Origin: a virus
DNA length: 32,207 nt
Direction: 5' to 3' (one strand)
Virus record (IMG/VR): IMGVR_UViG_3300030202_001152
Span: 1-32,207 of that record
Shown here: positions 1-32,207 of the stretch, one piece after another
Position numbering within the stretch: the first letter of the stretch is position 1
Layout: each line of letters starts with the position of its first letter
The notes under the pieces: model-generated
Databases searched by the model: none
Seen by the model: only the letters and a program-made list of their open reading frames with translations
Told to the model about the DNA's origin: nothing
Position numbers and translations under genes: made by a program

Positions 1-746
1 TGTGCGGTAGTCCAGTCTTCTTCCTCACTAATAGTGTCAGGAGTAACTAGGCTAACTGTAGATACATGCTTACCCCACTTGAGGTCTGCATTGAAATCGT
101 GATTTTTGAACTGAGTATACTCATCATTAAGAGCTTTCATAAATAAATCATCTCTTTGTGGTCTAACTCTGCCAAAATAACCAGTGTAAATACCTTGATA
201 TTTATCATCTTTTACACCGATCAATACTCTAAGTTGATTAGTCTTAAGCACTTTTGCTAGGTTCTTGATCTCTGCAACGTTACCGTTAACAATATCAGCC
301 ATGGTATCATAATACACATTAGCACCTGCTGCAACATTTGCCCAAGCTTTTGTAAACTCAATTAGTTCTCTCTCGCCGTCATAAGCTTTTCTCTCACCGT
401 CTTTCTTCCACCAGTCATAAGTTGGTGCATCAGTTGACCATGTAGATTGACCTACATTGTTTAGCCATAGAGACTTTCCAGTTTGAGATAGTTTATGATT
501 ATTCTTTAGAAACAAATCTAGTTTAAATTTACCATCTTCATTTGCAAGCCAGAACGTTACTTTGTTCCAGTCTTGATCATTGCTAGTACCTGAGTATGCA
601 GGTTCTTGTTTTACATTTATGTCTAGCGCATGTAGTTCTGCCATTGTAGGGTTAACTGCAACAACATTTACATTTGTTAGACCGGAGTAGAATTCTCTAC
701 CACCTCCTGATACCTCTTCGGTACTTGCATTACTTTGTATTGCCAT
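1..746 (-). CDS. Putative ssDNA-binding-type replication protein, 3' end missing
   Basis: This reading frame starts at ATG 746 and stays open to the left edge, giving at least 248 residues; its C-terminus lies outside the window. The N-terminus is short and Ser/Gly-rich, followed by a region with FYSGLTNVNVVAVNPTMAEL and several Trp-rich segments (YDWWKKDGERKAY, TFWLAN). I remember similar proteins from Bacteroidetes phages, where they are usually annotated as single-stranded DNA-binding or left hypothetical. No single motif here proves DNA binding. Its position as a late member of the leftward replication operon, next to a RecA-like ATPase and a DnaB-like helicase, fits a replication or recombination role. 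The start is preceded by an AT-rich stretch with no Shine-Dalgarno, like its neighbours. The gene is certain; the function is tentative. Confidence 0.8.
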   Translation of the reverse strand, partial: MAIQSNASTEEVSGGGREFYSGLTNVNVVAVNPTMAELHALDINVKQEPAYSGTSNDQDWNKVTFWLANEDGKFKLDLFLKNNHKLSQTGKSLWLNNVGQSTWSTDAPTYDWWKKDGERKAYDGERELIEFTKAWANVAAGANVYYDTMADIVNGNVAEIKNLAKVLKTNQLRVLIGVKDDKYQGIYTGYFGRVRPQRDDLFMKALNDEYTQFKNHDFNADLKWGKHVSTVSLVTPDTISEEEDWTTA

Positions 747-765
747 ATCTATATATATTTAATTA

Positions 766-1155
766 TTAAAATTGTGTTAATTGATTATCGTCTGTAGATT
801 CTATAGTATTTATTGTATTAGCTATAGAGTCCATAGCTGCCTCTTCGTTTACTTCAGTTTCTACCGTAGGTACAGGAATACTAGTTTGATTTGTATCATC
901 TACATCTACTTCTGCAAATGTAGTATCATCTACAAAAGTAAACGACAGTTTTCTAATCTTTTTAGCTTTCTTACCTTTTAGTGCAGGGTGCTCAAACATT
1001 TGTTTTACTTCCCATGCCTGTAAACTATACTTATCTCTGATCCCATTACGGTCTACACCGTTATCTAGGTCAGCTATAATCATACTAGTAGTTATTCTTG
1101 CTGGTGTCTCTTGTTTTACAACCCCACCAGGAGTTGGTTCATTCGCGTCTATCAT
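766..1155 (-). CDS. Conserved-looking phage protein with helix-turn-helix-like centre
   Basis: This 129-aa protein of unknown function lies 16 nt downstream of the RecA-like ATPase and 19 nt before the putative ssDNA-binding gene, so it is in the same operon. Residues about 20-60 form a compact charged segment (MIIADLDNGVDRNGIRDKY followed by WEVKQMFEHPALKGKKAKK). This reads like a small helix-turn-helix or helicase-partner domain with a basic end. The C-terminal half is acidic and Thr-rich with no Cys or membrane segment, probably disordered. Acidic tails like this are common on phage ssDNA-binding and accessory replication proteins, so it could be a partner of the adjacent protein. That is inference from context; I cannot assign a family. 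Confidence 0.8.
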   Translation of the reverse strand: MIDANEPTPGGVVKQETPARITTSMIIADLDNGVDRNGIRDKYSLQAWEVKQMFEHPALKGKKAKKIRKLSFTFVDDTTFAEVDVDDTNQTSIPVPTVETEVNEEAAMDSIANTINTIESTDDNQLTQF

Positions 1156-1171
1156 AGTTTTCGTGATTTAA

Positions 1172-1894
1172 TTAGTCTATAAAAATTTGATCCCAAGCTA
1201 AAGGCATGGTTGCGCCTTTTAAATGTGCACATCTAGAACCTGCAGTTACATCGTCTAGAGAGTTAAAACTAATCATAGTCTCATCTTCTTCTCTATATAC
1301 ATAACCTACAGCATCTGCATTAGCACATGTAATTTGTTTAATCTTACCTGTAAGGTCAAGGTCTTTTACTGCTACCTCTTTACCTTTCTTCTCTAGCATT
1401 TTATCTTTTAGATGACCTACAAGAATAATATGATCTGCTAGTTTATTTAGCTTGTCAATCCATTCTTTGTATGCCATACGCAAATACAAATAACCAGCAC
1501 CGTTAGGCAATGACAATACAGATAATCCTTCTTTCTTAACGTCAAAGTTCTTACCCATAGGTGTCTTTTGATATATTGCTTTTGCATGTAATTCACACCA
1601 TTCTTCTAGTTTAGATATAGTGTCGATAGCTACATATTTGTACGGTCTGCCCTGCTTCATGATCTCACTACCAATAGCCTGCAAGTCTGCAAGACTATTT
1701 GCTTTTACTTTTAGTGCATCAACCATATCAGAACCATCCTCTAGATCTATAATCAAACAGTTGTCAAGCTGTGACAATACTGTAGTCTTACCGATCTTTG
1801 GTGGACCATATATAACCATATTTTTAGGCGATTTACGGCTCGCCATAACCTTAACTTTAGGTAATTCCATAGTTTCCATATAATTAGTTTTCAT
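1172..1894 (-). CDS. RecA-like AAA ATPase (Sak4-type recombinase candidate)
   Basis: This P-loop ATPase, about 240 aa from the chosen start, probably acts in phage recombination or annealing at replication forks. The Walker A motif GPPKIGKTT is about 33 residues in, followed by the strand NCLIIDLEDGSD. A Walker-B-like strand (YVAIDTISKLEEW) and a later hydrophobic strand (DHIILVGHLKDK) complete a RecA-fold core. Phage ATPases with GPPKxGKT and this length are usually classed as Sak4-like single-strand annealing or recombination proteins. The frame is open up to 1921, but I chose ATG 1894 because the 46-aa small ORF upstream ends at 1884, giving an 11-nt overlap like other joints in this operon. 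ATG 1846 (MASRKSPKN) is another option. Neighbouring replication genes support the role. Confidence 0.85.
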   Translation of the reverse strand: MKTNYMETMELPKVKVMASRKSPKNMVIYGPPKIGKTTVLSQLDNCLIIDLEDGSDMVDALKVKANSLADLQAIGSEIMKQGRPYKYVAIDTISKLEEWCELHAKAIYQKTPMGKNFDVKKEGLSVLSLPNGAGYLYLRMAYKEWIDKLNKLADHIILVGHLKDKMLEKKGKEVAVKDLDLTGKIKQITCANADAVGYVYREEDETMISFNSLDDVTAGSRCAHLKGATMPLAWDQIFID

Positions 1895-2024
1895 ACCACA
1901 CGCCCCAGATTTTACATCCATGACTAGTAGTGTTTATTAATACTCTTTTTATTACTTTCTTTTCTTTAGTTTCGCTAGCATCCATATACTTAGGATTCTT
2001 GCTATTTAATTTTCTTTTCTTCAT
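1884..2024 (-). CDS. Small basic 46-aa protein between helicase and ATPase genes
   Basis: This small ORF translates to 46 residues beginning MKKRKLNSKNPKYMDASETK and ending GCKIWGVWYEN. Its ATG (2024) overlaps the TGA stop of the DnaB-like helicase as ATGA, and its TAA (1884) lies just inside the start of the ATPase gene. Both joints are typical of translational coupling in this operon, and the small ORF fills what would otherwise be a gap between the two larger genes. The product is Lys-rich at its N-terminus and ends in a Trp/Tyr-rich tail; it has no membrane segment or recognisable domain. Function unknown. The coupling is good evidence of translation, but protein-level support is lacking. 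Confidence 0.6.
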   Translation of the reverse strand: MKKRKLNSKNPKYMDASETKEKKVIKRVLINTTSHGCKIWGVWYEN

Positions 2025-2977
2025 TCTTTTGCTCTCTCTTTAATTGTAAATGTTGACATCTCCGCTTCGTACGGTATCATACCTAGCAAACCATCACGGT
2101 TTTTCTCCATGTGTACTGCTAGCAGACCAACAGGATTCTCATTACAGTATGTATCTGTAATCCCATATAGATCATGTGGTCTTTGTAACATCATAACAAC
2201 ATGTGCATCCTGACCAATAGAGTCACCGCCAAACAAATCTGTTAGCAGCGGCTGATACTGTGCCTTAGCACGATGTTCTTGTTCTATGTTACGGTTTAAC
2301 TGAGATAACAGAATGTTTATAGTCCCCATTTTAGCTTGCAACCACATACATCCTTTTGATACCTCATTTAGTTTTTGTAATTCTTGTTCTCTACTACTTA
2401 AGATCAGTCTAGAGTGATCGAATACATTAATAATGGTGTAATCAGGCCTTTTGTTAGTTATATCTACATTAGCCTCTTTGATAAACTCCATATCCCTAGG
2501 TACATTGTTAAAGTATACAGGATAGTTCCCATACTTTAGTACCTCTTCTTTAAATTTTTGATAAGCGCTCTGTTCTAATTTCTTTTCTACAGATAACAGC
2601 TCACCTACCTGTTTGTTTACGCCTTTTGAGCCTGCACGCAGTATCTGCTGATAACCGGGCATCTCGAAAGTCCAATACAATACAAGCAAATTCTTACCTA
2701 TATTGTTATCCAATAAATCAAAGATCAATTGGTTACTAAACGCTGATTTACCTACACCTGGACGACCTGCAATTACATACATCTTACCTGGTTGCAAACC
2801 ACCTAGTAAGTTTTTGTTTAGTCTTGCCCATTTGGTAGGATACACCATACGTCTACCATTCATACCATCAGCTACCTGGTGCAATGACGCACTAATAGCT
2901 TTTCTTATGCTCTTAAATCCCTTATCCTTAAAGGGATCTTGTAATTCTGTTGGTTTCTTGTCTTGTGTCATTTTCAT
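2021..2977 (-). CDS. DnaB-like replicative helicase (RecA-fold C-terminal domain only)
   Basis: This 318-aa protein carries the ATPase core of the DnaB/gp4 hexameric helicases and would unwind DNA ahead of the phage polymerase. Walker A is GRPGVGKSAFSNQ near residue 70, preceded by GGLQPGKMYVIA. A Walker-B-like strand (YTIINVFDHSRLI) is near residue 185, and motif 3 is ILLSQLNRNIEQEHR near residue 225. The C-terminal segment (DSIGQDAHVVMMLQRPHDL, then MEKNRDGLLG) matches the arginine-finger and linker region of DnaB. It is shorter than cellular DnaB (about 450-470 aa) and lacks the N-terminal primase-interaction domain. No primase domain is fused to it, so primase must be elsewhere. It overlaps the upstream gene by 50 nt. 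Confidence 0.9.
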   Translation of the reverse strand: MKMTQDKKPTELQDPFKDKGFKSIRKAISASLHQVADGMNGRRMVYPTKWARLNKNLLGGLQPGKMYVIAGRPGVGKSAFSNQLIFDLLDNNIGKNLLVLYWTFEMPGYQQILRAGSKGVNKQVGELLSVEKKLEQSAYQKFKEEVLKYGNYPVYFNNVPRDMEFIKEANVDITNKRPDYTIINVFDHSRLILSSREQELQKLNEVSKGCMWLQAKMGTINILLSQLNRNIEQEHRAKAQYQPLLTDLFGGDSIGQDAHVVMMLQRPHDLYGITDTYCNENPVGLLAVHMEKNRDGLLGMIPYEAEMSTFTIKERAKE

Positions 2978-3479
2978 CTAAGTTTTCATACTTCTCCCAA
3001 GTATGGTTATTAATCCATGTTTCTAAGTTTTGCATATATGCAAGATTGTGCCTTTCTATTGTAAGTTGTGTATCTAAACACTTTATTATGTGTTTGTGTT
3101 TATATAGCTTATCCCCTACTATTTTTTTATATTTTGCTTTGCTCTTTGCATTAGCCTTAGAATCTGGATCCTTAGCATGTAACACTCTGACACCACGATC
3201 TGTAGTCATTACTTTCATAGGATAATTACCTATAAGCTCAGCAAACATCTGATCAAAATTCGAAGAGAAAAGATCTATGAACTCTTGTCTTATAAAATGT
3301 TGATCAGGTGTTTCGCCTAGCTTAATATATCCATCTTCTTGTAACTTCTCTAGATTTGGTTTTAGATTAAGATTGTTTAAATATGCATAACTTTCCTTGT
3401 AGATAACATATAGGTATAGATAATCGTCAGCAGACATACCTGTCTGTTCTAACACTTCAAAATCTATATCTACATTCAT
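2928..3479 (-). CDS. Helicase-adjacent protein, possible initiator or helicase loader
   Basis: This 183-aa protein has no family I can name with certainty. The N-terminal 55 residues (DDYLYLYVIYKESYAYLN, then LEKLQEDGYIKLGE) have the pattern of a winged-helix domain ending in a beta-wing. The C-terminal part is Lys-rich and contains ETWINNHTWEKYENL, a Trp-repeat segment often seen in phage proteins next to DnaB-like helicases. The gene directly precedes the helicase and overlaps it by 50 nt. It is the first gene after the promoter at 3532-3563. A role in origin recognition or helicase loading is plausible but is an inference from position and the winged-helix look. The ATG at 3479 follows an AT-rich leader of about 45 nt. 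Confidence 0.75.
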   Translation of the reverse strand: MNVDIDFEVLEQTGMSADDYLYLYVIYKESYAYLNNLNLKPNLEKLQEDGYIKLGETPDQHFIRQEFIDLFSSNFDQMFAELIGNYPMKVMTTDRGVRVLHAKDPDSKANAKSKAKYKKIVGDKLYKHKHIIKCLDTQLTIERHNLAYMQNLETWINNHTWEKYENLDENDTRQETNRITRSL

Positions 3480-3531
3480 ATGGCAGTAATGGTTATAAAA
3501 AGTTTTGTTATACTAATTTTAAATCTAAAAG

Positions 3532-3563
3532 CAAATATAATAAATTTTGTTATCATCTACAAA
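3532..3563 (-). promoter_or_regulatory. Bacteroidetes-type promoter for the helicase/ATPase operon
   Basis: Read on the minus strand, this stretch contains TTTG, a 20-nt spacer, and TATATTTG followed by C. That matches the Bacteroidetes primary sigma consensus (TTTG-N19-21-TAnnTTTG). Transcription would start near 3525 and give a leader of about 45 nt before the 183-aa gene. It lies in the largest gap (96 nt) of the left half of the replication block, right after the SF2 helicase stop codon, where an internal promoter would be expected. It is the best promoter match in the left arm and points to host RNA polymerase recognition. Confidence 0.75.
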
Positions 3564-3575
3564 TAATTTGTATAA

Positions 3576-4745
3576 TTATTCCCAAACAACATTCTTAAGA
3601 CTTTTTGTAGCCTTCTTAAGCCACTTTTCTTCCTGAGAATCAGCAACATAGATAATTACTATCTTACCAATTTTATCCTCCTGGAAACGTATTAATCGTC
3701 CCACACGCTGTATCATAGACAAAGCTTTGCTTGTAATACCACACATAATACCCATATTTGCGTTGGGAACATCAAAGCCTTGATTAAGAGCTTTTGTAGA
3801 AAATAGCACATTTATATCATCATTTTTAAATGATTCTAGTGCTAATTCTTTCTGCTTTTTTGTTTTGTTAGAGTGATAAGCCATACCTCCTGGTATAGAA
3901 TCACACAATTGATCCGTAAATGCATTTGCACCACCAAATACTAGTATTTTCTTGTCTGTATTTGATGCATATATCTGCTGAAACTTATTTATCTTGTTTT
4001 CTGCAAAATCTACAATCTGTTTACGAGCTCTAATACATCTATAAAACTGTACCGCTGCTTGTATTTGCACACCACTAGCATTTCTTTTAGCCAAAATTCT
4101 TCTAGCCTCGTTAAATGCATCAAAGTTACCTAGTTGCAGCTTCCAATAAACATATTTATTATTTATCTTTTTGTATGTTGCTTTCTCTTCTTCTGTAAGC
4201 TCTACAGGTACACATGTAATCTCATAAGGACTAACAATACCTAGTTTTACACATCTATCTAGTGTAATTTTGTATGCAGTTGGTGCTATTTCTTGCAATA
4301 ACTCTTTGTATTCCATTTCTTCTGGTAATGTTGCAGTCATACACAACAATCTATCAAAATGATTATTCTCAAAGAACATACGATACTGTGGTGACAAACC
4401 TAAATGTATCTCGTCACACACAACAATATCATAATGATGTCCTTGTAATTTATATGCACTTTGATAACACATAACTGTCACATTATCAGACGATACACCC
4501 CATTTATCAAATTCTTCTACAAACTGATCTTGCAATTGTACAGTAGGCACAAGTATCAATGCATCACCACCATTTTTTAGTGCATGTTCCACTGCTAATA
4601 CACCAACTCTAGATTTACCGAAGCCTGTACCTGCAATAACAGAACCAACAAAGTTTTGAGAAGCCCATGCATTTAGGGCCTTTCTTTGTTCTTTATCTCT
4701 TATTTTATTTATTTTACTCACAATATCATCGTCTTTAGTTACCAT
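3576..4745 (-). CDS. Superfamily 2 DEAD/DEAH-like DNA helicase
   Basis: This 389-aa SF2 helicase has all the expected motifs. Motif I is AGTGFGKSRVG near residue 40; motif II is IVVCDEIHLG (DEIH box) near 110; motif III is CMTATLPEE near 135. In the C-terminal RecA-like domain, motif IV-like KKILVFGGANAF, motif V STKALNQGFDVPNA and motif VI MIQRVGRLIRFQ are present. It resembles the UvsW/RadD-like compact phage helicases used in fork remodelling and recombination. The length is that of a bare two-domain motor, without accessory nuclease or zinc domains. It starts 7 nt inside the upstream 100-aa gene, so translation is coupled. The helicase class is clear; the exact substrate is not. Confidence 0.92.
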   Translation of the reverse strand: MVTKDDDIVSKINKIRDKEQRKALNAWASQNFVGSVIAGTGFGKSRVGVLAVEHALKNGGDALILVPTVQLQDQFVEEFDKWGVSSDNVTVMCYQSAYKLQGHHYDIVVCDEIHLGLSPQYRMFFENNHFDRLLCMTATLPEEMEYKELLQEIAPTAYKITLDRCVKLGIVSPYEITCVPVELTEEEKATYKKINNKYVYWKLQLGNFDAFNEARRILAKRNASGVQIQAAVQFYRCIRARKQIVDFAENKINKFQQIYASNTDKKILVFGGANAFTDQLCDSIPGGMAYHSNKTKKQKELALESFKNDDINVLFSTKALNQGFDVPNANMGIMCGITSKALSMIQRVGRLIRFQEDKIGKIVIIYVADSQEEKWLKKATKSLKNVVWE

Positions 4746-5041
4746 TTTTTAATGCCTTTTAAATTAATAATCCTATCTATTCTATCTTTCTTTAGTTTAT
4801 ATCTACTCATATCATTATGCACCGCTAGCTGCTTTGCTGTTGGCAGAGGTTTATAATCTTCTGGCGCAGCTACAAATTGACTATAGTTTGTACCTTCATA
4901 CCTATACTTTTTTACTCTAACCTCTATTAAATTAGTAGGTTTAAAATAATCATCAAATTCTCTTACTTTGCCTGCATATATCTTATCTAGATATTGTTTC
5001 TGTTTCAGTTCTGCTATTATATCTCTAGTTTCCTCCTTCAT
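4739..5041 (-). CDS. Unknown basic 100-aa protein between UDG and helicase
   Basis: I do not recognise this 100-aa protein. It begins with a charged helix (MKEETRDIIAELKQKQYL), has a central segment rich in Tyr and Val (IEVRVKKYRYEGTNYSQF) and ends in a strongly basic helix (YKLKKDRIDRIINLKGIKKW). There are no cysteines and no membrane segment. A basic C-terminus would suit nucleic-acid contact. It overlaps the uracil-DNA glycosylase gene by 17 nt and the SF2 helicase gene by 7 nt, so it is translated as part of the repair/replication operon. It could be an accessory factor of either neighbour; nothing in the sequence decides this. Confidence 0.7.
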   Translation of the reverse strand: MKEETRDIIAELKQKQYLDKIYAGKVREFDDYFKPTNLIEVRVKKYRYEGTNYSQFVAAPEDYKPLPTAKQLAVHNDMSRYKLKKDRIDRIINLKGIKKW

Positions 5042-5750
5042 ACTCTACAATATTTGATGTGTTCCACTCTATAGATTTATCAATAGTTTCATTGATGATA
5101 TTAAAATGCCCACAAGTATAAAAACCACTATTACCACCAGTGTAAGATTCGCTAGCAGGATGAGCAGCTTTAAGAATAGTTTGATTCCCTCTAATATATT
5201 GTTCATATGCTTGTGCTTTTTTACCCCACAGCACAAAAACAAGATTAGATTTATTTCTAGATAACATTTCTATAAACATTCTTGTAAAATCTTTCCATAA
5301 CTCTGTATGTGATCCGGCTTTACCTTGTTCTACAGTCAATGCTGTGTTAAGTAACAACACACCCTGTCTTGCCCAACTCTCTAATGATACATCTATATCT
5401 AACAATCCTTTTACATTTACTTCATGCTTGTTACCATAATCTATTTCTACAGCTGTGATTATATTCTTTAAACTTGGACTAACTTTACGTGTACCTGTAC
5501 GATTGGCAAACGCTAGTCCTGTTGCGCTACCATCATGATACGGATCTTGTCCCAATATTACAACTCTTACATCTTTTAGTGGACATAATCTAAATGCCTT
5601 AAATGTTCTAGATGTCTCCGGTAATATTGTTACACCTGCAGCTCTACGATCTCTAATATGTGCTGCTATTTTTTGAAACGTTTTTGTTTGTAGGATAGGT
5701 AACAACATTGGATACCAGTCTCCTAATTGACTTTGCATTATTTTACTCAT
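5025..5750 (-). CDS. ung: Uracil-DNA glycosylase, family 1
   Basis: This enzyme removes uracil from DNA, starting base-excision repair. The water-activating loop GQDPYHDGSATGLAFA carries the catalytic Asp, LLNTALTVEQGKAGSH matches the uracil-recognition region, and AAHPASESYTGG plus GFYTCGHFNIIN corresponds to the His-Pro leucine-loop block. The DNA-intercalating loop departs from the canonical HPSPLS, reading HPASES, so the Leu plug is not obvious. The frame is open from 5789, but ATG 5750 (MSKIMQSQLGDWYPML) matches the usual enzyme N-terminus (241 aa) and has a good A/T-rich leader; the upstream extension would overlap an inverted repeat. It lies directly after the polymerase gene. crAss-like phages also carry this enzyme, possibly to clear misincorporated dUMP. 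Confidence 0.92.
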   Translation of the reverse strand: MSKIMQSQLGDWYPMLLPILQTKTFQKIAAHIRDRRAAGVTILPETSRTFKAFRLCPLKDVRVVILGQDPYHDGSATGLAFANRTGTRKVSPSLKNIITAVEIDYGNKHEVNVKGLLDIDVSLESWARQGVLLLNTALTVEQGKAGSHTELWKDFTRMFIEMLSRNKSNLVFVLWGKKAQAYEQYIRGNQTILKAAHPASESYTGGNSGFYTCGHFNIINETIDKSIEWNTSNIVEYEGGN

Positions 5751-5773
5751 ATATATAGTTTTATAAATAAACA

Positions 5774-5840
5774 TGAGTGAGGCAAACATTTAATATTAGG
5801 GATGTCTCTTAAACACCCGGTTAGATTAGAACCTCACTCA
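5774..5840 (-). promoter_or_regulatory. Inverted repeat between polymerase and UDG genes
   Basis: A perfect 9-bp inverted repeat (TGAGTGAGG at 5774-5782, CCTCACTCA at 5832-5840) spans nearly the whole gap between the polymerase stop codon (5844) and the UDG start (5750). Between the arms, GGGTGT and ACATCCC on the minus strand can form a second helix with one bulged base. There is no U-run after it, so it is not a normal terminator. It could be an mRNA stabiliser, an RNase processing site or an operator. Confidence 0.5.
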
Positions 5841-5843
5841 CAC

Positions 5844-7742
5844 TTATTTTTCCCAGCAATTACTTACTGTTACTTCGGCTTTTAATAAGCCATTACTTAC
5901 AATCTCCAAAGCTGCCTGTTCCATTAGACCTTTCATAACTACAGCCCAATCAGACACCTGATCATTTCTACATATAGTATCTATCTGATCATGCACAGTC
6001 ATTACCACTTTAACCGGTAAATTATGTGCAGCTACATAATCTCTAATAAATACCAATGCCTTCTTAGTCATATCTGCAGATGCACCCTGTATAGGTGTGT
6101 TCTTGCTAGCACGCTCGATGCTACCCAGCTCCATGACTGACGATTTGTTATTCCAAATCTTTGGATACCATGTACTAAACCACCTCTTACGATTATATGG
6201 TGGGAAAGTTTTTATGTACCCAAACTTTTTACCAAAGTTACCTAGCTTATCTAGGAACCCTTTGATTGCCGGGAACGCTTGGAAATACTTTTCGATGAGG
6301 ACTTTAGCTCCGTCCACACTGATGTTAAGAGTATCAGCAAGCTTATTAGGGCCCATGCCATAAGCAAGCCCGAAATTAATAGTTTTGACATTTGTTCTCA
6401 ATTTTTTATGCTTTGGACAATTACATTTCATTCTAAGTTTCATGTAAGCGCAATCATCCTCTGCTGCATTTAACCATTCTTCTCCATAAACTAACTCTGC
6501 ACACGTAGAGTGTAAGTCTTCATTATTTTGTAGTGCTTTTATCCATACAGGATCCTTAGAACCAAATGCAATTACATTTAACTCCTGTGAACTGTAGTCT
6601 GCACTAACAAAACTCCAACCATCTGGCGCAGTAAAGCAATTCCTGTAAATATTATCTGCAGGTATCTGCTGCATATTAGGTTTACTACTACTTACACGAC
6701 CGGTGTCTAGTATCTGATGAAAGTTTGTATGTATTTTATTATCACTTGATAGGTTTTTAAAGAATGCATCACCATACGATGTGCATAATTTCATAGCCTC
6801 TTTATATTTTACATACTTGTCAATCAATGGATACTGAAATCTATACTTATACATTTGCTTACCATTTACATTATCTAGCTTTGGCACAAGACACTGAAAT
6901 ACTTCCAACACCTGTTTAGGTGATGTCCATTTTATATCTATCTTTCTCAAATCTTCTACCGCTGTAAACAAATCTGCTTGTACATATTTAGATACAAATC
7001 TATCTAGACGAGGATCAAGTGTAACCATATGATCCAAACTATCTTGTAAATTATCAGCTTTTTCTGTGTTAACTTTCTCAATCTTCTTCCAACTCTCTGA
7101 ATCTAAATCCAAACCATTGTACTCGATGTCTGCAAATGCTAGCACAACTTCATTCTCAAGATCAATAACTCTATTGAGTTGGTTTCTATCTACAAGTGGC
7201 AACTGATGTGTACGTATCTTTATCAAATACTCTACATCTTTTGCACCATACACAATCTGATTATCTGTAAATGGTTTGCTAGCTAGTCCTATAAATTTAC
7301 TACGCACCTCTTTATCTAGATCTACATCCAAATATCTTTTGCATACATCTTTCAGACCATAACCATAGTTTTGTTTACCACAGTTTAGCACACGCTCTAC
7401 CAAATATGTGTCATAGATACCTTCACATATAATATCTGACCACTTTTTAATAAACTTGTAGTCAAACTTTGCATTATGAAATATCTTTAGAATGTTTTTG
7501 TTTTGTAATATATTACGTAGTGGTTCAATGCTGACACGTCTAGTGTCAATAACAAACTGCTGATTTTCGTCACCAATCTGAAACATAATCATCTTCTTAG
7601 TAGTAAAATCAAAGCCCTCAGTCTCTGTGTCTACACCAAGTATCTGTTTTGTTTGACAATACCTTACCACATCATCAATCATTGCTGACTGATAATGCGG
7701 AGAAGGTACAGTTTTTGATGAACCATCTACTAAATGTATCAT
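5844..7742 (-). CDS. Family A DNA polymerase with 3'-5' exonuclease
   Basis: This 632-aa replicative polymerase belongs to the Pol I/T7 gp5 family. The N-terminal proofreading domain has Exo I (GVDTETEGFDF), Exo II (FHNAKFDYKFI) and Exo III (YGAKDVEYL) with all four acidic metal ligands. In the polymerase domain, motif A is SADYSSQELNVIA, motif B is RTNVKTINFGLAYGMG and motif C is VVMTVHDQIDT. The O-helix neighbour NTPIQGASADMTK is also conserved. Motif C reads HDQ rather than the usual HDE, keeping the catalytic Asp but changing the next carboxylate. No 5'-3' exonuclease domain is present, as in T7. The gene starts with ATGA overlapping the stop of the 83-aa gene upstream. This is the main replicase of the phage. 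Confidence 0.95.
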   Translation of the reverse strand: MIHLVDGSSKTVPSPHYQSAMIDDVVRYCQTKQILGVDTETEGFDFTTKKMIMFQIGDENQQFVIDTRRVSIEPLRNILQNKNILKIFHNAKFDYKFIKKWSDIICEGIYDTYLVERVLNCGKQNYGYGLKDVCKRYLDVDLDKEVRSKFIGLASKPFTDNQIVYGAKDVEYLIKIRTHQLPLVDRNQLNRVIDLENEVVLAFADIEYNGLDLDSESWKKIEKVNTEKADNLQDSLDHMVTLDPRLDRFVSKYVQADLFTAVEDLRKIDIKWTSPKQVLEVFQCLVPKLDNVNGKQMYKYRFQYPLIDKYVKYKEAMKLCTSYGDAFFKNLSSDNKIHTNFHQILDTGRVSSSKPNMQQIPADNIYRNCFTAPDGWSFVSADYSSQELNVIAFGSKDPVWIKALQNNEDLHSTCAELVYGEEWLNAAEDDCAYMKLRMKCNCPKHKKLRTNVKTINFGLAYGMGPNKLADTLNISVDGAKVLIEKYFQAFPAIKGFLDKLGNFGKKFGYIKTFPPYNRKRWFSTWYPKIWNNKSSVMELGSIERASKNTPIQGASADMTKKALVFIRDYVAAHNLPVKVVMTVHDQIDTICRNDQVSDWAVVMKGLMEQAALEIVSNGLLKAEVTVSNCWEK

Positions 7743-7990
7743 GAGTTTAATTTATTTTCTACTTCCAACCAGTATATTCTTTCCGCTTGTGCTTGATCTG
7801 CTTGCTCTTCTAAGTTATCATTATAGTCATTAATTATCTTAATTGCAGCGCCTGCTTTTATAATATCAATGTCCATATTATCAAACTTAAAGATAAGCAA
7901 TTTCTTGCGAAGCGCAACCTCATATGCTAGTTTAAATTCATTTTCTCGGCATTCATCTATCAATGAAAATACCCATTTCATCTGTCCCAT
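7739..7990 (-). CDS. Unknown 83-aa protein upstream of the polymerase
   Basis: I cannot assign this 83-aa protein. It is mostly helical by pattern, with a central aliphatic stretch (IDIIKAGAAIKIINDY) and a charged, Glu/Gln-rich C-terminal helix (LEEQADQAQAERIYWLEVEN). It has no predicted signal peptide and no cysteine pair. Its stop codon overlaps the polymerase start (ATGA), and its own start lies inside the end of the 43-aa membrane protein gene, so it is firmly embedded in the coupled chain. The position suggests a small factor expressed together with the polymerase, but this is only context. Confidence 0.7.
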   Translation of the reverse strand: MGQMKWVFSLIDECRENEFKLAYEVALRKKLLIFKFDNMDIDIIKAGAAIKIINDYNDNLEEQADQAQAERIYWLEVENKLNS

Positions 7991-8109
7991 TTGTGTCTAT
8001 GTTTTAATAGTTCGCATACAATAAATCCTAAGACACCACCAAATATGAGCCATAGTACTTTTATCTCTACGATACTTGTTATTACTAATTTTGTTTCTTC
8101 TGCCATCAT
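7978..8109 (-). CDS. Small single-pass membrane protein (43 aa)
   Basis: This small ORF codes for 43 residues: a short N-terminus MMAEETKLVITSIVEIK, a hydrophobic helix (VLWLIFGGVLGFIVCELL) and a basic end (KHRHKWDR). This is a typical one-helix inner-membrane peptide with an outside-N, inside-C charge bias. Its start overlaps the TGA of the 77-aa membrane protein as ATGATG, and its TGA lies just inside the 83-aa gene that follows, so the frame is locked between two coupled genes. Without it there would be a 115-nt gap. Two adjacent small membrane proteins could be a holin/antiholin-like pair or an exclusion factor, but neither has a diagnostic motif. Confidence 0.65.
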   Translation of the reverse strand: MMAEETKLVITSIVEIKVLWLIFGGVLGFIVCELLKHRHKWDR

Positions 8110-8339
8110 GCGTTCCCAACTGTATTAGAAGGACCATTACTATTGCCTGGACCAAATGTGCCAAAACCTGCTGGCATTTTTTTACGTCTAGTTTTACCTA
8201 GCTTAGTCTTTTGTTCTTTTCTAAATAAATCCTTCATCGCCTCTTTGTCTTGATGTGCTGATGATTCATATATCACACCAGACACAAAACCAAATCCGTA
8301 GGCAGCGATTATACCTACAATTAAAAGTACTGTTTCCAT
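8106..8339 (-). CDS. Small N-terminally anchored membrane protein (77 aa)
   Basis: This 77-aa protein starts with a clear transmembrane helix (METVLLIVGIIAAYGFGFVSG), followed by a charged region rich in Lys and Glu (DKEAMKDLFRKEQKTK), a basic patch (TRRKKMP) and a Gly/Asn-rich tail. One N-terminal helix with a cytoplasmic basic domain is seen in many small phage proteins, including superinfection-exclusion and lysis-control proteins, but there is no family signature. It directly precedes another one-helix membrane protein with an ATGA-type overlap, which suggests that the two act together. It sits 19 nt downstream of the 79-aa gene. Confidence 0.75.
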   Translation of the reverse strand: METVLLIVGIIAAYGFGFVSGVIYESSAHQDKEAMKDLFRKEQKTKLGKTRRKKMPAGFGTFGPGNSNGPSNTVGNA

Positions 8340-8358
8340 AATTTATTATTTAATTTAG

Positions 8359-8598
8359 TTATCTATTATTTATTTCTATAAAACGTTGTTCTATACCACT
8401 TGATTTTGTATTCCTAGTAGGTATGCCTGGATGAAATCCAAACTGCATCTGAAATGTTAAATCCTCATTTATAATCTTAGGTATTTCAACTGTTTTAATT
8501 ATTTTTTCTCTAATTATTTTCTTTCCCTGAAAAATAATCTCTTCATTTACCACTGTACGTTTTACTATACGTGGTATCGTTCTATCATATCGTATCAT
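8359..8598 (-). CDS. Unknown 79-aa basic protein
   Basis: This 79-aa protein has no family I recognise. The N-terminal half is rich in alternating basic and beta-branched residues (RIVKRTVVNEEIIFQGKK, then IIREKIIKTVEIPKI), a pattern typical of a small beta-rich fold. The C-terminal half contains QMQFGFHPGIPTRNTKSSG. No cysteines, signal peptide or membrane helix are visible. It is the first gene after the structured RNA at 8617-8722, with only 18 nt between the last paired base and its ATG. Its translation could therefore be affected by that structure; this is inference. Confidence 0.65.
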   Translation of the reverse strand: MIRYDRTIPRIVKRTVVNEEIIFQGKKIIREKIIKTVEIPKIINEDLTFQMQFGFHPGIPTRNTKSSGIEQRFIEINNR

Positions 8599-8616
8599 AA
8601 ACTTATTTTAAATTAT

Positions 8617-8722
8617 GTACAAGACAATGGGAAACGGTAGGCTCTCTTGCTCCGTTGTTAATAAGGACACCGCGCGCAGTGCCTGTTGTCGATTGTTATT
8701 CTCGTCTCCCATTATCTTATAC
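8617..8722 (-). ncRNA. Candidate structured RNA, three-way junction
   Basis: Bases 8617-8632 pair with 8707-8722. On the plus strand this stem has two C/A mismatches (8620/8719, 8625/8714), but in minus-strand RNA both become G-U, giving an uninterrupted 16-bp helix. Directly inside it, 8633-8637 pairs with 8652-8656. A second arm pairs 8664-8666 and 8668-8670 with 8682-8684 and 8679-8681, closed by a third minus-strand G-U (8671/8678) and capped by the self-complementary loop GCGCGC. The region has no credible reading frame. It does not match a tRNA, tmRNA or any riboswitch I know. It could be a free ncRNA or a cis element of the leftward operon. Confidence 0.6.
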
Positions 8723-8747
8723 TAATACACAGATTGCGTCTGTATTA
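8723..8747 (-). promoter_or_regulatory. Hairpin abutting the 196-aa gene stop and the structured RNA
   Basis: TAATAC (8723-8728) pairs with GTATTA (8742-8747), and AGA (8731-8733) pairs with TCT (8739-8741), with a 2-nt bulge and a 5-nt loop. The hairpin starts at the stop codon of the 196-aa gene and ends where the 16-bp stem of the neighbouring RNA begins, so the two could stack. No U-run follows on the minus strand, so a processing or stabilising role is more likely than termination. Confidence 0.45.
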
Positions 8748-9338
8748 TTATAGCATCATGTCTGCCATGTCCTGCACTTGAGTCTCAACAACCTCGTTGA
8801 CTCTATCATGCTGAACAAATGTGTGAGAAGGCTCGCTTATAGTCATCTTAGTGTTTCTATAAATCTTTTGCCCATCTTTCAATAAGATCTCACCTGTTGC
8901 AGGATTAACTTTATGCCCTACACCATTAGCTTTTTGCCAGTCTGTTGGTGTAGTTGTCTCTGTAATCTCAACTCTAAGTTTATTACCATTAAACTCAGGA
9001 TTAAGAATGTTAAGAGGTACAACTTGTCTAACTTTACCTGACTTACTAGTTACAGATACAAACTCTGAGTTCTCAATATCAAGTCCATCGATATTAAGTA
9101 AAGTCTCTACGTCTGTTATTGTAGCTGGAACCCAAGTGTATGTTTTACTACCTCTTTGGAATCTTGGATCGCTAGCGTTCATCATTGCTAGCACATCATC
9201 TGTACCATTACCGCCACGATTAATATGTTCTACAAACTCAGCTCTGTAACCACCATTTGCAGTCTTTTCTACGTGAGTTAGTATTACGTCGTCTACTTTT
9301 AGAGTGTCTAGACTACCACTATTTAATTGATTTGCCAT
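8748..9338 (-). CDS. Unknown 196-aa early-type phage protein
   Basis: This 196-aa protein is not a family I can name, though I recall similar proteins in Bacteroidetes phages, usually hypothetical. It contains MMNASDPRFQRGSKTYTW near residue 55 and a segment on altered residues and metal-free beta strands; the C-terminus (VNEVVETQVQDMADMML) is acidic. There are no cysteines. I chose ATG 9338 (MANQLNSGSLDTL) instead of the upstream 9422, because 9338 follows an A-rich leader typical of this genome, and the upstream 28 residues have low-complexity Lys/Asn/His composition. The gene stands alone between two long non-coding regions, which suggests separate and possibly strong regulation. A ssDNA-binding or nucleoid-type role is a guess. 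Confidence 0.75.
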   Translation of the reverse strand: MANQLNSGSLDTLKVDDVILTHVEKTANGGYRAEFVEHINRGGNGTDDVLAMMNASDPRFQRGSKTYTWVPATITDVETLLNIDGLDIENSEFVSVTSKSGKVRQVVPLNILNPEFNGNKLRVEITETTTPTDWQKANGVGHKVNPATGEILLKDGQKIYRNTKMTISEPSHTFVQHDRVNEVVETQVQDMADMML

Positions 9339-9776
9339 TTTAAAATATTTAATTGGTTTATTATTGTGATAATTTGAGGTATTATCGTGACCTTTTGTAG
9401 TTAAAAGACTCTTATCATACACCTATCATCTATCAAAGTAGTAAATAGTATGTAGAGTTTGTGAGTCTTTTTAAATTATAAGAATAGTAGTCAAACCCCT
9501 CTCCTTATATGACTTTCAGTTTGCAACCCTAATATAATTACCTACTAACGTCGCAGTAACTCTATATTAGCAAAAACTGAGGCATGGAGTGCACGTTCAC
9601 CTAATCTAAGGTGTACCATGTGTGAACTATTCTAGAAGTTAACTAAGGATAGGCAAACAAGTTATTATGAAAACACAACGTTAGTTGTAATTAATTATAA
9701 AAACCTACCCTTAGTTATTAAGTGTTATATTGTATTATGTAAACAATTACAATAGTTGTTGATTTAGGCTTAAATC

Positions 9777-9859
9777 GTGCGAATACAGCCTAGTGCGCAC
9801 ACTTACACGTTGAATAGCAAGTGTTTTTGATTGTTGTGCGTATGTTTTTTGATTGTGCG
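9777..9859 (+). repeat. GTGCG repeats and a short tandem repeat, iteron-like
   Basis: The motif GTGCG occurs four times within 83 bp (9777, 9793, 9836, 9855). The last two are part of an imperfect tandem repeat, TTTTTGATTG(TT)GTGCGT, at about 9824-9842 and 9845-9860. Short repeats next to AT-rich DNA at a divergent gene junction are what a phage origin might look like, but copy number and length are modest. Confidence 0.4.
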
Positions 9860-9862
9860 TGT

Positions 9863-9883
9863 AAAAAAGGGACAAAGTCCCTT
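9863..9883 (-). terminator. Intrinsic terminator after the 84-aa gene
   Basis: On the minus strand this reads as a 7-bp hairpin AAGGGAC-TTT-GTCCCTT followed by more T residues (six T in total). It begins 5 nt after the stop codon of the 84-aa gene, in the correct orientation. It should separate that gene from the non-coding region downstream. Confidence 0.8.
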
Positions 9884-9887
9884 AATA

Positions 9888-10142
9888 TTACCACACAAAC
9901 TTCATGCGAACTTCTCCACTTTTAGTAGTAAAAGGCTCTCCGTCCTCATTAACCATAGGTTTAAGAGTAAAGCCTTGTGGCATTTTAAAAGTAGAGCCTG
10001 GTTCTAGATTTAAAATAGAGGATGCATTTACATAACCAGCAATGCTATCCATAGAGAATGGATTAGATGCAGTAGTAATGAACGCAGATTTACCAGATTG
10101 TGAGAAGTATTTTAGTGTAGCTGTGATTAAATTATTTTCCAT
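9888..10142 (-). CDS. Unknown 84-aa early protein with own terminator
   Basis: This 84-aa protein (MENNLITATLKYFSQSGKSAF...) is not a family I can name. It is rich in Ser, Phe and Met and seems mostly beta, ending in a basic strand after DGEPFTTKSGEVRMKFVW. The open frame extends to a GTG at 10163, but ATG 10142 is the more natural start. It is a single-gene unit: an intrinsic terminator follows immediately, and about 470 nt of non-coding DNA precede it. A gene isolated like this at the divergence point is often an early regulator, ssDNA-binding protein or host-takeover factor; the sequence does not say which. I see no good Bacteroidetes-type promoter upstream on the minus strand. Confidence 0.65.
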   Translation of the reverse strand: MENNLITATLKYFSQSGKSAFITTASNPFSMDSIAGYVNASSILNLEPGSTFKMPQGFTLKPMVNEDGEPFTTKSGEVRMKFVW

Positions 10143-10164
10143 AACGCAATTTTGTATTAACACC

Positions 10165-10185
10165 AGTATCCCAATACGGGGTACT
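10165..10185. promoter_or_regulatory. Hairpin upstream of the 84-aa gene
   Basis: AGTATCCC (10165-10172) and GGGGTACT (10178-10185) form an 8-bp stem with a 5-nt loop and one imperfect pair, 22 nt upstream of the 84-aa start. The imperfect pair is G-U only if read on the plus strand, so it may be a DNA-level operator-like dyad instead of an mRNA hairpin of the leftward gene. Confidence 0.35.
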
Positions 10186-10247
10186 TTAAGTGCGTTGTAT
10201 AGCGGGGGTCATTGACTGTGTTGGTTAGTACGCTCACAAAACCTGTT

Positions 10248-10261
10248 AAAAAAAATTTTTT
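10248..10261. other. A8T6 tract near the divergence point
   Basis: Eight A followed by six T lie about 30 bp upstream of the TATCTTTG element at 10293. A-tracts of this kind bend or soften DNA and often flank promoters or origins. It could act as an UP-like element; the sequence gives no more than that. Confidence 0.35.
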
Positions 10262-10292
10262 GGTAATTTTATTTTTTTATTCAAAGTTTTTA

Positions 10293-10300
10293 TATCTTTG
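10293..10300 (+). promoter_or_regulatory. Bacteroidetes -7 box upstream of structured element
   Basis: TATCTTTG followed by C is a perfect match to TAnnTTTG. No TTTG -33 box is found at 19-21 nt upstream, where the sequence is T-rich. Transcription would begin near 10307, right before the structured segment. The evidence rests on one box plus the position. Confidence 0.5.
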
Positions 10301-10306
10301 CACTGC

Positions 10307-10556
10307 AACATTATTCATCCCCCGGTAACCAAAAAAGGGATTAGACATCGGATTGTAGTCTCAAATAGAGATAGAGTTTTCTCCGGTAGTTGCAAAAGAG
10401 TTAAGGTATAAGCTCTAGTTAGGATACAATGCACACAGGTAAGTGCGATGAATTAACATTAGTTTTAGTATCCTTGGGTCCCGTAAAACGGAGCACTGCT
10501 AGAGTGAAATCACAACTTGAAAAAGAATCCTCAAGGGGGAGAGCTATATTTTCTCC
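10307..10556 (+). ncRNA. Candidate structured leader RNA or sRNA upstream of groES
   Basis: About 250 non-coding nt show nested pairing. TCCCCC (10318-10323) pairs with GGGGGA (10535-10540) and encloses everything else. Inside, 10412-10419 pairs with 10498-10505 (six Watson-Crick pairs plus terminal G-U pairs valid only in plus-strand RNA). Within that, AGGATAC (10421-10427) pairs with GTATCCT (10468-10474), GCAC (10431-10434) with GTGC (10443-10446), and CCGT (10481-10484) with ACGG (10488-10491). CTTGA (10516-10520) can pair with TCAAG (10531-10535). The closing stem competes with GGAGA (10538-10542) and TCTCC (10552-10556), so it could switch. There is no U-run, so it either reads through to groES or is processed. 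I do not recognise the family. Confidence 0.5.
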
Positions 10557-10563
10557 ACAGATA

Positions 10564-10596
10564 TTTGGAAATGTAAAAAAATTGTTTATATATTTG
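10564..10596 (+). promoter_or_regulatory. Bacteroidetes-type promoter for the morphogenesis operon
   Basis: TTTG (10564-10567), a 21-nt spacer and TATATTTG (10589-10596) match the Bacteroidetes promoter consensus. Transcription would start near 10603 and leave a leader of about 11 nt before the groES-like gene at 10614. It follows the structured element, so the late operon may be read from two nested promoters. Confidence 0.65.
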
Positions 10597-10613
10597 TAAA
10601 AAAATATATAGAT

Positions 10614-10883
10614 ATGAAATTTAAACCAAGTGGAAGCTGGATAGTCCTTCCGGACCCAGTAATTACAGAAACAGAATCAGGAATAATATTAGATGAAGCT
10701 ACGGCTATGGAGAACTCTAAACGATCAAACGTTTTGGAGGCGATAGCTGTTGGGCCTCATTGTAACTTTGTAGAAAAAGGTGACACTGTAATGGTAGATC
10801 CTAGATCAGAGGCTGCAAGAACAGAAATAGATGGTAAATTATACCTAATTATTTCAGAACATCAAATATTAGGCAAGTGGTAA
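10614..10883 (+). CDS. GroES-like co-chaperonin (Cpn10)
   Basis: This 89-aa protein aligns by eye with GroES. The N-terminal strand (PSGSWIVLPDPV) is followed by a mobile-loop-like segment (TETESGIILDEAT), a central strand with LEAIAVGPHCNFVEKGD, and the terminal LIISEHQILGKW, equivalent to the GroES end MSESDILAIV. It would cap host GroEL and alter its cavity to fold phage proteins, as T4 gp31 does for its capsid protein. It is slightly shorter than GroES (97 aa). As the first gene after the late promoter, it would be made just before the capsid proteins. The gene after it starts 7 nt before its stop. The assignment is from residue pattern only. Confidence 0.85.
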   Translation: MKFKPSGSWIVLPDPVITETESGIILDEATAMENSKRSNVLEAIAVGPHCNFVEKGDTVMVDPRSEAARTEIDGKLYLIISEHQILGKW

Positions 10884-11113
10884 CAGGACAAGTTACTCTA
10901 AGTTTAGAAGATTACCATACTTTACTAGAGGCATCTAAAAAGGCTGCAGAATTAAGACAAAACACTGAACTGTTATTAAAAGAGTTACAAGTGTTTTTGT
11001 CGTTTATGGCTACACGTACAGAAATAGAACCTTACATAGTAGAGTTTAACAAGCAATCTAAAACATCTGTTATAGAAATAAACGGAGGTATTGCAAAAAT
11101 TAAAGAAAAATGA
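10877..11113 (+). CDS. Unknown 78-aa helical protein
   Basis: This 78-aa protein has no recognised domain. Residues 10-45 form a long amphipathic helix with coiled-coil pattern (EASKKAAELRQNTELLLKEL), and the C-terminal part is mixed and basic (SVIEINGGIAKIKEK). The start is a GTG at 10877 that overlaps the groES stop by 7 nt; there is no in-frame ATG early on. The stop codon overlaps the next gene's ATG. The coupling on both sides supports translation. A structural or adaptor role in assembly is possible from the coiled coil, but nothing else shows it. Confidence 0.65.
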   Translation: MVTGQVTLSLEDYHTLLEASKKAAELRQNTELLLKELQVFLSFMATRTEIEPYIVEFNKQSKTSVIEINGGIAKIKEK

Positions 11114-11439
11114 AAAGAAAAATAACAGTAACTATGGATACTACGTATAAATACGTACAATTATGGAATGGTATTTTTAATTTAACAGAAAAAGGACTAC
11201 AAATATTAGCTGCATTTATAGATGTACAGATAATTACAGAAGAACAAAACTTTTGTAGCGTAAAAAACAAGAAAGAAGTAGCAAGAATAGTAGGTATTAA
11301 AGATTATAATACGTTAAATAATTATATTAAGAGATTTAAAGATAAAGGTGTAGTATCTAAGAAAGATAATAATTATAAATTAAATAATTTACTAAATCCT
11401 AGTACATCATCTGTAGAAATAACAATAAATAAAGAATAA
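11110..11439 (+). CDS. Winged-helix-like DNA-binding protein
   Basis: This 109-aa protein looks like a small winged-helix DNA-binding protein. The order is a helix (TEKGLQILAAFIDVQIITEE), a segment KKEVARIVGIKDYNTLNNY which reads as a helix-turn-helix with the recognition helix TLNNYIKRFKDKGV, and a wing (VSKKDNNYKLNNLL). This is the layout of many phage transcription or replication regulators. It overlaps the previous stop by 4 nt and is followed by a coupled 38-aa ORF. Its position early in the late operon suggests a regulator of late transcription or a packaging-related DNA-binding protein. The helix-turn-helix is a pattern call, not a database match. Confidence 0.7.
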   Translation: MKRKITVTMDTTYKYVQLWNGIFNLTEKGLQILAAFIDVQIITEEQNFCSVKNKKEVARIVGIKDYNTLNNYIKRFKDKGVVSKKDNNYKLNNLLNPSTSSVEITINKE

Positions 11440-11555
11440 TGAAGATATTTGAGCAAATAGTGCCATCATATTTTGAAATAGGCGATATGGAGATTATAAT
11501 TTTACAAGATACTATGGGTAATTGTTTAACTATAAAGATTAATTATTATGAGTGA
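11439..11555 (+). CDS. Small 38-aa protein between coupled genes
   Basis: The ATG at 11439 overlaps the TAA stop of the winged-helix gene, and its TGA at 11553-11555 overlaps the start of the zinc-ribbon gene (ATGAGTGA). The product is 38 residues, MKIFEQIVPSYFEIGDMEII followed by a short mixed tail, mildly acidic and without a membrane helix. It fills the only gap between the two larger genes, with a start and stop both shared with them, which is how the other small genes here are arranged. No function can be assigned. Confidence 0.6.
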   Translation: MKIFEQIVPSYFEIGDMEIIILQDTMGNCLTIKINYYE

Positions 11556-11853
11556 TACTGAAAAACCAGTGCCACCATCATTATTTAATATGATTAGTTC
11601 TTTTGCTAGAGATTTAAAAGAATATGTAAAACAAGGCGCACCAAATGTTACAACAGAAGATTATATACAAAGATTAGAAGAATGTAATAGGTGTGAACAC
11701 TTAATACGAGAAAAAATGCGTTGTGGATTATGTGGATGTTTATTAGAACACAAAGCAAAGTGGAAAACAACTAAATGTCCAGACTTAAGATGGAAAGAAC
11801 AAATATTAGATGGCGAAAGACAAGAAAGCAATAATACAAACGCTAGCAACTAA
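11548..11853 (+). CDS. Zinc-ribbon protein, DUF6171-like
   Basis: This 101-aa protein contains a clear metal-binding pattern: CNRCEHL near residue 49, then CGLCGCLL near residue 60 and KCPDLRW near residue 79. The paired CxxC motifs plus a final Cys are typical of small phage zinc-ribbon proteins known as DUF6171-like. The N-terminal part has an amphipathic helix (FNMISSFARDLKEYV). Such proteins are often found near terminase genes, and their role is unknown, perhaps nucleic-acid contact during packaging. It overlaps the next gene (HU/IHF-like) by 44 nt and the upstream 38-aa ORF by 8 nt. Confidence 0.75.
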   Translation: MSDTEKPVPPSLFNMISSFARDLKEYVKQGAPNVTTEDYIQRLEECNRCEHLIREKMRCGLCGCLLEHKAKWKTTKCPDLRWKEQILDGERQESNNTNASN

Positions 11854-12031
11854 ATATAATTTACCTTTAAAAAAGGTAGAAGAAATAGTAAACCATCAGT
11901 TTAAGTTTGTAGAAAAGATAATGAAGAATGGAAAATTTGAAATGGTAAGATTACCATATTTTGGTAAGTTTTCTGTAAACCCTAAAAGGGTAGAACATAT
12001 AAATAAATTAAAAGATGAGTCTAAGGGATGA
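11810..12031 (+). CDS. HU/IHF-like DNA-bending protein
   Basis: This 73-aa protein looks like a short HU/IHF family member. The N-terminal helices (KKAIIQTLATKYNLPLKK, then VEEIVNHQFKFVEKIMKNG) are followed by the beta-arm entry (FEMVRLPYFGKFSVNPKR), which corresponds to the VxLxGFGTF...R block of HU. It is shorter than HU (90 aa), with most of the extended DNA-embracing arm missing or reduced. HU/IHF-like genes are known in the structural module of crAss-like phages, where they are thought to bend DNA for packaging. Here it sits two genes before the large terminase, in the same coupled operon, and overlaps both neighbours (44 nt and 17 nt). The family is fairly clear; the role is inferred. 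Confidence 0.8.
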   Translation: MAKDKKAIIQTLATKYNLPLKKVEEIVNHQFKFVEKIMKNGKFEMVRLPYFGKFSVNPKRVEHINKLKDESKG

Positions 12032-12536
12032 TTTAATACACATAATAGATAATAGAGCTACACCTAGTGCATATGCATTAACTGTAAATGAGTTTAAAAA
12101 TTTAACAGTAGAAGAACTAGCTTTTGTATATTTTACAACAGATCATAAATCACCTTTTTCTGTTTACGAGTGGGAACAACGTATAATTGAAGTAAAAAAT
12201 AGTATATTTGGAAAAAAGAATAACTTTAAACCAAGCGCAGAAGTTTTAGCAGCTTGTGAAAAGTATGATAAATTGATTGAAACCTCAGCTGTTAGGTTAC
12301 TACGAGCAGCAAGAGAATCTGTTATAAAATTAGAAAAGTATTTTAGAGATATAGATTTAACTTTAGTAGATGACAATGGCAGACCTATTTTTCATGCAAA
12401 AGATTTAATTAGCAATTTAGAAAAAATGGGTAAAGTAGTAGATGGGCTTAGAAACTTAGAAGAAATAGTAAAAAAAGAAGAACAAGCAGCTAATACTAAT
12501 AGAGGAGGGATTGAAGTAAATAAATATAGTATGTAA
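12015..12536 (+). CDS. Putative small terminase subunit
   Basis: This 173-aa protein lies two genes before the large terminase. It is largely helical, with an N-terminal segment (LRDDLIHIIDNRATPSAYAL), a central region (AACEKYDKLIETSAVRLLRA) and a charged C-terminal helix (LISNLEKMGKVVDGLRNLEE). Position, size and helical make-up fit a small terminase subunit that recognises phage DNA and recruits the large subunit, but no helix-turn-helix motif is obvious. An alternative is a terminase-associated assembly factor. It starts 17 nt inside the HU/IHF-like gene, and its stop overlaps the next start as TAATG. The identity is inference from context. Confidence 0.5.
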   Translation: MSLRDDLIHIIDNRATPSAYALTVNEFKNLTVEELAFVYFTTDHKSPFSVYEWEQRIIEVKNSIFGKKNNFKPSAEVLAACEKYDKLIETSAVRLLRAARESVIKLEKYFRDIDLTLVDDNGRPIFHAKDLISNLEKMGKVVDGLRNLEEIVKKEEQAANTNRGGIEVNKYSM

Positions 12537-12835
12537 TGGATTTTTTAGAAGATTTAGCACTTTATGAACGAGCAATGCAAAATGCTTATATGTTGATAAC
12601 TAAGAAAAAAACTGTTGACGACTTTTATTACGATTTAGAGAATGATAGCATAGATGATTTTCCTTTGCCATTTGATCCTCTACAAACTGATGGCAGACAT
12701 ACAGATGTAATAGATGTTGTGATAGAATATTTTACAAGCACAGAAGAATATGAGAAATGTGCTGAGTTAGTTAAAATAAAAAATAAATGCTTAAAGAAAC
12801 AGACAGAGTCAGACCAGCCGCCATTGAATTTATAA
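12536..12835 (+). CDS. Unknown acidic 99-aa protein overlapping terL
   Basis: This 99-aa protein is acidic and rich in Asp, Tyr and Phe (DDFYYDLENDSIDDFPLPFD), with a C-terminal region (EEYEKCAELVKIKNKCLKKQ) reminiscent of a helical cap. It has two cysteines near the end. I do not recognise it. It starts at a TAATG joint with the putative small terminase and overlaps the large terminase by 49 nt, so the three are translated as a set. It could be a packaging or head-assembly factor. The last about 16 codons lie in a different frame within the terminase start region. Confidence 0.65.
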   Translation: MDFLEDLALYERAMQNAYMLITKKKTVDDFYYDLENDSIDDFPLPFDPLQTDGRHTDVIDVVIEYFTSTEEYEKCAELVKIKNKCLKKQTESDQPPLNL

Positions 12836-14751
12836 ATAATGGTTACTATACATCTGCACTTCCAGGCACTCGAGAGTATTATGAGTTTTGGGATGAAGAA
12901 CAAAACAGATGTATGTATGGGTATAAAGTAGGGGATTTAGAAATAACTGGATTTCATTACTTTTATTTAAACTATTGTCCTATTGATAGAGCTGTAGATG
13001 AGCTATTACCTGATGGTACAATGCAAGCAAAACGTGAGCGTACATTCCCTAGATTTTATGATGGAGATTATGAATATTTTCATGAGATAGATAAAGCAAG
13101 AGCAGCAAATAAACATATGATAGTTTTAAAAGCAAGACGTAAGGGATATTCTTACAAAGCTGGATCTATGCTTGCTAGAAATTACTTTTTTGTTAGAAAT
13201 AGTAAAAACTTTGTATTTGCATCCTCCAAAGAATTTTTAATTGGTGACGGACTACTCTCAAAAGCTTGGGAGTTTTTATCTTTTATAGATGATCATACTG
13301 CATGGTCTCAACCAAGATTAAGAGACAGAGAAATGCATAAAATATCTGGGTATAAGAAAAAAGTAAATGGAATGGAGATAGAAATGGGTATGAAGTCTCA
13401 AATTATAGGTGTATCTCTAAAAGATAATCCAGATAAAGTAAGGGGTAAGGCAGGTGAGTTAGTATTTTTTGAAGAAGCAGGATCTTTCCCTGGATTACTA
13501 AAAGCATGGGAGGTAACAATGCCAACAATGAGACAAGGTGCTAAAACATTAGGGATGATGGTAGCATTTGGTACAGGTGGTACAGATGGATCTGACTTTG
13601 AAGCTATGGAAGAAATATTTTACAATCCAGCAGCATATGATTGTATGGATTATGAAAATGTATGGGATGAAGGAGCTATGGGTACAAGATGTGGTTACTT
13701 TATACCAATACAAAAAAACTTAGACGGATTTATAGATGATCAAGGTAATTCTATAGAGCAAGATGCTTTAGAATACGAACAAGAAATGAGGGAGAAGAAA
13801 AAAGGGGCTGCAGATGCAAAATCTTTAGACCAATATATAGCTGAGCACCCCTTTTCACCTCAAGAAGCAACACTGCAAATAACATCTAATTTATTTGACA
13901 TTGCAACATTACAAGAACAATATAATAATATAAAAGCTAGAAATTTACAATCAATAGGTACTGCAGGTAGATTATATCATAATGAGAAAGGAGAAGTTAA
14001 GTTTAAAATAGATGGTGATTTAAAACCTATAACTAAATTTCCACACAGAAAAGATGATGATAAGACAGGAGCAATTGTAATATACGAAGCACCGTATAAA
14101 AATCAAGAACAACAAGTACCTTTAAATTTATATGTAATTTGTCATGACCCTTATGGTCAAAATCAATCAGCAGACTCTATGTCATTAGGATCTGCATATG
14201 TATTAAAAAGACCTAACAATTTATCACAACCAGATGATATAATTGTAGCCTCATATGTAGGTAGACCACACTCACAAGATGATTATAACAGAAATTTGTT
14301 TATGTTAGCAGACTATTATGGGTGTAAAATAGGATTTGAGAATGATAGAGGTGAGGTAATAGCATATGCAAAACGTTTTAGAAAAATGCATAAATTACAA
14401 GAAGAATTTGAGATGTTAGACAAAAAAGAACTAAGAAGTAAGAACGTAAAGCGTCAATATGGGATGCATATGACTGAAGCAAGGAAGCGTCAAGGTGAGA
14501 TATATATAAGAGACTGGCTAAACACAGTTAGGAGTACTGATGAGACAGGAAAAAAATTATTAAATTTACATAAGATATATGATCCAGCTTTACTAACAGA
14601 ATTAATTAAATTTAATCACAGTGGTAACTTTGACCGTGTAATGTCTTTAATGATAGGCATGTATCATACAAGGGAATTGTATAACGCTGAGGTAAAAGAC
14701 ATCATAGAAGATAGAGCTACAGATAAGTGGTTCGAACAAAACTATTATTAA
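12787..14751 (+). CDS. terL: Terminase large subunit
   Basis: This 654-aa packaging motor carries an ATPase and a nuclease domain. The ATPase region has an atypical Walker A (VLKARRKGYSYKAGSM near residue 116, with Arg/Lys-Gly-Tyr-Ser instead of the usual GxGKS/T) and a Walker B (GELVFFEEAGSF near residue 224), followed by a coupling motif AFGTGGTDGSDF. The C-terminal RNase H-like nuclease has metal-ligand candidates in LYVICHDPYGQ, KIGFENDRGEV and NFDRVMSLMIGMY. Terminases of crAss-like phages have similar deviant Walker A loops. The start ATG 12787 is in an A-rich leader, and the upstream 99-aa gene overlaps by 49 nt. It cuts concatemeric phage DNA and drives it into the prohead through the portal. 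Confidence 0.95.
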   Translation: MLKETDRVRPAAIEFINNGYYTSALPGTREYYEFWDEEQNRCMYGYKVGDLEITGFHYFYLNYCPIDRAVDELLPDGTMQAKRERTFPRFYDGDYEYFHEIDKARAANKHMIVLKARRKGYSYKAGSMLARNYFFVRNSKNFVFASSKEFLIGDGLLSKAWEFLSFIDDHTAWSQPRLRDREMHKISGYKKKVNGMEIEMGMKSQIIGVSLKDNPDKVRGKAGELVFFEEAGSFPGLLKAWEVTMPTMRQGAKTLGMMVAFGTGGTDGSDFEAMEEIFYNPAAYDCMDYENVWDEGAMGTRCGYFIPIQKNLDGFIDDQGNSIEQDALEYEQEMREKKKGAADAKSLDQYIAEHPFSPQEATLQITSNLFDIATLQEQYNNIKARNLQSIGTAGRLYHNEKGEVKFKIDGDLKPITKFPHRKDDDKTGAIVIYEAPYKNQEQQVPLNLYVICHDPYGQNQSADSMSLGSAYVLKRPNNLSQPDDIIVASYVGRPHSQDDYNRNLFMLADYYGCKIGFENDRGEVIAYAKRFRKMHKLQEEFEMLDKKELRSKNVKRQYGMHMTEARKRQGEIYIRDWLNTVRSTDETGKKLLNLHKIYDPALLTELIKFNHSGNFDRVMSLMIGMYHTRELYNAEVKDIIEDRATDKWFEQNYY

Positions 14752-14752
14752 T

Positions 14753-15088
14753 ATGAATAAAGCAAAAGATTGTAAACCTTATAACCCTCTGCCAGAATAC
14801 TTGGCGATTGGACCATCAGATATTCACGGAGCGGGGATCCTAGCAAAAGAAGATATTCCGGGAGAGGTAGTTATAGGTATTACACATGTATACGATCCAA
14901 ACTTTCAACACAATTATATTAGAACACCATTAGGAGGATTTATTAACCATAGTAATGATGCTAACTGTGAATTGATGGATAAAGATGAGGATTATCATTA
15001 TAAGGTGATAAAAACAAAACGTAAGATAGAGGCAGGAGAAGAGCTGACTTTAAAATACAGTTTGTATGATATATGTAATTATTTGTAG
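14753..15088 (+). CDS. SET-domain protein methyltransferase-like
   Basis: This 111-aa protein reads as a minimal SET domain. The opening SDIHGAGILAKEDIPGEV matches the SAM-binding GxG strand region, GGFINHSNDANCELM matches the NHSxxxNC motif, and KIEAGEELTLKYSLYD matches the GEELxxxY motif with the catalytic Tyr. No pre-SET or post-SET cysteine clusters are present. SET proteins transfer methyl groups to lysines; the target is not evident. The gene lies between the terminase (1 nt away) and portal genes, so it is part of the head block. Virion proteins such as the portal, scaffold or capsid, or a host protein, could be the substrate. The family call is by motif order. Confidence 0.85.
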   Translation: MNKAKDCKPYNPLPEYLAIGPSDIHGAGILAKEDIPGEVVIGITHVYDPNFQHNYIRTPLGGFINHSNDANCELMDKDEDYHYKVIKTKRKIEAGEELTLKYSLYDICNYL

Positions 15089-15126
15089 TGGTATATTTAT
15101 AATACCAACTTTGTAATTAGTATTAC
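15089..15126 (+). terminator. Tandem hairpins after the SET gene
   Basis: Right after the stop codon, TGGTAT (15089-15094) pairs with ATACCA (15102-15107) around a 7-nt loop, and GTAAT (15113-15117) pairs with ATTAC (15122-15126) around a 4-nt loop. Only a short, broken T stretch lies between them. They may act as a weak terminator or an mRNA processing site before the portal gene. Confidence 0.4.
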
Positions 15127-15151
15127 ACAAAAAACGAGAGGTAAAATTTAT

Positions 15152-15159
15152 TAAATTTG
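15152..15159 (+). promoter_or_regulatory. Possible -7 box upstream of the portal gene
   Basis: TAAATTTG fits TAnnTTTG but has no TTTG box upstream and lies only 7 nt before the portal ATG, so a transcript from it would be nearly leaderless. The same 11-mer TAAATTTGTAA occurs before the scaffold gene, but also inside a coding region (24422), so chance is possible. Confidence 0.25.
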
Positions 15160-15166
15160 TAAGATT

Positions 15167-17449
15167 ATGGGATACGATAAAATACCGAGGCAAAAGCTTT
15201 CGATTACTAAAAAAAATAAAAAATGGGGAGAGGAATGTGTAGAAGCATTCATAGATCTCTCTAGTTCTGGTGCTAGTCACAACAAGCAAAAGGACGATAT
15301 GAAAATATTATATGACTACTATAACGGTGTAATTGACGAGGCAGATTATAAGTACGTACTAAAACCTTACGGCAAATCCCGTAAGAATTTTCCTTCTGAA
15401 ATGCGTAACTACCCCATTATCAAACCCATAATTGATCTTCTTCTAGGGGAAAAATCTAAAAGACCTCTCAATTATACTGTTACAGTTCAAAACTCAGATT
15501 CTATTACCATGAAAGAACAGCAAAAGCAAGAAGCTATTGCTGCTAATTTAAGACAAAAGTTTTTACAAGAAGTACAAGCTATGGGTGTAGATATAGGTGC
15601 AAACATGGATGAGATACCAACACCTAAACACATAGCTGATATGTTTGAATTAAATTATGTTGATAATAGAGCTGTTTTAGGACAACAAGCTATGAATTAT
15701 ATATTTCAAGAACAAGAAGTATATGATAAAATACAAAAAGCTTGGTTTCACTATTTAGTTACTGGAGAATGTTATACGCATAGAGGTGTAAGAAACAATG
15801 AGCCTTATTATGAAATACTAAACCCATTAGATGTAGACTATGACCTTGATCCAGATTTAGAATTTGTAGAAGATGGAGATTGGGCATTAGTTAGAAAGTA
15901 TGTACATGCATCTACAGTTATTGATGCTTATTATGAAAGTTTATCAGAGCAAGAAATATTAGAATTAGAAGAGCCAAGACATTCTGAAACTGACATTTCT
16001 TTTTTATATGCTAACTCATCAGGTAAAGATGAAAATACATACAGAAATAGATTAATAGAAGTTGTAAATGTATATTGGAAGTCTAGAAAAAGATTAGGAT
16101 TCTTAACTTACTTTGATCCTGAAACAGGAGACTTTGAAGAAGTAGAAGTTGAAGATGGGTTTAGAATGCCAGCAGAAATAAAAGATTTAGGGGGTAAATT
16201 AGAATTTAAATGGGTTAATGAAGTATGGGAAGGTACAAGAATAGATGGTAGAATATATGTAAATATAAATCCTATACTTAATCAAAGATTATCTTTAGAA
16301 AATCCTTCTAAATGTAAATTACCTATAAATGGTAGAAGATACTCAGACACAAATGCTAAAAATATATCTTTAGTAAAACTTGGTATACCTTATCAGTTAA
16401 ATTACAACATTTACAAATACAGATTAGAACTTGCAATAGCTAGAAGTAAAGATATTATTGCACAGTTTGATATTAACATGATACCTAAAAAATGGGACAT
16501 GGATAAATTTATGTACTACGTAGAAGGTACAGGTATTGCTTGGGTAGATTACAATAAAGAAGGTATACAATTAAATCCTCAGCATCAATCTGTATTAGAC
16601 ATGTCTATAAAAACAATTAACCAGTATATTACACTGCTAGAATCTATACTAGTAGAGTGGGAAAAAATATCTGGAGTAAGTAGACAAAGACAAGGTGAGA
16701 TTGGAGCATACGAAGGTAAAGCATCTTCACAACAAGCTATATTACAATCATCACATATTACAGAAGATTTATTTAGAAAGTTTGAAAGAATGGAGCAAAG
16801 AGATTTTCAAGCTCTATTAGATTATTCTAAAGAAGCATGGTTAACCGGTAAGAGAGGTATGTTTGTATTACCTGATGGTACAACTGACTTTTTAGATATA
16901 AATAGTTTAGAATATATGGAAGCTAACTTTGGTATATTTGTTTCTGATGCAGGTAAAGATCAAGAGAAACTGCAAAATATTAAAGGATTAACACAAGCTA
17001 TGATGCAAAACGGTGCTAAGCCAGGAGATATAGCTGAGATGTTAGATTCTGATAGCTTTACACAAATTAAGAAAAATCTTAAACTTGCAGACAAAGCAAA
17101 TGCTGAATTAGAACAAGCACAGCAACAAGCTCAACAAGAAATGCAACAACAACAGTTGGCAGCACAAGAAATGCAATTAGAAATTGATATGCTTGAAAAT
17201 GAAAAAGACAGACAAAAAGATATTGAGATTGCATTAATAGCTGCAGAAGCTAAAGATCAATCAGGAGCTAATGCTTTAAATTTAGAAAAGATGGTACAAG
17301 ACTTTGAACTAAAAAAGAGAGAGCTAGATTTAAAAGAGCAAGCATTACAATTAAAAATGCAAGGAGATATGGATTCTAATGCTGTAAAAAGAGAGGATAT
17401 ACAAACTAAAAAAGAAATAGCAAAACAGAATGCTAACAAATCAAGATAG
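15167..17449 (+). CDS. Portal protein
   Basis: This 760-aa protein has the features of a large phage portal. After a basic N-terminus comes a helical region (MKILYDYYNGVIDEADYKYV), the segment RNYPIIKPIIDLLLGEKSKR typical of crAss-like and P22-like portals, and a wing region (WFHYLVTGECYTHRGVRN, then YEILNPLDVDYDLDPDLEF). Residues from about 640 to the end form a long Gln/Glu/Lys-rich coiled coil, as in portals with an extended barrel. Twelve copies would form the vertex channel for DNA. It directly follows the terminase and SET genes and overlaps the next gene by 20 nt. The assignment is by pattern and position. Confidence 0.9.
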   Translation: MGYDKIPRQKLSITKKNKKWGEECVEAFIDLSSSGASHNKQKDDMKILYDYYNGVIDEADYKYVLKPYGKSRKNFPSEMRNYPIIKPIIDLLLGEKSKRPLNYTVTVQNSDSITMKEQQKQEAIAANLRQKFLQEVQAMGVDIGANMDEIPTPKHIADMFELNYVDNRAVLGQQAMNYIFQEQEVYDKIQKAWFHYLVTGECYTHRGVRNNEPYYEILNPLDVDYDLDPDLEFVEDGDWALVRKYVHASTVIDAYYESLSEQEILELEEPRHSETDISFLYANSSGKDENTYRNRLIEVVNVYWKSRKRLGFLTYFDPETGDFEEVEVEDGFRMPAEIKDLGGKLEFKWVNEVWEGTRIDGRIYVNINPILNQRLSLENPSKCKLPINGRRYSDTNAKNISLVKLGIPYQLNYNIYKYRLELAIARSKDIIAQFDINMIPKKWDMDKFMYYVEGTGIAWVDYNKEGIQLNPQHQSVLDMSIKTINQYITLLESILVEWEKISGVSRQRQGEIGAYEGKASSQQAILQSSHITEDLFRKFERMEQRDFQALLDYSKEAWLTGKRGMFVLPDGTTDFLDINSLEYMEANFGIFVSDAGKDQEKLQNIKGLTQAMMQNGAKPGDIAEMLDSDSFTQIKKNLKLADKANAELEQAQQQAQQEMQQQQLAAQEMQLEIDMLENEKDRQKDIEIALIAAEAKDQSGANALNLEKMVQDFELKKRELDLKEQALQLKMQGDMDSNAVKREDIQTKKEIAKQNANKSR

Positions 17450-19313
17450 GCGAAGAATTTTAAATCAAGTAAGATCTTCTGAATCTCAGGATATAATTGC
17501 AGCACTTAGAGGTCAAGTTTCTCCTGCACCTGAACAATCTGCCATGTCTACACCTGAACCTGTAAGTATACCACAATCACCTCAACCTATAGATGTAGAT
17601 TTCCCAGAATCACCATCATTACCATCTAATTTAGTAGATAGTACTACATCTGAACCTACACAACTAGCTAAAGAAGGAGGAGTAAAATCTAGAAATGGTA
17701 GTACTTATGTAATAAATAAGAAGGCAGTTATTACTGATCCTGTTAGAAATACTGAATACTTTTCAAAAACTCCAATGTATGAAGGACAACCGCATTCAAC
17801 TCACTTAATGGCTGATGATGATAAGTTAACTGCTTGGGCAACTATATTTCAAGATAAACAAGGTAACTGGTTTGAAGGTGGACGTAAAGAAGCAGAGAAA
17901 AGAGGTGAAATATACAAGTTTGATACTAAAGAAGAAATGATTGATTTTGCTAGGAAAGGAAATTGGAAAAATGAAATAAACACTAAAAAACAAACTGGAG
18001 GACTTATTGATTTTATAACTGATCCTATTAGAAAACGTATAGCAGAAAATTTAGAGCCATATAGTTATGAAAAACCTTTAAAAAGATTAGCTGATGCAGT
18101 AATATTTAATAAAAAAGATCCTGAAAGATTAGATGCTGATGAAGCTAGATATGGTCCTATGTGGTGGGCTGATAGAACTGATGACTTTGCATCTACTACT
18201 GAAAGAATGGATCTTTTAAATATGACAATGGGTCAACCTCAAAAATATAATAGTATTGCAAAGGCTATATATAAACCAACTAAAGCAAAAGATCCAGATG
18301 CAGAATATTATAGATCAATAGTAACAGAAAATAAAATTAAACAATTAATAAAAGATGATAATTTAGTTCCAGGCTATGGATATGCAGGTGGAGTATTAGG
18401 AGAATTTAAAATACAAGAAGGTGAAGATAAAAAAGGTAAATACTATTCTTATTATGACAAATGGGATTTAAATCCTCTTGATCATAGTATTGGAAGTCCA
18501 AAACTTAATGAACTAGTAGATAAAGTAACTAAAGCTGTAGGAATAACACCACCAGAAATATATGGTAGAGTATATTTAAATGATTTAGAAGAAGAACAAA
18601 CAGTTGGAGCCAAAGTAAATGAAGAAAGAAAAGAACAGTATAGATTAAATATAAAAAGACTAGAAAAAGAGTTCTTACAGCAGTATGGATATAAAGCTCC
18701 TAAAGGTTATTTTTCTACAAACCCAGATTATGATGAAAAACAAGACGGTGGTCTTAGAAACCATATGATGGAGTATATGAACTTTAGTGGTAGAGATACT
18801 AATAATGTAAATCTTGTAATGAATGCTATAGCTGAACATGAATCTAAAAATAAATTTGACGAAATACAGGTATCACAAAAAGATGACGGTACATTATTTG
18901 ATGGTCCTGGAAGAGGCTTGTTTCAATTTGAAATAGGTCCTAAAAAAGGAGCTAATACAGCTTTAAATAGAACAGCTAATTTTTTAAAAAATAATACAGA
19001 TAAAACTATAAAAGATTTTACTAATATATATGACAAATATATTTCTAGTAACTCTCAAGACTTTTCTACATTTAGTAAAGAAGATCAAGAGGGTATATTT
19101 ATAGGAGATAAAATATTTGGAGGTCCTGAAAGACGAAATGAGTTTAACAAAGTAGTTAAAAGAGATACCCCTCCAACACAAGAAGAAGTTTTTATGTATT
19201 GGCTTAACAATCATAAAGGAAAAGTTAATGGTAAGTCTATAAAAAGTCTTACTAAAGAAGAAATAGCTACTGAAAGAAAAAAATGGAATGAAAGAACAAA
19301 GAACATTTTTTAA
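17430..19313 (+). CDS. Virion protein with lysozyme-like C-terminal domain
   Basis: This 627-aa protein appears to have three regions. The N-terminus is Pro/Ser-rich and probably disordered (about residues 30-85). Next is a segment with HSTHLMADDDKLTAWATIFQ and RGEIYKFDTKEEMIDFAR, a pattern seen in many phage virion proteins. The last about 170 residues contain VMNAIAEHESKNKF and GPGRGLFQFEIGP; a Glu-Ser followed by a Gly-Leu-Phe-Gln block is the signature pattern of lytic transglycosylase/lysozyme folds. It could be an internal virion protein that opens the peptidoglycan during DNA entry. It starts 20 nt inside the portal gene and is followed by the scaffold gene after 93 nt. The hydrolase call is motif-based and moderately certain. 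Confidence 0.65.
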   Translation: MLTNQDRRRILNQVRSSESQDIIAALRGQVSPAPEQSAMSTPEPVSIPQSPQPIDVDFPESPSLPSNLVDSTTSEPTQLAKEGGVKSRNGSTYVINKKAVITDPVRNTEYFSKTPMYEGQPHSTHLMADDDKLTAWATIFQDKQGNWFEGGRKEAEKRGEIYKFDTKEEMIDFARKGNWKNEINTKKQTGGLIDFITDPIRKRIAENLEPYSYEKPLKRLADAVIFNKKDPERLDADEARYGPMWWADRTDDFASTTERMDLLNMTMGQPQKYNSIAKAIYKPTKAKDPDAEYYRSIVTENKIKQLIKDDNLVPGYGYAGGVLGEFKIQEGEDKKGKYYSYYDKWDLNPLDHSIGSPKLNELVDKVTKAVGITPPEIYGRVYLNDLEEEQTVGAKVNEERKEQYRLNIKRLEKEFLQQYGYKAPKGYFSTNPDYDEKQDGGLRNHMMEYMNFSGRDTNNVNLVMNAIAEHESKNKFDEIQVSQKDDGTLFDGPGRGLFQFEIGPKKGANTALNRTANFLKNNTDKTIKDFTNIYDKYISSNSQDFSTFSKEDQEGIFIGDKIFGGPERRNEFNKVVKRDTPPTQEEVFMYWLNNHKGKVNGKSIKSLTKEEIATERKKWNERTKNIF

Positions 19314-19378
19314 GAAGTGTTATATAATAAAGATAAAATCAAAAATATAAAAAAGTAAAAACCAATTAAATTAAATAC

Positions 19379-19386
19379 TAAATTTG
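19379..19386 (+). promoter_or_regulatory. Possible -7 box upstream of the scaffold gene
   Basis: TAAATTTG matches TAnnTTTG and lies in a 93-nt A-rich gap, 20 nt before the scaffold ATG. No TTTG -33 box is present at the right distance. A weak internal promoter could raise scaffold and capsid expression. Confidence 0.3.
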
Positions 19387-19406
19387 TAAATTAAAACAAT
19401 ATATAT

Positions 19407-20504
19407 ATGGACCCAAATGAAAAAATACAATTAGACGATATTACCTTTGATGATGTTATTGGGGGTGATGGAGTTGACACAGTTGCTGAGGTAGAACCTA
19501 TCGAAGAAGTAGCTGAACAAAAAGAAGAAGTAAAAGAAGAACCACAAGCTGAACTTGAAGATATTGATGATGAAGAAGAGGAGCTTGAGGAAGAGACAGA
19601 GGACGAAGATGAGGAGGAAGAAGTAGAAGAAGAAGAGTCTGACGACGAAGAAGTTGAATCTACTGAAGATTCTACAGTTGTATCAGAAATATTAGATAGC
19701 TTAGGTTATGAAGGTGAATATGATGATACAGCAGAAGGATTAACAGCGATGACTAAAGATATAGCTTCTCAAATGGCAGACGAAAGAATTGATGAAGTTC
19801 TTGAGAAATTTCCGTTAGTTAAAAAACATATGGAATATGTATTAGCTGGAGGAGAATCTCAAAAATTTATGAAAGCTTTTGATCCTACTTTAGATTATAA
19901 TCAAATGGATATTGCAGAAGATGACGCAAGAAGTCAAAAAGCAATTCTTACAGATTACTTTAATCAAAAAGGACACGATGGAGACTTTATCAAAGAAATG
20001 CTAGAAGATTATGAAGATTCTGGTAAATTATTTAAAAAAGCAGAAGCAGCAAAACAAGCTTTAGGTAAAGTACAAACACAGGAAAAAGAGCAATTAGTAG
20101 AACGACAAAGAGCAGAACTACAACAGCAACAAGAAAAGCAGATGGAGTTTTGGAATGGAGTTCAAGAGACAATTAAAGAATCAAAAGAGTTTGCAGGATT
20201 GCAAGTTCCAGAAAGAGAAAAAACAAAATTCTTTAACTATCTCTCGAAGCCGGTAACTAAAGAAGGTTACACACAGCGTGATGTAGATCACTCTGAAGCT
20301 GAAATGGATGTAAAATTAGCTATAGATTATTTAATGTATAAAGGATTTAATCTAGAGAATATTATAAACAAGAAAGCAAAGACAACGGCTACGAAAACAT
20401 TGAGACAAAAAATAGCTAAAAATGAGGAGACTGTAAAAAGTGCTCGTAAAAGATCAACACGAAAGAAAAGTTTTGATTTAGATAATTTAGATCTCAATAT
20501 TTAA
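19407..20504 (+). CDS. Scaffolding-type protein, very acidic N-terminus
   Basis: This 365-aa protein lies immediately before the major capsid gene. Residues 20-95 are dominated by Glu and Asp (tracts such as EDIDDEEEELEEETEDEDEE), the middle region is helical, residues about 215-255 form a Gln-rich coiled coil (EKEQLVERQRAELQQQQEKQ), and the C-terminus is strongly basic (RQKIAKNEETVKSARKRSTR). This layout of an acidic arm, coiled-coil dimer and basic capsid-contact tail is that of phage scaffolding proteins such as P22 gp8, which leave the prohead before packaging. There is no protease motif. A role in capsid assembly is strongly suggested by its position; the mechanism is inferred. Confidence 0.75.
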   Translation: MDPNEKIQLDDITFDDVIGGDGVDTVAEVEPIEEVAEQKEEVKEEPQAELEDIDDEEEELEEETEDEDEEEEVEEEESDDEEVESTEDSTVVSEILDSLGYEGEYDDTAEGLTAMTKDIASQMADERIDEVLEKFPLVKKHMEYVLAGGESQKFMKAFDPTLDYNQMDIAEDDARSQKAILTDYFNQKGHDGDFIKEMLEDYEDSGKLFKKAEAAKQALGKVQTQEKEQLVERQRAELQQQQEKQMEFWNGVQETIKESKEFAGLQVPEREKTKFFNYLSKPVTKEGYTQRDVDHSEAEMDVKLAIDYLMYKGFNLENIINKKAKTTATKTLRQKIAKNEETVKSARKRSTRKKSFDLDNLDLNI

Positions 20505-20534
20505 AGATATACCTTAACAGGGAAATAGGTACCC

Positions 20535-20548
20535 TATAAAATTTTATA
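20535..20548. repeat. Perfect 14-bp palindrome before the capsid gene
   Basis: TATAAAATTTTATA lies 5 nt upstream of the major capsid ATG. It is a perfect A/T palindrome, so it could be a weak hairpin near the ribosome site or a chance product of the AT-rich leader. A short GGG/CCC hairpin (about 20520-20534) precedes it. Confidence 0.4.
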
Positions 20549-20553
20549 ATAAA

Positions 20554-21999
20554 ATGGCAGTAAATGGAACAAATATAAGCGTTCAAAAGACGTTTTACAA
20601 TGATTCGCAAATGACTGATATGAACAGTCTAGCAAATGCATTGTTGACTAAGCCTACTGAACTGTCTCCAATTATTACTCATTTAGCAGGAAAAGACGAT
20701 AAAAGATTCCCTCTATCTTTCTTAACAGAAGGAGTTGGTAACACTAAGTCTATTGACCGATTAGAGTATGAGTATCGTGTGGCAACACATAGATTAAGAA
20801 CGAGACCAGTGGCAACAGCAAATGCAAACGCAAACTTAGGTTTGGGTGGATCTTCTTTCGAATTAGAATTTCCTGACAAACACTTCGTATTCCCATATGT
20901 GTTAGTATCTCAATCAGGAGCACAAGCACGTATAATGAAAGCACCTGAGCAAGTAGCTGGGGGATCTTCATACAAGTATACACTACAGTTAGTTAACCCT
21001 GTAGCTTCAGCAACTTTACCTGCAGCCGATGCAGTAGCGGGAGCACTTTGGGCTCAAATGTATGCACCTGTAGGAGTTGATTTCTCTAGAGGTAATGCTT
21101 CTAACTGGGAAACTCCAGGTAAAGTAAGAAACAAACTAACTACAGTTAGAAAATCTTACCACATGTCTGGAAACGCTAAAGATTTTGTAGCAGAATTTTC
21201 TTTACCAACTAAAGGAGGATCTACTACTAAGCTTTGGATGGACTACGAAGAGTACTTACACATGCTTGACTTTAAAGAAGAGTGTGAATTGTACTACTGG
21301 TACGGTCAAAAAACATACGATGCAAACGGACATACTTTCATGAAAGATGAAAATGGACAACCTGTAATCGTAGGTCCTGGTCTTTTAGAGCAAATCGTCA
21401 ACACTGACACTTACTCTACAATGACTGAGACAAAACTTAAGAATATCATCGGAGACTTATTCTACGGAATGACTGATGCTTCTGTTAAACAAGTAACTTT
21501 ATATACTGGAACAGGAGGAGCAAGAGAATTTGATGAAGCTCTTAAAAGCCACTTTTCAAATAATACTTTTAAAGTGGGAGGAGAAAACAGATTTATCACA
21601 GGTTCAGGACGTAACCTAGGATTAACTGGATACTTCACTACCTATGAGCATGTAGATGGACACACGATCAATGTGGTAAAATTACCAATCTTTGATCATG
21701 GTGCCGTGGCGCAAGCTCGTGCAAAACACCCTACAACAGGATACTCTTTAGAGTCTTACAGAATGGTATTTGTTGATCAATCAAATTATGATGGTCAAAA
21801 TAACCTTCAAATGATTTCTAAGAAAGGTCGTGAGGCAATGAGATGGTGTGTAGCTGGATCTGTAGTCCCTAGAGGATTCTCAGGATCTGATGCTAGAGCA
21901 TCTGACATTGACGGGGCGTCTGTGCACATGTTAAAGACAGCAGGTATTGTGTTAAGAAGATTTGACACATCTATTGATATTACGTGCACAGCATCGTAA
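20554..21999 (+). CDS. Major capsid protein
   Basis: This 481-aa protein is the likely HK97-fold capsid subunit. It follows the scaffold gene, has the expected length for crAss-like and related capsid proteins, and codes with more C- and G-ending codons than its neighbours, as highly expressed genes here do. The N-terminus (VQKTFYNDSQMTDMNSLAN) is an N-arm-like helix, residues about 60-120 contain DRLEYEYRVATHRLRTRP and PDKHFVFPYVLVSQSG, and the C-terminal end has the strand AGIVLRRFDTSIDITC. There is no obvious maturation protease motif. About 415 or more copies would form the head. The assignment is from position, size and composition; no single catalytic motif exists for this family. Confidence 0.85.
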   Translation: MAVNGTNISVQKTFYNDSQMTDMNSLANALLTKPTELSPIITHLAGKDDKRFPLSFLTEGVGNTKSIDRLEYEYRVATHRLRTRPVATANANANLGLGGSSFELEFPDKHFVFPYVLVSQSGAQARIMKAPEQVAGGSSYKYTLQLVNPVASATLPAADAVAGALWAQMYAPVGVDFSRGNASNWETPGKVRNKLTTVRKSYHMSGNAKDFVAEFSLPTKGGSTTKLWMDYEEYLHMLDFKEECELYYWYGQKTYDANGHTFMKDENGQPVIVGPGLLEQIVNTDTYSTMTETKLKNIIGDLFYGMTDASVKQVTLYTGTGGAREFDEALKSHFSNNTFKVGGENRFITGSGRNLGLTGYFTTYEHVDGHTINVVKLPIFDHGAVAQARAKHPTTGYSLESYRMVFVDQSNYDGQNNLQMISKKGREAMRWCVAGSVVPRGFSGSDARASDIDGASVHMLKTAGIVLRRFDTSIDITCTAS

Positions 22000-22036
22000 C
22001 ATAGGCATTAATTTGCGTCTATATATTGGTTTTTGA

Positions 22037-22130
22037 TTAAGGTTGTGGGGATTAATTTCCCCATGACTTTAGTCTTTAATCTAACTCAGTTAGGAGAGTT
22101 ATTCTTTATATCCTAACAACTTAACCTTAA
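22037..22130 (+). ncRNA. Candidate branched RNA element after the capsid gene
   Basis: TTAAGGTT (22037-22044) pairs with AACCTTAA (22123-22130), closing a region of two arms: TGGGGA (22046-22051) with TCCCCA (22058-22063), and GTTAGGA (22089-22095) with TCCTAAC (22111-22117). The second arm competes with a local hairpin CTAAC/GTTAG (22081-22085 with 22089-22093), so it may exist in two states. No reading frame is present. It could protect the capsid mRNA, act as a partial terminator, or regulate the next gene. I do not recognise a family. Confidence 0.5.
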
Positions 22131-22145
22131 AAAAAGAACTGAATT

Positions 22146-22958
22146 ATGAGTAAAAAAATAACAATTAGACAAAAGGAAATATTAAACCATTTGCCTAAAG
22201 CGGTAAGAGCTGAGGCCGTATCCAAACTCAGTAGTGTTTATGTAAATAGACAACCTTTAAAACCTTTTACCCCTGAAGAAGAAAAGAAATACATGCAAGG
22301 TATTTTAGATGTTAATCCTGATCACGTTGATTGGCCTAAATATTCTAAACAATACTGGGCAGAAATGACAATTCCTGTAGGATTTACTGGGGTAGAACTA
22401 GAAATAGGTACGGATGATAATGATATGCCTCTACAAATAGTAGACTATATTAAATATAGATTTGCATTAAAACATCCTCATGTAGCTATGACTAAAAATG
22501 AAATGGATGCTGATTTTAACAAAAGATTTTATATTCAAGATTTAACAAGAGAAGATAAATCTAGAAACAATGAAATACAAATAAAGAAAGATGCAGATAA
22601 AGAATTTATTAAATTATCTTCTAGTCCTAAAAACATGAAGAGAGTTTTAAGACTTTTATCTAATGTTAATCCTGATAGAATGACAGCAGATCAAATAGAA
22701 AATTCTTTATATGAAATTAAAAATTCAAATCCAAAGAAGTTTGTAAGAATTACTACAGATAAAAATTTAGAACTAAAAGCTGAGATTGAAGAAATGGTAA
22801 CAGCTGGAGTTCTTAGAAAAATAGGAAACCAGATAATTTATATTGATGAAGTACTTGGCGAAAACATGGATAATGCAGTCGTCTACTTAAAAGATAAAAA
22901 GAACTCTGGAACACTAACAATAATGAGAGCTAAACTCAAAGAATTAGCATTAGTATAA
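22146..22958 (+). CDS. Unknown 270-aa virion-module protein
   Basis: This 270-aa protein follows the capsid gene and precedes the neck/adaptor-type gene by 1 nt. It is charged and mostly helical; notable segments are FTPEEEKKYMQGILDVNPDH, ADQIENSLYEIKNSNPKKF and the basic C-terminal strand DKKNSGTLTIMRAKLKELAL. No Cys pair or membrane helix is seen. Proteins in this place are often head-completion or neck proteins, but this one shows no feature that decides. Its ATG lies in an A-rich leader just after the structured element, so its expression may be set by that element. Confidence 0.7.
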   Translation: MSKKITIRQKEILNHLPKAVRAEAVSKLSSVYVNRQPLKPFTPEEEKKYMQGILDVNPDHVDWPKYSKQYWAEMTIPVGFTGVELEIGTDDNDMPLQIVDYIKYRFALKHPHVAMTKNEMDADFNKRFYIQDLTREDKSRNNEIQIKKDADKEFIKLSSSPKNMKRVLRLLSNVNPDRMTADQIENSLYEIKNSNPKKFVRITTDKNLELKAEIEEMVTAGVLRKIGNQIIYIDEVLGENMDNAVVYLKDKKNSGTLTIMRAKLKELALV

Positions 22959-22959
22959 T

Positions 22960-24087
22960 ATGAATGTACAAGAAATGCATTTAGCAATACAGCAAGGAGT
23001 GGATAAAATAAATTCACTCCAAGCTGATTTGCTTTTATCACAAGAAATAGACATAGAATTAAATAAATCTATGATGAGATTTATTAATACTAAATATGGT
23101 AGGAATAATAAATATAGAAAAGGATTTGAAGAGTCACAAAAACGTATTGATGATTTAAGATCATTAGTAAGAGAATATGAAGCACCTACACTTTTTAAAG
23201 AGGAACTAGGAGCTAAATTTAGTATTGATACTTTTACTTTACCTCCTGATTATCTATACTTAGTTAATACATTAGCTAGAGTACATAGAAATGACGCTTG
23301 TACTAAAATAGATTATTTTTTAAATGAGCCTATACCTTTATTATTTTTTACTATTTCATTAGATACATTTGTTTGTAATAATAACTCTTCAATTGCAGAT
23401 TCAATTATAATGTATGAAGATGCAAGCGATTTAACACAAGGATCAGCTATTGTATGGCAAAATAATAATAGTTATCAATTTCCACAGGATATAAATTCTG
23501 TTAGAGGAGATATACTAGATAACCCAGGAACAGGATTTACAATATACTGGGAACAGTTTGGAGAACTAAACTATCAAGGACAATTTATTGTAGTACCAGA
23601 TCCAAATGTATTTCCTTGGTTAGAATGGGATGCCTCAGTAGGTACAGTAACAACTATAGTTAATGTAGAATCTGGAGGAACGCATTTACAAAGTAGAGAT
23701 CCTTATTATTCAGCAGCTAATTTAAAAGAAAAAAGAGTATTAACTGAAGAGCCTGTAGAAGTTACAGTAAGCAGTAAATTTGTTCAACAAGATGACATAT
23801 TTACATTACTAACAGACCCTTTTAATACAACCAAACACACAGGACCAATATACACAATACGTGGAAACACTATAGATGTATACACGAGTGATATATTTAT
23901 AATAGACGCTTTGAAAATAACTTATATAAGAAAACCCTCTAAGATTTCATTATCTTTGGGGATTAGTTGTGAATTACCCGAACACTGTCATCAAGAGATA
24001 GTGGACATGACTGTGAGCAGCATACTTGAAGGGATCTCTGATCCAAGGTATCAAACTCACCAAATAGAGGTAAATAAAAATGAATAA
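22960..24087 (+). CDS. Neck/ring adaptor-type protein
   Basis: This 375-aa protein begins with VQEMHLAIQQGVDKINSLQA and LLLSQEIDIELNKSMMRFIN, a pattern I recall from crAss-like and other Bacteroidetes phage proteins placed between head and tail (ring or adaptor proteins). The middle is beta-rich with long Asn/Thr stretches and aromatic clusters (NNNSYQFPQDINSV), and the C-terminal part has a short His/Glu segment (ELPEHCHQEIVDMTVSSILE). It would sit under the portal and join the tail. The pattern is from memory, not alignment, so the role is moderately certain. It overlaps nothing and is 20 nt before the next gene. Confidence 0.65.
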   Translation: MNVQEMHLAIQQGVDKINSLQADLLLSQEIDIELNKSMMRFINTKYGRNNKYRKGFEESQKRIDDLRSLVREYEAPTLFKEELGAKFSIDTFTLPPDYLYLVNTLARVHRNDACTKIDYFLNEPIPLLFFTISLDTFVCNNNSSIADSIIMYEDASDLTQGSAIVWQNNNSYQFPQDINSVRGDILDNPGTGFTIYWEQFGELNYQGQFIVVPDPNVFPWLEWDASVGTVTTIVNVESGGTHLQSRDPYYSAANLKEKRVLTEEPVEVTVSSKFVQQDDIFTLLTDPFNTTKHTGPIYTIRGNTIDVYTSDIFIIDALKITYIRKPSKISLSLGISCELPEHCHQEIVDMTVSSILEGISDPRYQTHQIEVNKNE

Positions 24088-24107
24088 ATAATTTAAAAAA
24101 TAAAAAA

Positions 24108-25046
24108 ATGGCAAGACATTTAATTATTGGAGACGGTACGGCATTTGGTGTAACCAACGGGTTAGTAGATGACGGTGCAGTTTCTGTACAAAAATTAAGC
24201 GCATCTGGACCCACTGAGTTAGTTATTGGTGAGACTATTGTAGATGCTCCACAAATAAGAATAGTTGCAGGAGGACCTGACGGTTTAAATGTTGCAACTC
24301 CTTGGTTTTATGGTAAAGATGTAGTTGATTTTAGTGGTAAAGCATTTTCTGATGCAACAGCACAAACTTCTACTATTTTACCAGTTACTACTAACGCAGC
24401 AACAGCAAAAGAAATTGAAGTTAAATTTGTAAGATCAAGCGGTCCTAGAACATCAGAGTCTTTTAAGTTTAGCGTAACAATTGCTGCAAGTGCAAACGTT
24501 ACAAACTCTGGAACTGCAATTCACGATGCTTTTGAAGCTTTAGATAATATACCAGACTGGTTAAATCCTTTAGCAGGAGATAACGGTTCAGGTACTGTTA
24601 CTTTTTCAGGAGCAAAAAGAGGTGATACAGCTCAAAGTGGAAACACTTGGGACTATGAGCCTGTAGTATTTAAAGTTCTAGTTTCAATTAATCCAGAAAC
24701 TACTCAGACTTACACAGTTACAAATCATGTAGTTGATGCAGACCCTGGGTACGGTGATGGATTCGCAGTAAGAGAATATGAAAAAAATCAACAAGGAACA
24801 TCTCATGGATTCTATTTCAGAGGACACTTACCACAGCAACCTACTTTTATGTCAGCAACAGGTACGGATTATGACATGTACAACATTGTAGCAACTAAAG
24901 ATGGATCTTCAAATTCTCAAATTCACGGAGTTGATAATTTAATAGAAATATCTATTGCTTTAAAAGAAGGCGATGCTGATAGTGCAGTTGTTGAGGCAAA
25001 ATTAAACGGTTATTTTGCAGGAGTATTTCCAGCATTATCACTATAA
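24108..25046 (+). CDS. Abundant structural protein, possible tail or head decoration
   Basis: This 312-aa protein has low charge and many Gly, Ser, Thr and Ala residues, typical of virion proteins with beta-rich folds. Segments include VDAPQIRIVAGGPDGLNVA, TPWFYGKDVVDFSGKAF and KFSVTIAASANVTNSGTAIH. The C-terminal part (IEISIALKEGDADSAVVEAK) ends with VFPALSL. Codon use resembles that of the capsid gene, suggesting high expression. It follows the adaptor gene by 20 nt. It may be a tail tube or decoration protein; I cannot decide between these from sequence. Confidence 0.65.
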   Translation: MARHLIIGDGTAFGVTNGLVDDGAVSVQKLSASGPTELVIGETIVDAPQIRIVAGGPDGLNVATPWFYGKDVVDFSGKAFSDATAQTSTILPVTTNAATAKEIEVKFVRSSGPRTSESFKFSVTIAASANVTNSGTAIHDAFEALDNIPDWLNPLAGDNGSGTVTFSGAKRGDTAQSGNTWDYEPVVFKVLVSINPETTQTYTVTNHVVDADPGYGDGFAVREYEKNQQGTSHGFYFRGHLPQQPTFMSATGTDYDMYNIVATKDGSSNSQIHGVDNLIEISIALKEGDADSAVVEAKLNGYFAGVFPALSL

Positions 25047-25075
25047 TTATTAACTTTTAAAAAAAATAGAATAAA

Positions 25076-25453
25076 ATGGCAAATCCAAAATTAACAACAG
25101 CACACGCTAGATACGACTTTTCAGTTGACGGTGGTGCTGCAAGTACAATTGTACCGTCTAATTCAGCAATCATTCCTGATAACGCAGTTATCGTTAGATG
25201 TTATTCTGTAGTTACTACAGCAATGACTAGTGGTGGTTCTGCTACTCTTGCACTTTCTGCAGGAGGAGTAACATTAAAAGCTGCAACAGCTTTTGATAAT
25301 GGAGCTTTTGATGATGAGGACGTAACAGAACACTCTGTTACAGACAAAACTACAAGTGGAACAGGTATACAATTTACAATTGCAACAGCAGCTTTAACTG
25401 CTGGTGTAGTTGATGTATATGTTGAATACTACTTACTAGCAGAGTCTGCATAA
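25076..25453 (+). CDS. Small beta-sandwich virion protein, decoration-like
   Basis: This 125-aa protein has a repeating beta-strand pattern: ARYDFSVDGGAASTIVPSNS, AIIPDNAVIVRCYSVVTT, SGGSATLALSAGGVTLKAAT and GVVDVYVEYYLLA. I recall similar small proteins in aquatic phages, called structural, with DGGAASTI and PDNAVI blocks. A trimeric or pentameric capsid decoration or fibre base is plausible. It is followed by a strong terminator, so it ends a transcription unit with the capsid gene group. The stop codon is overlapped by a small hairpin (TCTGC 25445-25449 with GCAGA 25454-25458). Confidence 0.65.
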   Translation: MANPKLTTAHARYDFSVDGGAASTIVPSNSAIIPDNAVIVRCYSVVTTAMTSGGSATLALSAGGVTLKAATAFDNGAFDDEDVTEHSVTDKTTSGTGIQFTIATAALTAGVVDVYVEYYLLAESA

Positions 25454-25475
25454 GCAGATTCTTTAATATAAGACT

Positions 25476-25507
25476 TATAGGGGGCATTAGTCCCCCTATA
25501 TATCTTT
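25476..25507 (+). terminator. Strong intrinsic terminator after the decoration-like gene
   Basis: TATAGGGGG (25476-25484) pairs perfectly with CCCCCTATA (25492-25500) around a 7-nt loop, giving a 9-bp stem followed by TATCTTTTT. It would stop most transcription of the capsid-protein unit, with the fibre genes expressed by read-through or a separate promoter not visible here. Confidence 0.85.
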
Positions 25508-25531
25508 TTCTAATTTTAAAACAAATAAACT

Positions 25532-26059
25532 ATGGCTTTAACAGTTTCAGGATCTCCTACATGTGAGCAGGTCAACATAATTGCAGATTATTATAGCGCT
25601 AGTACAAGCGCTACTTTGACATTTGGTGTGGTGAATGCATCAGGAGCAAATGTATTAAATATAACTTCTCCAAACTTTACAGTAACAGCATCAAGTGGAG
25701 CTATTAGTTATCCTTTATTAGTTTCTGATTTATCTATAACTAATGGAATTGTTACTGTAATCTCCTATATTGATGGAGCAGAGCAAGACAGAAAATCTGT
25801 ATTACTACCATGTGATATTGATTGCTGTTTAGCAAAATTAACCAATGAACTTATAGACTGTGCTTGTGATTGTGCAAAATGTTCTTCAACTTTAGCAAAA
25901 GCTCAAAAAATTATGTTATTACTAAAGTCTTCTGAATATTCACTAAAACAAGGAAATACTGTAGGCACAACATTACAAACAGGATATATACAAGACGCAC
26001 ATAATAAATATACTAAAGCAAGAGAGGTTTGTGACAATAGTTGCGGATGCGATTGCTAA
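25532..26059 (+). CDS. Cys-rich virion protein
   Basis: This 175-aa protein has two parts. Residues 1-95 are low-charge beta strands (STSATLTFGVVNASGANVLN) like a virion beta-sandwich. Residues about 95-175 contain twelve cysteines: LLPCDIDCCLAKLTNELIDC, then ACDCAKCSSTLAKAQKIML, and the end EVCDNSCGCDC. The Cys-containing part is mostly helical, with alternating Cys pairs, and may be a disulfide-bonded or metal-binding clamp. Such high Cys content is rare in phage virion proteins. It lies immediately before the giant fibre, whose C-terminal part is also Cys-rich, so disulfide or metal bridges between the two products are possible. That link is inference. Confidence 0.75.
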   Translation: MALTVSGSPTCEQVNIIADYYSASTSATLTFGVVNASGANVLNITSPNFTVTASSGAISYPLLVSDLSITNGIVTVISYIDGAEQDRKSVLLPCDIDCCLAKLTNELIDCACDCAKCSSTLAKAQKIMLLLKSSEYSLKQGNTVGTTLQTGYIQDAHNKYTKAREVCDNSCGCDC

Positions 26060-26070
26060 ACAAATAAAAT

Positions 26071-29000
26071 ATGTTTAAATTTCCAATATTTTACTATCCA
26101 GACGGAGATCAAGGAGGTGGTCAAGAAGAAAATGAAGAATACGGCGAAGAAAGAGAAAGTCAAGAACAAGAGCAAGACCAACAAGACTCTTCAGACTCAG
26201 GCGGTGGTTCTACTACTACTACTGGTACTGCTGTAAATTATGATACAGATACAGAGATACAAAGTGATACTCCAGACACTAGAGGAAAAGAAATAACAGG
26301 GGAAGGAGAAAAATATTTAAAAGTAAAAGAATATGTAGGGACAAAGTCTCAGCATCAGAGAAATATGATCTTTGGTGCACCTCCACCAACAGGATTACCT
26401 AAACACATACAAATAGTTGCAGGTCCACATGCACCAGGCGGTAGCTTAATAGGTCCTAAATTAAGGATTACGGTTAATAAAACTGTAACTATGCAAGATC
26501 CACTTACTGGAGTAATTTCTGTGGATCCAGCTTTTGATTCTGTTCAGTCTATTCAAGATATAACACCAAACAATTCAGGTGCTCCTTACTTTACAAATAC
26601 CGGACAAGGTCCTGATATTATAGATATGTATGGGTTAGGAGTTCAATCCTTTCTATCATATCAAACAGGACAAGAGCAATACATAACTTCAAACACTGCT
26701 ACAGATCAACTTTATATAGAATATGAAAATGACCATGTAGGAGGAGGTAGTTGTACTACTTTACCTTATTGTCCTTTTCAAAGAAAAATACAAGTAACAT
26801 GGTCAAGCGGTGATACTAGAGTTTTTGAAATTATTTTACCAGGATGGTCACACGCAAATCTTGGTAATGGTAGTCCTAGTCATACTACATTTACTAATTC
26901 TGTAAGAACAGATGGATGTGAAGGAGACGGGACTACAGCACATGTACACACTTCACATTCACAAAATAATATAGGATATACTGGTAATCAGCACAATGAT
27001 TACATGTATTTAGGATTTTTTAAAACAGTAAATGGTAATAATGTAGGATTGCCTAATACTTTTGAGTATAATCTTAGTTGGAATACTACTAAGTATTATG
27101 ATTTTGATTTTGACTCTAATGGTAGTACTTTTAATTTTGGTGTCTTAGGTAATCAAGAAAATGATTTTGCAGGAGAACAATATTATAAAGGTATTGTAGC
27201 TAATATTGATTCAACACAAAATGTTGCTACTACTGGTAATGAAACTGCAGACATATGGTTTCCTAATAATATAGTTGGTAATTCTTATGACTATGCAGCA
27301 AGTCAGTTATTAAGTCAAGCACAAATAACTGGATTTGGTTTACCTCCTGCTTTTGATGGTGCAGGTGTTGGACTTAGATTTATGGATGTACATGTATATT
27401 CAGAAAAGACTCCAGACTGTACAGCAGTTCCACCAAGTCCAATAACATTTACTGTTTGTGATGATAGTAGCGCTTCAGATTATTATTTACTTACAGGAGT
27501 AGATTGTAGTAGTAATGATTTAACAGCTTTTGGAACTCCAGCAGTTAATTATTTAACAGGAGGTGGTGCAACATTTATATCACAAACACATCCAAATAAT
27601 TGTTGTACAGATTGTAATGGTTTACAATTAAGTGTAACAAAAGTTGATCCAACAATACAAGGAGGTGATGACGGTATAATAGAAGTTACAGTTTTAGATG
27701 GAGGTTTTTCAGGAGCAACAGCAATTCCAGGACAACCTTACACTAATGGAGGAGTAGGAACAGCTACTGGAAATGAAACAGGTAATGGTAGATATGCATG
27801 GACAATAAGAGCAAACAGTTTAACAAAAATAGGAGGATTAGGAAGTACAGGAACAGCTAATGTAGTAGGGTACGGATATGCAACTCATCCATTAGGAGGT
27901 CAAGATTATGTTAATACATTTACACTTGGATTTCAAGAAGACTTAGCACAAGATGCAGTTACTACACCACAAAATGCAGCTTTTGCTAGTTTAGGTGTAC
28001 TAAGCGTTACAATGGGTAGTACAACAACTAATGTAATACCTGCAAGTACTGTAAATGGTACAGTAAGTACAGGTTTAATTGCAGGATGTTATCAAATATA
28101 TGTAAGAGATGAATCTCAAAACGGTGCAGGCTCTACAGTACCTTGTTTCAAAACAATGGAGGTTTGTTTAGATGATGGTGTAGGTATTGCAGGATGTACA
28201 GATAATAATGCAGGTACTAATTTTGGAGCAGCATTAAATTATCAATCTAATGCAGTAGTAGATGATGGCTCTTGTTTATATTGTAATGCAACTACTGGAG
28301 CTTTAATAGATTCATCTGGTAATCTTGCAAATGGAAATGGAGATATAGCAGCAGGTCAAATAAATTCTATTACAACAACTCCTACAGTAAGAACAAATTC
28401 AGCTGATGGTATTATTAATATAGGTAATCTTCCAGCAACTACACAATTTCAACCTTTTATAAATGATGTTGTAGATGCTAATGGAATGTTTAATGGAGAA
28501 TATACTATACAGTTTTATAATACTACTAGTAAAGTTTTTTGGGATGCAGCACAAAGCAGTTCAACAGCTAATGATTTAACAAACTTTAGCACAGTAGGTA
28601 ATTTAATAAACAATGGACAAGGACAATGGCAAGGTAGTTTTACTACAACTAATGTAGGTGCAAATTTAAATTATGGTTATTATGCTGTAAAAATAGCAAT
28701 TAATGATCCAGATGCTGCAGTAGAAGTAGAAGATTGTTTTCAAGTATTTTATTTTGTAATACCTATAAATGTATGTGTAGACTCAAGTGGTCAATTTGCA
28801 ACAGCTATTACAAATACAAACTCACCTCCAGGCACATTAATAATACAACAGGCGGAAGATATTTTATGGTATTCTAACCCATCAATGTGTTCAATATTAA
28901 ACAACTTTTGTTGTAATCCACCTCTATTAACAAACCCATCAGGAGTATGTGATGTTAATGAATTATTAGCAGAATTTTATTGTGATCCTGTACCATCGTT

Positions 29001-30753
29001 ATTAAGTTTTGAGTTACAACATCAAGATCCTACTAGTAACGCTTTTGTTACAATAAATACAAATACTTATACACCTACTAATAGTGCTAGTTATAACTAT
29101 ACTTATACTCAAGGATCATCTATAACTGCTAACACTTTTACAGATGATGGTTTTTATAGAGTAATACTAACAAGCTCATACCCTAACTCTGCAGACTGTA
29201 TACAAACAAGTTCTGTTGTACAAATTACATCTGCTATATTTGGATGTATGGATGCAACTGCACTAAATTACGATCCAACAGCTACATGTCCTGACACTTG
29301 TGTTTATTGTGTTTATGGATGTACTGATGATACAATGTCTAACTATAATCCTCTTGCTACTTGTGATGATGGTTCATGTATTCCATTTGTGTACGGATGT
29401 ACAGATCCTTTAGCTTTAAATTATTATGCAGGAGCAAATATTGATGACGGTTCATGTCAATACGGAGTATTAGGATGCACAGATCCAACAGCTTATAATT
29501 ACAATAAAAATTGTGCAGGTGTAACAGTAACTGCAACAGTAGATGATGGATGTTGTTTTTATCCATGTAGTCCAGCTAATCAAGGGCCTCCATCTACTTT
29601 TACAACAACGGATGCTACAGGAGGATGTCCAGCAGCTAATAATGATGGATCATTTACTATCACTGTGTTAATTATGAATACTGGAGCAATGGCAGGGCAA
29701 AGTAAAACAGTACAGTTTTTTGATAACTCTGGTAATTTACTTTACACAGATCCTACTACATATACTAATGCAAATAGTCCTAATCATCAATTTACTTCTA
29801 CACTTTCTAATGTAGGTCCTGGAGTTTATTTAGCAGTTGTAACTGATAACTTTGGATGTGTAGAAAATATATATGGAACTGTAGGTAGTACTACAGCAAA
29901 CTGTGGGTGTACAGATCCAAATGCATCTAACTACGACCCAACAGCAACTACAGACGACGGATCATGTTTATATCCAGGATGTATAGATCCTAATGCTTTA
30001 AACTATGATCCTAACGCATCAATAGACGATGGCTCGTGTGTATATCAAACAGTAGTAAACCCTTGTATTCCTGGAAATACTAATTCATTAATTAGTTTAT
30101 TACAAGCATGTATAGCTAAGAATGGTTTTACGTATTATAACAAATTAGTTACAGGACAAGCAGATGATTGTTCTATAATGAATGCTTGGAAAGTTATTTT
30201 AATAGAATATCTAGTAAGTAAAAGAGGAACAAAGTGTATATACAATTGTGCAGATTCTGCAACTCCAAATGTATCTACAATTGGAACATGTGCTTCATTA
30301 TGGACAACAGGAGGACCAGTAACAGGGCTTAATGATCAAGCGCATGCAGGATCTAGTATAGCAACAGGTGAAGGAACTACAATAACAGATCCTAGTTTAT
30401 ATTTTGTAGCATCAAATACTTTATATTTAGGAGATGTTATAAAAATGCCTAGTGGTCTTATCTATCAAGTAGTTCCACCAACAACTAGTATTAGTGGTGC
30501 AGGACACAATCCTGAAACAGCTCAAGGAGCAAAATCTGGTGCTTGGCAACAATGTGTACCAGGTCTACAAGTAACTTCGTTTCCAGACAGTGTAAATTAT
30601 TTAGATAATTTTAATACATTTGTAGCTAAGTTCTGTGTAGACTGTAATATAGTAGATGAAAATGTGATTAGAAACGTAAAATCAACACCACCATCTAAAA
30701 GAGGTAGAAGTGGAAGATTAAGTATAGATGGTATTAACGGTTTAGAAATATAA
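26071..30753 (+). CDS. Giant fibre/adhesin protein with GCTDP repeats
   Basis: This 1560-aa protein starts with an acidic, Gln/Glu-rich segment (residues about 10-55), then a Gly/Asn/Thr-rich beta region. It carries seven copies of a repeat of the form GCTDPxAxNYxxxAxxDDGSC: one at about residue 708, four at 1058-1167, and two at 1279-1323. A SprB-like module lies near residues 1178-1278, with NNDGSFTITVL and GPGVYLAVVTDNFGCVE, like the adhesin repeats of gliding flavobacteria. The C-terminal about 230 residues (SLLQACIAKNGFTYYNKLVT, then KVILIEYLVSKRGTKCIYNC) are Cys-rich and may anchor the fibre to the tail. It would bind the host surface. The repeat family is well known in Bacteroidetes secreted proteins; exact receptor unknown. 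Confidence 0.85.
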   Translation: MFKFPIFYYPDGDQGGGQEENEEYGEERESQEQEQDQQDSSDSGGGSTTTTGTAVNYDTDTEIQSDTPDTRGKEITGEGEKYLKVKEYVGTKSQHQRNMIFGAPPPTGLPKHIQIVAGPHAPGGSLIGPKLRITVNKTVTMQDPLTGVISVDPAFDSVQSIQDITPNNSGAPYFTNTGQGPDIIDMYGLGVQSFLSYQTGQEQYITSNTATDQLYIEYENDHVGGGSCTTLPYCPFQRKIQVTWSSGDTRVFEIILPGWSHANLGNGSPSHTTFTNSVRTDGCEGDGTTAHVHTSHSQNNIGYTGNQHNDYMYLGFFKTVNGNNVGLPNTFEYNLSWNTTKYYDFDFDSNGSTFNFGVLGNQENDFAGEQYYKGIVANIDSTQNVATTGNETADIWFPNNIVGNSYDYAASQLLSQAQITGFGLPPAFDGAGVGLRFMDVHVYSEKTPDCTAVPPSPITFTVCDDSSASDYYLLTGVDCSSNDLTAFGTPAVNYLTGGGATFISQTHPNNCCTDCNGLQLSVTKVDPTIQGGDDGIIEVTVLDGGFSGATAIPGQPYTNGGVGTATGNETGNGRYAWTIRANSLTKIGGLGSTGTANVVGYGYATHPLGGQDYVNTFTLGFQEDLAQDAVTTPQNAAFASLGVLSVTMGSTTTNVIPASTVNGTVSTGLIAGCYQIYVRDESQNGAGSTVPCFKTMEVCLDDGVGIAGCTDNNAGTNFGAALNYQSNAVVDDGSCLYCNATTGALIDSSGNLANGNGDIAAGQINSITTTPTVRTNSADGIINIGNLPATTQFQPFINDVVDANGMFNGEYTIQFYNTTSKVFWDAAQSSSTANDLTNFSTVGNLINNGQGQWQGSFTTTNVGANLNYGYYAVKIAINDPDAAVEVEDCFQVFYFVIPINVCVDSSGQFATAITNTNSPPGTLIIQQAEDILWYSNPSMCSILNNFCCNPPLLTNPSGVCDVNELLAEFYCDPVPSLLSFELQHQDPTSNAFVTINTNTYTPTNSASYNYTYTQGSSITANTFTDDGFYRVILTSSYPNSADCIQTSSVVQITSAIFGCMDATALNYDPTATCPDTCVYCVYGCTDDTMSNYNPLATCDDGSCIPFVYGCTDPLALNYYAGANIDDGSCQYGVLGCTDPTAYNYNKNCAGVTVTATVDDGCCFYPCSPANQGPPSTFTTTDATGGCPAANNDGSFTITVLIMNTGAMAGQSKTVQFFDNSGNLLYTDPTTYTNANSPNHQFTSTLSNVGPGVYLAVVTDNFGCVENIYGTVGSTTANCGCTDPNASNYDPTATTDDGSCLYPGCIDPNALNYDPNASIDDGSCVYQTVVNPCIPGNTNSLISLLQACIAKNGFTYYNKLVTGQADDCSIMNAWKVILIEYLVSKRGTKCIYNCADSATPNVSTIGTCASLWTTGGPVTGLNDQAHAGSSIATGEGTTITDPSLYFVASNTLYLGDVIKMPSGLIYQVVPPTTSISGAGHNPETAQGAKSGAWQQCVPGLQVTSFPDSVNYLDNFNTFVAKFCVDCNIVDENVIRNVKSTPPSKRGRSGRLSIDGINGLEI
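28192..30039 (+). repeat. Seven coding repeats GCTDPxAxNY...DDGSC
   Basis: The repeat unit is about 22-30 codons long. Copies lie near 28192, 29242, 29320, 29395, 29476, 29908 and 29980. Spacing is close in the middle four and the last two. Asp/Asn-rich loops and paired cysteines suggest calcium binding with a disulfide staple. The second and fifth copies have longer or altered Cys spacing. Confidence 0.75.
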
Positions 30754-30762
30754 AAAAATAAT

Positions 30763-32207
30763 ATGGCAAAAATAACAGACTTAGGAACTCTAGCAAAAAC
30801 TTCAGTAGCAAGTACAGATTTTTTACTTGTAACAAGTAGTGCTACAGGACAATCTAAAAAATTAACAGTAGAAAGCCTATTTCCAGCTGTATCTACAGCA
30901 GGGAGTAGCAGTGAAACATTATATAATAGTGCAACACTAACAAATAAAAATCAAATAGCTTTTAAAGGTATAAAGAGTGGTGATACAGGTTTACTAACTG
31001 TAGGAACAACTTCTAGTAATCTTGTATTAACAGTATTAGAAGCTGGTATTGATCTTAGTTTATGTAACAATGCTACATCTGGATTTATAACTGGTGTAGA
31101 TTTTTCCGGAACAGTTACAGGAGAATGTGGAGTAACAAACGGAGGTACTGGTTTATCTACAGTAGCAAAAGGATCTGTACTATATGCAAGTAACACAGAT
31201 ACAATAGCTGCATCAACTGCAATGTCTACAAATGGACAATTACTTATTGGTAATGCAACTAATGGTTATCCATCAGTAGCAACACTTACTGCAGGAACAG
31301 GTGTAACAATAACTAATGCTGCAGGAGCAATTACAATTGCAGCTTCAATAGCTAATGCAGAATCAAACATAGATATGCGTAATGCAGCAAATAGTACTAC
31401 ATACAACATAGATTTAGTTGGAGGTACAGCATTTATATCTGGAGATGGATCTGCAGAAGGTTTAACAGTAGACAATGACGGTAAAGTATTTATAGGACAA
31501 TCAACTCCTACAGCAGCTTTTGCTGATAGTTTAAATATAAAAGGAGGAATTAGATTTACTAATACAGATGCTCCTACAATAAAACCAACAGCTACTACAT
31601 CGAGTACAGCTGGACAAGCAGTAACAATTGAAGGTGGTAGTAGTGCAGGAGCGGCAGCTGGTGCTTTAAATTTAAAAGGAGGTACGGCATCAGGAAACGG
31701 AGCAGGTGGAAATGTAGTAATTTGTGCAGGTAGAGATACTTCTGGTTCTTCTGATGGTAATGTACAACTAAAAACTTACACAGGAGGTACAGAAACTGCA
31801 GGATTAACTGTTGCAGCAGAAGGACAAAATGTAACAGTTGATACAGGTAATTTAGTTATTACTCAAGCAGCTAAAGGTCTTGTACATACAGGCACAGGAA
31901 CAGTTACACAAGCTTCAAATCACACAACAGGAGTTACAATTAATGCAACTTCTGGTAGAATAACATTAGCGGCATCAGCTTTAGCTGCAGCAACTAATGC
32001 AGAATTTACTGTAACGAATAGTACAGTAACTGCTAACTCAATTATTTTAATAACAGTGCAAGATGAGAATACAACTGATAATGCACAGTTAACTGCGTGT
32101 ACGCACACAATAGCGAGTGGTAGTTTTAAAATATCGTTACATAATCCAGCGGCTACTGGAGCAACATCAGCCACAGCAAGTAAAATTCACTTTTTAGTGA
32201 TTAATTA
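30763..32207 (+). CDS. Tail fibre protein, stop codon at or just beyond right edge
   Basis: This frame starts at ATG 30763, 10 nt after the giant fibre gene, and stays open for 481 codons to the window end, leaving two bases TA. The product (MAKITDLGTLAKTSVASTDF...) has the plain Gly/Ser/Thr/Ala-rich, repetitive composition of phage tail fibres, with CGVTNGGTGLSTVAKGSVLY, SIANAESNIDMRNAANSTTY and SNHTTGVTINATSGRITLAA. The end (KIHFLVIN) resembles the terminal strand of many such fibres, so the stop probably falls on the very next base (TAA or TAG). It is likely a second receptor-binding or collar fibre. Confidence 0.8.
   Translation, partial: MAKITDLGTLAKTSVASTDFLLVTSSATGQSKKLTVESLFPAVSTAGSSSETLYNSATLTNKNQIAFKGIKSGDTGLLTVGTTSSNLVLTVLEAGIDLSLCNNATSGFITGVDFSGTVTGECGVTNGGTGLSTVAKGSVLYASNTDTIAASTAMSTNGQLLIGNATNGYPSVATLTAGTGVTITNAAGAITIAASIANAESNIDMRNAANSTTYNIDLVGGTAFISGDGSAEGLTVDNDGKVFIGQSTPTAAFADSLNIKGGIRFTNTDAPTIKPTATTSSTAGQAVTIEGGSSAGAAAGALNLKGGTASGNGAGGNVVICAGRDTSGSSDGNVQLKTYTGGTETAGLTVAAEGQNVTVDTGNLVITQAAKGLVHTGTGTVTQASNHTTGVTINATSGRITLAASALAAATNAEFTVTNSTVTANSIILITVQDENTTDNAQLTACTHTIASGSFKISLHNPAATGATSATASKIHFLVIN

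Follow-up and report, generated by a model that had tools for sequence, protein, structure and literature searches.

The window, as we call the full 32,207-nt stretch analysed here (positions 1–32,207 of IMG/VR record IMGVR_UViG_3300030202_001152, whose numbering is used throughout), is, judging by its genes, a piece of a crAss-like phage genome: its capsid gene matches PF23898 Crass_capsid (9e-82), and its terminase shows approximately 39–42% identity to its nearest relatives, which are crAss-like and other uncultured gut phages. Bacteroidetes are named as the hosts of Crassvirales in PMC10136315. On the minus strand, a leftward operon contains a gene for a 196-aa protein (MANQLNSG..., 8748–9338), a structured RNA element (8617–8722), a 79-aa gene (8359–8598) whose ATG lies 18 nt past the stem of the element and, further downstream, the DNA polymerase gene (5844–7742), which served as bait for relatives. 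Neither flanking gene has a family match; the 196-aa protein is modelled as all-beta by AlphaFold, and a Foldseek search with this model returned weak matches resembling single-strand-binding proteins, none of them firm. Directly 3′ of the upstream gene lies a small hairpin, CAGACGCAATCTG (CAGAY..GCAATCTG, 8730–8742, minus strand), which is kept, with a variable loop, in relatives both with and without the RNA. We found no promoter belonging to the RNA element itself, and no tRNA or tmRNA at its position.

The element is built from a closing stem, P1, and an inner arm, P2, both variable, around a nearly invariant asymmetric junction with AAUC on one side and CAACGGAGCARGAGAGCC opposite. Starting from the outside, P1 pairs GTATAAGATAATGGGAGACG (8722–8703, minus strand) with CGTTTCCCATTGTCTTGTAC (8636–8617). 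A preliminary description had given this stem 16 bp, with two plus-strand mismatches that become G-U pairs in the minus-strand RNA; the stem and its wobble pairs stand, folded and conserved, with the length corrected to 20 bp (8617–8636 with 8703–8722) and the count to three U-G or G-U pairs, formed in minus-strand RNA only. Core strand a (AACAATC, 8691–8697, minus strand), in which AATC is invariant across both phage groups described below, leads into P2 (8666–8683), a 7-bp arm (8666–8672 with 8677–8683) capped by the self-complementary loop CGCG (8673–8676). The wobble pair noted earlier at 8671/8678 is present, and P2 has a further one at 8667/8682. The opposite side of the junction is core strand b, CAACGGAGCAAGAGAGCC (8640–8657, minus strand). 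Of the two inner arms in the preliminary description, P2 holds; the second comes down to GG..CC around GGAGCAAGAGAGCC, as part of a possible mini-hairpin, GGAGC-AAGA-GAGCC, inside core strand b (8640–8653, minus strand). A dedicated scan with free GG/CC positions found no variation at these pairs among true members, and this helix is unproven because its pairs never vary.

Folding the minus strand of 8599–8750 gives −46.7 kcal/mol (z −5.36), a value matched by none of 200 shuffles, compared with −35.9 kcal/mol (z −2.16; 7 of 200 shuffles as good) for the plus strand. Across eight distinct relatives, 205 of 207 P1 and P2 cells are paired when read on the minus strand versus 165 of 207 on the opposite strand, which bears out, as the folding does, the earlier proposal of strand-specific wobble and of a functional leftward transcript.

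Relatives of the element fall into two classes. Searching IMG/VR contigs for the core pattern and for the polymerase and upstream genes, we identified class A, which consists of 11 more contigs, from related crAss-like phages, that have the RNA in the slot it occupies in the window; at the RNA locus, one of them is identical to the window. In an alignment of eight distinct class A sequences (A5), 99.1% of cells are standard pairs, compared with 41–55% in slid controls (39–65% over the slid controls as a whole), and three pairs show changes on both sides. In P1, G-C/A-U compensatory changes occur at three pairs. All P2 cells in class A are paired; one pair varies among C-G, U-A and U-G and another between A-U and G-U. 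In two relatives, P1 and the core are separated by a further small hairpin, TTTGCAAC...GTTGCA, and insertions of this sort are typical of RNA. In crAss-like relatives, the same slot can hold other elements as well: contig L034 has two tandem stem-closed RNA elements (approximately 1225–1456), the second of the window type, and L047 (approximately 5270–5353), L049 and L051 combine a homologous closing stem with another structured core (GGGAGGAAAA...CAGTGCTCCC). The slot may collect RNA modules.

Class B emerged from scans of viral contigs for ACGGAGCAAGAGAGCC, CAACGGAGCNNGAGNGCCNA and the pattern with free GG/CC positions. It comprises approximately 36 contigs of unrelated siphophages, whose terminase is nearest (approximately 40%) to those of phages of Bacteroides and Phocaeicola, and it repeats the same design of closing stem, AATC strand, inner arm and CAACGGAGCARGAGAGCC. 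P1 differs from that of the window (GAGGGGTGT/ACACCCCTC, AGGGGATC/GATCCCCT, GGGGGGTC/GACCCCCC and others), as does the inner arm, whereas the AAUC strand and, with one A/G position, the 18-nt strand are as in class A. Pairing is kept here too (95.7% of cells), and compensatory changes thus accompany the proposed fold in both sets of homologues; 6 pairs show double changes, and double-change cells number 21 versus 7.5 ± 2.0 in shuffles (0 of 500). When a covariance model was made from class B sequences only and run over 752 kb, it recovered the window (31.5 bits, E = 7.5e-5) together with 10 other class A loci; its top unrelated match has E = 0.46. A joint alignment of the two classes, fitted to the class B model, places P2 of class A wrongly, and its figures do not count as main evidence here. 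The phages of the two classes have no common capsid or terminase lineage, and their helices are all rewritten while the 18-nt unpaired core is kept, which points to strong selection on the shape of the RNA. Further downstream of the class B RNA, a gene in contig L119 (2507–2932), which has homologues, is a putative small-nuclease gene (MNHNQKGCYAEYHFASTVIALGYNVSMPL...).

Given the fold z-scores, the strand-specific wobble, the covariation and the recovery of class A by a model built only from class B, it is nearly certain from these comparisons that the element functions as a minus-strand RNA. Its invariant part, to judge by the alignments, is the unpaired core rather than the arms, and the conserved positions are unpaired ones, a pattern also seen in centres of binding or catalysis. 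The 26 distinct members found all have the same core strand b save for the one A/G position, an invariance that is partly ascertained because the scans demanded most of the core word as seed; looser patterns and the covariance model revealed no near variants in 80 crAss-like polymerase loci and 80 siphophage capsid loci. Members of the family are approximately 90–130 nt long and lie inside phage operons, sense to the neighbouring genes, with at most one copy found per record. The core was not found in cultured phages and plasmids. Across the contigs of 84,980 bacterial genomes, its 18 nt have two exact matches, one inside an open reading frame (L152) and one in apparently coding sequence (L153), with no CRISPR-like repeat array at either; we consider both to be unrelated chance matches.

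As the preliminary description had suspected, the layout is unlike that of any RNA family in Rfam. The window has no match at the gathering score and noise only up to E = 10, and searches at permissive E-values gave no credible match for the window, L119 or L242, a contig described below. A full-text literature search found no paper on the motif. On these grounds, we regard the element as a new RNA family that resembles no catalogued one, the comparison covering Rfam. Among the entries of the survey PMC2864571 is a marine motif, Ocean-VI, that has no Rfam entry.

The P2 loop is self-complementary in all members, as CGCG in class A and as GUAC, GCGC or GCGU in class B. The arm was previously drawn with a loop of GCGCGC that could dimerise; self-complementarity extends to both classes, the loop itself is CGCG and a dimer fits but is unproven. 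Natural changes keep the loop self-pairing: a double one turns GUAC into GCGC, and a single one gives GCGU, with wobble. By chance, 36 of the 256 four-letter words are self-complementary, and the loop variants are few (three, all in one class). Two copies of the RNA may pair through P2. A single 59-kb phage contig, L242, contains GTACCT-CAACGGAGCAGGAGAGCCTA...CAATCA-AGGTAC, that is, both core strands and P2 in permuted order, with a short stretch between the strands that could form a weak hairpin. This apparently permuted core lies within approximately 650 nt of non-coding sequence (190–860) that has no Rfam match. We found no relatives of this case, and the existence of a circularly permuted form is suggestive only.

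Throughout the family, the RNA sits directly past a stop codon, between co-directional genes and as a rule 16–40 nt upstream of a start codon, with neighbours that vary both upstream (the 196-aa crAss gene or a 118-aa, 60-aa or 78-aa gene) and downstream (79-, 46-, 43-, 89- and 90-aa genes). The 60-aa gene (MYFN.HHYETLNPDAYWDR...) and the RNA recur as a pair, with the RNA after the gene, at several genome positions, and close relatives of the class B phages have another small gene, without the RNA, ahead of the same 46-aa gene. From this arrangement, we infer that the RNA is an accessory, exchangeable cassette, its mobility and accessory status being drawn from a few dozen metagenomic contigs. 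The changing neighbours and the exchangeable slot make it less likely that the RNA is a switch dedicated to a single gene.

The window contains a second conserved RNA, a covarying structured leader (10425–10562, plus strand) of the rightward terminase and structural operon. Its 24 distinct sequences, from the window and 23 crAss-like relatives, have a mean column identity of 80%, six pairs with double changes and the conserved words GCACACAGGTAAGTGC, G.TGAATTAACA.. and TATCCTTGGGTCCC...GGAGCACTGCTAGA...CCAAGGGGGA. With no Rfam match up to E = 10, it is by this comparison an unclassified RNA, and more widespread than the RNA at 8617–8722.

Patchy presence, neighbours that change and a core both unpaired and invariant lead us to favour, with a probability of approximately 0.4, a phage RNA that is accessory and acts in trans, its core binding a host factor, possibly in dimeric form. 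Such an RNA would be cut out of the polycistronic mRNA or remain stable within it; its junction would grip a protein or an RNA of the Bacteroidota host, and the phage RNA would probably serve as a decoy or inhibitor that aids infection. The self-complementary P2 loop may join two copies and so present two cores. The main rival is a generic element acting in cis, an antitermination, processing or stabilising signal for RNA polymerase, nuclease or ribosome, whatever the next gene. The position of the RNA suits action in cis on the mRNA just as well, given that the genes on both sides run in one direction and that we found no separate promoter for it; the RNA is invariably sense to the operon genes that flank it, follows a stop codon and usually lies close upstream of a start codon. 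Moreover, the slot is occupied in more distant crAss-like relatives by plain terminator-like hairpins, some followed by promoter-like TATATTTG words, and it therefore resembles a transcription control point. Yet such an element would be expected in most relatives and is missing from close ones, and the core is conserved far beyond the needs of simple processing hairpins, so that we hold the cis reading to be plausible without being probable. In the next rival, a self-cleaving ribozyme of a new class, the invariant junction would form the active site, framed by P1 and P2. In its favour, an unvarying junction is flanked by two helices that are free in sequence, and small ribozymes are often circularly permuted, as L242 seems to be; however, the ribozymes in Rfam give no match at E ≤ 10 and the permuted case is a lone contig without a confirming relative, which leaves this reading improbable.

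A riboswitch, that is, a metabolite sensor controlling the next gene, would account for the location just 5′ of start codons and for a conserved, aptamer-like junction, but the downstream genes are small, mutually unrelated and of no common known function, and the two classes share no expression platform, making it very unlikely. The terminator-like hairpins of distant relatives, from one of which the lower stem may descend, raise the further idea that the upstream gene simply ends here in an ordinary intrinsic terminator. We rejected this reading for want of a U-run after the stem at 8617; class B likewise has none past the stem, and a 66-nt loop with an invariant core would be hard to reconcile with a terminator, for which the odds appear slim indeed. 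Least credible of all is that the locus has no RNA and is instead a translated small open reading frame or a DNA-level inverted repeat. A 34-aa frame (ATG at 8712) does run through the element in the window, but the corresponding frames in relatives encode 17–48 aa, shift in phase and give no conserved peptide, on which basis the coding reading was discarded, and for either version the dependence of the stem on G-U pairs counts against it.

Among known systems, the pRNA of phage phi29 is a phage RNA whose 5′ and 3′ ends are closed by a helix and whose copies associate by loop pairing. The window RNA is similar in size, has an end-closing helix and possibly pairs between copies through its loop. 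It differs in that the Rfam pRNA family does not match it (up to E = 10), the window phage and the class B phages encode ordinary terminases, and its loop is self-complementary, whereas pRNA uses two complementary loops. The RNA anti-CRISPRs (Racrs) are also small phage RNAs in accessory positions and act as molecular mimics, being copies of CRISPR repeats (PMC10651486); the core word of the new RNA, by contrast, has exact matches in no repeat array among the 84,980 genomes. The manA, wcaG and PhotoRC motifs, described in PMC2864571 as phage-carried, mostly metagenomic candidate structured RNAs linked to particular metabolic or photosynthesis genes, are in Rfam, yet do not match the window RNA. 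Hammerhead, twister, pistol, hatchet and other small ribozymes resemble it in having an invariant junction between free helices, and possibly in circular permutation, but the new RNA matches none of them in Rfam.

Structured RNAs in phages are, as a broad notion, already familiar. To our knowledge, few phage-encoded RNAs have a conserved core, and those known have each opened a topic of their own, in packaging, anti-CRISPR mimicry and host reprogramming. With a covariance model, a fixed core and cassette boundaries, the present family is defined well enough for bench tests. More tentatively, it may represent a widespread RNA module of Bacteroidota viruses that passes as a cassette between unrelated phages and also occurs permuted, and that would, as a dimer, inhibit a function or a defence of the host, or else be a new ribozyme.
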